53,884 nt of DNA, taken from NCBI GenBank assembly GCA_030697825.1, contig JAUYOW010000232.1:1-53884 (forward strand), read 5' to 3'. How positions within the stretch are numbered: position 1 is the first letter of the stretch; every line of letters begins with the position of its first letter. Shown here one piece after another: positions 1 to 53,884 of the stretch. Position numbers and translations under genes: made by a program. The DNA comes from Gemmatimonadales bacterium. GTDB taxonomy: Bacteria; Gemmatimonadota; Gemmatimonadetes; Gemmatimonadales; JACORV01. A model generated the notes under the pieces. That model worked only from the letters and a program-made list of their open reading frames with translations. It did not search any database and was not told the origin of the DNA.

Positions 1-185
1 TCGTCCATCGCTGCGTCGTCGATGCTCATCTCGTACTTGAACCCGGAGCAGCCGCCCGGCACCACGCCCACCCGGAGGCCGCCGGTCTCCGCCGGAACAT
101 CCTCGGCCGCGATGAACTCTCTCACCTTCGCCAGCGCCGCCGGCGTGAGGCGAAGGGTGATGGCCTGCTCATTGGTCGTCGCCAT
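1..185 (-). CDS. IscA/HesB/ErpA-type iron-sulfur cluster protein, 5' part
   Basis: The first 61 codons are present; the gene runs off the left edge of the window. The protein starts MATTNEQAITLRLTPAAL and reaches GGCSGFKYEM, where the cysteine matches the first of the three conserved A-type carrier cysteines. The C-terminal CGCG-type pair lies outside the window. A-type carriers hold or deliver Fe-S clusters in the cytoplasm. The ATG at 183-185 (read on the minus strand) is preceded by a strong GGAGGAG ribosome binding site. The Uma2 gene lies 52 nt upstream on the same strand, so the two may share a transcript. Which member (IscA, ErpA or HesB) cannot be decided from the N-terminus. Confidence 0.85.
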   Translation of the reverse strand, partial: MATTNEQAITLRLTPAALAKVREFIAAEDVPAETGGLRVGVVPGGCSGFKYEMSIDDAAMD

Positions 186-237
186 GTGCTCCTCCGCGAA
201 CGTCACGCCTGAAACCTAGGCACGGCGTCGAGCCAGG

Positions 238-813
238 TCAACGTCGCGGTTCCTTTGGCAGTTGCGCCCACACGTCGTTCAAGACGATCTCCAGCTCCGG
301 TGCGTCGGGCGTCACGCGCCACCGCAGCACGTCCGTCACCGATTCCGGCGCTTCGTCCTTCGGGTGCCAGACCTCGACGACGCGGCGGTCGGCATCCACG
401 ACCCAGTACGTGGCGACGCGATTCTCCTGGTACACGCCACGCTTCACCACCCGGTCGCCGCGCGTGCTCGAGGGCGAGAGCACCTCGATCACGAGCCTCA
501 ACGTCTTGTAGGTGCGCCAGTCCGTCGAGACCTCTTCCGGCACCACGACGAGTATGTCTGGCTGGACCCAGACATCATCGCCCCAGAAGATGTCCGCCGG
601 ACCGGAGAAAAGGGTGCGCTCCAGCCCCAGGGGCTTGAGGTACTCGGCGAGGCGAACGAGCAACCGCGTCACGACGCCCTGGTGTACGGCCCGCGGCGCC
701 GGGGTCACGAGCAGTTCCCCGTGCACGACCTCGTAGCGGTTGCCGTCGTCGGGGAGGGCGAGCGCCTCAGCGACCGTGTAGCGTCGGACCTCGGGCAGAA
801 CGGGCATGGCCAT
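238..813 (-). CDS. Uma2 family (DUF820) putative endonuclease
   Basis: About 191 residues with the Uma2/DUF820 pattern: an N-terminal PDDGNRYEVVHGELLVTP block, then PDILVVV, LVIEVLSPSS and a lysine in KRGVYQ, followed by ATYWVVD. These fit a PD-(D/E)XK nuclease fold. The family is abundant in cyanobacteria and other environmental bacteria, and its biological role is poorly known. I chose the ATG at 813 (MAMPVLPEV) because GAGG lies about 9 nt upstream; an in-frame ATG at 843 and one at 807 are alternatives. The gene lies between a Fur-like palindrome about 220 nt upstream and the Fe-S carrier gene downstream, on the same strand. Confidence 0.8.
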   Translation of the reverse strand: MAMPVLPEVRRYTVAEALALPDDGNRYEVVHGELLVTPAPRAVHQGVVTRLLVRLAEYLKPLGLERTLFSGPADIFWGDDVWVQPDILVVVPEEVSTDWRTYKTLRLVIEVLSPSSTRGDRVVKRGVYQENRVATYWVVDADRRVVEVWHPKDEAPESVTDVLRWRVTPDAPELEIVLNDVWAQLPKEPRR

Positions 814-843
814 AGTATTCGGCCTCGGTGGGTAGCGGCGCAA

Positions 844-1081
844 GGGCGAGACACTCCCTAAGATGGTGCCGCATCTCGGCTATCATGGTATCGGATCTGA
901 TGCAGGCCGGTACGGAAAAACGCGTTCAGGCCGCTTCTGGCCGCAGGATAACCACGACCAACGGAGCGGACCGGAGTGCCGCTCGGAGCCGGCGGGCCAG
1001 ACCGCGGGTTAGGGATGGATCATCCATGATGTGAATGATAATCATTCACGACGTGAATTGTCCGCCGCCGGGTTGCGGCGC
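844..1081. other. intergenic region carrying nested palindromes
   Basis: No convincing gene was found here. The region separates the 3' end of the serine hydrolase gene from the start of the Uma2 gene, both on the minus strand. Its right part holds three successive inverted repeats: ATGGAT-C-ATCCAT (1015-1027), a 9-1-9 palindrome (1031-1049) and ATTCAC-GAC-GTGAAT (1044-1058). It is AT-richer than its surroundings around 1030-1060, as expected for an operator or promoter. Confidence 0.6.
1031..1049. promoter_or_regulatory. Fur-box-like operator
   Basis: The sequence GTGAATGATAATCATTCAC is a perfect 9-1-9 inverted repeat. Its 13-base core AATGATAATCATT is identical to the centre of the classical Fur box (consensus GATAATGATAATCATTATC). 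A further half-site, GTGAAT, follows at 1053-1058, giving overlapping palindromes. The only downstream genes oriented to use it are the Uma2 gene and then the Fe-S carrier gene, on the minus strand. Binding by Fur or another Fur-family protein such as Zur is inference. Confidence 0.6.
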
Positions 1082-2278
1082 CTACCTTCTCCCCCCGATC
1101 TCCACGGCGGCCAGGTCAGCAACCCGGCGCCGCACCTCGAAGATCTGCGTGTTCTCTCTCGTGGGGTGCACCCGGTTCGTCAGCAGGATCACGAACAGGT
1201 CCTGATCCGGGTCCATCCAGATGGATGTCCCCGTGAACCCCGTGTGCCCGAAGGCGTGCGGGCCCAGCCGCGTGCCCGCGCTGTTCAGTCCGTCGGGGGT
1301 GTCCCAGCCTAACGCACGCGAGGAGAACGCCGAGTCCTGGCGCCGCGTGAACGCCGCGATGGTCTCGGCGCGCACGAACCCGATCTCCACGTCACGCTCG
1401 CTCGCCGCACCCGCGAAGCCGGGTCCGTGCGCGCCCATGACCAGCGCACGACTCGACGCGCGCGAGCTGGGGAACGTCCCTCCGCGCAGCATCATCTGCG
1501 CGAACCTCACCAGGTCCGGCGCGGTGCCGAACAGCCCGGCGTGTCCCGACACGCCCCCCATCGCGTAGGCGTTCTCGTCGTGGACCACCCCGTGCACCAG
1601 CCGGTGGCGGTACGTGGTGTCCATCTCCGTGGGCGCGATCCTCGGGAGCCAGCTCGGCGGCGGCCGGTAGCGCATGTGGCGCATCCCGAGCGGCTGGAAC
1701 AACAGGCGCTGGACGTACCGATCGAGCCGCTCGCCAGTCATCGTCTCCACCATGTTCGTCAGAATGATCGCGCCGACGTCCGAATAGACCATCCGCGTGC
1801 CGGTGGGGTTCTCGATGGGCTCGTGCGCCGCGCGGTCGAAGATGTCTCCGCGCGTGCCAGCCTGCTGGAAGTACGGCTTCCACGCGGGAAGGCCCGAGCT
1901 GTGCGTCAGTAGGTGCCGTACGGTGATGGTGGAGTCGTGGGTGTAGCCGAACAGCTGCACGTACCCACGCACCGGCGCATCGAGGTCAACGCGCCCGTTC
2001 TCCACCAGCATCATGATCGCGGTCGTGAGCCCGACCACCTTCGTGAGCGATGCGAGGTCGTACACGGTGCGCGTCGTGACGGGCGCGCGGTGCTCGTAGT
2101 CCAGATGACCGAACGCGCGCAGGTAGAGCACGGTGTCACGCCGCCCCACTGCCACCACGGCACCGGGAAACGCGCGGCGCTGGACGGCCTCCTCGAGCCC
2201 GCGGGTCAATGGGAGCCAGCGGCCGCTGGTGTCCTGGCTAGCGGCAACCATCGCGGTCAGCGCGGCGACAGCGAGCAC
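1082..2278 (-). CDS. exported serine hydrolase, beta-lactamase/AmiE-like
   Basis: 398 residues of the class C beta-lactamase/esterase superfamily. The hydrophobic N-terminus (LAVAALTAMVAAS) is a signal peptide, so the enzyme acts in the periplasm. The SxxK motif is SLTK, the second motif is YSD (in place of YxN), and HTGFTGTS matches the third motif (H/K-T/S-G). The start is GTG at 2276-2278. It lies 40 nt downstream of nagZ on the same strand and beside namZ. In Bacillus subtilis an AmiE (YbbE) protein of this superfamily, which removes peptides from MurNAc, is encoded with NagZ and NamZ. By context I infer a role in cell-wall turnover rather than beta-lactam resistance. Confidence 0.8.
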   Translation of the reverse strand: MLAVAALTAMVAASQDTSGRWLPLTRGLEEAVQRRAFPGAVVAVGRRDTVLYLRAFGHLDYEHRAPVTTRTVYDLASLTKVVGLTTAIMMLVENGRVDLDAPVRGYVQLFGYTHDSTITVRHLLTHSSGLPAWKPYFQQAGTRGDIFDRAAHEPIENPTGTRMVYSDVGAIILTNMVETMTGERLDRYVQRLLFQPLGMRHMRYRPPPSWLPRIAPTEMDTTYRHRLVHGVVHDENAYAMGGVSGHAGLFGTAPDLVRFAQMMLRGGTFPSSRASSRALVMGAHGPGFAGAASERDVEIGFVRAETIAAFTRRQDSAFSSRALGWDTPDGLNSAGTRLGPHAFGHTGFTGTSIWMDPDQDLFVILLTNRVHPTRENTQIFEVRRRVADLAAVEIGGRR

Positions 2279-2318
2279 GCGTTTCTATCGTCATGATCGG
2301 CAACGACTTGCGCGCGTG

Positions 2319-4115
2319 TCAAGGCTGCGATGATGCGCGGGTGAGCCCCGCCCCAACCAGATAGAGGGGCCGCAACGCGACGGGCAACCGGCCGCCTATC
2401 CCCGCGCGCCCGAGCAGCGCGTCCGCGACGGCGCCCTCGGCGAGGTCGTTGTCGCTCCAGGCCACCAGATACGACGGCACGCCCGGGATCTGCGCGAGGA
2501 CGTAGGGACTCCCCATGGACGCGACGATCACCGGCGCGCCGGCGCGGGAGAGCTGCTCGATGAGGGCCGCGAGCGAGTCGGGGATCAGCATGGCGTTCGG
2601 CCGCCACGCCGTGGGGCGAACGGCCGGCGCGAAGATCACCGGCCCGCCGCGCTGCGCCAGCGCCCGCACCGAGTCGTACGAAGCGGGACCCGACGCCGGC
2701 CAGATCCGCATGAAGCGCAACGTGTCGACACCGCTCCGGAGCGCCGCCGCGAGCATTGCGCCGGCGTTGGTGTTGTTCTCGTCGCCGTAGGCCACCACCG
2801 TGACGCGCCGCCGCTGCGCGGCGGGCAGGGGCACGAGACCGGGCGTGTCGCGCGCCAGCACGACGCTGCGCTGCGTGATATCCCTCGCGAGCGTCGCATG
2901 ATCACGCCTGCCTACCGTGCCCGGGATCGCGGCGAGGTCCACCGTGCGTCGGCGGAAGAGCCGCGCGCGCGCCTTGGCCGCGAAGAGCCGCGTTACCGAC
3001 GAGTCCAATCGCGCCTCGCTCACCTCGCCGCGCTCCACCGCGAGCACCACCGCCTCGATCGCCGCGTGAGCGTCGGTCGGCATGAGGAGGATGTCGGCGC
3101 CCGCCGCTAGCGCCATCACCGCCGACTGCGCGGCTCCGTAACGCGCCACGATCGCCCCCATGTTGAGCGCGTCGGTGACGACCAGCCCGCGGAAGCCGAG
3201 GTCGCGCCGGAGCAACGTGTCGAGCACGAACGCCGAGAGGGTCGCGGGCGGCGCGCCGTTGCCGGCGAGCGCCGGCACCGCGATGTGCGCGCTCATCACC
3301 GCGTCCACCCCCGCTGCGACGGTGGCGCGGAAGGGCACCAGCTCGATCGAGTCGAGCCGCGCGCGTCCCGCGTTGATCACCGGCAGCGCCACGTGCGAGT
3401 CGGTCTCGGTGTCGCCGTGGCCGGGGAAGTGCTTCGCGGTGCTGAGCATCCCGTGCTCGGCCAGGCCGCGGATGAACGCCGAGGCCAGGACGCCCACCTG
3501 GCGCGGGTCCTCGCCGAAGCTGCGCACGTTGATGATGGGATTGAGCGGGTTGTTGTTGACGTCCACGACCGGCGCGAACACCATGTTGATGCCGACCGCG
3601 CGTCCCTCGAGCGCGATCACGCGGCCCACTTCGTACGCGTCCAGCTCGCGGCCCGTGGCGCCGAGGGCCATATTGCCGGGGAAGGCGGTGCCGCCGCGGA
3701 TCCGCATGGACGGGCCGGACTCCAGGTCCGCGGCGATGAAGAGCGGGACCCGAGACGCACGCTGGAGCGCGTTGAACTTCGCGGCCAGGTCGTACGCCGA
3801 GCCGCCGAGGCCGACCACGAACCCGCCGACCTCGTCGTCCACGACCAGACGGAGCGCGGCGGCCATCGAGTCCTGGTCCGCCGCCCAGTACTCGCCGCCG
3901 ATCCAAGGCATCACTAGCTGGGCGGCCTTCTGGCGCACCGTCATCGAAGACAAGGCCGGCGGAGGGCCCGACTCAGGGAACGACGCGCGCAGGCGGAGCG
4001 GCGCCGCTATGGTGACAGCCACCGCCTCGGGCTCGGGCGCCGGGTTCTCGGGCGGCGGCGTTCGGGCGCACCCGGCACAGACGAGCAGCAGAGCGAAGGA
4101 CGGACGCACGTGCAT
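2319..4115 (-). CDS. nagZ: beta-N-acetylhexosaminidase NagZ, GH3 lipoprotein
   Basis: 598 residues. The N-terminus MHVRPSFALLLVCAGC has a lipobox, so the protein is probably anchored to a membrane outside the cytoplasm, unlike cytosolic E. coli NagZ. The GH3 catalytic domain shows KHFPGHGDTETDSH (the NagZ-type KH-PGHG loop with its Asp-His dyad) and VVTDALNMGAI (nucleophile aspartate). A further C-terminal domain of about 200 residues follows, as in two-domain Bacillus NagZ. The enzyme releases terminal beta-GlcNAc from peptidoglycan fragments. The start at 4115 was chosen for the lipoprotein signal; the longer open frame upstream is antisense to namZ. Its start codon lies 6 nt inside the divergent namZ frame. 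Confidence 0.9.
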   Translation of the reverse strand: MHVRPSFALLLVCAGCARTPPPENPAPEPEAVAVTIAAPLRLRASFPESGPPPALSSMTVRQKAAQLVMPWIGGEYWAADQDSMAAALRLVVDDEVGGFVVGLGGSAYDLAAKFNALQRASRVPLFIAADLESGPSMRIRGGTAFPGNMALGATGRELDAYEVGRVIALEGRAVGINMVFAPVVDVNNNPLNPIINVRSFGEDPRQVGVLASAFIRGLAEHGMLSTAKHFPGHGDTETDSHVALPVINAGRARLDSIELVPFRATVAAGVDAVMSAHIAVPALAGNGAPPATLSAFVLDTLLRRDLGFRGLVVTDALNMGAIVARYGAAQSAVMALAAGADILLMPTDAHAAIEAVVLAVERGEVSEARLDSSVTRLFAAKARARLFRRRTVDLAAIPGTVGRRDHATLARDITQRSVVLARDTPGLVPLPAAQRRRVTVVAYGDENNTNAGAMLAAALRSGVDTLRFMRIWPASGPASYDSVRALAQRGGPVIFAPAVRPTAWRPNAMLIPDSLAALIEQLSRAGAPVIVASMGSPYVLAQIPGVPSYLVAWSDNDLAEGAVADALLGRAGIGGRLPVALRPLYLVGAGLTRASSQP

Positions 4116-5321
4116 GGATTCGTGACTCTGGTTGCGGGTCTCGCCCTGGGAATGCAGAACCCCGTTCGGCCGGGGATCGACGTGCTGCTCTCCGACTCGG
4201 CCCATCTGATCGCCGGCAAGCGACTCGGCCTCATCACCAACCAGACCGGCGTGGACGCGCACGGCGTCTCCACGATCGACCGGTTGGCCCGCTGGCCCCA
4301 CGCTCGCCTTGTCACCCTCTTCGCGCCGGAGCACGGGATCCGCGGCACGGCGCGGCCGGGCGAGCAGGTGCGCGACACGGTGGACGAGGCCACCGGCCTA
4401 CCAATCTATAGTCTTCAGGCCGCAGGGCGAGCGCGACCGCCCAGCGCCGAGCAACTTGCCGGCCTCGACGTCCTGCTGGTCGATCTCCAGGATGTCGGGG
4501 CGAGACCCTACACGTACCACCGCACGATGGTGCTCGCGATGCGGACCGCCGCGAGCGCGCGCATGCGGGTCATCGTGCTCGACCGGCCGGACCCGATCGG
4601 GTGCGCCGTGCAGGGGCCTGAGCTTGCCACGGCCTACCACTCGGCGGTCGGCATCCTGCCCGTGCCCCTGCGGCACGGCATGACGATGGGCGAGCTCGCG
4701 CGCCTGGCTAACGTCGAGCTCGGCATCGGGGCGGACCTGGTGGTCGCGCCCGTATCCGGCTGGCGGCGCTGCTGCTGGTTCGACGAGACGGGCCTTCCGT
4801 GGGTGCCGCCATCGCGGAACCTGCCGGACCTCGAGTCCGCAGCGTGGTATCCAGGCACTGTGCTGCTTGAGGGCGAGGGGCTGACGATCGGCACGAACCT
4901 CTCCGTTGGGCGCGGGACCAACGCGCCGCTGCGCCAAGTGGGCGCGCCGTGGATGGACGCGGCGCGGGTCGCGGCAGCGATGCAACACCGCTACGGCGTG
5001 CGACTCGATACGCTTACCTTCGTCCCGCGCGACCCCGGCGACCGCAAGTACGACGGCGTGCCCGTCCACGCGGTCCGGTTCGGCCGCTTCGACCGCAGGC
5101 GCGGCGACGCGATCCGGGACGTCATCCGCCTCCTGGGCGTCATCCGCGAGCTGCACGGCGATTCGCTGAGGGTGGACTCCACTCTGATGGCGCGCCACCT
5201 CGGGGTGTGGCCCACCGGCCAGGCGGAATGGCCCGAGGAGGTTCGCGCGTTTCTGGCTAGGCGAAGCCCCTATCTCCTGTATCGCGGATCCCCGTGCGTC
5301 CGGCCTCCCCGTTTGCGGTAA
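4110..5321 (+). CDS. namZ: exo-beta-N-acetylmuramidase NamZ (DUF1343)
   Basis: 403 residues. A short hydrophobic N-terminus (HGFVTLVAGLALGMQ) looks like a signal peptide. DUF1343 hallmarks are GKRLGLITNQTGVDAHG, LFAPEHGIRGTARPGEQV, VDLQDVGARPYTY, WVPPSRNLPDLES and LLEGEGLTIGTNLSVGRGT. The family, characterised as NamZ (formerly YbbC) in Bacillus, removes MurNAc from the non-reducing end of peptidoglycan chains, which complements NagZ. The GTG at 4110 overlaps the divergent nagZ start by 6 nt; a GTG at 4122 is an alternative. The two promoters must therefore lie inside each other's coding sequence, or one start is further downstream. Confidence 0.88.
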   Translation: MHGFVTLVAGLALGMQNPVRPGIDVLLSDSAHLIAGKRLGLITNQTGVDAHGVSTIDRLARWPHARLVTLFAPEHGIRGTARPGEQVRDTVDEATGLPIYSLQAAGRARPPSAEQLAGLDVLLVDLQDVGARPYTYHRTMVLAMRTAASARMRVIVLDRPDPIGCAVQGPELATAYHSAVGILPVPLRHGMTMGELARLANVELGIGADLVVAPVSGWRRCCWFDETGLPWVPPSRNLPDLESAAWYPGTVLLEGEGLTIGTNLSVGRGTNAPLRQVGAPWMDAARVAAAMQHRYGVRLDTLTFVPRDPGDRKYDGVPVHAVRFGRFDRRRGDAIRDVIRLLGVIRELHGDSLRVDSTLMARHLGVWPTGQAEWPEEVRAFLARRSPYLLYRGSPCVRPPRLR

Positions 5322-5359
5322 TCCCGCCCCGGGATTAGCTTCGCGTGCTGCGCAAACCC

Positions 5360-6067
5360 ATGAAACTTCGGCAACTGACGCTGCTCCCGGAGCCGGTGAA
5401 GAAGGCGTTCCAGGACTGGATGGATCCAGTCGCGGACAGCCTCGTTCGTGCCGGTCTCCGACCCAACGGGATCACGACGCTCAGCGGCTTCGTGCTGCTC
5501 GCGTCAGGCATCGCGTTCGGCCTTGGCGCGCTCCGGCTCGGCGCGTTCATGCTGCTGTTCTCGGGCGTGTTCGACATACTGGATGGAAAGGTCGCGCGCC
5601 GCGGGAACATGTCCACGAAGTTCGGCGCCTTCTACGACTCGACGATGGACCGCCTGGGCGAGGCGGCGGTCTTCGCCGGCCTCGGCGTGTACATCATCAA
5701 CACCCCGGGCCAGCGCCTGCCGGTCCTCGGCCTCGGCCTCTGCTTTGCGGCGTTGTGCGGCGCGTTCATCGTCTCCTACGCCCGCGCCCGCGCCGAGGGC
5801 CTCGGGCTCGAGTGCAAGGTGGGGTTCGCGCAGCGGGCCGAGCGCATCGTCTTCCTCGGCATTCCGACGATGATCTGGGGCGCGGGCCGCCACGGATGGC
5901 TGCTCCTCGGCATTCTCTTCGTCCTCACGGTCGTCAATTTCATCACGGTCGTGCAGCGGATCGTGCACGTGTTCCGCTCCAGTGCCGGCGCGGCGCCGCT
6001 GGCTGACCCCGTGGCCACGCCGCGGCCGTCCCCCGTGCTCGCCGATCCCGTTGGGAAAGGAACCTGA
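5360..6067 (+). CDS. CDP-alcohol phosphatidyltransferase, probable inositol-phosphate type
   Basis: About 235 residues of a polytopic membrane enzyme. The CDP-alcohol phosphotransferase signature D-x2-D-G-x2-A-R-x8-G-x3-D-x3-D is complete: FDILDGKVARRG, then G-AFYD-STMD. Several hydrophobic segments follow. The family joins a CDP-lipid to an alcohol or alcohol phosphate. The next gene is inositol-3-phosphate synthase, so I infer the acceptor is inositol phosphate, making an inositol phospholipid precursor; phosphatidylglycerophosphate synthase is the alternative. The ATG at 5360 is preferred; a GTG at 5345 would add five residues. No clear ribosome binding site was seen for either. Confidence 0.8.
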   Translation: MKLRQLTLLPEPVKKAFQDWMDPVADSLVRAGLRPNGITTLSGFVLLASGIAFGLGALRLGAFMLLFSGVFDILDGKVARRGNMSTKFGAFYDSTMDRLGEAAVFAGLGVYIINTPGQRLPVLGLGLCFAALCGAFIVSYARARAEGLGLECKVGFAQRAERIVFLGIPTMIWGAGRHGWLLLGILFVLTVVNFITVVQRIVHVFRSSAGAAPLADPVATPRPSPVLADPVGKGT

Positions 6068-6071
6068 TCCC

Positions 6072-7394
<1,323 letters not shown>

Positions 7395-7398
7395 CGGC

Positions 7399-9824
<2,426 letters not shown>

Positions 9825-9828
<4 letters not shown>

Positions 9829-11708
9829 CCACCGTCAGGCTCGTCGTTACGCTCGCCGGCGCGGTGGCGATCGTCTGGGTGCTGTGGTGGTTCCTGGCAC
9901 CGGGACGATCGCCTCCGTCCGCGGAACCATCCTTTCCAGCTCCATCCGGATCCGCCGGACTCGTGGCTGGGCTCGTCGCCATCGTGACGCTGATCGGCTC
10001 CTTGCCGCTGCTGGCCTCCCGCTCGACCGCCGGGGCCGATCTGCTGGCGCGGGCCCTCGGGCCCTCGACCCGCGTGGCGCGGGACGCGATGCCGTGGCTC
10101 TTCGCGCTGCCCGCAAGGTCGCTCCAGATCGGCCTTCTCGTCCTCTCGCTACCCGTGGTGTTCTGGGCCGGCCGTCCGCTCTTCGCCGCCGCGTGGCGGA
10201 GCGTGCGGCGCCGAAGGGCGGACGAGAGCACGCTGATCGGTGTGGCGGCTGCCGTGGCGATGCTCGCCTCAAGCGCCGTGGCGCTCGCGCCGGGACTTCT
10301 AGCCCGTTCGGGCATCGCCGCCGACGCCTCCTTCGAAGTGGTGACCTCCCTGATCGCGCTGTCGCTCGGGCGGCGCCTGCTGGAAGCGCGCTTGCTGGCG
10401 CGCATCGCCGGAATAGCCGCCGCGGCGCCGCCGGCGGCCGTGCCGAGTCCGGAGCTCGCCGAGCGAGTCGGCGGCCTGGTCGCGCCGATGGCGCTCGCTC
10501 TCGCCGTCGCCGCCTTCGTGCTTTGGCTCGACCTCGCGCCCGGGCCATCCGGCGGCCTCGGTCTCGTGGCGTTCGTCTCGGTACTCGTGGCCGCGAGCCC
10601 GGCGACGCTCTACCTCGCCACGCCTACCGCCGTCCGCGTGGGCGCGGGCCACGGCGCGCGGCGCGGCGTGCTGGTGAAGGGCGGTGACGCGCTCGAGGCC
10701 GCGGCGGGTCTGGACGTCGTCGTGCTGGACAAGACCGGCACGGTGACCGAGGGGAGGCCGGCCGTCATCGAGGTGCTAACGAGCTGGAGGACGGACGACC
10801 ACACTAGCGGCCGGGCGCCGCTGGACGAGGAGTCGGTCCTGCGCTACGCGGCCGCCGTCGAGCGTTTCGCCGACCACCCGCTCGCCGCGGCGATAGTGCG
10901 GGAAGCGGGTTCGCGAGAGCTGACGCCCCCCGACGCCGAAGCGTTCGAGGCCCGCCCCGGGCGTGGCGCGAGCGCCGTGGTGAATGGACGCCACGTTGCG
11001 GTGGGGAGCGCGGCGTTCCTCATCGAGTTGGGCGTTGACGTCGGGCCCTTCACCGACGCGGTGGATACGCTGGCCGCGAAGGCGCGGACGCCGGTCCTCG
11101 TGGCCCTGGACGGGGTGCCCGTCGGCCTGCTCGGTCTGGCCGACCGGATCAAGCCGTCCGCCGTCGGGGCGGTGCGGCAGCTTAAGAAGATGGGGCTGCA
11201 CGTCGTCCTGGTGACGGCGGACGTGCGCAAGGCTGCGATCGCGGTGGGGGGGGAGGTCGGCGTGGACGATGTCGAGTCGGGGATGCCGCCGACCGGAAAG
11301 GTGGAGGTGATCCGCAAGCTCCAGCGGTCCGGCCGCCGGGTCGCGATGATCGGTGACGCAGCCCAGGACGAAGCCGCCCTGGCCGCCGCCCAAGTGGGCA
11401 TCGCCGTCGGGGCCGATGCAGAGGTCTCCGATCTCGCTGCGGACGTTGCGCTGACCAGCGGCGATCTCCGGCTCGCGGTCACCGCTCTCGAGCTAGCCCG
11501 CCGCACCATGCGCACGGTCCGTCAGAACCTTTTCTGGGCATTCGCGTACCATGTCGTGGGCCTGCCGGTAGCGGCGGGCCTCCTGTACCCGCTGTTCGGC
11601 GTCGTGCTGTCGCCTCTCATGGCGAGCGCGGCGATGGTGTTATCGTCCGTGGCCGTGCTCGCGAACAGCGTGCGGCTGAACCGCTTCACCCCGACCTTTG
11701 CCACCTGA
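9825..11708 (+). CDS. degenerate P1B-like P-type ATPase lacking the actuator domain
   Basis: About 627 residues. Membrane segments lie at roughly residues 5-25, 45-65, 100-120, 140-185 and 225-262. The phosphorylation motif DKTGTVTEG (Asp 302), the nucleotide-domain HP motif (ERFADHPLAAAIV) and a C-terminal pair of membrane helices are present. Unlike CopA-type pumps, the segment between LGRRLLEA and VGGLVAPMALAL is only about 30 residues, so the whole actuator domain with TGE(S) is missing. The transmembrane CPC is replaced by SPA (258-260), and the hinge GDGxND is GDAAQD. The start is uncertain: CTG at 9825 would overlap the hppA stop as CTGA, and GTGs at 9780 and 9864 are alternatives. Transport activity is doubtful; a regulatory or phosphatase role is possible. 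Confidence 0.8.
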
Positions 11709-11723
11709 TCCCGGAGAACCATT

Positions 11724-12893
11724 ATGAAACGCGTCCCGTTCGTTCTCGTCCTCGGCAGCCTGACCGCCGCGCCGCTCGTGGCGCAGCGCCCCGCCAGCGG
11801 GGCCTTCGTCATCCGCCTGGGCAGCGACACCACGGCGGTCGAGCGCTTCACGCGCACGGCCACCCGGCTCGAAGGCGACGTCGTGTCCCGCGCGCCGCGC
11901 ACCACGGTGCGCCACTACGTGGTGGACTTCGCGCCGAACGGCAATGTCACCCGCGCGGAGATCGTGGTACGTCTTCCCGGCGCGCCGGTGACGGCGACAC
12001 CGTTGCAGCGAATCCTGGCGACATTCACGGGCGACTCCGCCGTCGTCGAGATCCGCCGCGACACGGCGGTTCAGACGCGGCGCGTCGCCGTGGCCGCCGG
12101 TACCGTGCCGATGGTGGGTGGCGCCGCCTCGACGTTCGCCTCGTTCGAGCTCCTCGCTCAACGTTTCCGCGCGGCGCGGAGCGACAGTCTGCCCGTCCGG
12201 GCGTACTACCTGGGAGGAGCTAACACCACCATGATGGGCGTCAAGGCCATCAATCGTGACTCGCTATGGATGTACGACGGGAACGACGTATTCCACGTGC
12301 GCGCGGACCACGACGGGCTGATCCTGGGCGCCGTCCCCTTGAGCGGGACGCAGCAGTTCACCGTGACGCGCGTCGCGACGGTGGATATCGATGGTCTCGC
12401 CACGGCCTTCGGCGCCCGCGACCGCAACGGCCAGGGCCTCGGCGCGCTGTCCACGCGCGACACTGTTCGCGCGACGGTGGCCGGCGCTGCTTTATGGATC
12501 GACTATGGCCGTCCGGCCAAGCGCGGCCGCGTCCTCTTCGGCAGCACCATAGTGCCATGGGGCGAGGTGTGGCGCACCGGCGCCAACGCCGCCACGCAGT
12601 TCAGGACCGACCGCGACCTCGAGCTGGGCGGCGTGCGGCTCCCGGCCGGCTTCTACACCTTGTGGACCATCCCGTCGCAGTCAGGGTGGAAGCTCCTCAT
12701 CAACAGCGAGACGGGGCAGTGGGGAACGGACCATCACGCGAACCGGGACATCTTCCAGCTCGACATGCGTTCCGCGACGCTCCCGCAGCCGGTCGAGCGC
12801 TTCACGATGTCCATCGTGCCCGATGGGCAGGGCGGCGTTCTCAAGCTCCAGTGGGACGCGACCGAGGCTTCGATCCCATTCACCGTTCGATAG
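11724..12893 (+). CDS. exported DUF2911 domain protein
   Basis: 389 residues. MKRVPFVLVLGSLTAAPLVAQ is a signal peptide, so the protein is periplasmic or exposed. The C-terminal half (about residues 245-389) matches DUF2911: IDYGRPAKRGRVLFG, VPWGEVWRTGANAATQF, LPAGFYTLWTIP and GWKLLINSETGQWGTD. The N-terminal half (residues 25-240) is beta-rich and not recognised. The function of DUF2911 is unknown. The ATG has GGAG 9 nt upstream. It follows the P-type ATPase gene by 15 nt on the same strand, so it could share its transcript. Confidence 0.85.
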   Translation: MKRVPFVLVLGSLTAAPLVAQRPASGAFVIRLGSDTTAVERFTRTATRLEGDVVSRAPRTTVRHYVVDFAPNGNVTRAEIVVRLPGAPVTATPLQRILATFTGDSAVVEIRRDTAVQTRRVAVAAGTVPMVGGAASTFASFELLAQRFRAARSDSLPVRAYYLGGANTTMMGVKAINRDSLWMYDGNDVFHVRADHDGLILGAVPLSGTQQFTVTRVATVDIDGLATAFGARDRNGQGLGALSTRDTVRATVAGAALWIDYGRPAKRGRVLFGSTIVPWGEVWRTGANAATQFRTDRDLELGGVRLPAGFYTLWTIPSQSGWKLLINSETGQWGTDHHANRDIFQLDMRSATLPQPVERFTMSIVPDGQGGVLKLQWDATEASIPFTVR

Positions 12894-12903
12894 ATTAGAG
12901 GCC

Positions 12904-13197
12904 ATGCAATACTTCTATCGAGCGCACTGCACTCCCGAGGAAGTCCTCCTCTTCTCGAACCGGTTCCTTGGCGCCCGCGGCTTCGCCGCGGCGCCGGGGA
13001 GCGGGGACCATGCCCGCTACACGGGCACTCGTGGCACCGTGGACCTGCACGTCGAGATCGAGGGTGGGCACTACACCCGCGTCACCCTTGCGACGAGCGA
13101 CGTCGGCGAGTCGGAGTTGGACAGGGTGGCGAAGCGGCTGCTGTCGGAGCTTCACAGTGTCGAGGAGCCGCGGCACAAGGTTCGGGGCGGGTACTGA
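12904..13197 (+). CDS. small unknown protein, 97 aa
   Basis: Begins MQYFYRAHCTPEEVL and ends KVRGGY. It has no signal peptide or membrane segment; the composition suggests a compact alpha/beta domain with a START/Bet-v-1-like opening (FYRAHCTPEEV), but this is only an impression. The ATG at 12904 lies 10 nt after the DUF2911 gene, consistent with cotranscription. I do not recognise a family. Confidence 0.65.
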   Translation: MQYFYRAHCTPEEVLLFSNRFLGARGFAAAPGSGDHARYTGTRGTVDLHVEIEGGHYTRVTLATSDVGESELDRVAKRLLSELHSVEEPRHKVRGGY

Positions 13198-13200
13198 AAC

Positions 13201-13231
13201 AAGACGGACAGACGGACGTGTCGGTCCGTCC
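13201..13231 (+). terminator. possible hairpin after the 97-aa gene
   Basis: The 103-nt gap before the dehydrogenase operon holds GACGGAC (13211-13217), a 6-nt loop and GTCCGTC (13224-13230). The left arm is duplicated (GACGGACAGACGGAC). There is no T-run, so a Rho-independent terminator is not certain; it may be another palindromic repeat. The rest of the gap holds the AGGGAG ribosome binding site for the E1 alpha gene. Confidence 0.35.
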
Positions 13232-13300
13232 TGCTTGACTCTCCCCCGCGCCGCGGCGACCTTTCCCCCGCTGTAAACCCATGCAATTCAAGGGAGTTCG

Positions 13301-14389
13301 ATGCCCTCTCGCTCCGCGGCTGCCCCTCGCCAGACGGCCCCTGACATCCCAGCCGGGCTGGCCCGCGAGCAGTTGTTGGAGATGTACTACTACCTCCGTC
13401 TCACCCGATCCCTGGAGGAGCGGCTGACCAACCTGTACCGCCAAGGCAAGGTCATCGGCGGCCTCTTCCGCTCCCTCGGCCAGGAGGCCGACGCCGTCGG
13501 CAGTGCCTTCGCCCTCGACCGGACCAAGGGCGACTTCCTCGCGCCGCTCACGCGCAACCTGGGCTCGATGCTCGTCCAGGGCGCGGAGCCGCTCCAGATC
13601 ATCCGCCAATACATGGCCAAGGCCACCAGCCCCACCCGCGGCCGCGAGCTGAACATCCACTTCGGCGATCTCGAGAAGGGCTTCATCGGCCAGATCTCGC
13701 ATCTGGGCGACATGGTGCCGGTGATGGCGGGGGTCTGTCTCTCGTTCAAGATGCGCAAGGAGCCGCGGGTGGGTCTGGTATTCGTGGGTGACGGCGCGAC
13801 CAGCACCGGCACGTTTCACGAGGGGATCAACTTCGCCACCGTCCAGCGGCTCCCGCTGGTCTGCATCATGGAGAACAACGGCTACGCCTACACCACGCCG
13901 CTGCACAAGCAAACCGCCGTCAAGCGCCTCGTGGACAAGGCGGCGGGCTATGGCGCCCACGCCGACGCGGCCGACGGCAATGACCTTCTGGCCGTGTACG
14001 ACGTTGCCAGACGCGCGATCGAGCGGGCCCGCGTGGGCGGCGGCGTGACCATGATCGAGCTCACCACTTATCGCCGCAAGGGCCACGCGGAGCACGACAA
14101 CCAGTCCTACGTGCCAAAGGAAGAGTTGGCGCATTGGGAACAGAATGATCCGGTGGACCGTTACGTGAAGCAGCTGGGCGAGAACGGGTGGGCGACGGCG
14201 GACGAGCTGGCGGAGATCGACGCGCGTATAGACGCCGAGCTCACGCACGCCGTAGGGATCGCGGAGAACGACCCGTTCCCGGAGCCAGAAACGTCGCTCA
14301 CGGAGGTCTACGCGAACCCGGCGGCGCAGCCGCCGCTCTGGTACCGCGACGGTCCGGCTCCCGGCTCCCGGCTCCCGTCCCATGGCTGA
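13301..14389 (+). CDS. 2-oxoacid dehydrogenase E1 component, alpha subunit
   Basis: 362 residues. It uses thiamine diphosphate to decarboxylate pyruvate or a branched-chain 2-oxoacid. The thiamine motif begins GDGATSTGTFHEG and ends CIMENNGYAY; the phosphorylation-loop region appears as TYRRKGHAEHDNQSYV. The gene is followed by E1 beta (8-nt overlap) and E2, giving a complete E1/E2 set. The substrate cannot be assigned from sequence alone; pyruvate and branched-chain oxoacids are both possible. ATG 13301 follows AGGGAG. The last 13 residues after WYRD are encoded by GGCTCCC heptamer repeats and look like a non-native tail. Confidence 0.9.
   Translation: MPSRSAAAPRQTAPDIPAGLAREQLLEMYYYLRLTRSLEERLTNLYRQGKVIGGLFRSLGQEADAVGSAFALDRTKGDFLAPLTRNLGSMLVQGAEPLQIIRQYMAKATSPTRGRELNIHFGDLEKGFIGQISHLGDMVPVMAGVCLSFKMRKEPRVGLVFVGDGATSTGTFHEGINFATVQRLPLVCIMENNGYAYTTPLHKQTAVKRLVDKAAGYGAHADAADGNDLLAVYDVARRAIERARVGGGVTMIELTTYRRKGHAEHDNQSYVPKEELAHWEQNDPVDRYVKQLGENGWATADELAEIDARIDAELTHAVGIAENDPFPEPETSLTEVYANPAAQPPLWYRDGPAPGSRLPSHG
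14356..14376 (+). repeat. GGCTCCC x3 tandem repeat at the E1 alpha/E1 beta junction
   Basis: Three perfect copies of GGCTCCC (14356-14362, 14363-14369, 14370-14376) encode the last residues of E1 alpha and end just before the E1 beta start codon at 14382. Similar G/C heptamer and octamer arrays occur at other gene ends in this window. Confidence 0.8.
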
Positions 14390-15362
14390 AGTCACCTACC
14401 TCGAGGCCCTCCGCGGCGGCCTGCGCGAGGAGATGCTGCGCGACGAGCGCGTCTTCATCCTCGGCGAGGACGTCGGGAAATACGGCGGCGCGTTCAAGGT
14501 CACGGAAGGCCTGCACGAGGAGTTCGGTGAGTCGCGGGTCATCGACACCCCGATCTCGGAGGCGGCGATCGTCGGCGCGGCGGCCGGCGCGGCCCACATG
14601 GGCCTGCGGCCCGTGGCGGAGATGCAGTTCATCGACTTCATCTCGTGCGCCTACGACATGCTGACCAACTACGTCGCGACCGCGCGGTACCGCGCCGGCC
14701 TGCCCACGCCGATGGTGGTGCGCGGGCCGTGCGGGGGCTACGTGCGCGGCGGCCCGTTCCATTCGCAGATGCCCGAGGCCGCGTTCTTCCATACGCCGGG
14801 GCTCAAGATCGTCTGCCCGGCCACGGCGCGCGACGCGAAAGGGCTGATCAAGGCCGCCATCCGCGACGACGACCCGGTGCTCTACTTCGAGCACAAGTTC
14901 CTGTACCGGCGCATCAAGGAAACCCTGCCGGAGGACGGCGACCTCCTGACGCCGATCGGCAAGGCGCGCGTGGCGCACGAGGGGAAGGACCTCTCCATCA
15001 TCACCTACTCGGCGATGGTCTGGAAGTCGCTGGAGGCGGCGGAGATCCTGGAAAAGGAGGACGGGGTGAGCGTCGAGGTGCTCGACCTGCGGACCCTGCT
15101 GCCGATGGACGACGCGGCCATCATCGAGACGGTGAAGAAGACCAACAAGGTGATGATCGTGCACGAGGACACGCGCACCGGCGGCGTCGCCGGGGAGATC
15201 GCGGCGCGGATCAACGAGAACGCGTTCGAGTGGCTGGACGGTCCGGTCCTGCGCGTCACGGCGGCCGACGTGCCGCTGCCCTACGCGCCGACTCTCGAGG
15301 ACTACGTGCTGCCGCAGACGGCGGATATCGTGAACGTGGCAAGGAAACTGGCAGCGTACTGA
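14382..15362 (+). CDS. 2-oxoacid dehydrogenase E1 component, beta subunit
   Basis: 326 residues. The start MAEVTYLEALRGGLREEM, the segment FILGEDVGKYGGAFKVT and IDTPISEAAIVGAAAGAA are typical of PdhB/BkdB-type transketolase-like beta subunits. The C-terminal domain carries LDLRTLLPMDDAAI and VHEDTRTGGVAGEI. It pairs with E1 alpha to form the alpha2beta2 decarboxylase. The gene overlaps E1 alpha by 8 nt, which suggests translational coupling, and is separated from E2 by 112 nt filled with a palindromic repeat. Confidence 0.93.
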   Translation: MAEVTYLEALRGGLREEMLRDERVFILGEDVGKYGGAFKVTEGLHEEFGESRVIDTPISEAAIVGAAAGAAHMGLRPVAEMQFIDFISCAYDMLTNYVATARYRAGLPTPMVVRGPCGGYVRGGPFHSQMPEAAFFHTPGLKIVCPATARDAKGLIKAAIRDDDPVLYFEHKFLYRRIKETLPEDGDLLTPIGKARVAHEGKDLSIITYSAMVWKSLEAAEILEKEDGVSVEVLDLRTLLPMDDAAIIETVKKTNKVMIVHEDTRTGGVAGEIAARINENAFEWLDGPVLRVTAADVPLPYAPTLEDYVLPQTADIVNVARKLAAY

Positions 15363-15368
15363 GAGGGA

Positions 15369-15458
15369 GCGGGGAGCGGGGAGCGGTACCATTGGATGCT
15401 CGCCACCGCGACGGAGCCCCACGTCCGGCACCGTCAGGTACCGCTCCCCGCTCCCCGC
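15369..15458. repeat. palindromic repeat, family A, copy 1
   Basis: Perfect 22-bp inverted arms (15369-15390 and 15437-15458; the inner ends are GGTACC) flank a 46-nt centre. The arms contain tandem GGGGAGC units. A second copy with the same arms and the same 46-nt centre length lies at 21123-21208. It occupies most of the E1 beta-E2 intercistronic gap, so in the mRNA it would form a long hairpin between the two cistrons. Confidence 0.9.
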
Positions 15459-15474
15459 ATCTAGGAGTGAGCAC

Positions 15475-16881
15475 ATGGCGCGGATTGACGTCATCATGCC
15501 GCAGATGGGCGAGTCCATCGCCGAAGGCACCTTGTCGAAGTGGCTCAAGAAGTTGGGCGACGAGGTGAAGCGCGACGAGCCTATCTTCGAGATCAGCACC
15601 GACAAGGTGGACGCGGAGATACCCGCGCCCTCGGCGGGCGTGCTGGCGGAGATCATGGTCAAGGAAGGCCAGACCGTTCCGGTGCAGACCATCGTCGCCC
15701 GGATCGAGACGGACAAGTCGGCCGTCGGTGCGGCGCCCGTGCCGAGCGCTCCGGCCCCGGCAGCCGCGGCTCCCGCGCCGGCGGCGCCGAAGGCCGCGGC
15801 TCCCGCTCCGGCCGCTGCTCCCGTTGCCGCTCCCGCGGTGACCAGGAGTGGCGACACGGCGCCGCCGTGGCGCGCGCCGGCGCCGGCGCCGTCCTTCGAG
15901 GGCCCGGAGACCGCGGAGGAACGTCTTCGCCGCAAGTCCACGCCCTTGGTGCGCAAGATCGCGGCCGAGCACCAGGTGGACATAGCCGCGATCCCGGGCA
16001 GCGGCTTCGCCGGCCGCGTGACCAAGAAGGACATCCTGGGCTACTTGGACGCGGGCACCTTGGAAGCGGGCACCGGCGCACCGGCGCACGGCCGCACCGA
16101 AGCGGGTGCGCCACCCCGTGCGGCTGGTGCGCCCGTGCCCTCGGTGCCCGCTGGGGCGTGGGAGGCGACGCCCTGGCCCGGCGACCGCGTCGAGCCGATG
16201 AGCCGCATCCGCCAACTCACCGCCGAGCACATGATCTTCTCGCGGCGCACTTCGGCGCACGTCACCTCGTTCTACGAGGTGGACATGCAGCGCATCGCGA
16301 AGCTGCGGGAGGCGCACAAGAAGGAGTTCGAGGGTCGCGGCGCGAAGCTCACCTACCTCGGCTTCATCGTGAAGACGGTGGCGGACCAGCTCCGCAAGCA
16401 CCACGTCCTCAACGCCGCGGTGCAGGGCAGCAACATCATCTATCGGCAACAGATCAACGTCGGCATCGCGGTGGCGCTCGACTGGGGCCTCATCGTGCCG
16501 GTGATCAGGAACGCGGACGAGCTGTCGCTCCTCGGCATCGCCAAGACCATGGCGGACCTCGCCGATCGTGCCCGGAACAAGAAGCTAAAGCCCGATGAGG
16601 TGCAGGGCGGTACCTTCACGATCACCAACCCCGGCGTGTTCGGCTCGTACATCGGCGCGCCGATCATCAACCAGCCGCAGGTCGCCATCCTCGGCGTGGG
16701 CGCGATCGAGAAGCGGCCCAAGGTCGTGACGACCGAGGACGGCACCGACCTCATCGTGCCCCGGATGACCACGATGCTGTCCATCTCCTACGACCACCGG
16801 ATCGTGGACGGCGCCGACGCCGACCGCTTCATGGCCGATCTCAAGGCCGGGCTTCAGGACTTCTCCGAGGGCGCGCTCTGA
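15475..16881 (+). CDS. 2-oxoacid dehydrogenase E2, dihydrolipoamide acyltransferase
   Basis: 468 residues. The lipoyl domain (residues 1-78) has the lipoylation lysine in STDKVDAE. An Ala/Pro-rich linker follows (about 83-130), then the E1/E3-binding domain (RKSTPLVRKIAAEHQVD, about 150-188), a second Gly/Ala/Pro linker (198-230), and the catalytic domain ending DHRIVDGADADRF with the active-site His. It transfers the acyl group from E1 to CoA and forms the complex core. No E3 gene is in the window. The second linker is encoded by an imperfect palindrome resembling repeat family B. Confidence 0.93.
   Translation: MARIDVIMPQMGESIAEGTLSKWLKKLGDEVKRDEPIFEISTDKVDAEIPAPSAGVLAEIMVKEGQTVPVQTIVARIETDKSAVGAAPVPSAPAPAAAAPAPAAPKAAAPAPAAAPVAAPAVTRSGDTAPPWRAPAPAPSFEGPETAEERLRRKSTPLVRKIAAEHQVDIAAIPGSGFAGRVTKKDILGYLDAGTLEAGTGAPAHGRTEAGAPPRAAGAPVPSVPAGAWEATPWPGDRVEPMSRIRQLTAEHMIFSRRTSAHVTSFYEVDMQRIAKLREAHKKEFEGRGAKLTYLGFIVKTVADQLRKHHVLNAAVQGSNIIYRQQINVGIAVALDWGLIVPVIRNADELSLLGIAKTMADLADRARNKKLKPDEVQGGTFTITNPGVFGSYIGAPIINQPQVAILGVGAIEKRPKVVTTEDGTDLIVPRMTTMLSISYDHRIVDGADADRFMADLKAGLQDFSEGAL
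16066..16151. repeat. palindromic repeat, family B, inside the E2 gene
   Basis: The left arm (16066-16097) and right arm (16118-16151) are imperfect inverted copies built of GGCAC/GGCGCAC units, with a 20-nt centre. They read in frame as GTGAPAHGRT and AAGAPVPSVPAG in the second E2 linker. The units resemble those at 28155-28250, 52388-52516 and 53747-53800. Confidence 0.6.
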
Positions 16882-16895
16882 GCCGGCATCTTTTC

Positions 16896-17171
16896 GTGCT
16901 GATCTTCGAGGCGTCCCCCGGCAGCGAGGAACGCGCCGACGACGTGATGCGCGCGGCGCGGGCGCGCGCCGAGCCGGCGGGGTGGCACTGCTGGGCGTAC
17001 CGGAACGAGATCGCACCGAACGAGATAACTTTGTTCCTGGAGGGACCGACGGCCGCGGGCGACGAAGCGCCCGTATTCGGCGACGAGATCGCAGAGCTCA
17101 GGGCGCTCGCGCGCCGCTTCGAGCCGGTCCGGTCCCTGGTCGAGCATCCGCTGGAGAGTGGAGCCGCATGA
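16896..17171 (+). CDS. small unknown protein, 91 aa
   Basis: Starts LIFEASPGSEERADDVM from GTG at 16896 and ends ESGAA. It is acidic, with no signal peptide or membrane segment. The layout (LFLEGP, then an alpha-helical end) recalls small alpha/beta-barrel proteins, but no family is recognised. It lies 14 nt after E2 and overlaps the next gene by 4 nt (ATGA), so it is probably translated in the same operon. Confidence 0.6.
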   Translation: MLIFEASPGSEERADDVMRAARARAEPAGWHCWAYRNEIAPNEITLFLEGPTAAGDEAPVFGDEIAELRALARRFEPVRSLVEHPLESGAA

Positions 17172-17440
17172 TCGAACGCACTTTGATCGTGGAAGGACAG
17201 GCGTGGGCCGTGTCCATCGCGGGCCGGTTCACCGTGTACGAGCGGGACGAGTTCCCGGTGCTCTTCGAGCGGCGAGACGCGCACGGCAAGCGGGAGCGGA
17301 GGGTGAGCCGCTTCTCGCCGCTCGGAAGCAAGAGCCGCGCCCCGGCTCTGGCCGAGCTGACGGATGCGGAGTTGACGACGCTGTACCGGCAGAGCCAGCC
17401 GGACTGGACCTCGCCGGAGCTCGGCTATGCGCGCTCCTGA
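17168..17440 (+). CDS. small unknown protein, 90 aa
   Basis: Begins MIERTLIVEGQAWAVSIAGR and ends LGYARS. It has a beta-rich N-terminal half and a short helix (LAELTDAELTTLYRQSQ). It starts within the ATGA overlap with the preceding gene and overlaps the peroxiredoxin start by 14 nt. That placement ties it to the selenoprotein candidate. No family recognised. Confidence 0.65.
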   Translation: MIERTLIVEGQAWAVSIAGRFTVYERDEFPVLFERRDAHGKRERRVSRFSPLGSKSRAPALAELTDAELTTLYRQSQPDWTSPELGYARS

Positions 17441-17882
17441 CTCGGACCTTCCGCTGGCGGTAGGGAGCAGCGCGCCCGACTTCGAGCTTGACGCCACTCA
17501 AGGCCGCCGCGTGAAGCTGAGCACGCTCCTCCAGAAGGGTCACGTTGCGCTCTACTTCTATCCCGGAAACAACACTCCGGGCTGAAACAAGCAGCTCTCC
17601 TCCGTGCGCGAGGAGCAGAGCAACTATGTGGCCAAGGGCGTGCAGACGTTCGGGGTGAACCCGGCATCGGTGGAAAGTCACGAGAAGTACGCGGAGAAAT
17701 TCAAGTTCAACTTCCCGCTGGTCTCCGATCCAGACCGAAAGGCGGCCGCGGCGTACCACGCCCTGAAGCCCGACGGGAAAGGGATCGCCCGCACGGTGTA
17801 TCTGATCGGCCGGAGCGGTACGGTGTTGTTCGCGCAGCGTGGCGCACCGGGCGCGGACGTGATCCTCTCGGCGCTGGACTAG
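17427..17882 (+). CDS. peroxiredoxin (BCP/PrxQ type) with in-frame TGA, probable selenoprotein
   Basis: The open frame is 151 codons if the TGA at 17583-17585 (codon 53) is read as selenocysteine. Both sides of the TGA are clearly peroxiredoxin: upstream GSSAPDFELDATQGRRVKLS and YFYPGNNTPG, downstream VNPASVESHEKYAEKF, FPLVSDPDRKAAAAYH and RTVYLIGRSGTVL. The TGA replaces exactly the peroxidatic cysteine of the canonical NTPGC motif. The usual resolving Cys five residues later is Leu. The enzyme would reduce hydroperoxides. ATG 17427 has GGAGC 6 nt upstream. A hairpin starting 9 nt after the TGA fits a bacterial SECIS. TrxB lies downstream on the same strand and may supply reductant. A nonsense mutation is the less likely alternative. 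Confidence 0.85.
17594..17621 (+). promoter_or_regulatory. candidate bacterial SECIS hairpin
   Basis: Immediately after the in-frame TGA, GCTCTCCTC (17594-17602) pairs with GAGG plus AGAGC (17610-17613 and 17617-17621), leaving a 3-nt bulge (AGC). The 7-nt apical loop CGTGCGC contains GU/G residues. The loop begins about 18 nt after the TGA, within the spacing expected for SelB-binding elements in bacteria. No covariation evidence is available here. Confidence 0.6.
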
Positions 17883-17890
17883 GGAACGCG

Positions 17891-18622
17891 ATGGCCGGCG
17901 ACTTTGACTTCTCGGGCCGAGTGGCGGTCGTGACCGGGGTCGGGCGCGTAGGCCAGATCGGCCATGCGGTCGCCCAGGGCTTCGGCCGCGCGGGCGCCAA
18001 GCTTGTCGTCGCCGACCGGAACGCGGTGGAGGTGGCGGCGCGCGCCAGGGAGTTCATGGCCCAGGGCATCGAGGCGCGCCCGGCCGCAGGTGACCTGACG
18101 GAGCCGGACGTCGCGCAGTGGATAGTGGAGGAAGCGCTCCAGGCGTTCGGGCGGCTCGACATTCTGGTCAACGTGGCGGGCGGTCTCACCGGCTACGGGC
18201 CGATGCTGGAGATGGACGTCAGCGTCCTCGACCGCGAGATCGCCGTGAACGTGAAGACTACGTACCTCGTCTCGCGCGCCGCGGCCAAGGTCATGGTGGG
18301 GCAGCGGAGGGGCGCGATCGTCAATTTCGCCTCCATCTCTGCGATCCACGCCAAGCCCTCGATGGCCGCCTATTCCGCCGCCAAAGCGGGCGTCGCCGCG
18401 CTCACCCGGAGCCTCGCCCTGGAGCTGCGCGACCATGGCGTCCGCGTCAATGCCGTCGCGCCGGGCGTGGTCCGCACCGACGACAACGTTCGGACCACCG
18501 CCGAGCAACCGCCGCGTTGGGTGGAGATCGACGAGATCGTGAACGCGGTGCTGTTCCTCGCCTCGGATCTCTCGGCCGGCATCACCGGCCATGTGCTGCC
18601 CGTTTCGCACGGGGAACTCTAG
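17891..18622 (+). CDS. short-chain dehydrogenase/reductase
   Basis: 243 residues, classical SDR. The NAD(P) motif is in VAVVTGVGRVGQIGHAVA, followed by LDILVNVAGG, the serine motif IVNFASISA and the catalytic YSAAK. NAVAPGVVRTD is the usual post-catalytic segment. The substrate cannot be predicted. It starts 8 nt after the peroxiredoxin and ends 4 nt before a second SDR gene. Confidence 0.88.
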   Translation: MAGDFDFSGRVAVVTGVGRVGQIGHAVAQGFGRAGAKLVVADRNAVEVAARAREFMAQGIEARPAAGDLTEPDVAQWIVEEALQAFGRLDILVNVAGGLTGYGPMLEMDVSVLDREIAVNVKTTYLVSRAAAKVMVGQRRGAIVNFASISAIHAKPSMAAYSAAKAGVAALTRSLALELRDHGVRVNAVAPGVVRTDDNVRTTAEQPPRWVEIDEIVNAVLFLASDLSAGITGHVLPVSHGEL

Positions 18623-18626
18623 AGCC

Positions 18627-19355
18627 GTGGAGCTGCGCGGCCGTAATGCGCTGGTAACCGGGGCCGGCATCCGGCTCGGGCGCGCCATCGCCTTCGGGTT
18701 GATGCGGCGCGGGGTCAACGTCGCGGTCCACTACTTCCATTCAGCGCACGGCGCCCGGTCCACGGCCGTCGAGGGTGAGGCGGGGGGCGTGAAGATCGCG
18801 CTGCTCGAAGCCGATGTGTCGGACGCCGTCCAGGCGGAGGCGCTCGCGGGCCGCGCCTCCGAAGCGCTCGGAGGTCTGGACATCGTGGTGAACAGCGCCG
18901 CGATCATGGAGCGCCGCCCGCTCGCCGAGGTCACGCCGGCGGATTGGGACCGGACCATGGACTTGAACCTGCGCGGCGCCTTCTTCGTGGCGAAGGGCGC
19001 GGCCTCGGTCATGGCGGAGAAGGGCGGCGCCATCGTCAACATGGCCGACATCGCGGCCTTCGAGCGCTGGAAACAGTACCCGGCGCACTGCATCAGCAAG
19101 GCCGGCATCGTCGCGATGACGGAGCTGCTGGCGAAGACCCTCGCGCCGAAGATCCGCGTGAACGCCGTAGCGCCGGGCGCCGTGCTCCTGCCGGAAGACT
19201 GGAGCGCCGGCGCGCGCGCGCGGGTGGTCGGATCCACCCCGCTGGGCCGGCTGGGCAGTCCGGGCGACGTGGTGGGCGCGGTGCTGTTCCTGATCGAGCA
19301 GGAGTACATCACCGGGGAGACGCTCGTCGTGGACGGCGGGCGGTTGCTGAGATGA
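18627..19355 (+). CDS. SDR protein, pteridine-reductase-like, catalytic Tyr replaced by His
   Basis: 242 residues from GTG at 18627. The nucleotide motif [12 protein letters not shown] resembles the FolM/PTR1 type (TGxxxRxGR). IVNMAD carries an Asp where classical SDRs have Ser, again as in PTR1. In HCISK the catalytic Tyr of YxxxK is His, 13 residues after that Asp, which is exactly the Tyr spacing in PTR1. [12 protein letters not shown] and GETLVVDGG complete the fold. Loss of Tyr would normally abolish reductase activity, so the protein may bind rather than reduce, or use another donor. It is followed by trxB after 61 nt. Confidence 0.82.
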
Positions 19356-19384
19356 CCGGCGCGCCGGAAGCGCGATACCTGGAA

Positions 19385-19398
19385 CCCGGCGAGCCGGG
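19385..19398 (+). other. short perfect hairpin upstream of trxB
   Basis: CCCGG-CGAG-CCGGG forms a 5-bp hairpin in the 61-nt gap between the second SDR and trxB. There is no T-run. It may be a weak terminator or part of the trxB leader. Nothing else is evident in the gap. Confidence 0.3.
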
Positions 19399-19416
19399 AA
19401 CTACGTTACCACTATC

Positions 19417-20385
19417 ATGAAGAACTACGACCTGATCATCGTCGGCGCCGGACCGGCCGGCCTTTGCGCGGCGCTCTACGCGGGCCGCTCCATGCTGAAG
19501 AGCGTGGTGATCGAGCGCGGCGCCCCGGGGGGGGAGCTCCTGAACACCGAGCTCATCGAGGACTATCCGGGCTTCGAGTCCATCAAGGGTTTCGAGCTGT
19601 CGGAGAAGATGGCGGCGCATGCGCTCAAGTTCGGCACCGAGATGGTGACGGACACGGTGGCGAGCGTCGAGAAGCGCGACGACGGCACGTTCCTGGTCAC
19701 GACAGAAAACGGTGAAAATTTCGAGGCGCCGGCCGTGATCCTCACCGCGGGCGGCACCCCCACCAAACTCGGCGTTCCGGGCGAGGCGGAATACGCGGGC
19801 AAGGGCGTGTCGTACTGCGCCGTGTGCGACGGGCACTTCTTTCGCGGCGAGGTGCTCGCGGTCGTCGGCGGCGGCGACGCGGCGTGCGAGGAGGCCGAGT
19901 TCCTGACCCGGTACGCGTCCAAGGTCTTCATCATCCATCGCCGGAACGCTTTTCGCGCCTCGCCCATCATCCAGAAGCGCGTCTTCGAGAATCCGAAGAT
20001 CGAGGTGGTCTGGGACACGGTCGTCGAGCACATCGAGGGCGACGGGAAGGCCGTCAAGCACCTCGCGGTCAGGAACGCCGTCAGCGGCGCGACGTCGCAG
20101 CTGCCGGTCGGCGGCGTGTTCGTCTTCATCGGCTTCCAGCCCAACACAGGCGTCGTGAAGGGGCACTTCAAGCATGATGCCGCGGGTTACATCGTCACGG
20201 ACGAGGTGATGATGAGCTCGATCCCGGGCCTCTTCGCGGCGGGCGACCTGCGGGCGCAGCTCACTCGGCAAATCACGACGGCGGTCGGCGACGCCACGAC
20301 CGCGGTCATCGCCGCGTCCAAGTACCTCGCCGCGCTCAAGGACCGCGAGGCCGCCAAGACGGCTCAGCCGGTTGGCAGCGCCTAG
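19417..20385 (+). CDS. trxB: thioredoxin-disulfide reductase
   Basis: 322 residues. FAD motif [20 protein letters not shown], redox-active CAVC in [16 protein letters not shown] motif [15 protein letters not shown], and C-terminal FAD segment [19 protein letters not shown]. The enzyme passes electrons from NADPH to thioredoxin in the cytoplasm and could support the peroxiredoxin upstream. It overlaps the next gene by 14 nt. Confidence 0.96.
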
Positions 20386-21121
20386 GGTCGTCACGCTCAC
20401 CAACGGCGCCTTCGCCGAGAACTGCTACCTGGTCGCCGACCCGGAGCGCGGGGAGGCGGTCATCATCGATCCCGGCGAGGAAGCGGGCCTCTTCCTCGCC
20501 CGCGCGCGCCACGAGCGCTGGACGCTGCGCGCCGTCTGGCTGACGCACGCGCACCTCGACCACGTGGCAGGGGTGGCGGAGGTCAAGGCCGCGACGGGTG
20601 TCCCGGTGCACCTTCACCCTGCCGACCGGCGCCTCTACGATTCGCTCCCGGTACAGGCACAGATGTTCGGCCTCTCCGCTGACGCGCCCCCTCCCCCCGA
20701 CGCGGACCTGGCCGAGGGCCAGACCGTGAGCGTGGGCGGCCTGGCGTTCGCGGTGCTGCACACTCCCGGCCACACCCCGGGCGGAGTGACCTTCGTCGGC
20801 TACGGATCGGCTTTCGCGGGAGACGCGCTATTCGCCGGATCGATCGGCCGCACCGATCTGCCCGGCGGCGACACCGCCACGCTGCTCGCCAGCATCCGGG
20901 AAAAGCTCTTCGCCCTGCCGGATGAGACCGTCGTGTATTCCGGCCATGGCCCCGAAACGACGATCGGGGAGGAGAAGCGGTCCAACCCATTCGTGAAGCT
21001 GGTGCCCGGGATCAACGCGTGCCTCAAGTGCGGCGCCGAGGTCCGCCCGAAGCCGTGGGGGTGCAAGAACCCGTGCGCCAACTGTGGGTTCGTGTATCCG
21101 CTGGGGGACTGTTCCGATTAA
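20372..21121 (+). CDS. metallo-beta-lactamase-fold hydrolase with C-terminal zinc ribbon
   Basis: 249 residues from TTG at 20372, inside the trxB end. The glyoxalase II-like metal motif [33 protein letters not shown] and [14 protein letters not shown] are all present, so the hydrolase domain is complete at about residue 208. The extension that follows, [15 protein letters not shown] and then CANCGFVYP, holds a CxxC and a CxxxCxxC set and probably binds an extra zinc. The substrate is probably a thioester such as an S-acylglutathione-like compound, but this is not certain. Confidence 0.88.
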
Positions 21122-21122
21122 G

Positions 21123-21208
21123 GGGGAGCGGGGAGCGGTACCTCCCGTTGCTCGCCGCGGCGCCAGCAAGCCGCGACGGGCATCCGAAGGTACCGCTCCC
21201 CGCTCCCC
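21123..21208. repeat. palindromic repeat, family A, copy 2
   Basis: Perfect 20-bp arms (21123-21142 and 21189-21208), again ending inward in GGTACC, flank a 46-nt centre. The right arm continues with one more GCTCCCC to 21215, directly against the GTG start of the cytochrome gene. Relative to copy 1 the centre matches best in reverse orientation (both share a GGATGC-type segment next to GGTACC). The repeat fills the whole gap between two genes. Confidence 0.9.
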
Positions 21209-21215
21209 GCTCCCC

Positions 21216-21779
21216 GTGCTGGTGGCCGTTCTTGCCCTCGGAGCGATCCTCGTAGTCCGCGCCCCCGCCCAGCAATCGTGCCCGGCACCGCGCCCTTCGC
21301 AGTGGTCCGCTGTCCGCGACACTCTCTGGCCGCTCATCGTTCATCGCGACGGCGACGCTACGTGGGCGCACCTCGAGCCGGCGGCGCTGCCCGGCCAGAG
21401 CGCGACGTGGTGCAACCCGCTCGCGGCCGACGCGAGCGCCCGGTCAGCCGGGCCCTTGCTCTACGCGCAGTATTGCGCCAGCTGTCACGGCGACGAGGGC
21501 CGGGGCAACGGACCCGGTGCCGCGGTCGCCGACCCGCCGCCGTATGACTTCACCAGGCCCGAGTTCGCCGGGATGCGTGAGCCCCCGGGCCCGGCCGTCC
21601 TCTACGCGATGGTGACGCGCGGCATCGACGGTACCACGATGCGCGCGCACCGCGAGGTGTTGAGCGGGTGGGAACGGCTCGCGGTGATCGCGTACATCAT
21701 GGAGATGCCGGGCCGCGCGGCGGCTCAGAACAGTCGCGCGTGGGCGGACACGCTCCGCGCCAGGCGCGATCGCCACTAG
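21216..21779 (+). CDS. exported c-type cytochrome
   Basis: 187 residues from GTG at 21216. The signal peptide is LVAVLALGAILVVRAPAQQ. One heme-binding CASCH lies in LLYAQYCASCHGDEGRGNGPG, followed by a distal methionine region typical of small mono-heme cytochromes. Two other cysteines occur upstream (QQSC and TWCNP). It is likely a periplasmic electron carrier. The start codon directly abuts palindromic repeat A copy 2, leaving no normal ribosome binding site. The stop overlaps that of the convergent cupin gene (CTAG shared on both strands). Confidence 0.85.
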   Translation: MLVAVLALGAILVVRAPAQQSCPAPRPSQWSAVRDTLWPLIVHRDGDATWAHLEPAALPGQSATWCNPLAADASARSAGPLLYAQYCASCHGDEGRGNGPGAAVADPPPYDFTRPEFAGMREPPGPAVLYAMVTRGIDGTTMRAHREVLSGWERLAVIAYIMEMPGRAAAQNSRAWADTLRARRDRH

Positions 21780-22093
21780 CTTCGGGTGATGCCGATGAGC
21801 ATGACCGTGCGCTCGTGCGCGGCCGGCACACCATGCGGAACGCCCTCCGGCGCGAAGACCAGATCGCCGGCCCCCACTTCGCGCGTTTCGTCGCCGACCG
21901 TCACGGTGGCCTTCCCGCTCAACACCAGATAGAATTTGTCCGCGCCCTCGTGAGCGTGGGCCTTCTGCGATTGGCCCGGCTCGAAGCAGTTCAGGCCGAG
22001 CCGCAGTCGCGGGGTCGCGAAGCAGTCCAGCTTCTGCATCTTCAGGGCGGCGAATACCGCCCGGGCCGCGACATCGGGAAAGAAGTTCACCAT
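21776..22093 (-). CDS. cupin domain protein
   Basis: 105 residues from ATG at 22093 (MVNFFPDVAARAVF). The cupin pattern is SQKAHAHEGADKFYLVLSGK, then VGAGDLVFAPEGVPHGVPA, giving metal-binding His/Glu candidates. It is a single small beta barrel with unknown ligand. The start at 22093 leaves a 52-nt divergent gap to the aspA-like gene; a longer frame to 22162 would run into that gene and is less likely. Confidence 0.8.
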   Translation of the reverse strand: MVNFFPDVAARAVFAALKMQKLDCFATPRLRLGLNCFEPGQSQKAHAHEGADKFYLVLSGKATVTVGDETREVGAGDLVFAPEGVPHGVPAAHERTVMLIGITRS

Positions 22094-22145
22094 GGGCGAT
22101 TCCTGGTTGGACACGGACGCACCTCTTGTGGAACGGAAGACTTCC

Positions 22146-23564
22146 ATGACCGATACGCGCATCGAGCGCGATCCTCTGGGCGAACTGGAGGTGCCGGCCT
22201 CGGCCCTCTACGGAGTCCAGACGGAGCGCGCCCGCCGCAATTTCCCCATCTCCGGCCTGAAGCCGCTGCCCGCCTTCGTGGACGCCGTCATCCTGATCAA
22301 GAAGGCCGCGGCGCTGACCCACCGCGAGACGGGCCGGCTCGACGCGAGGCTCGCCGATGCCATCGCCCGCGCCGCCGACGAGGTGCTGGGCGGGCAGCAC
22401 CGCGACCAGTTCGTGGTGGACGTATATCAGGCCGGCGCCGGCACCTCGCACAATATGAACTGCAACGAAGTGCTGGCCAACCGCGCCAACGAGCTCCTCG
22501 GCCGGAAGCGCGGCGAATACCAGCCGATCCACCCCAACGATCACGTCAACATGGCCCAAAGCACCAATGATGTGATCCCCACCGCCATCCGCCTGGGCGC
22601 GCTGTCGCGACTGGCGGGTCTGCTCGGGGCGCTTGACCGTCTCGCTGACGCGTTCGCCGAGAAAGGCAGAGCGTTCGACCACATCATGAAGTCGGGCCGT
22701 ACCCATCTTCAGGACGCGACCCCGATCCGCCTCGGCCAGGAGTTCGCGGCGTACACCGGCACCATCCGCCGCGGCCGCGCCCGCATCGAGCGGTCGGCGG
22801 ACGATCTGCGCGACCTCGGCATCGGCGGCACGGCCGTCGGCACCGGTCTCAACGCGGAGCCGCAGTACCCGACCCTGATGGTGAAGCACCTCAAGGCGCT
22901 CACCGGCCTCGAGCTCCGTGCCGGCGCGGACCGCGTCCAGCTGATGCAGTCGCTCGGCGACGTGGCCGCCTTCTCGGGAGCGCTGCGCGCCTATGCCATA
23001 GATCTCAACAAGATCGCGAACGACCTGCGCCTGCTCGCCTCCGGCCCACGCACCGGCTTCGCGGAGATCCTCCTGCCCGCGGTGCAGCCGGGCTCGAGCA
23101 TCATGCCCGGCAAGGTGAACCCCAGCATCGCCGAGATGGTGAACCAGGTCTGCTATCAGGTGATGGGGAACGACCAGACAGTGGCGCTCGCGGCGGAGGC
23201 CGGCCAGCTGGAGCTGAACGTCATGATGCCGGTCATCGCGCACAACCTGATCTTCGCGATGGAGATCCTGACCAGCGCCTCGGCGGTGCTGAACGAGCGG
23301 TGCGTGGCCGGCATCCAAGCCGACGAGGCTGCCTGCGCGCACTGGCTCGAGCGGAGCCCCGCGATCGTCACGGCGCTGGCCCCGAAGATCGGCTACGCCG
23401 AGGCCGCGAAGCTCGCCAAGGAAGCGGTGGCGAAGAACGTCACGGTCCGCCAGCTAGTCGAGGAGAAGGGGATCCTCAAAGGCAAGGAGCTGGAAGACAT
23501 CCTCGACTACCGGAAGATGACCGAGCTGGGGGTCCCTGGAGAGGGTCAGAGCTCCGCCGGCTGA
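22146..23564 (+). CDS. aspA: aspartate ammonia-lyase / class II fumarase family enzyme
   Basis: 472 residues. DPLGELEVPASALYGVQTE, FVVDVYQAGAGTSHNMNCNE, HPNDHVNMAQSTND and the signature GSSIMPGKVNP identify the aspartase/fumarase superfamily. VVDVYQAGAGTS and the YGVQTERARRNFPISG segment resemble aspartase more than FumC. The likely reaction is aspartate to fumarate plus ammonia. Fumarase activity is the alternative, and I cannot distinguish them with certainty. ATG 22146 is preferred over an upstream ATG at 22092. Confidence 0.85.
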   Translation: MTDTRIERDPLGELEVPASALYGVQTERARRNFPISGLKPLPAFVDAVILIKKAAALTHRETGRLDARLADAIARAADEVLGGQHRDQFVVDVYQAGAGTSHNMNCNEVLANRANELLGRKRGEYQPIHPNDHVNMAQSTNDVIPTAIRLGALSRLAGLLGALDRLADAFAEKGRAFDHIMKSGRTHLQDATPIRLGQEFAAYTGTIRRGRARIERSADDLRDLGIGGTAVGTGLNAEPQYPTLMVKHLKALTGLELRAGADRVQLMQSLGDVAAFSGALRAYAIDLNKIANDLRLLASGPRTGFAEILLPAVQPGSSIMPGKVNPSIAEMVNQVCYQVMGNDQTVALAAEAGQLELNVMMPVIAHNLIFAMEILTSASAVLNERCVAGIQADEAACAHWLERSPAIVTALAPKIGYAEAAKLAKEAVAKNVTVRQLVEEKGILKGKELEDILDYRKMTELGVPGEGQSSAG

Positions 23565-23582
23565 TCAGCGCGTCCGCGGAGC

Positions 23583-23612
23583 CGAGGCTCCCAGGTTGCC
23601 CGGCGGGCCTCG
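23583..23612. terminator. weak hairpin between convergent genes
   Basis: Between the aspA-like stop (23564) and the tupA-like stop (23621), CGAGGC pairs with GCCTCG and encloses GCCCG-G-CGGGC. There is no T-run on either strand. It may act as a bidirectional terminator. Confidence 0.3.
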
Positions 23613-23620
23613 AAGGACCG

Positions 23621-24448
23621 TCAGGGCTGAGGCTCGCGTCCACGGGCGGGCACGAAGAGGGGCTCTCCGAACCTGGATTCGCCGAACCGGCCGAGGAGAT
23701 CCTGCACCCGCTCCGAGACCATCCAATCCGCGAAGGCGCGCGCCCCCGCCGCATTCACCCGCGGGCGTCCCGCCGGGTTCACCTCTATCACGTGGTAGAC
23801 ATTGAGTAATGCCGGCTCGCGCTCGCGCATCGGTACAAGGCTCACCCGGGAGCGAAGGCTGCCGTACGTCGCCCGGTCGGTGAGCGTGTACCCGCGCCGC
23901 TCGTCGGCGATCAGCAGCGTCATCGACATTCCCTGTCCGCTCTCCAGGTAGCCCGGCCAGGCGGGCCGGCCCCCGGCCTCCCGCCAGAGCAGAAGTTCCC
24001 GCTGATGAGTGCCTGACGAATCACCGCGCGACACCAACACGGCGCGTGCCGCGGCCATCCGCCGCATCGCCTCGGCGGCGGTCGGTGCGTCGCGGACTGA
24101 GGCAGGATCGTCCGCCGGCCCGACGATCGTGAAGTAGTTTGACGCCACAACGAAGCGCCGTACCGCGTTCCCGGCGCGAACGAACGCTTCTTCCGAGGCG
24201 GGCGAGTGTACCAGCAGCACGTCCGCGTCGCCGCGCTCCCCCATCCGCAGGGCCTGCCCCGAGCCCACCGCGACCACCCGCAAGTGATAGCCGGTCGCGC
24301 GCTCGAAGGCCGGCCCCAGGGAATCGAGCAGGCCGGTGTCGTACAGCGAGGTCGTCGTGGCCAGCAGCACGACGCCGCGGGAAGGCGCCTGCGCCGAGCC
24401 AATTGAGGGCACGAGAGTTGCAATTGTCAGTAGTGCCGTCAGGCGCAC
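23621..24448 (-). CDS. tupA: tungstate-type ABC transporter substrate-binding protein
   Basis: 275 residues. A signal peptide (MRLTALLTIATLVPSIGSAQA) exports it to the periplasm. VLLATTTSLYDTGLLDSL, VVAVGSGQALRMGERGDADV, LLVHSPASEEAFV, VSRGDSSGTH and GYTLTDRATYG match TupA-like tungstate-binding proteins. It would hand the oxyanion to a TupBC permease/ATPase, but neither partner is in the window. It is divergent from the Rrf2 regulator across a 119-nt gap that contains the palindrome CCCAC-T-GTGGG. Confidence 0.85.
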   Translation of the reverse strand: MRLTALLTIATLVPSIGSAQAPSRGVVLLATTTSLYDTGLLDSLGPAFERATGYHLRVVAVGSGQALRMGERGDADVLLVHSPASEEAFVRAGNAVRRFVVASNYFTIVGPADDPASVRDAPTAAEAMRRMAAARAVLVSRGDSSGTHQRELLLWREAGGRPAWPGYLESGQGMSMTLLIADERRGYTLTDRATYGSLRSRVSLVPMREREPALLNVYHVIEVNPAGRPRVNAAGARAFADWMVSERVQDLLGRFGESRFGEPLFVPARGREPQP

Positions 24449-24567
24449 GCGCTGCTCCTATCCCACTGTGGGTCTGTAGGATATGGGGCCGACGGCGGTC
24501 GTGCAAAGACGACGGGGATCCCGGAGTTTGGGACATTGCGGCCCACGGCCGCGGAGGAGGCGTGTAC

Positions 24568-25029
24568 ATGCGCGTGACAACCTGGGCCGAATACGGCCTG
24601 ATGGTGACGATCCATCTGGCACGGCGGGCCGGCGAGGGCCCGGTCCCGGCCCGCGAGATGGCGGAGAAGGAACAGCTCCCGGCCGATTACGTCGAGCAGA
24701 TCCTGCTGCGACTTCGGCGGGCCGGACTCGTGAACTCGGTGCGAGGCGCCCGCGGCGGCTACATGCTTGCCCGTCCGGCCGCCGAGGTCTCGGTAAAGGA
24801 CGTCCTCGACGCCTCCGAGCACGGAACCTTCGAGGTCAACTGCGAGCGCCATCAGGTGGGCGTCGCGCGTTGCGCTCCGGATGCCTCGTGCTCCATCAGG
24901 CCGGTCTGGCAACTGCTCCATCGGAGGATCGACGAGGTGCTCGATGCGATCCACCTGTCGGACCTGATGCTGGATGAGTCCGAGGTCCGGGTGGCGATCG
25001 GTCTCGAGGAAGCGGCCGTCCCGGTCTGA
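24568..25029 (+). CDS. Rrf2-family regulator, probable Fe-S cluster type
   Basis: 153 residues. The N-terminal winged helix reads MRVTTWAEYGLMVTIHLARR, then YVEQILLRLRRAGLVNSVRG and ARGGYMLARP. Three cysteines lie in the loop expected for Fe-S ligands (C-x9-C-x5-C, from NCERH to DASCS). Such proteins sense NO, redox or iron status through a cluster (NsrR, IscR, RsrR). ATG 24568 follows GGAGGAGG at 7-nt spacing; GTG two codons upstream is possible. It may control the divergent tupA-like gene or the MoeB-like gene 38 nt downstream. Confidence 0.88.
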   Translation: MRVTTWAEYGLMVTIHLARRAGEGPVPAREMAEKEQLPADYVEQILLRLRRAGLVNSVRGARGGYMLARPAAEVSVKDVLDASEHGTFEVNCERHQVGVARCAPDASCSIRPVWQLLHRRIDEVLDAIHLSDLMLDESEVRVAIGLEEAAVPV

Positions 25030-25067
25030 GCCTTGCGCGGGGCCCCCGCGCCGGCGTTCGTTCCGGT

Positions 25068-26240
25068 GTGACCGGATCGCGAACGGCGGCGGCGGGGTCC
25101 CCGGCGCTGACAACCGAAGAACTGGCGCGATACGCGCGCCACCTGGTGCTGCCGCAGGTCGGTATTGACGGCCAGCGGCAGCTCAAGGCGGCGCGCGTTC
25201 TGCTGATCGGAATGGGTGGCCTGGGCTCTCCGGCCGGCCTCTACCTCGCGGCTGCGGGCGTCGGCACGCTCGGCCTGGTGGATTTCGACGTCGTCGAGCA
25301 CTCGAATCTCCAGCGCCAGGTGGTCCACGGCACGGCGGACGTAGGACGCTCGAAGGTCGCTTCCGCCGCTGCGCGCCTCGCGGACGTCAATCCCAACGTC
25401 TCCATCGAGCCGCACGAGACGCGGCTCGCCAGCGGCAACGCGCTCGGGATCCTTGCCGAGTACGACGTGATAGTGGACGGGAGCGACAACTTCCCGACGC
25501 GTTATCTGGTGAACGATGCGTGTGTCCTGCTCGGCAAGCCCGACGTTTACGGGAGCATCTACCGATTCGAGGGGCAGGTTTCGGTTTTCTGGGGCGAGCG
25601 CGGGCCGTGTTACCGCTGCCTCTACCGCGACCCGCCTACTCCCGAGCTGGTGCCGTCGTGCGCGGAGGGCGGCGTACTCGGCGTGCTGCCTGGGATCATC
25701 GGGTCGCTTCAGGCCATGGAGGCGATCAAGCTGCTGCTCGGCGCGGGCGATACGCTGGTCGGACGGCTCGTGCTGCTCGATGCCCTGAAGATGGGCTTTC
25801 GAGAGTTGACGCTGGACAAGGATCCCGGGTGCCCCGCGTGCGGCGAGCATCCCACGATCGACCACCTGATCGACTACGAGGCGTTCTGCGGTGTGGCGCC
25901 GCCGGCGCGGGAGGGAGCCGACGCCATGGAAGTGACGGCCCGCGAGCTGAAGGACGAGCTGGAGCGTGGCAAGCGCGTCGTGCTCGTCGATGTGCGCGAA
26001 CAGTACGAGTGGGAGATCTGCCACATCGATGGGAGCACCTTGATTCCGCTCGGCGAGCTGCAGGACCGGACCGCCGAGCTCGATCCGGATGCCGACATCG
26101 TGACGATCTGCCACCAGGGGTCCCGCGCGCGACAGGCTGCGTTCTTCCTGCGGGCCGAAGGAAAGAAGGGAGTGCGCACCCTGACCGGTGGGGTGGATGC
26201 GTGGGCGATGGACGTCGATCGGGGGATGGCGAAGTACTGA
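25068..26240 (+). CDS. moeZ: MoeB/ThiF-type sulfur-carrier adenylyltransferase with rhodanese domain
   Basis: 390 residues from GTG. The N-terminal adenylyltransferase domain (about 1-270) shows LLIGMGGLGSPAGLYLAAAG, VDFDVVEHSNLQRQ, DGSDNFPTRYLVND and the zinc pairs CYRC and CPAC. The C-terminal rhodanese domain (about 285-390) has the active-site Cys in ICHQGSR. The enzyme activates a ThiS/MoaD-like sulfur-carrier protein and transfers sulfur to it. The likely pathway is molybdopterin, thiamine or cysteine synthesis. No carrier gene is nearby. Confidence 0.92.
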   Translation: MTGSRTAAAGSPALTTEELARYARHLVLPQVGIDGQRQLKAARVLLIGMGGLGSPAGLYLAAAGVGTLGLVDFDVVEHSNLQRQVVHGTADVGRSKVASAAARLADVNPNVSIEPHETRLASGNALGILAEYDVIVDGSDNFPTRYLVNDACVLLGKPDVYGSIYRFEGQVSVFWGERGPCYRCLYRDPPTPELVPSCAEGGVLGVLPGIIGSLQAMEAIKLLLGAGDTLVGRLVLLDALKMGFRELTLDKDPGCPACGEHPTIDHLIDYEAFCGVAPPAREGADAMEVTARELKDELERGKRVVLVDVREQYEWEICHIDGSTLIPLGELQDRTAELDPDADIVTICHQGSRARQAAFFLRAEGKKGVRTLTGGVDAWAMDVDRGMAKY

Positions 26241-26242
26241 AG

Positions 26243-26326
26243 TGCCGAAGGTGGGACTCGAACCCACACGGGCTTGCGCCCACGGCGCCCTGAACGCCGC
26301 GCGTCTACCAGTTCCACCACTCCGGC
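26243..26326 (-). tRNA. tRNA-Leu(CAG)
   Basis: 84 nt. The acceptor stem is GCCGGAG/CTTCGGC with one G-U pair, then A73. The anticodon stem CGGCG/CGCCG encloses the loop TTCAGGG, so the anticodon is CAG (reads CUG). The long variable arm (GGGCGCAAGCCC) is the class II mark of tRNA-Leu. The T loop is GGTTCGAGTCC. The CCA end is not encoded. It lies 2 nt beyond the convergent moeZ-like gene. Confidence 0.97.
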
Positions 26327-26336
26327 GAAGGGATGC

Positions 26337-26365
26337 ATAATACGCTGAAGAGCCCCAGAGTTGAA
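26337..26365 (-). promoter_or_regulatory. sigma70-type promoter of tRNA-Leu
   Basis: On the minus strand, TTCAAC (26360-26365) and TATTAT (26337-26342) are separated by exactly 17 nt. The -10 box ends 10 nt before the first tRNA base, so the leader would be only a few nucleotides. Confidence 0.6.
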
Positions 26366-26440
26366 GAGTTGGACTTTTCGACTCTGCAACCCGTTCTTGT
26401 CTCCCCGGAACCCTCTCTCTATCTTCGGTTTACGACACGC

Positions 26441-26941
26441 GTGGCCTCGATTCTCCAGCCCCCATCAACCGCCCGTCCTCCCCGGGCCGCCCGCCCGATT
26501 CGGGCCATTGCCCGGAATCCGCGCGCGCGTCACGACTACGAGATCCTCGACAAGTGGGAAGCGGGGCTGGTGCTCTCCGGCACCGAGGTGAAGGCGCTCC
26601 GGGCCGGGCGCGCGACCCTGGTGGGCGCCTTCGCGCGGGTGAAGCGCGGTGAGGTATGGCTCGAGGGCCTGCACATCCCGCCGTACGATGCGGGCAACAT
26701 CCACAACCACGATCCGCTCCGCACCCGCAAGCTGCTCATGCATCGCAAGGAGATCCGGCGCCTGATCGGGGCGGTGGAACAGAAGGGATTCGCGCTGGTC
26801 CCGCTGGAGCTCTACTTCAAGGGGCCTAACGCGAAGGTGGTGGTCGCGCTGGGGAGGGGCAAGAAGGACCACGACCGTCGTGAGGACATCAAGAAGCGCG
26901 ACGCGGAGCGTGAGATGGCGCGGGTGGCGAGGCGGCGGTGA
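26441..26941 (+). CDS. smpB: SsrA-binding protein SmpB
   Basis: About 166 residues from GTG at 26441. NPRARHDYEILDKWEAG, GTEVKALRAGRATL and the RKLLMHRKEIRRLIG helix are SmpB signatures, and the tail KKDHDRREDIKKRDAE binds in the ribosome during tmRNA rescue. The N-terminus before NPRARHDY is 25-28 residues, somewhat longer than usual; the frame stays open back to 26333, so the start is uncertain. It overlaps the next gene by 4 nt (GTGA). The tmRNA gene is not in the window. Confidence 0.93.
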   Translation: MASILQPPSTARPPRAARPIRAIARNPRARHDYEILDKWEAGLVLSGTEVKALRAGRATLVGAFARVKRGEVWLEGLHIPPYDAGNIHNHDPLRTRKLLMHRKEIRRLIGAVEQKGFALVPLELYFKGPNAKVVVALGRGKKDHDRREDIKKRDAEREMARVARRR

Positions 26942-28152
26942 GCGCGCGGCTGGCGGCGGCGGCGCTCCTGGCGTGGTACTCGGTGGCGCCGATCGCGGTC
27001 ACGATCGCCTCGCCCCGGGGCGAGCGCCGGGTGCCGGTGAGGGTCGAGCGCGGGTATCCTGCCGTCGCCGTGGCCCAGCTCGCCCCGGTCCTCAGCGTGG
27101 AAGCGGCCGCGCCGCAGGCCGGCGCCGTGTCGGTCAGGGTGCTGGGCCGGCAGTTCGATTTCGTGCTCGACGCCGGCTATTTCCGCTTCGACGGTCGGAT
27201 CTACACCTTGGCGGGAAGCCCGTACGTCGCGCGCGACTCCGTGTTCCTTCCGTTCCAGTGGCTGGTCGAGTATCTCCCGCGTTTCTTCGATGGCGTCTTC
27301 CGATACGACGTCGCGCGCGGACGGTTCGAGGAGCGGCCCGGGGGCGCCGCCCTGCGTCCCGCCGCGCCGGGCGCCGCTTTGCCGGCGGTGCCGGCCGTCG
27401 GGGTGAGGACGCCGGCGGCCGCGCATCGTCGCCGGGTCGTGGCGCTGGATCCCGGTCACGGCGGCCCCGACCTCGGCATGACCGGGCCGCTCGGCGGCCG
27501 GCCGTTCCTGCGCGAGAAGGACGTGACGCTCGCGGTCTCGCGCCTGGTGGCCGAGGAGTTGCGGCGGCGCGACGTGGGCGTGGTGCTCACCCGCACGTCC
27601 GACACCCTCATCGCCCTAGGCGATCGCGGGCGGATCGCGGGGGCGCGCGGCGCTGACCTGTTCGTCTCGGTCCACGTCAACGCGGCCAACCCGCGCTGGC
27701 GTGACGCCGAGAGCGCGCGCGGGTTCGAGACGTACTTCCTCGCCGAAGCGCGCACCGAGGACGCGCGGCGCGTGGCCCGGATGGAGAATGCCTCGGTCCG
27801 TTTCGAGACGACCGCCGATGCGACCGATGGCGACCCGCTCTCGTTCATCCTGAACGACCTGGCCCAGAACGAGCACCTCCGTGAGTCGAGCCGGCTGGCC
27901 GACCTGGTGCAGGACGCGCTCTCGGGCGTGCACCCCGCGGAGAGCCGCGGCGTGAAACAGGCTGGGTTCATGGTGCTGGCGACGTCCTACATGCCGGCGG
28001 TGCTGGTGGAGATCGGCTTCGGAAGCAACCAGCCGGAGGCGCGCTACCTCACCGGCGCAGCCGGTCAGCGCCGACTGGCGCGGGCCATCGCGGACGGCAT
28101 CGCGCGCTACCTCGCGGAGTACGAACGCCGCGTGGCGGCTGGGAATCCATGA
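26938..28152 (+). CDS. N-acetylmuramoyl-L-alanine amidase (Amidase_3)
   Basis: 404 residues. SARLAAAALLAWYSVAPIAV is a signal peptide. The N-terminal 130 residues form a separate beta-rich domain of the copper-amine-oxidase-N-like or AMIN kind (not certain). The catalytic domain starts at VVALDPGHGGPDLG, followed by a Glu in REKDVTLAVS, LFVSVHVNAAN with the second zinc His, and VLVEIGFGSNQPEA. The enzyme cleaves the amide bond between MurNAc and the stem peptide. GTG start within GTGA; ends in ATGA with the next gene. Confidence 0.92.
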   Translation: MSARLAAAALLAWYSVAPIAVTIASPRGERRVPVRVERGYPAVAVAQLAPVLSVEAAAPQAGAVSVRVLGRQFDFVLDAGYFRFDGRIYTLAGSPYVARDSVFLPFQWLVEYLPRFFDGVFRYDVARGRFEERPGGAALRPAAPGAALPAVPAVGVRTPAAAHRRRVVALDPGHGGPDLGMTGPLGGRPFLREKDVTLAVSRLVAEELRRRDVGVVLTRTSDTLIALGDRGRIAGARGADLFVSVHVNAANPRWRDAESARGFETYFLAEARTEDARRVARMENASVRFETTADATDGDPLSFILNDLAQNEHLRESSRLADLVQDALSGVHPAESRGVKQAGFMVLATSYMPAVLVEIGFGSNQPEARYLTGAAGQRRLARAIADGIARYLAEYERRVAAGNP

Positions 28153-29702
28153 CCGCGGGCACAGGCGCACAGCCGCCCAGCCGCACAGTCGCATCGCTCG
28201 GTGCGCCCGTGCTCCTGTCCGTCTGTGCCCTCTTGCTGTGCGGCTGCGCCTACTACAACGGCATGTACAACGCCAAGCGCTGGAGCCGCGCGGCGGAACG
28301 GTCTGAGCGCGCGGGCCGCACGTCCGAGGCGCGCGAGCGATGGCAGCGCGCGGCGATTCATGCCGAGTCGCTGACCGCGCGTCACCCGCGCTCGCGCTGG
28401 GCCGACGACGCCATGCTGGTGCGTGGCCGCGCGGCCCTGCACCTCGAGCTGAACACCGAGGCGGCGGCGCTGCTCACGCGGGCGGCCCGGCAGGCCGGCG
28501 AGCCGGAGCAGCGGCTCGAGGCGCTGCTGCTGCTGGGTCGAGCCAACCTGGCGCTGCGGCGTCACGCCGACGCGCGATCGGCCTTCGACTCGGCGGTCGG
28601 GTCGTCGTCCAACCAGCGGCGGGCCGAGGCGCTGTTGTACCGCGGCCGGACCCTCCTGGCGATGGGTGCGCCGGCCGACGCGCTCACGGACTTCAACCTG
28701 TCCACCCACCCGCGCGCGCGCTTCGAGCGCGCGCGGGCGGCTCTGGCTCTCCGTGACACGGCCTTGGCGCGCGCGACGTTCGATTCGCTGGCCACGGAAC
28801 GGCGGTACGCGGAGCGCGACTGGCTGCCGGCGCTGGACAGTCTCGCGGCGGCCGGGACGCGGCAGCAGGCGGCGCTGATGGTAGACGCGCTGGCGCGGCG
28901 CGAGGATCTCGGCCGCGGCGAGCGCGCCCGGCTTCTTCTGGAGGACGGTGAGCGGGCGGCTAACGCGGGCGATGACGCGGCCGCGCTCTCGAGGTTCGGA
29001 GCGGTGGAGGAGTTGGTACCGGACAGTGCCGAGGCCAAGTCCGCCAGCGTGCGCTCGGAGCGGATCGCCCTGCGCGCCGCGCGAACCGACGACGAGGTCG
29101 CGGCGATCAGGGAGCGCCTCAGTGATCTGATGCAGCAGGGGGCGGCCGGCGCGCGCGAGGCGCAGCCGCTGCTCCGCCTGCTCGACAAGGCCGACGGTCT
29201 GGAGCGTTTGTCGGCGACGCCCGACGCGTTCTGGTATCTTCGCGCCGAGTTGATTCGTGATTCGCTCCGTGCCCCCGGCCTCGCCGCGGTGGACTTCGCC
29301 GCCATGGTCGAGCGATTCCCCGACTCGCCGTGGACGCCCAAGGGACTGGTAGCAGCCATCGCGGCGGGGCACCCGGACGCCGACGCGCTGCGCGCGCTCC
29401 TGGTCACTCGCTATGCCGAGAGCCCGTATGCCGTCGCAGCATTGGGCGGCGACGCCGAGCGCTACGCCGCGCTCGAGGACTCGCTCCAGCGGGCGCTGGA
29501 GCTCGCGCCGGCGGTGCGGCGCGGCGCGACGACCAGGCCGGGCGCCAACCCCGCAGCGGCCGAACCACTCGACGACGATGAGTCGGTGGGGGGGCGCCGG
29601 CCGCCCCCGTCGACCCAGCCGCGTCCTGCCCAGCCTCGGCCACCGGCTCCCCGACCGACGCCGCCGCCGCGCCCGCGGCCCGGCGCGCGACCCACACCGT
29701 GA
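28149..29702 (+). CDS. large TPR-like lipoprotein
   Basis: 517 residues. The N-terminus ends in a lipobox (ALLLCGC) followed by CAYYNGMYNAKRW, a signature of repeat-rich outer-membrane-linked lipoproteins. The body is built of alpha-helical TPR-like units (for example HPRSRWADDAMLVRGRAAL, a typical YbgF/BamD-type motif). The last about 60 residues are Pro/Arg-rich and probably disordered. A scaffolding or envelope-trafficking role is inferred. The signal peptide coding sequence falls in palindromic repeat family B and shares 28 of 29 nt with the bamD signal peptide. Confidence 0.8.
   Translation: MTAGTGAQPPSRTVASLGAPVLLSVCALLLCGCAYYNGMYNAKRWSRAAERSERAGRTSEARERWQRAAIHAESLTARHPRSRWADDAMLVRGRAALHLELNTEAAALLTRAARQAGEPEQRLEALLLLGRANLALRRHADARSAFDSAVGSSSNQRRAEALLYRGRTLLAMGAPADALTDFNLSTHPRARFERARAALALRDTALARATFDSLATERRYAERDWLPALDSLAAAGTRQQAALMVDALARREDLGRGERARLLLEDGERAANAGDDAAALSRFGAVEELVPDSAEAKSASVRSERIALRAARTDDEVAAIRERLSDLMQQGAAGAREAQPLLRLLDKADGLERLSATPDAFWYLRAELIRDSLRAPGLAAVDFAAMVERFPDSPWTPKGLVAAIAAGHPDADALRALLVTRYAESPYAVAALGGDAERYAALEDSLQRALELAPAVRRGATTRPGANPAAAEPLDDDESVGGRRPPPSTQPRPAQPRPPAPRPTPPPRPRPGARPTP
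28155..28250. repeat. palindromic repeat, family B, encoding a lipoprotein signal
   Basis: The left part (28155-28189) carries GGGCACAGGCGCACAG-type units, and the right part (28201-28250) their inverted form (CTGTGCCC, CTGTGCGGC). The right arm encodes the hydrophobic core and lipobox of the lipoprotein. 28219-28247 matches 52487-52515 at 28 of 29 positions. Confidence 0.7.
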
Positions 29703-30601
29703 GCGTCCTGGCCGCGACGTTCGTAGGCATCCCGTTCCTGAACCCCGTGCTCCTGGCGGCCGGCACCGCGGGCTTCGGCCGCGAGGTGGCCGGAGTGATC
29801 GATCTCGAGGCGCTCGGAGGGCTGGTCACGAAGGCCGTGAGCGTCGAGCCTCGTCACGGCAACCCGGCGCCTCGCGTCGCCGAGACCGGCGGCGCGATGC
29901 TCAACTCGGTCGGGCTGGCGAACCCGGGGCTCGACGTGGTCCGGGGCGAGCACCTCCCCTGGCTTCGGGCCCATCTTCGGAACGCCCGCGTCATCGTCAA
30001 CGTGGTCGGCAACACGGTCGAGGACTTCGTCGCCGTGGTCGCGGGGCTCACGGATGAGCCGGTAGTAGCCGCGTTCGAGCTCAACGTTTCGTGCCCGAAC
30101 GTCGGGAAAGGCGGACTCGAGTTCGGCGCCGATGATGCGATACTCGCCGATCTGGTCCGGCGCGCGCGCGGTGCGACCCAGCACCCGCTCGTCGTGAAGC
30201 TCTCGCCGACGCTGCCCGACCCGGCGCGCACCGCCGCGGCCGCGACAGCCGCCGGCGCCGATGCCTTCACCGCGGTGAACACCATGCCGGCATTGCTATA
30301 TGAGGAAGACGGTCGCCCGCGGCTCGGCGGCGGCGGCGGCGGGATGAGCGGCCCGCCGCTGCTGCCCGTCGGCGTGCGCGTTACTCGCATCCTTGCTCGC
30401 GAGAGCGGATGCCCGGTGATAGGCGCCGGCGGCGTTCGCAGCGGCCGGGACGCCTGGCAGTACCTGCGGGCCGGCGCGACCCTCGTCGCGGTAGGCACCG
30501 CGGCGCTCGCGGACCCGCGCGCCCCGGAGCGCATCGTGCGTGAGCTGCGCGAGATCGTCACCCGCGATCGCCCGGGACCCGGCGCTGAGCGAGTCGCGTA
30601 G
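29699..30601 (+). CDS. pyrD: dihydroorotate dehydrogenase, class 1
   Basis: 300 residues. FLNPVLLAAGTAGFGREV, FELNVSCPNVGKGG (with the class 1 catalytic Cys), VVKLSPTL, NTMPALLYEEDGRPRLGGGGGGMSG-type FMN loop and IGAGGVRSGRDAWQYL-type segments identify PyrD of class 1B-like type. It oxidises dihydroorotate to orotate in pyrimidine synthesis; class 1B enzymes use NAD+ through a PyrK subunit, which is not in the window. The GTG lies in a GTGA overlap with the lipoprotein gene. pyrF follows after 4 nt. Confidence 0.93.
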   Translation: MSVLAATFVGIPFLNPVLLAAGTAGFGREVAGVIDLEALGGLVTKAVSVEPRHGNPAPRVAETGGAMLNSVGLANPGLDVVRGEHLPWLRAHLRNARVIVNVVGNTVEDFVAVVAGLTDEPVVAAFELNVSCPNVGKGGLEFGADDAILADLVRRARGATQHPLVVKLSPTLPDPARTAAAATAAGADAFTAVNTMPALLYEEDGRPRLGGGGGGMSGPPLLPVGVRVTRILARESGCPVIGAGGVRSGRDAWQYLRAGATLVAVGTAALADPRAPERIVRELREIVTRDRPGPGAERVA

Positions 30602-30605
30602 CGCG

Positions 30606-31292
30606 ATGGCCGAGATCGCCGTCGCGCTGGATCTTAGAGACTCCGCCGCCGTACTTGGGATGGTGGACGCACTCGGCGCGGACGCGACGTGGTACAAGGT
30701 TGGGCCGGTGCTTCTGGTGAGCGACGGGCCGGCGATCGTGAAGGAGCTGGTGGCGAGGGGCAAGCGCGTGTTCCTGGACCTCAAGTGGCACGACATCCCC
30801 AACACGGTGGCGGGCGCGGTGGCGGCGGCGGGTGCGATCGGCGCGGCCCTCGCCACGGTACACCTGGCGGGAGGCGCGCGCATGCTGGCAGCCGCGGCCG
30901 AGGCGCGCCGTGGCGGGCTGAGACTGGTCGGCGTCGGGATCCTGACGTCGCTGGGCGGGCCGGAGTACGCGGAGGTGGTGGGACGCCCCGTGACCGACCT
31001 CGCCGCGGAGCAGCGCCGGCTGGTGGAGCATGGTCTGGGCGCCGGGCTCGATGGGTTCGTGACCGCCGCGTCGGAAGCGCCCACGGTGCGCGGGCTCGCC
31101 GGACCCGGCGCGCTGCTGGTCGTGCCCGGTATCCGCCGCGCCGCCGACGCCCCCGACGACCAGCGCCGCGTCACCACTCCCGGCGAGGCGGTGCGCGCGG
31201 GCGCCGATCTGCTCGTGGTCGGCCGGCCGATCACCGGTGCGCCGGATCCGCGCGCGGCGCTGCGCGCGATCCGCGAGGAGATGGACCGGTGA
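30606..31292 (+). CDS. pyrF: orotidine 5'-phosphate decarboxylase
   Basis: 228 residues. MAEIAVALDLRDSAAVLGMV, the catalytic DLKWHDIPNTV (DxKxxD) and VPGIRRAADAPDDQRRV identify PyrF group 1. It makes UMP from OMP. The start at 30606 follows the pyrD stop by 4 nt. The end overlaps the next gene as GTGA. Together with pyrD here and carB further on, three de novo pyrimidine genes lie in the window. Confidence 0.95.
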   Translation: MAEIAVALDLRDSAAVLGMVDALGADATWYKVGPVLLVSDGPAIVKELVARGKRVFLDLKWHDIPNTVAGAVAAAGAIGAALATVHLAGGARMLAAAAEARRGGLRLVGVGILTSLGGPEYAEVVGRPVTDLAAEQRRLVEHGLGAGLDGFVTAASEAPTVRGLAGPGALLVVPGIRRAADAPDDQRRVTTPGEAVRAGADLLVVGRPITGAPDPRAALRAIREEMDR

Positions 31293-31795
31293 TCCGCGTC
31301 CTCGGCATGCTGGCGTGCGCCACCTGCCTTGGCGCCGCGGCTCCGCCGGGCTTAGGCCGATCCGAAAGCCCGACGACTTCCGGCCGTTCTCCCGGTGAGC
31401 TTCTTCGCGCCTGCACATCGGTAGACCGTACCCCGCAGGCCGAGTCGCTGCTCGTGGCCGCGCGGCGTGCCGCCCGCGCGTTCGCCAGGCACGAATTCGA
31501 CGAGCTGGTGGCACAGAGCAACGGCATCCTGCTCAGCCTGCCGGGGTCGGACCCGTCGGCGCCACTCCAGCCGGCGCAGGCCGCCCTGCTGCTCCACGCC
31601 TTCGCCGACGGCGCGGACGAAGAATCGGTGGAGGTCGTGGTGGCGCGGCACGTGGACCGGGACCGTGCATACGTCGAAGCGAGGCGTGTTTTCACCCTGC
31701 GCGGTACTACGACTCGGCGCACCCAAACCATATACTTGGGGCTGCGCCTGGAAAGGGTGTCGTACCGCCTGGTGGAGCTCCGGGTGGTGCCGTAA
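31289..31795 (+). CDS. exported protein of unknown function, 168 aa
   Basis: Starts at GTG in the GTGA overlap with pyrF. The N-terminus ([17 protein letters not shown]) is a signal peptide with cysteines but no clear lipobox. The mature part has an alpha-beta pattern resembling DUF4783-like proteins ([15 protein letters not shown], then [12 protein letters not shown] and [10 protein letters not shown]). That likeness is weak, and I do not assign a function. Confidence 0.6.
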
Positions 31796-31815
31796 ATCCG
31801 GAGTGCCGGGGTCGC

Positions 31816-31844
31816 TTGCGCCAAGTTCAGGACCCGTCTATGTT
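31816..31844 (+). promoter_or_regulatory. candidate promoter of the alpha ribosomal operon
   Basis: TTGCGC (31816-31821) and TATGTT (31839-31844) are separated by exactly 17 nt, 37 nt before the rpmJ start. The -10 region lies inside the loop of an inverted repeat (31826-31861). Confidence 0.5.
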
Positions 31845-31861
31845 TGGGGTCTTGTCCTGAA
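31826..31861 (+). promoter_or_regulatory. inverted repeat in the alpha operon leader
   Basis: TTCAGGAC (31826-31833) and GTCCTGAA (31854-31861) are perfectly complementary around a 20-nt centre; inner CCC/GGG bases extend the pairing. It could be a leader structure for autoregulation by ribosomal protein S4, an operator, or a terminator for the preceding genes. Confidence 0.45.
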
Positions 31862-31880
31862 CCGGGCTGAGGGGCCTTTC

Positions 31881-31997
31881 TTGAAGGTACGTAGCAGCGT
31901 CAAACCGGTCTGTGAGCACTGCAGGGTCGTCAAGCGCCGCGGCGTGATCCGGGTGATCTGCAAGCGCTCCCCAAAACACAAGCAGCGGCAGGGTTAG
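31881..31997 (+). CDS. rpmJ: 50S ribosomal protein bL36
   Basis: 38 residues from TTG at 31881: [19 protein letters not shown], then [14 protein letters not shown]. The zinc-binding residues are three Cys and one His (CEHC, C and H of SPKH), so this is the zinc-containing form. GAGGGG lies about 8 nt upstream. It opens the alpha operon and ends 3 nt before rpsM. The TTG start makes it easy to miss. Confidence 0.96.
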
Positions 31998-32000
31998 CGC

Positions 32001-32384
32001 ATGGCACGAATCTCGGGCGTCGACCTTCCGCGCGACAAGCGCATCGAAGTCGGTCTCATGGCCATCTTCGGCGTCGGGCGCACCACGGCCGCGCGCATCC
32101 TCGAGCGGACGGGCATCGCGTCGTCCACGCGGGTGCGAGACCTCACCGACAACGAAGTCTCGCGGCTCCGGCAGGTGATCGAGCGCGACTTCAAGGTCGA
32201 AGGCGCCCTGCGCACCGAAGTCGCGATGAACATCAAGCGGCTGATGGATATCGGCTGCTACCGCGGCATCCGCCACCGGCGCGGGCTGCCGGTACGCGGG
32301 CAGCGCACGCGGACCAACGCGCGGACCAAGAAGGGCCCGCGCCGGACCATCGCCGGAAAGAAGAAAGTGCTGGCTAAGAAGTAA
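32001..32384 (+). CDS. rpsM: 30S ribosomal protein uS13
   Basis: 127 residues. [32 protein letters not shown] and [20 protein letters not shown] are uS13 signatures. It sits in the 30S head and contacts the P-site tRNA and the large subunit. Second gene of the alpha operon, 3 nt before rpsK. Confidence 0.98.
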
Positions 32385-32387
32385 CCC

Positions 32388-32858
32388 ATGGCCGACGAAC
32401 CGACGACCGTACCGGCCGCGACGCCGGCGCCCGAGGGCGCCGCCGCGGCGACCGCTGCCGAAGGGGACAAGGCTCCCCGCAAGGCCGGCGGAAAGCGCAC
32501 CAAGAAGGTCGTGGAGTCGGAGGGCATCGCGCACGTGATGGCGACCTTCAACAACACGATCGTCACGATCACCGATCTCCACGGTAACACCGTCGCCTGG
32601 GGCACCGCCGGGAAGTCGGGGTTCAAGGGATCGAAGAAGTCCACGCCTTTCGCCGCTACCGTCGCGGCCGAGCAGGCGGGGCGCGACGCCTACAATCTCG
32701 GCGTCCGCCGGGTGCATGTCCGCGTGCAAGGTCCCGGGTCGGGCCGGGAATCGGCGATCCAGGCGCTCGCTAACGCGGGGCTCAACATCAAGTCCATCCG
32801 GGACGTGACGCCGATCCCGCACAACGGCTGCCGCCCTCCGAAGAAGCGCAGGGTCTAG
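32388..32858 (+). CDS. rpsK: 30S ribosomal protein uS11 with N-terminal extension
   Basis: 156 residues; typical uS11 has about 125-130. The conserved part starts near residue 45 ([18 protein letters not shown]) and includes [18 protein letters not shown] and [18 protein letters not shown]. The first 40 residues are Ala/Pro/Glu-rich, then Lys-rich ([11 protein letters not shown]), and probably disordered. Its stop overlaps the rpsD start (TAGTG). Confidence 0.97.
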
Positions 32859-33493
32859 TGGGACGATACACGGACGCGAACTGCAAGCTCTGCCGCCGCG
32901 AGGGGGAGAAGCTGTTCCTCAAGGGCGCACGGTGCCTGACGGAGAAGTGCGCGGTGGAGAAGCGCGCCTATGCGCCCGGCCAGCACGGCCAGACGGCGGG
33001 GCGCCGGCGCAAGGCGTCGCAGTACTCGCGCCAGCTGCGTGAGAAGCAGAAGGTGAAGCGGATCTACGGGCTGACTGAGCGGCAGTTCCGCAACACCTTC
33101 CAGAGGGTCCTGCGCGAGGACGGCGTGACGGGCGAGAACCTGCTCATCGCGCTGGAGTCGAGGCTGGACAACGTCGTCTACCGGCTCGGCTTCGCGGCCA
33201 GCCGAAAGGCGGCGCGCCAGCTGGTGGGCCACGGCCACGTCGAGGTGAACGGCCGGCGGGTGGATGTTCCGTCTTTCGTCCTGAAGCAGGGGGACGAGAT
33301 CCGCGTCGCCCAGGCGAGCCGCGAACTGGAATCGGTGGCGGTCGCCCAGGACCTGGCGTCCAAGGGGCAGGCAGTGCCGTGGATCGCGGTGGACCGCGAG
33401 GCCCGGACCGGCAAGGTCACCGAGCGTCCGAGCCGGGACACGATCCCCGTCGCGGCCGAAGAACAGCTGATCGTCGAGCTTTATTCCAAATGA
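32858..33493 (+). CDS. rpsD: 30S ribosomal protein uS4
   Basis: 211 residues from GTG at 32858. The N-terminal CKLCRREGEKLFLKGARC and the following C of LTEKC make a four-Cys zinc site (C+ form). The S4 RNA-binding domain is RLDNVVYRLGFAASRKAAR, then LVGHGHVEVNGRRVDVPS. S4 nucleates 30S assembly and in E. coli represses this operon. Overlaps rpoA by 4 nt (ATGA). Confidence 0.98.
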   Translation: MGRYTDANCKLCRREGEKLFLKGARCLTEKCAVEKRAYAPGQHGQTAGRRRKASQYSRQLREKQKVKRIYGLTERQFRNTFQRVLREDGVTGENLLIALESRLDNVVYRLGFAASRKAARQLVGHGHVEVNGRRVDVPSFVLKQGDEIRVAQASRELESVAVAQDLASKGQAVPWIAVDREARTGKVTERPSRDTIPVAAEEQLIVELYSK

Positions 33494-34557
33494 GCATGAC
33501 CATCGATTTGACGGGGCTGGTCCGCCCGCACCTGGTCGAGATGACCAAGCGGGAAGACAACCCGAACGCCGCCGAGTTCCGGCTGCAGCCGCTCGAGCGG
33601 GGGTTCGGGTACACGCTGGGCAACGCCATGCGGCGGATGCTGCTTTCCTCGCTGCGCGGGTCCGCCGTGTGGGCGTTCCGCATGGACGGCGTCCAGCACG
33701 AGCACCAGACGGTGCCGGGCGTGGTCGAGGACGTGCACCAGATCATCCAGAAGCTCAAGTCGCTGACGATCGTGCTCGCGCCCGAAGTCGACGAGGCCGT
33801 GCTGCATATCCATCATGCGGCCGAAGGCCCGGTTTACGTGCGCGACATCGAGCCGCACGGCTCGGTGCGCGTGGTGAACCCGGACCACCTCCTGTTCACG
33901 GTGCAGGACGACCACGAGCTCAACATGGAGCTCTACGTCAAGAAGGGCCGCGGGTACGTCGAGGCCGAGCAGCACCCGGTGGACCGCGCGATGCCGGTCG
34001 ACGTGGTGCGGGTGGACTCGCTCTACAGCCCGGTTCGGCGCGCCAACTTCACCGTCACGGAGACGCGCGTGGGACAGCGCACCGACTTCGACCGCCTCAC
34101 CCTCACCGTCGAGACCAACGGGGCGATCACCCCTGAGGACGCGGTGGCGTACGCGGCCGCGCTCTCCCAGCACCACTTCTCGTACTTCGTCTCCTTCGGC
34201 ACGGTGCCGATGGTCGAGGCCGAGACCGCGGCGCAGCCCTCGGGCGACACCGAGCGTCTTCGCACGCTGCTGGGCCGCGTGATCGACGAGTGCGGCCTCT
34301 CGGTCCGGTCCATCAACTCACTCAAGAACTCCAACATCCGGACTCTCGGCGACCTGGTGCGCAACACCGAGGAACAGCTCCTCAAGGTGCGCAACGTCGG
34401 TGAGAAGGCGGTGGCCGAAATAGCCGAGCTGCTGCTGCGCGAGGGGCTGAACTTCGGCATGCAGTGGGAAGAGAGCGAGGCGGGGTTCCGCCTCCTCGAC
34501 CGCGGTACGACTCCCGTGGTACGGCCGGTAACGGCCGAGGCGGGGAAGGAAGCGTAG
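33490..34557 (+). CDS. rpoA: RNA polymerase subunit alpha
   Basis: 355 residues. The N-terminal dimerisation domain has QPLERGFGYTLGNAMRRML and SSLRGSAVWAFRMDGVQHE. The C-terminal DNA-binding domain is linked from about residue 255: VRSINSLKNSNIRTLGDLV, then LLKVRNVGEKAVAEI. The start at ATG 33490 was chosen over the upstream open frame because it overlaps the rpsD stop (ATGA) and matches the usual N-terminus. Confidence 0.98.
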   Translation: MSMTIDLTGLVRPHLVEMTKREDNPNAAEFRLQPLERGFGYTLGNAMRRMLLSSLRGSAVWAFRMDGVQHEHQTVPGVVEDVHQIIQKLKSLTIVLAPEVDEAVLHIHHAAEGPVYVRDIEPHGSVRVVNPDHLLFTVQDDHELNMELYVKKGRGYVEAEQHPVDRAMPVDVVRVDSLYSPVRRANFTVTETRVGQRTDFDRLTLTVETNGAITPEDAVAYAAALSQHHFSYFVSFGTVPMVEAETAAQPSGDTERLRTLLGRVIDECGLSVRSINSLKNSNIRTLGDLVRNTEEQLLKVRNVGEKAVAEIAELLLREGLNFGMQWEESEAGFRLLDRGTTPVVRPVTAEAGKEA

Positions 34558-34914
34558 ATGCGGCATCGGGCCAAGCACCGCCAGCTCTCCCGCACCTCGG
34601 AGCACCGCCGGGCGCTGCTCTCGAACATGGCGACCAGCCTGTTCCGTCACGACGCCATCGTCACGACGGTAGCCAAGGCCAAGGAGCTGCGGCCGGTGGC
34701 GGAGAAGCTCATAACCCTGGCCCGCCGCGGCGACCTGCACGCGCGCCGGCTGGTAGAACGCCGCATCCGGGACAAGGACGTGAGCAGCCGGCTGTTCAAG
34801 GAGATCGGGCCGCGTTTCCAGGCCCGGCCCGGCGGCTACACCCGCATCATCCGGATCGGCCACCGGGTCGGCGACGGGGCGGAGACGGCCAGGATCGAGC
34901 TGCTGAAGGAATAG
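34558..34914 (+). CDS. rplQ: 50S ribosomal protein bL17
   Basis: 118 residues. MRHRAKHRQLSRTSEHRRAL and SLFRHDAIVTTVAKAKELRP are bL17 signatures. Last gene of the alpha operon, directly adjoining the rpoA stop. It ends 10 nt from the convergent rpmB. Confidence 0.98.
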   Translation: MRHRAKHRQLSRTSEHRRALLSNMATSLFRHDAIVTTVAKAKELRPVAEKLITLARRGDLHARRLVERRIRDKDVSSRLFKEIGPRFQARPGGYTRIIRIGHRVGDGAETARIELLKE

Positions 34915-34924
34915 CCGTTGGCCT

Positions 34925-35116
34925 TCACCCCGCCTTTTTCACCCGATTCGACTTGATACAGGCCACGCAGACCCGCACCCGCTTGGGGGCGCCGTCCACC
35001 AACGTCCGCACGGTCTGGAGGTTGGGGTACCAGCGCCGTATCGTCCGGTTGTTGGCGTGGGAGACGGTGTTGCCGAACGTCGGGCCCTTGCCGCATACCG
35101 TGCACTTCCGCGCCAC
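34925..35116 (-). CDS. rpmB: 50S ribosomal protein bL28
   Basis: 63 residues from GTG (35114-35116). [20 protein letters not shown] and [16 protein letters not shown] show two CxxC pairs, the zinc-binding form. It is a stand-alone gene on the minus strand, convergent with rplQ. GAGG lies upstream of the start. Confidence 0.97.
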
Positions 35117-35152
35117 GTTTTCCTCGCTTCAAAAAGACGTCAACAGCCGTTA

Positions 35153-35182
35153 AGTTTAGCCCGCTTTAGCCGTGCCTCGCAA
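35153..35182 (-). promoter_or_regulatory. candidate rpmB promoter
   Basis: On the minus strand TTGCGA (35177-35182) and TAAACT (35153-35158) are 18 nt apart, about 37 nt upstream of the rpmB start. The rest of the 126-nt divergent gap to gmd shows no convincing forward promoter. Confidence 0.45.
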
Positions 35183-35239
35183 GGGGTTGGCCCACTCGGG
35201 CGCACGCCGCGCGCCGCCCCAAACCGTTCGCCGGATTGA

Positions 35240-40413
<5,174 letters not shown>

Positions 40414-40414
<1 letters not shown>

Positions 40415-41388
40415 TGGGTGGAGCGAAGGAACCAAAGAAGAAGGCGGCCGCCGCGGGTCGGGCGGCACCGGCGTCCAAGGCCAAAGCCGGCAAGGCGCCG
40501 CCATTCCCGTCCGACAAGCTCCCGGGCGCGGTGAAGAACGGTGAGCCGCTGGGGCGGCACACGACGTTCCGCATCGGTGGTCCGGCGCTGGTCCACTTCC
40601 AGCCGGCCACCGTCGAGGCGGTCGTGGGCGCCGTCGCCTGGGCCAAGCAGCACGGCCTCCCGTGGCTGGTGCTGGGCCTCGGGTCCAACGTCCTGATCCG
40701 CGACGGCGGATTCCGCGGCCTGGTCCTCAAGATCGGCAAGGGACTGGACACCTTCACGCACCGGGCCGGGACCTGGAAGGTCGGAGCGGGACTGCCGGTG
40801 CCGCTCCTGGCCCGCAAGAGCGCGGAGGCCGGGTTCGCCGGCGTGCAGCGGCTGGTGGGCGTGCCTGGGACCGTGGGCGGCGGCGTCTTCATGAACGCCG
40901 GGGCGCACGGTCAGGACTTCGAGCACGTGTTGATCTCAGCCACGGTGCTCACCCCGGCGGGCGAGATAGAGGACAAGGCGAAGAAGGCCATTTCCTTCAG
41001 CTACCGGAAGAGCGGGCTCGAGGGTCACGTCGTCCTGGGGTGCGCGTTGAAGCTGGAGGAGGACAGCCCCGAGCGCGTGAAGGCCGACCTGGCGATGGTG
41101 CTCAAGAAGCGCAAGGAGGGCACGCCGTTCGACCAGCCGTGCTGCGGCAGCGTCTTCAAGAACCCGGCGGAGATGACCGCCGCCCGGCTCATCGACCGGT
41201 GCGGGCTCAAGGGGCGGCGCGTCGGTGGTGCGGAGATCTCGACCATGCACGCCAACTACATCGTGAACAAGGGCAACGCCTCGGCCGACGATGTGATGAA
41301 GCTGATCGACATCACCCGGACCGCGGTCTTCAAGGAGTTCGGCATCGAGCTGGAACTCGAGGTCAAGGTCCTCGGCGAGGCGAAGTGA
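40414..41388 (+). CDS. murB: UDP-N-acetylenolpyruvoylglucosamine reductase
   Basis: 324 residues. FAD-binding segments are [36 protein letters not shown] and [18 protein letters not shown]. The proton-donor Ser is in CCGSVFKNP, and the catalytic Glu in VKVLGE. It makes UDP-MurNAc for peptidoglycan. An extra Lys/Ala-rich N-terminal tail (about 33 residues) precedes the core. ATG 40414 overlaps the carB stop (TGATG); GTG 40411 is an alternative. Confidence 0.95.
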
Positions 41389-41954
41389 GCGACATCTTCG
41401 TCCATCCTTCGTCGTTCGTGGACGAGGGGGCCGTGATCGGGAAGGGCACCAAGGTCTGGCACTTCTGCCACGTGATGGCGGGCGCGCGGGTCGGCGAACG
41501 GTGCAACATCGGACAGAACTGCGTGATCATGCCCGGCACGCGGCTCGGGAACAACGTGAAGCTCCAGAACAACGTGTCGGTCTACGAGGGCGTGGTGCTC
41601 GAAGACGACGTGTTCTGCGGCCCTTCCATGGTGTTCACCAACGTGGCTACGCCGCGGAGTCACGTGAACCGCCGCGGCGAGTACGATCGGACGCTGGTGA
41701 AGCAGGGCGCGAGCATCGGCGCGAACGCGACTATCGTCTGCGGCACGACGCTGGGGCGGTTCAGCTTCGTGGGCGCCGGCGCCGTGGTCACCAGGGACGT
41801 GAAGGATCACGCCCTGGTGGTGGGGAACCCGGCCCGGCAGATCGGCTGGATGTGCCAGTGCGGCGAGCGGCTCGCGCTGACGGACGGCCGCGGTGCCTGC
41901 GCGCGCTGCGGATCCGGGTACGCCGACCAGGCCGGAGAGCTGGTGCCGCGATGA
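41385..41954 (+). CDS. wbpD: UDP-2-acetamido-3-amino-glucuronate N-acetyltransferase (WbpD/WlbB-type)
   Basis: 189 residues. A left-handed beta-helix of hexapeptide repeats ([39 protein letters not shown]) is followed by [19 protein letters not shown] and a second CARCG, a small zinc ribbon typical of the WlbB group. It acetylates the 3-amino group of the UDP sugar. The flanking aminotransferase, oxidoreductase and dehydrogenase give the matching pathway. GTG start in a GTGA overlap. Confidence 0.88.
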
Positions 41955-43069
41955 ACGTTCCGCTGCTCGACCTCAAGGCGCAGCACGCGGCCATCAAGGA
42001 CGCGGTGGTCTCGCGCGTGCTCGCGCTCGCCGAGTCGCAGCTCTTCATTCTGGGGCAGCCGGTGCAGGACCTCGAGGTCCGCATTGCGGCGCTATCGCAC
42101 GCGACCCACGGCATCGGCGTCGCGAGCGGGACGGACGCGCTGCTCCTGCCGCTCAAGGCGCTCGACATCGCGCCGGGTGACGAGGTGATCACGAGCACGT
42201 TCACCTTCTTCGCGTCCGCCGGCGCGATCCACAACGCGGGCGCGAAGCCGGTGTTCGTTGACGTCGATCCGGCGACCTACAACCTCGACCCGGTGGCCGT
42301 CGAGGCCGCGATCACGCCGCGCACCCGAGCTATCATGCCGGTGCACCTGTTCGGCCAGATGGCGGCGATGGAGCGGCTCCTCCCGACCGCCAAGGAGCAC
42401 GGCCTCGCGATCATCGAGGACGCGTGCCAGGCGATCGGGGCGCGCCGCAAGGTGAGCGGGGAGTGGCGGACCGCCGGCGAGCTGGGGAGGGCGACGGCCT
42501 TCTCGTTCTTCCCGTCCAAGAACCTGGGCGGCTGGGGCGACGGCGGGATGGTGGTCACTTCGGATGAGGGGATGGCCCAGCGGGTGCGGCGGTTGCGGAC
42601 GCACGGCGGCATGAAGACGTACCACCACGACGAGGTAGGCACGAACTCGCGGCTCGACGCCCTCCAGGCCGCGGTGCTGATCGCCAAGCTGCCGTACCTC
42701 CAGTCATGGAGCGAGGCGAGGCGCGCGCACGCGGCTTGGTACTCGAAGGCGCTGGCGGGGATCGCGGGGGTACGCGCTCCATCTACCGACCCGGCCAACG
42801 AGCACATTTTCCACCAGTACGTGATCGAAGCCGATCGCCGCGAAGCGCTCCAGGAGCACCTCAAGGCGGGGGGCATCGGGTCGGCGGTGTACTACCCGGT
42901 CCCGCTCCATCTGCAGCCCTGCTTCGCATACCTGGGCTACCGGGCCGGCGCGCTGCCGGTCGCGGAGGCGGCCGCGGCGCGAGTGCTCGCGCTCCCAGTG
43001 TATCCGGAGCTGACCGACGGGCAGAAGTCGCACGTGGTCGCCACCATCCGCGGGTTCTACGGCGGGTGA
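41951..43069 (+). CDS. wbpE: DegT/DnrJ-family sugar aminotransferase (WbpE/WlbC-type)
   Basis: 372 residues. [48 protein letters not shown], the PLP lysine in [14 protein letters not shown] and [13 protein letters not shown] are typical of the family. By context it aminates the 3-keto group of UDP-GlcNAc-3-keto-uronate using glutamate. ATG in ATGA with wbpD. Confidence 0.9.
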
Positions 43070-44076
43070 GCCGGGTACGGGTGGGCGTCATCGGGGCCGG
43101 GACGTGGGGTAAGAACCACCTCCGCGCGCTCGCCGGGCATCCGGAGGCCGAACTGGTGGCGGTGTGCGACACGGCGGCCAAGGTGCGGGAGCGGGTGGCG
43201 CGGCAGTATCCGGGTGTGAAGGTCACGCAGGACGCGGCGGAGCTGCTGGGGGAGGTGGAGGCGGTGGTGATCGCCAGCCCCGCCGCCACGCACGCGGACT
43301 TGGCGCGGCAGGCGGTGGCCGCGGGCGTGCCGGCGTTGGTCGAGAAGCCGTTCGCGCTGTCGGTGAAGGACGCGGAGGACGTGGCAGAGCGCGCGGCGAA
43401 GGCGGGAGTGCCGCTGCTCGCGGGGCACCTGCTCGAGTACCATCCGGCGGTCGAGCGTCTTCGGGAGCTCGTAGCCGCGGGCACCCTGGGGCGGGTGTAC
43501 TACCTCTACGGTCAACGCGTGAACCTGGGGCAGATCCGCCCCGACGAAAACGCCCTGTGGAGTTTCGGCCCGCACGACGTGTCCGTGTCCCTGTTCGTTC
43601 TCGGAGAGAGCCCGGTCCGAGTGAGCGCAGTGGGGAAGAGCTACCTCCAACCGGGCATCGAGGACGTGGTCTTCCTCAACCTGGAGTTCGCGTCGGGGGT
43701 GCTGGCGCACGTTCAGATGTCGTGGCTCGATCCGCACAAGGAGCGGAAGATCACCGTGGTGGGTGCGAAGCAGATGGTGGTGTTCGACGACATGCAGCCG
43801 CGCGAGAAGCTGCGGATCTACGACAAGGGCGTGGACCGGCCGCCGGAATACGGATCGTACGGCGAGTCGCTCCAGATCCGCGAGGGGGACATCTTCATCC
43901 CCCGGATCGCGAACACCGAACCGTTGACCGCCGAGCTCTCGCACTTCCTCAAGGTGGCGCGTGGCGAAGCGACCGCGCGGAGCGATGCCGCCGACGGCGT
44001 TCGCGTGGTAAGGGTGCTCGAGGCGGCGTCGGCGTCCCTTCGACAGGGTGGACAACCGGTGGGAGTCACGGCGTGA
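43066..44076 (+). CDS. wbpB: Gfo/Idh/MocA oxidoreductase (WbpB/WlbA-type)
   Basis: 336 residues. RVGVIGAGTWGKNHLRAL is the NAD fold, VEKPFAL the EKP motif, and GHLLEYHPAVERLREL the substrate region. WlbA/WbpB oxidises the 3-hydroxyl of UDP-GlcNAcA. The assignment depends on context. GTG start in a GTGA overlap, ends in another with the dehydrogenase. Confidence 0.85.
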   Translation: MSRVRVGVIGAGTWGKNHLRALAGHPEAELVAVCDTAAKVRERVARQYPGVKVTQDAAELLGEVEAVVIASPAATHADLARQAVAAGVPALVEKPFALSVKDAEDVAERAAKAGVPLLAGHLLEYHPAVERLRELVAAGTLGRVYYLYGQRVNLGQIRPDENALWSFGPHDVSVSLFVLGESPVRVSAVGKSYLQPGIEDVVFLNLEFASGVLAHVQMSWLDPHKERKITVVGAKQMVVFDDMQPREKLRIYDKGVDRPPEYGSYGESLQIREGDIFIPRIANTEPLTAELSHFLKVARGEATARSDAADGVRVVRVLEAASASLRQGGQPVGVTA

Positions 44077-45377
44077 CCAAACGGAAGTACGAGGAGCAGC
44101 TCTGCGCCAAGGCGGCCGACCGTTCGGCGCTGATCGGCATAGTGGGCCTGGGCTACGTGGGGCTGCCGCTGGCCATGGAGATGGCGCGGGCGGGTTACCG
44201 GGTGCTGGGCTTCGACCTGAGCGCGCGCGTCGTGGACGGCATCACCGCCGGCCGCTCGCACATCCAGGACGCCCCGTCGGAGGGCCTGTCGGGCTACGTG
44301 CGCGACGGCAGGATCGCCGCGACCACGGACCTCTCGCGGATGAGCGAGCCGGACTGCATCGCGATCTGCGTTCCCACGCCGCTGTCCAAGACACGGGACC
44401 CCGACGTGTCGTTCATCGTCGCGGCTACTGAGAGCGTGACGAAGACCCTGCGCGCCGGGCAGTTGATCGTGCTCGAGAGCACGACCTATCCGGGCACGAC
44501 CCGCGATCTGATGCTGCCGGCCCTCGAGACCAGCGGCCTCAAGGTGGGAGAGGACTTCTTCCTCGCCTTCAGCCCCGAGCGAATAGATCCGGGCAACGCG
44601 AAATTCGGCACCCGGAACACGCCCAAGGTGGTCGGCGGTGTGACTTCGGCCTGCTCGCGCGTGGTCGTGGCCATCTACCAGGCGGCGATCGACACGCTGG
44701 TGCCGGTCAGCTCGCCGGAAGCGGCCGAGTTGGTCAAGCTGCTCGAGAACACGTTCCGTTCCGTGAACATCGGGCTGGTGAACGAGATGGCGGTGGTCTG
44801 CGACAAGCTCGGCGTAGACGTCTGGGAGGTCATCGAGGCGGCGGCTACCAAGCCGTTCGGCTACATGAAGTTCACCCCGGGGCCGGGGCTGGGCGGGCAC
44901 TGCATCCCGATCGATCCCCACTACCTCGCGTGGAAGATGCGCGGGCTCAACTATCGAACCCGGTTCATCGAGGTGGCCGGCGAGGTGAACGCCGAGATGC
45001 CCGAGTTCTGGGTGAGCAAGGTGGTCGAAGCGCTGAACGATCACTCCAGGGCGGCGCGAGGGTCGACCGTGCTGGTGGTGGGCGTGGCCTACAAGAAGGA
45101 CATCGACGACATCCGGGAGAGCCCGGCACTCGACATCATCAAGCTGCTGCAGCTGATGGGGGCGAACGTCCTCTATCACGACCCGCACGTACCGGAGTTC
45201 CGGGACGACGGCTCGACTCTCCGGTCCACGCCGCTCACGGCGGATCTGGTGCGCGGGGCGGATTGCGTGGTGATCGTGACCGACCACACCGGGCTCGACT
45301 ACGCGATGATCGCCGGCGAGTCCCGTGCGGTGGTGGACACGCGGCACGCGATCGCGGGCCTGGCGCGGAAGCGGTAG
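44073..45377 (+). CDS. wbpA: UDP-N-acetylglucosamine 6-dehydrogenase (WbpA-type)
   Basis: 434 residues. LIGIVGLGYVGLPLAMEMA binds NAD; SPERIDPGN, KLLENTFRSVNIGLVNE and the catalytic Cys in GPGLGGHCIPIDPHYL are diagnostic of UDP-HexNAc dehydrogenases, and VAYKKDIDDIRESPAL matches the C-terminal domain. It oxidises C6 to the uronate and starts the diacetamido-glucuronate route with wbpB, wbpE and wbpD. A ManNAc substrate (WecC) cannot be excluded. Confidence 0.9.
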   Translation: MTKRKYEEQLCAKAADRSALIGIVGLGYVGLPLAMEMARAGYRVLGFDLSARVVDGITAGRSHIQDAPSEGLSGYVRDGRIAATTDLSRMSEPDCIAICVPTPLSKTRDPDVSFIVAATESVTKTLRAGQLIVLESTTYPGTTRDLMLPALETSGLKVGEDFFLAFSPERIDPGNAKFGTRNTPKVVGGVTSACSRVVVAIYQAAIDTLVPVSSPEAAELVKLLENTFRSVNIGLVNEMAVVCDKLGVDVWEVIEAAATKPFGYMKFTPGPGLGGHCIPIDPHYLAWKMRGLNYRTRFIEVAGEVNAEMPEFWVSKVVEALNDHSRAARGSTVLVVGVAYKKDIDDIRESPALDIIKLLQLMGANVLYHDPHVPEFRDDGSTLRSTPLTADLVRGADCVVIVTDHTGLDYAMIAGESRAVVDTRHAIAGLARKR

Positions 45378-45382
45378 CTGAG

Positions 45383-46264
45383 TTGAAGGTAGGGGTCACC
45401 GGGGCGGGCGGGCTCCTCGGCAGCACCCTGGTGCCGTTGTGGCGCCGCGCCGGCGCGGAGGTGGTCGCCTGGCGCCGGGCGGACCTGGACGTGACCGACG
45501 AGCAGGCCGTGCTTGCCGCGATCGCCGATGTGATGCCCGACGTGGTGGTCCACGCGGCCGGCTACACCGCGGTCGATCGCGCCGAGGCGGAGCCAGACGA
45601 GGCCATGTGGGTCAACGGTCAGGGCACTGCGAACGTGTGCCGCGCCTGCGAGGCCGCGGGGACCCGGGTGGTCTACATCAGCACCGACTACGTTTTCGAT
45701 GGATACGAAGCGGGGCCGATCGCGCCGGACGCTACGCCGGCACCCTTGGGCGCGTACGGTCGCAGCAAGCTCCAAGGCGAGCGCGAAGTGCGGGCGCTGG
45801 GCGATGCCGGTGTCGTGGTTCGCACGGGATGGATGTACGGCCCCGGCGGCAGCAACTTCGTGGACACCATGCGGGGTGCGGCCGCGGAGCGACGTCCGGT
45901 GATGGTGGTCGCAGACCAGCGTGGGGCGCCGACGTCGTCGCGGCTCGTAGCGGAAGCGTTGTGGGGACTCTGCTCCGCCGGCGTATCGAAGGAATGGCAC
46001 GTGATGTCGTCCGGTCCCGCGACCTGGTTCGACGTCGCGCGCGCGGTCTACGAGTTCGCCGGAGTGTCGGTCGGCTTGGTGACGCCGTGCTCGACGGCCG
46101 AGCTGGGGCGGCCGGCGCCGCGGCCGGCGAACTCCTACCTCGACTGCCGGTCCGTGGAGGCGCGATTGGGGGTGCGATTACCGGATTGGCGCGAGCAGGT
46201 CCGGGCGTACGTATGCGAAGGCGTCATGCCGGGGACAGGGTTGATCGGAGAGGCCGTCGCGTGA
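45383..46264 (+). CDS. rfbD: dTDP-4-dehydrorhamnose reductase
   Basis: 293 residues from TTG at 45383, just before VGVTGAGGLLGSTLVPL. VVHAAGYTAVDRAE, YISTDYVFDG and YGRSKLQGEREV (YxxxK) identify RmlD, the last step of dTDP-L-rhamnose synthesis. It lies 5 nt after wbpA and overlaps rmlA as GTGA. Confidence 0.93.
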   Translation: MKVGVTGAGGLLGSTLVPLWRRAGAEVVAWRRADLDVTDEQAVLAAIADVMPDVVVHAAGYTAVDRAEAEPDEAMWVNGQGTANVCRACEAAGTRVVYISTDYVFDGYEAGPIAPDATPAPLGAYGRSKLQGEREVRALGDAGVVVRTGWMYGPGGSNFVDTMRGAAAERRPVMVVADQRGAPTSSRLVAEALWGLCSAGVSKEWHVMSSGPATWFDVARAVYEFAGVSVGLVTPCSTAELGRPAPRPANSYLDCRSVEARLGVRLPDWREQVRAYVCEGVMPGTGLIGEAVA

Positions 46265-46998
46265 AGGGGGTGATCCTGGCGGGCGGGCTGGGCTCACGCC
46301 TCTCGCCCATGACGCGGGTGACGAACAAACACCTGCTTCCGGTCTACGACCGGCCAATGATCTACTATCCCCTGGAGACGCTGGTCGAGGCGGGGATCAC
46401 CGAGATCATGCTGGTCACCGGCGGGAACAATGCGGGGGACTTCCTGCGCCTGCTCGGGAACGGCAAGGAGTTCGGCCTGCGCCGCTTGCACTACACCTAT
46501 CAGGAAGGTGAGGGCGGCATTGCAGCCGCGCTTCGCCTCACGGAGGACTTCGCCGATGGCGAGCCGGTGTGCGTCATCTTGGGCGACAATATCCTGGGCC
46601 AATCGATCCGCCCGGCGGTCGAGCGGTACGCGCGGCGGGGACGCGGCGGCATGGTGCTGCTGAAGGAGGTCCCGGACCCCGAGCGCTTCGGCGTGCCGGT
46701 GTTCGACGGAGACCGCATCGTGGCGATCGAGGAGAAGCCGAAACAGCCGAAGTCGCGCTACGCGGTCATCGGCGTGTACCTGTACGACGCCCGCGTCTAC
46801 GAGATCGTCGCCGGTCTCGCGCCGTCGGGCCGCGGGGAGTTGGAGATCACGGACGTCAACAACCAGTACCTCGCCTGGGGCGAGCTCGCGCACGAAGTGA
46901 TCGACGGCTGGTGGACCGATGCGGGGACGGTGGAGAGCCTGTTCCGCGCCGCCACCCTGGTGGCCAGGGGGAAGGGGAACGCCAGTGAAACGGTTTGA
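46261..46998 (+). CDS. rfbA: glucose-1-phosphate thymidylyltransferase-type nucleotidyltransferase
   Basis: 245 residues from GTG. GVILAGGLGSRLSPMTRVT is the nucleotide loop; LLPVYDRPMIYYPLETL, LGDNILGQSI and VIGVYLYDARVYEIV are RmlA features. The protein is shorter than classical RmlA (about 290), as in many short forms. It makes dTDP-glucose. The UTP/dTTP preference is inferred from neighbours rmlB, rmlC and rmlD. Confidence 0.88.
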   Translation: MKGVILAGGLGSRLSPMTRVTNKHLLPVYDRPMIYYPLETLVEAGITEIMLVTGGNNAGDFLRLLGNGKEFGLRRLHYTYQEGEGGIAAALRLTEDFADGEPVCVILGDNILGQSIRPAVERYARRGRGGMVLLKEVPDPERFGVPVFDGDRIVAIEEKPKQPKSRYAVIGVYLYDARVYEIVAGLAPSGRGELEITDVNNQYLAWGELAHEVIDGWWTDAGTVESLFRAATLVARGKGNASETV

Positions 46999-47470
46999 GC
47001 CTCCGTCGCGCACCCTCATCGAGGGCGTACGGACGAAAGCTCTGAAAGTCCTGGCCGACGAGCGCGGCCGCCTCATGGAGATGCTGCGGGCCGACGACGA
47101 GCTGTTCGTGAAGTTCGGCCAGGTCTACGTCACGGCCGCCTATCCGGGCGTGGTCAAGGCGTGGCACTATCACGAGCGCCAGACCGACCACTTCGTGTGC
47201 GTGCGGGGCATGATGAAGGTCGTCCTGTACGACGAACGCGAGGCGTCGGCGACGAAGGGGCTCATCAACGAGTTCTTCATCGGGGACCACCATCCGCTCC
47301 TGGTCCAGATCCCGCCGCTGGTGTTCCACGGCTTCAAGTGCATCTCGGAGCACGAGGCGTTGGTGGTGAACCTCGCCACCGAGGTCTATGACTACCAGCG
47401 TCCCGACGAGTTCCGGGTGGACGCGCATGACCCGCGCATCCCGTACGACTGGTCGCGCAAGGACGGCTGA
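46985..47470 (+). CDS. rfbC: dTDP-4-dehydrorhamnose 3,5-epimerase-like cupin
   Basis: 161 residues from GTG. GQVYVTAAYPGVVKAWHYHE is the cupin His region, IPPLVFHGFKCIS the second, and RPDEFRVDAHDPRIPYDW the C-terminal RmlC segment. It differs from textbook RmlC around the first His (AWHYHERQTDHF rather than RGLHYQ), so it may belong to a subgroup with different specificity. Overlaps rfbA by 14 nt. Confidence 0.8.
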   Translation: MKRFEPPSRTLIEGVRTKALKVLADERGRLMEMLRADDELFVKFGQVYVTAAYPGVVKAWHYHERQTDHFVCVRGMMKVVLYDEREASATKGLINEFFIGDHHPLLVQIPPLVFHGFKCISEHEALVVNLATEVYDYQRPDEFRVDAHDPRIPYDWSRKDG

Positions 47471-47472
47471 GC

Positions 47473-48486
47473 GTGCATCTCCTCGTGACGGGCGGGCTGG
47501 GCTTCATCGGCTCGAACTTCGTACGCTACGTGCTGCGCGAGCGGCCGACCTGGACGGTGACGAACCTCGACCTCGTCACCTACGCCGGCAATCCGGCCAA
47601 CCTCGAGGATCTCGCGGGCGACGGCCGATACCGCTTCGTCAAGGGAGACATCGCGCGGGCCGAGGATGTCCGGCGCGCGATCGAGCCCGCCGACGCCGTG
47701 GTGGGCTTCGCCGCCGAGAGCCACGTGGACCGCTCCATCCTTTCGGCCGAGCCGTTCGTGCGAACGAACGTGATCGGCACCATGGTGCTGTTGGACGCGG
47801 TGCGGGCGCGCACCGGGTGCCGCTACGTTCACGTCTCCACCGACGAAGTGTACGGCGCGCTGACGCCGGACGAGCCGCCGTTCACGGAGGCTACTCCGCT
47901 CGACCCGACGAGCCCGTACGCCGCGAGCAAGGCCGCCGCGGACCACCTCGCGCTGGCCTACGCGCGGACTCACGGCATGGACCTGGTGGTCACCCGATGT
48001 TCGAACAATTACGGCCCGTTCCAATTCCCGGAGAAGCTGATCCCGCTGATGATCACCAACGCTGTGGACGGGATCGCGCTGCCGGTGTATGGCGATGGCC
48101 GCCAGGTCCGCGACTGGATCCACGTCGAGGACCACTGCGCTGGAGTGCTGGCGGCGCTGGAGCGGGGTAAGGCGGGCGAGGTCTACAACTTCGGGGGCCG
48201 GTCGGAGCGCCACAACATCGACATCGTGCGGCGCATCCTGGTGCTGGTGGGGGCGTCGCCGGACCTGGTGCGGCACGTCGTTGACCGCCCGGCGCACGAC
48301 CGCCGCTACGCCATCGAGCCGGCCAAGGCGGAGCGCGAGTTGGGATGGAGGGCCAGCCGCTCGTTCGAGCAGGGCTTGGGGGACACGGTGCGCTGGTACC
48401 TGGACAACGAGCGCTGGTGGCGGCCGGTCAAGGACGGATCGTACCGCGATTTCTACCGCGCCTGGTATGAGGAGCGCTCGGCATGA
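47473..48486 (+). CDS. rfbB: dTDP-glucose 4,6-dehydratase
   Basis: 337 residues from GTG. LLVTGGLGFIGSNFVRYVL, GFAAESHVDRSI, HVSTDEVYGAL, the YAASKAAADHL YxxxK pair, and SNNYGPFQFPEKLIPLM are standard RmlB signatures. It converts dTDP-glucose to the 4-keto-6-deoxy sugar. 2 nt after rfbC, ATGA overlap with ugd. Confidence 0.96.
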   Translation: MHLLVTGGLGFIGSNFVRYVLRERPTWTVTNLDLVTYAGNPANLEDLAGDGRYRFVKGDIARAEDVRRAIEPADAVVGFAAESHVDRSILSAEPFVRTNVIGTMVLLDAVRARTGCRYVHVSTDEVYGALTPDEPPFTEATPLDPTSPYAASKAAADHLALAYARTHGMDLVVTRCSNNYGPFQFPEKLIPLMITNAVDGIALPVYGDGRQVRDWIHVEDHCAGVLAALERGKAGEVYNFGGRSERHNIDIVRRILVLVGASPDLVRHVVDRPAHDRRYAIEPAKAERELGWRASRSFEQGLGDTVRWYLDNERWWRPVKDGSYRDFYRAWYEERSA

Positions 48487-49781
48487 ACGTCGCGGTGGTG
48501 GGCACCGGGTACGTGGGGCTGGTGATCGGAGCCGGGTTCGCTGAGAGCGGCAACGTAGTGCACTGCGCCGACGTGGACGCAGAGAAGATCGCCAGGCTCC
48601 GGAAGAACGAGATCCCCATCTACGAGCCCGGCCTCGAGCCGCTGGTGGTGCGCAACCAGGCCGAGGGCCGGTTGGTGTTCACCACCGACGTGGGAGCCGC
48701 CGTCGAGGCGAGCGACGTGGTGTTCATCGCGGTCGGCACGCCGCCTGACGAAGACGGCTCGGCGGACCTGCGGCACGTACTGTCGGTAGCGAAGACCATC
48801 GGCCGGCACATGAACGGTCCGAAAGTAGTGGTCACCAAGAGCACGGTGCCGGCGGGCACCGCGGAACGGGTGCGCGCGGCCATCAAGGCCGATACCGATC
48901 GCCCGTTCAACGTGGCCTCGAACCCGGAGTTCCTGAAGGAAGGCGCGGCGGTCCAGGACTTCATGAAACCGGACCGCGTCGTGCTCGGCGTGGACAGCAT
49001 CGAAGCGGAGAACCTGCTCCGCGAGTTGTACCAGCCGTTCGTCCGCTCCGGCAACCCGCTGCTCTTCATGGACATCCCGTCAGCGGAAATGACGAAATAC
49101 GCGGCGAATGCCATGCTGGCGGCGCGGATCACGCTGATGAACCAGTTCGCCGCCCTGTGCGAGAAGGTGGGGGCCGACATCGAGCATGTCCGCCGCGGCA
49201 TCGGCACGGATGCGCGCATCGGCCCGGCGTTCCTGTATCCCGGGCCGGGGTACGGCGGCTCCTGCTTCCCCAAGGACGTGAAGGCGCTGATCACCACGGG
49301 GCGGGAGCACGAATGCCGGCTCGAGGTGCTGGAGGCCGTCGAGCTCGTCAACCACCGCCAGAAGCTCGTCGCGGTCGAGAAGCTGCGCAGCGCCATGGGC
49401 GGATCGGCCGCCGGCGCGACCGTCGCGGTCTGGGGGTTGGCGTTCAAGGCCCAGACCGACGACATGCGGGAGGCCGCGGCGCTCGCCGTCATCGATGCGC
49501 TGCTGGCCGAAGGGGCGCGGCTGCGCGTTCACGATCCCAAGGCCATCCATGAGGCGCGGCGCCGCTACGGCGACCGGCTCACCTATCTGGAGCAGCGCTG
49601 GGGTGCGCTCGAGGGCGCGGATGCGCTGGTCGTCCTCACCGAGTGGCAGGAGTACCGCGTCCTCGACTACGACCGCGCGAAGGGGCTGATGAAGCGGCCG
49701 ATCGTGATCGACGCACGCAACCTGTATGACCCGGTGCGGATGCGCCAGCACGGGTTCATCTACCACTCGATCGGACGCTGA
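48483..49781 (+). CDS. ugd: UDP-glucose 6-dehydrogenase
   Basis: 432 residues. [38 protein letters not shown] and catalytic [16 protein letters not shown] identify Ugd. It makes UDP-glucuronate, the substrate of the next gene. A second NAD-dependent dehydrogenase, wbpA, lies upstream; the FLKEG and CFPKD forms separate the two. Confidence 0.95.
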
Positions 49782-49783
49782 GG

Positions 49784-50716
49784 GTGCGAATCCTGATCAC
49801 GGGCGTCGCCGGCTTCCTCGGCTCCCACCTGGCCGACCGGCTGCTCGCCGACGGTCACGACGTCGTGGGCATGGACAACTTCGTCACGGGAAGCCCGGAC
49901 AACCTCGCGCACCTGATGGGCAACCAGCGCTTCGCCTTCGTCCAGCACAACGTCACCAACTTCATCTATGTGGCAGGGCCGGTCGATGGGGTGCTCCACT
50001 TCGCCTCGCCCGCGAGCCCTCGCGACTACCTCGAACTCCCGATCCAGACGCTGAAGGTCGGCTCGCTGGGTACGCACAAGGCGCTGGGGTTGGCGCTCGC
50101 CAAGAAGGCACGATTCCTGCTGGCCTCCACGTCGGAAGTGTACGGGGACCCTCTGGTCCACCCGCAGCCCGAGTCGTACTGGGGCAACGTGAACCCGGTG
50201 GGGCCCCGGGGCGTGTACGACGAGGCGAAGCGCTTCGCCGAAGCCCTCACGATGGCTTATCACCGGTTCCACGGCGTTGACACGCGTATCGGGCGGATCT
50301 TCAACACGTATGGGCCGCGGATGCGGCCGCGCGATGGGCGCGTGGTGTCGAATTTCATCGTGCAGGCCCTGAATGGCGAGCCGCTCACTCTCTACGGCGA
50401 CGGCAGCCAGACTCGCTCGTTCTGTTACGTGGACGACCTCGTCGAGGGGATCCTGCGGCTGTTCGAGCGCGGCGCGGCAGAGCCGACCAACCTCGGGAAC
50501 CCGGTCGAGTTCACGGTGCATCAGCTGGCGGAGAAGGTGCTGGCGCTCACGGGGTCCAAGTCGCCGATCGTGCGGGAGCCGTTGCCGGAGGACGATCCCA
50601 AGGTGCGTCAGCCGGACATCTCTAGCGCCCGCACCCTCCTGGGCTGGGAGCCGCGCACCGACCTGGATGCGGGCCTCGCGAAGACCATCGACTACTTTCG
50701 CGGCAGACTCTCGTGA
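49784..50716 (+). CDS. UDP-glucuronate decarboxylase (UDP-xylose synthase)
   Basis: 310 residues from [57 protein letters not shown], the YxxxK pair in [13 protein letters not shown], and [18 protein letters not shown] are UXS features. It converts UDP-GlcA to UDP-xylose with bound NAD. 2 nt after ugd. Confidence 0.95.
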
Positions 50717-50730
50717 CGGGAGGTTCTCCG

Positions 50731-51438
50731 ATGGACGTGAATCCGGATCGCCTGGTGGTCCGCGCCCGGGAGTGTTTCGATGCCGGAGACGCGTACGGGG
50801 CCGTCCACCTGCTCAAGGAAGTCGTAGACGCGGGGCAGGGTTTCGCCGACGCGTACAACCTGCTCGGGCTCTCCTATTCCATTATCGGCAAGCGGGACGA
50901 GGCGGTGCGCGAGTTCGACCGTGCCCTGGCCCTGAACCCTCGCTACGTGGAGGCGCACCTCAACCGCGCGGTGACGCTGAGCGAGCTGGGGCGGGATCAG
51001 GAGGCGGCGGAGACATTCGCCTCCGCGCAGAAGCTCGGGGCCGTGGATCACACCGGCTTCTCCGCGCCCATGGCGTCACGGCTGGCGAATCTGCACGCCG
51101 AGCTGGCGGAGGCCTACGTGGAAGCCGGCGGGCTGGTGCAGGCGATCGTGCAGCTCGAGGAGGCGGTGGAGCTGCGGCCGGAGTTCGTGGACCTGCGCTA
51201 CCGTCTCGCCCGGCTCCGGCTCGACAACGGCCAGATCGAGAAGGCGCACCACGAGCTGGAGAAGATGCTCCACGAGCGGCCGAACAACGTGGCGGCCCGC
51301 GCGTCGCTCGGCATGGCGTGTTACCTGATGAAGGACATGGGTGGCGCCCGGGCGGCGTGGGAGGCCTGCCAGGAGGCCGCGCCGGACGATCCCAAGATCG
51401 CGGCGTACCTGAAGTTGCTCGCCCGGGTTGGGGGCTGA
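50731..51438 (+). CDS. TPR repeat protein
   Basis: About 235 residues made of tandem tetratricopeptide repeats (for example AYNLLGLSYSIIGKRDEAVR, EFDRALALNPRYVEAHLNRA, DLRYRLARLRLDNGQIEKAH). There is no signal peptide, so it is likely cytoplasmic. The ATG at 50731 has GGGAGG 7 nt upstream; a GTG at 50713 (overlapping the UXS stop) is the alternative. A scaffold role is likely; the partner is unknown. Confidence 0.85.
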   Translation: MDVNPDRLVVRARECFDAGDAYGAVHLLKEVVDAGQGFADAYNLLGLSYSIIGKRDEAVREFDRALALNPRYVEAHLNRAVTLSELGRDQEAAETFASAQKLGAVDHTGFSAPMASRLANLHAELAEAYVEAGGLVQAIVQLEEAVELRPEFVDLRYRLARLRLDNGQIEKAHHELEKMLHERPNNVAARASLGMACYLMKDMGGARAAWEACQEAAPDDPKIAAYLKLLARVGG

Positions 51439-51463
51439 AGAGCGGGTGTCGGGGGGAGTCTGC

Positions 51464-52366
51464 TTGCGGTCTCTCCGTCTTGCCATCCTGTCCCTGGCGG
51501 TCGCCTGCACCGCCGGTCCTGACCACGAACGTCTGGGCGACCGGCGCTACGCCGAACGCGCCTTCGTGGATGCGCTGGCGGAGTACCGGCTCGCCGCGCG
51601 CCAACACCGGCCGTCCACCGCGCTGCAGGCGAAGCTGGCGCTCGCCGCGCTGCACGTCGGAGAGCTTGACGAGGCGGTCCGCGCCTACCGGGAGATGGCG
51701 GAGTCCGACCCGGCAGCCGGCCTCGAGGCGGCGGACGGACTGGTCCGCACCGCGCGGCTGGCGGTGGACACTCACGACCCCGCCGCGCTGCGGCTGGCCA
51801 TCGCTGCGCTCCGGGCGGTGGCGCCGGAACGCGGCCTCGCCGGTATCGGTCCCAGCCGGCTAGCGTCCGCGCTCGACCCCGATCGCCGGGGGGCGGAGGA
51901 CGGGGACATCATCCTCGCGGCGGCCGCGACGAGCGACGACCCGGCCGTGCTCGACTCGCTGCTCGTCCTTTGGGGCGACCACTCGGCGCGGTCCGGCCGG
52001 TGCGACCTTGCGATGCGCACTTACGACGCGGTGCTGCGGCGGGGACCTTCGGTGCCGCTGGCCCGAGGCGCGCATGGTGGGCAGGCGGGGTGCGTGGTCG
52101 AAGCGGGCCGTTCGGCGCTAGGCGTGGGGCGCCTGCAGGAAGCAGAGGAGCAGTTCCGTCACGCCATCGCCATCGGCGTTCCGGACAGCACCGTGCGAGT
52201 GGCGTGGTTGCTGATCGGCGATGCGCGCTGGGCCGGCGGCGACACGGCGGTCGCGCTCGAGGCCTACCGCAAGGCGATCGCCAGCGGCGACCCCGACGAC
52301 CCGGTGGTCCGGCGGGCGGAAGAACAGATGCGCAGGATCCTGGGCGCGGGAAACCCGCAGCCGTGA
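51464..52366 (+). CDS. lipoprotein with TPR-like repeats
   Basis: About 300 residues from TTG at 51464, which follows GGGGGGAG at 5 nt. RSLRLAILSLAVAC is a lipoprotein signal ending in a lipobox Cys. The body has helical repeats (RYAERAFVDALAEYRLAA, LQEAEEQFRHAIAIG, ALEAYRKAIASGDPDD). It starts 25 nt after the TPR gene and precedes bamD. Likely an outer-membrane or periplasmic scaffold. Confidence 0.75.
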   Translation: MRSLRLAILSLAVACTAGPDHERLGDRRYAERAFVDALAEYRLAARQHRPSTALQAKLALAALHVGELDEAVRAYREMAESDPAAGLEAADGLVRTARLAVDTHDPAALRLAIAALRAVAPERGLAGIGPSRLASALDPDRRGAEDGDIILAAAATSDDPAVLDSLLVLWGDHSARSGRCDLAMRTYDAVLRRGPSVPLARGAHGGQAGCVVEAGRSALGVGRLQEAEEQFRHAIAIGVPDSTVRVAWLLIGDARWAGGDTAVALEAYRKAIASGDPDDPVVRRAEEQMRRILGAGNPQP

Positions 52367-52386
52367 TCGGGGTAACGGGAGGCTTG

Positions 52387-53205
52387 ATGACGGACGCACG
52401 CACGCACCGGCGCACGGGGGCACGGAGGAGAGCGCGAGTCGGTGACGCTGTGCGCCCGTGCGCCCGTGCCCTCTGTGCCCTCGGTGCCGTCTGTGCCCTC
52501 TTGCTGTCCGGCTGCCACCGCTTCAACCCGGGCTCCTACACCAGCCCGGAGTCGCTGTTTCGCGATTCGATGCGGGAGTTCCGGGCGGGCCGGTTCCAGC
52601 GTGCGTTCACGGGGTTCCAGAAGCTGACGTTCGACCTCCCGGCGCGGGACACGCTGGCGCCCCGCGTGCGGTTCCTCATGGCCGAGTGCTATTTCGGGTT
52701 GCGAGACTACGTGACGGCGGCGCGCGAGTTCCGCCGCGTGGCGGACGAGAGCCCGACCGACGCACTCGCGCCGGAAGCGCTGCTCCGCGCCGGGGACTCA
52801 CACGCGCAACTGTGGCGGAAGCCCGAGCTCGACCCGACCAACGGGCAGACCGCGCTCGCCATCTACCAGGAGCTCGAGGGCAGGTTCCCGGACGCGCCCG
52901 CGGCGACCGCGGCACCAGTGCGCATCCGCGCCCTCAACGAGGACTTCGCCGCGAAGGAATACCAGACCGCTCTCTTCTATTTCCGTCGCGGCGCGTACGA
53001 CTCCGCGATCCTCTACTTCAAGAGCCTCATCGCGGCCTACGGCTCCACGACATTCGCCCCCGAGGCTTGGGTCAAGCTGGTGCGGTCGTACCACGCTATC
53101 GGCTACCGCGACGAGGAACAGGAGACCTGCAGCCATCTGCGGCAGTACTACGGCACCCGACCCGACGTGAGGCTGGCTTGTGGCGACGGGAGTATTCGGC
53201 GGTAG
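52387..53205 (+). CDS. bamD: outer membrane assembly lipoprotein BamD
   Basis: 272 residues. The lipobox Cys is in LLLSGCHRFNPG. Helical repeats SPESLFRDSMREFRAG, MAECYFGLRDYVTAAREF, ALFYFRRGAYDSAILYFKSL match BamD/YfiO. It anchors to the outer membrane as part of the BAM beta-barrel insertion machine. ATG 52387 has GGGAGG 5 nt upstream. The signal peptide is encoded by palindromic repeat family B, and its n-region is unusually long and Arg-rich. Overlaps nadD by 26 nt. Confidence 0.88.
   Translation: MTDARTHRRTGARRRARVGDAVRPCARALCALGAVCALLLSGCHRFNPGSYTSPESLFRDSMREFRAGRFQRAFTGFQKLTFDLPARDTLAPRVRFLMAECYFGLRDYVTAAREFRRVADESPTDALAPEALLRAGDSHAQLWRKPELDPTNGQTALAIYQELEGRFPDAPAATAAPVRIRALNEDFAAKEYQTALFYFRRGAYDSAILYFKSLIAAYGSTTFAPEAWVKLVRSYHAIGYRDEEQETCSHLRQYYGTRPDVRLACGDGSIRR
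52388..52516. repeat. palindromic repeat, family B, encoding the BamD signal
   Basis: Left part: GGCGCACGGGGGCACGG units near 52408-52424. Right part (52452-52516): inverted units (GTGCGCCC, GTGCCCTC, TGTGCCCTC). The right arm reads as the hydrophobic signal core CALGAVCALLLSGC. 52487-52515 matches 28219-28247 at 28 of 29 positions. Confidence 0.7.
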
Positions 53206-53743
53206 CTTCGATCCCGTTCATCACGGCCACCTGATCGCCGCCGACCGGGCCGCCGAGGCCCTCGGCCTCGAAACGGTGCTCTTCGTGCCGTGTGCTCGCC
53301 AGCCGCTCAAAGGCGGGGCGGTCGCGACCGCCAAGCATCGGTGCGAGATGCTGCGGCTCGCCATCCAGGGTCACTCGCGCTACGCCATCGAGACGATGGA
53401 GCTGGACCGGGCCGGTCCGTCGTATACCGTGGACACGCTCCGTATCTTGAAGGAGCGGTGGCCCGACGACCGGCTGGTGCTGATCCTCGGCGCGGACGCG
53501 GCGGCGGAGCTTCCGCGCTGGCGTGCCGCGGACGAGGTCGCGCGCTTGGCGGAGGTGGCGGTGCTCAAGCGGCCGGGCTCGCCGGAAGTGACCTCGGCGT
53601 TGGTGAAGCACCTCGTTGCCACGCCGGCGATCGAGATCAGCGCGAGCGACATCCGGGCTCGCTGTATCGCGGGGAAGAGCATCAGGTATCTGGTGCCGGA
53701 CGCGGTGGCGGACCATATCGCGCGGCATCATCTGTATCAGTGA
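53180..53743 (+). CDS. nadD: nicotinate-nucleotide adenylyltransferase
   Basis: 187 residues from GTG at 53180. GVFGGSFDPVHHGHL is the HxGH nucleotidyltransferase motif, and ISASDIRARC the ISxT/SxxR motif. It joins nicotinate mononucleotide to AMP in NAD synthesis. The start lies 26 nt inside bamD. Confidence 0.95.
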   Translation: MATGVFGGSFDPVHHGHLIAADRAAEALGLETVLFVPCARQPLKGGAVATAKHRCEMLRLAIQGHSRYAIETMELDRAGPSYTVDTLRILKERWPDDRLVLILGADAAAELPRWRAADEVARLAEVAVLKRPGSPEVTSALVKHLVATPAIEISASDIRARCIAGKSIRYLVPDAVADHIARHHLYQ

Positions 53744-53746
53744 AAA

Positions 53747-53800
53747 GGCGCACAGGGGCACAGGGGCACAGGGGCACAGGGGCACAGGCGCACGGCCGCC
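53747..53800 (+). repeat. octamer tandem repeat, family B type
   Basis: About six copies of an 8-nt unit of the type GGCACAGG (end units GGCGCACA and GGCGCACG) immediately follow nadD. It is the simplest form of the units seen at 28155-28250 and 52388-52516. The remaining 84 nt to the window end contain no complete gene. Confidence 0.85.
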
Positions 53801-53884
53801 CTTCGGGGCCCAGCGGGACGGGCCAGACAGTGAACGCGAGACCTTAGCATTCAGATACAGCAGCTGGTAGCGAAGGTCTTCGGA

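Follow-up and report, generated by a model that had tools for sequence, protein, structure and literature searches.

A probable selenocysteine-containing peroxiredoxin of the BCP/PrxQ type in Gemmatimonadales and its cysteine orthologues at the same locus

The window analysed in this work, the whole stretch of 53,884 nucleotides from a Gemmatimonadales metagenome-assembled genome (MAG, 98% complete), very probably carries a BCP/PrxQ-type peroxiredoxin (Prx) gene whose UGA codon 53 is decoded as selenocysteine (Sec) through SelA, SelD, tRNA-Sec and SelB, directed by a downstream SECIS element (Table 1). A probable selenocysteine peroxiredoxin had been proposed in an earlier note made from the sequence alone, and this reading was supported by the conservation of codon 53, the sel genes and the synonymous constraint downstream of the TGA. 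By its sequence, the gene adds a member to the known Sec-Prx (TxxU) family, and its evolutionary record is unusually clear.

Translation with TGA read as U gave a single in-frame TGA, at codon 53 in the context YPGNNTPG-U-NKQLSSVREE, and the window protein showed the motif P46-xxx-T50-xx-U53; the BCP-type frame is broken only by a TGA at the peroxidatic position, as had been claimed. In the same translation, Pfam AhpC-TSA (PF00578) matched residues 12-133 (E 1.5e-31) and homology therefore spans the TGA in one frame, again in agreement with the first reading. The window protein was 49-69% identical to its orthologues over the full length. P46, T50, U53 and R122 were invariant in 16 aligned sequences, except for a Cys at position 53 in one of them, and R122 aligned with an Arg of the Prx in PDB 5enu; the Pxxx(T/S)xxC motif and a conserved Arg have been described in peroxiredoxins (PMC5302317). 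Without recoding, the open reading frame (ORF) list contained only a truncated 92-aa ORF starting at GTG (17604-17882), as expected from the earlier statement that standard gene callers split or truncate this gene. The ATG of the Prx lies inside the end of the upstream ORF, and Sec is presumably inserted at codon 53 of the window protein. A codon-position GC scan of the window gave no other convincing gene with a readthrough TGA, but as the known Prx case was missed too, this outcome is uninformative.

Table 1. Coordinates of the Prx gene, its proposed decoding signals and the neighbouring genes in the window.
Feature	Position	Strand	Remarks
Short upstream ORF	17168..17440	+	90 aa, without Pfam match; overlaps Prx start by 14 nt
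Putative selenocysteine peroxiredoxin CDS (BCP/PrxQ type)	17427..17882	+	151 aa, TAG stop; Pfam AhpC-TSA match
Proposed Sec codon UGA (codon 53, peroxidatic position)	17583..17585	+	TGA in 58/58 TGA-bearing orthologues
Codons 54-63, synonymously frozen stretch, proposed SECIS sequence	17586..17615	+	From codon entropy
Predicted SECIS hairpin	17594..17621	+	5 bp + 4 bp, one mismatch; loop GUGCGCGA at 17604-17611
SDR-family oxidoreductase, conserved neighbour	17891..18622	+	
Second SDR-family oxidoreductase, conserved neighbour	18591..19355	+	
Thioredoxin-reductase-like flavoprotein, candidate electron source	19417..20385	+	Pyr_redox_2, CAVC motif
MBL-fold hydrolase, last gene of the conserved block examined	20372..21121	+	

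When the protein was searched against 201 genomes (that of this MAG and 200 relatives of the same order), the close orthologues carried a TGA in 58 cases and lacked it in one (G033). Relatives with TGA at unrelated positions, named in the earlier note as a finding that would refute the reading, were not seen among these orthologues: extraction and alignment placed the TGA exactly at codon 53 in all 58, with TGC in G033. Neither chance nor sequencing error can therefore account for it, in agreement with the remark that a random nonsense mutation at this codon would be a coincidence. Among the best 80 loci from named genomes, codon 53 was TGA in 61 and TGC or TGT in 19, five of the latter at the syntenic locus, and the close TGA orthologues of the order proved to be from Gemmatimonadota MAGs; the alternation of Cys and TGA suggested as a check was found, since both occur in syntenic orthologues. 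Dozens of related bacteria, uncultured and from soil and groundwater, retain the recoded codon. Two more distant Prx paralogues (36-38% identity) also had one TGA (G171:C8:4162-4575 and G097:C29:27813-28115), and a separate Sec Prx with Ser at +5 (TPGUTSQLS) was seen in a Chloroflexota MAG (L188:3001-3417) that carries selB and tRNA-Sec. When the relatives of this Chloroflexi genome were searched for an independent test of the Sec/+5 relation, no more TGA copies turned up.

Most of the Sec-decoding machinery was found in the own genome: selA (514 bits) and selD (387 bits) were over the cut-off, and tRNA-Sec (selC; RF01852) scored 74.1 bits vs. a gathering score of 47, with UCA in the anticodon loop CUUCAAA. 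The proposed check for sel genes was positive for these three, but selB was not found in the own assembly, and neither were the clpB region and recO (gene names read from translations). Four genomes from the family of this MAG (G002, G003, G004 and G005) have selB no more than a few kb away from clpB; in the sister species, G002, it comes immediately after a recO-like gene. Because clpB and recO are missing too, the absence of selB points to an unassembled block rather than to a lost gene, and selB is probably present in this strain and hidden by an assembly gap. In G006, a Sec-Prx genome in which selB was not found, recO runs off the contig end. Forty-nine of the 58 Sec-Prx genomes had selB (E<=1e-60), 52 had tRNA-Sec (E<=2e-12), and all 58 had one or both at these thresholds. 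The own-genome selD (L082:207-1294, G000:C186) is itself a selenoprotein gene, with TGA at catalytic codon 23 (SHGAGUACK).

The codons following the TGA were the most constrained part of the gene, with a mean synonymous codon entropy of 0.29 bits for codons 54-63 (vs. 1.18 upstream and 1.10 downstream). The downstream consensus (AAC CGC CAA CTC TCC GCC GTG CGC GAY GAG) had few exceptions, and Gln56 was encoded by CAA in 50/59 cases, against 118 CAG and 18 CAA for Gln elsewhere in the gene. This freezing of codons 54-63 is as expected from an overlapping SECIS, and the bacterial SECIS proposed in the earlier note downstream of the UGA is backed by this strong synonymous constraint.

Pairing in the predicted hairpin started 8 nt after the UGA, at 17594; the 8-nt loop (GUGCGCGA) lay 18 nt after the UGA. 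Fold energy for 17583-17625 was -14.9 kcal/mol, a value reached by 1.2% of the synonymous-codon shuffles of the window. The stem-loop noticed earlier was present, but with a loop of 8 nt and a start 8 nt after the UGA instead of a 7-nt loop starting 9 nt downstream. Loop size, a G in loop positions 1-2, spacing (16-37 nt) and energy were within the limits for bSECIS elements (PMC13188914). The consensus sequence folded, at about -6.5 kcal/mol, into a small stem built of CUC/GAG and CGC/GCG and capped by a CGU(GC) loop. On average, the hairpins of 58 Sec sequences showed no excess stability vs. synonymous-codon shuffles (mean z -0.03), and covariation was minimal among the near-invariant homologue sequences; the suggested comparison of folds with homologues showed high stability for the window fold among its own shuffles, but no general excess across the homologues. 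Folding stability failed as a proof of this SECIS, and the argument therefore rests on sequence constraint. Four codons of the window gene (55, 56, 59 and 62) differed from the otherwise near-invariant sequence that follows the UGA; of these, codons 59 (TCC) and 62 (GAG) create the pairs U17601-A17614 and C17603-G17612, giving a longer hairpin that leaves GU equally far from the UGA as in the consensus. GU was found at that place in the loop in 60/60 Gemmatimonadota Sec sequences checked. The exact SECIS fold of the window gene would, according to the folding model, be that of Table 1.

The gene order E2 - Prx - SDR(s) - TrxB - MBL hydrolase was shared by nearly all Gemmatimonadota loci, Cys copies included, and Cys and Sec copies are therefore positional orthologues. 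Two SDR genes separate the Prx from the TrxB-like gene. The earlier suggestion that a downstream trxB may supply electrons was correct as to the presence of the gene, and a role as reductant is indicated by synteny only, which makes the TrxB-like flavoprotein a plausible part of the Sec-Prx reducing system. Two kinds of repeats were also observed in the window: an intergenic element of 88 nt, bounded by terminal inverted repeats of ~20 nt (GGGGAGCGGGGAGCGGTACC ... GGTACCGCTCCCCGCTCCCC), which is present in two copies (15371-15458 and 21123-21210, 77% identical) and looks similar to a REP-like repeat or to a small mobile element of the non-coding kind; and an 8-nt unit (AGGGGCAC) tandemly repeated at the contig end (53746-53793).

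Five Gemmatimonadota Cys orthologues were located at the syntenic locus (L145, L158, L171, L172 and L160). In a tree of 141 columns with some weak forks, built with position 53 masked, they fell within the Sec clade at two separate points, one for L145/L158/L171/L172 and one for L160. The first four genomes had neither selB over the cut-off nor tRNA-Sec (4/4), and the genome of L160 still has tRNA-Sec. In the frozen stretch after codon 53, synonymous differences per codon were 0.04 in Sec copies and 0.43 in Cys copies, and three or more synonymous changes fell within codons 54-61 in 5/5 Cys copies vs. 0/60 Sec copies; this loss of codon constraint supports the role of the constraint in decoding. 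Judged from these sequences, Sec-to-Cys reversions are seen for Prx in Gemmatimonadota; a table published in 2006 gives five Cys-to-Sec and no Sec-to-Cys conversions for Prx (PMC1794560).

Other explanations for the TGA were considered. The TGA differs from TGC by a single base and the MAG yielded no selB, as might be expected of a nonsense mutation or an assembly mistake in a Cys peroxiredoxin (a pseudogene or a sequencing error). As a general explanation this was refuted, since codon 53 is TGA in 61/80 relatives and in 58/58 TGA-bearing orthologues, the latter coming from a large number of independent assemblies; the frame is moreover intact on both sides and followed by the most constrained codons of the gene, making an inactivated or misread gene hardly credible. 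Reading of the TGA as another amino acid (e.g. Trp, through suppression or a code change) or plain readthrough would agree with a frame that is open under any code with TGA as sense, but TGA stops other genes in the window, such as E2 (16879-16881) and the upstream ORF (17438-17440). Apart from TGA, codon 53 encodes Cys, which has taken the place of TGA in the four genomes without selB and tRNA-Sec; we consider such readings extremely improbable, and a code change was rejected from the TGA/Cys pattern of codon 53 among orthologues.

It is also conceivable, and in our judgement very unlikely, that selB was recently lost in this species, the Prx Sec being present by descent, no longer decoded, and its SECIS drifting. 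The absence of selB from a nearly complete MAG and the non-consensus codons 59 and 62 of the window gene are in favour of such a loss, but the genes flanking selB (clpB and recO) are missing too, in line with an unassembled block; tRNA-Sec, selA and the Sec-type selD are intact; and the substitutions at 17601 and 17612 pair with existing bases, producing a stronger hairpin with the GU distance kept. Decoding of codon 53 as Sec is the reading followed below.

The residue at +5 from the Sec was Ser (60) or Gly (1), whereas Cys homologues mostly carry a resolving Cys at this position (TPGC-xxQLC, C....C, outside Gemmatimonadota). The resolving Cys in CxxxxC spacing that marks the atypical 2-Cys PrxQ was thus absent from the Sec forms, and the window protein, with Ser at +5, contains no cysteine. 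The window protein would be expected to have peroxidase activity: P46, T50, Sec53 and R122 would form a conserved active site for peroxide attack, in which the selenolate would attack H2O2 or organic hydroperoxides and become a selenenic acid. As +5 is Ser and there is no other cysteine, the direct reductant of this selenenic acid would most likely be external, a thiol or a thioredoxin-like protein, in a 1-Sec mechanism; the syntenic TrxB-like reductase may in turn supply that reductant with electrons. Alternatively, the Ser at +5 may be kept because its TCC codon lies within the SECIS. After Sec-to-Cys reversion, L171 and L172 had C....C (CNRQLC), and their sisters L145 and L158 had C....S. 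In a joint reading, for and against which we are evenly divided, the peroxidatic Sec of the order would be coupled to the loss of the resolving Cys, U....S passing to C....S after the loss of selB/tRNA-Sec and in some cases to C....C (L171/L172), with the Sec form either being a 1-Sec PrxQ or having its Ser held by the TCC of the SECIS. If true, this single syntenic locus would be a natural experiment on why Sec is retained.

Bacterial Sec-Prx (Prx, TxxU, COG1225) have already been catalogued (PMC1088965, PMC1794560, PMC13188914). The gene described here shares with them the Trx-fold peroxidase, the proposed peroxidatic Sec in a TxxU motif, the in-frame UGA with a predicted downstream SECIS and the existence of widespread homologous Cys forms; it differs in that Sec prevails among the close orthologues of an order and that Sec-to-Cys reversions are seen. 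In the literature searched, which covered few subscription papers, no Sec peroxiredoxin was reported for Gemmatimonadota. The Cys form of BCP/peroxiredoxin Q has the same Pxxx-T-xx-(C/U) motif and Arg, and the best structural relatives by sequence were PDB 3drn (E 7.7e-18) and 5enu (E 1.4e-17); here, Sec replaces the peroxidatic Cys and Ser the Cys at +5. The NCBIfam equivalog for thioredoxin-dependent thiol peroxidase was rejected (75 bits vs. a cut-off of 140), as was the PrxU equivalog (NF040737; 35.6 bits vs. a cut-off of 270), which represents a characterised bacterial Sec peroxiredoxin, the selenoprotein of Eubacterium acidaminophilum. AhpE (Rv2238c, a 1-Cys Prx, PDB 1xvw) is a peroxiredoxin without a resolving cysteine; it has a similar fold and length (E 6.5e-9), but carries Cys instead of Sec and, judged by score, is only distantly related.

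With standard annotation, this gene would be overlooked or cut short throughout a group that is widespread in soil and groundwater, and what may be a main peroxide-defence enzyme would stay hidden. The locus offers matched Sec and Cys orthologues in one gene neighbourhood, together with SECIS decay and changes of the resolving Cys, and would allow a direct test of the benefit of selenium to a peroxiredoxin and of the constraint that a SECIS places on its host protein.
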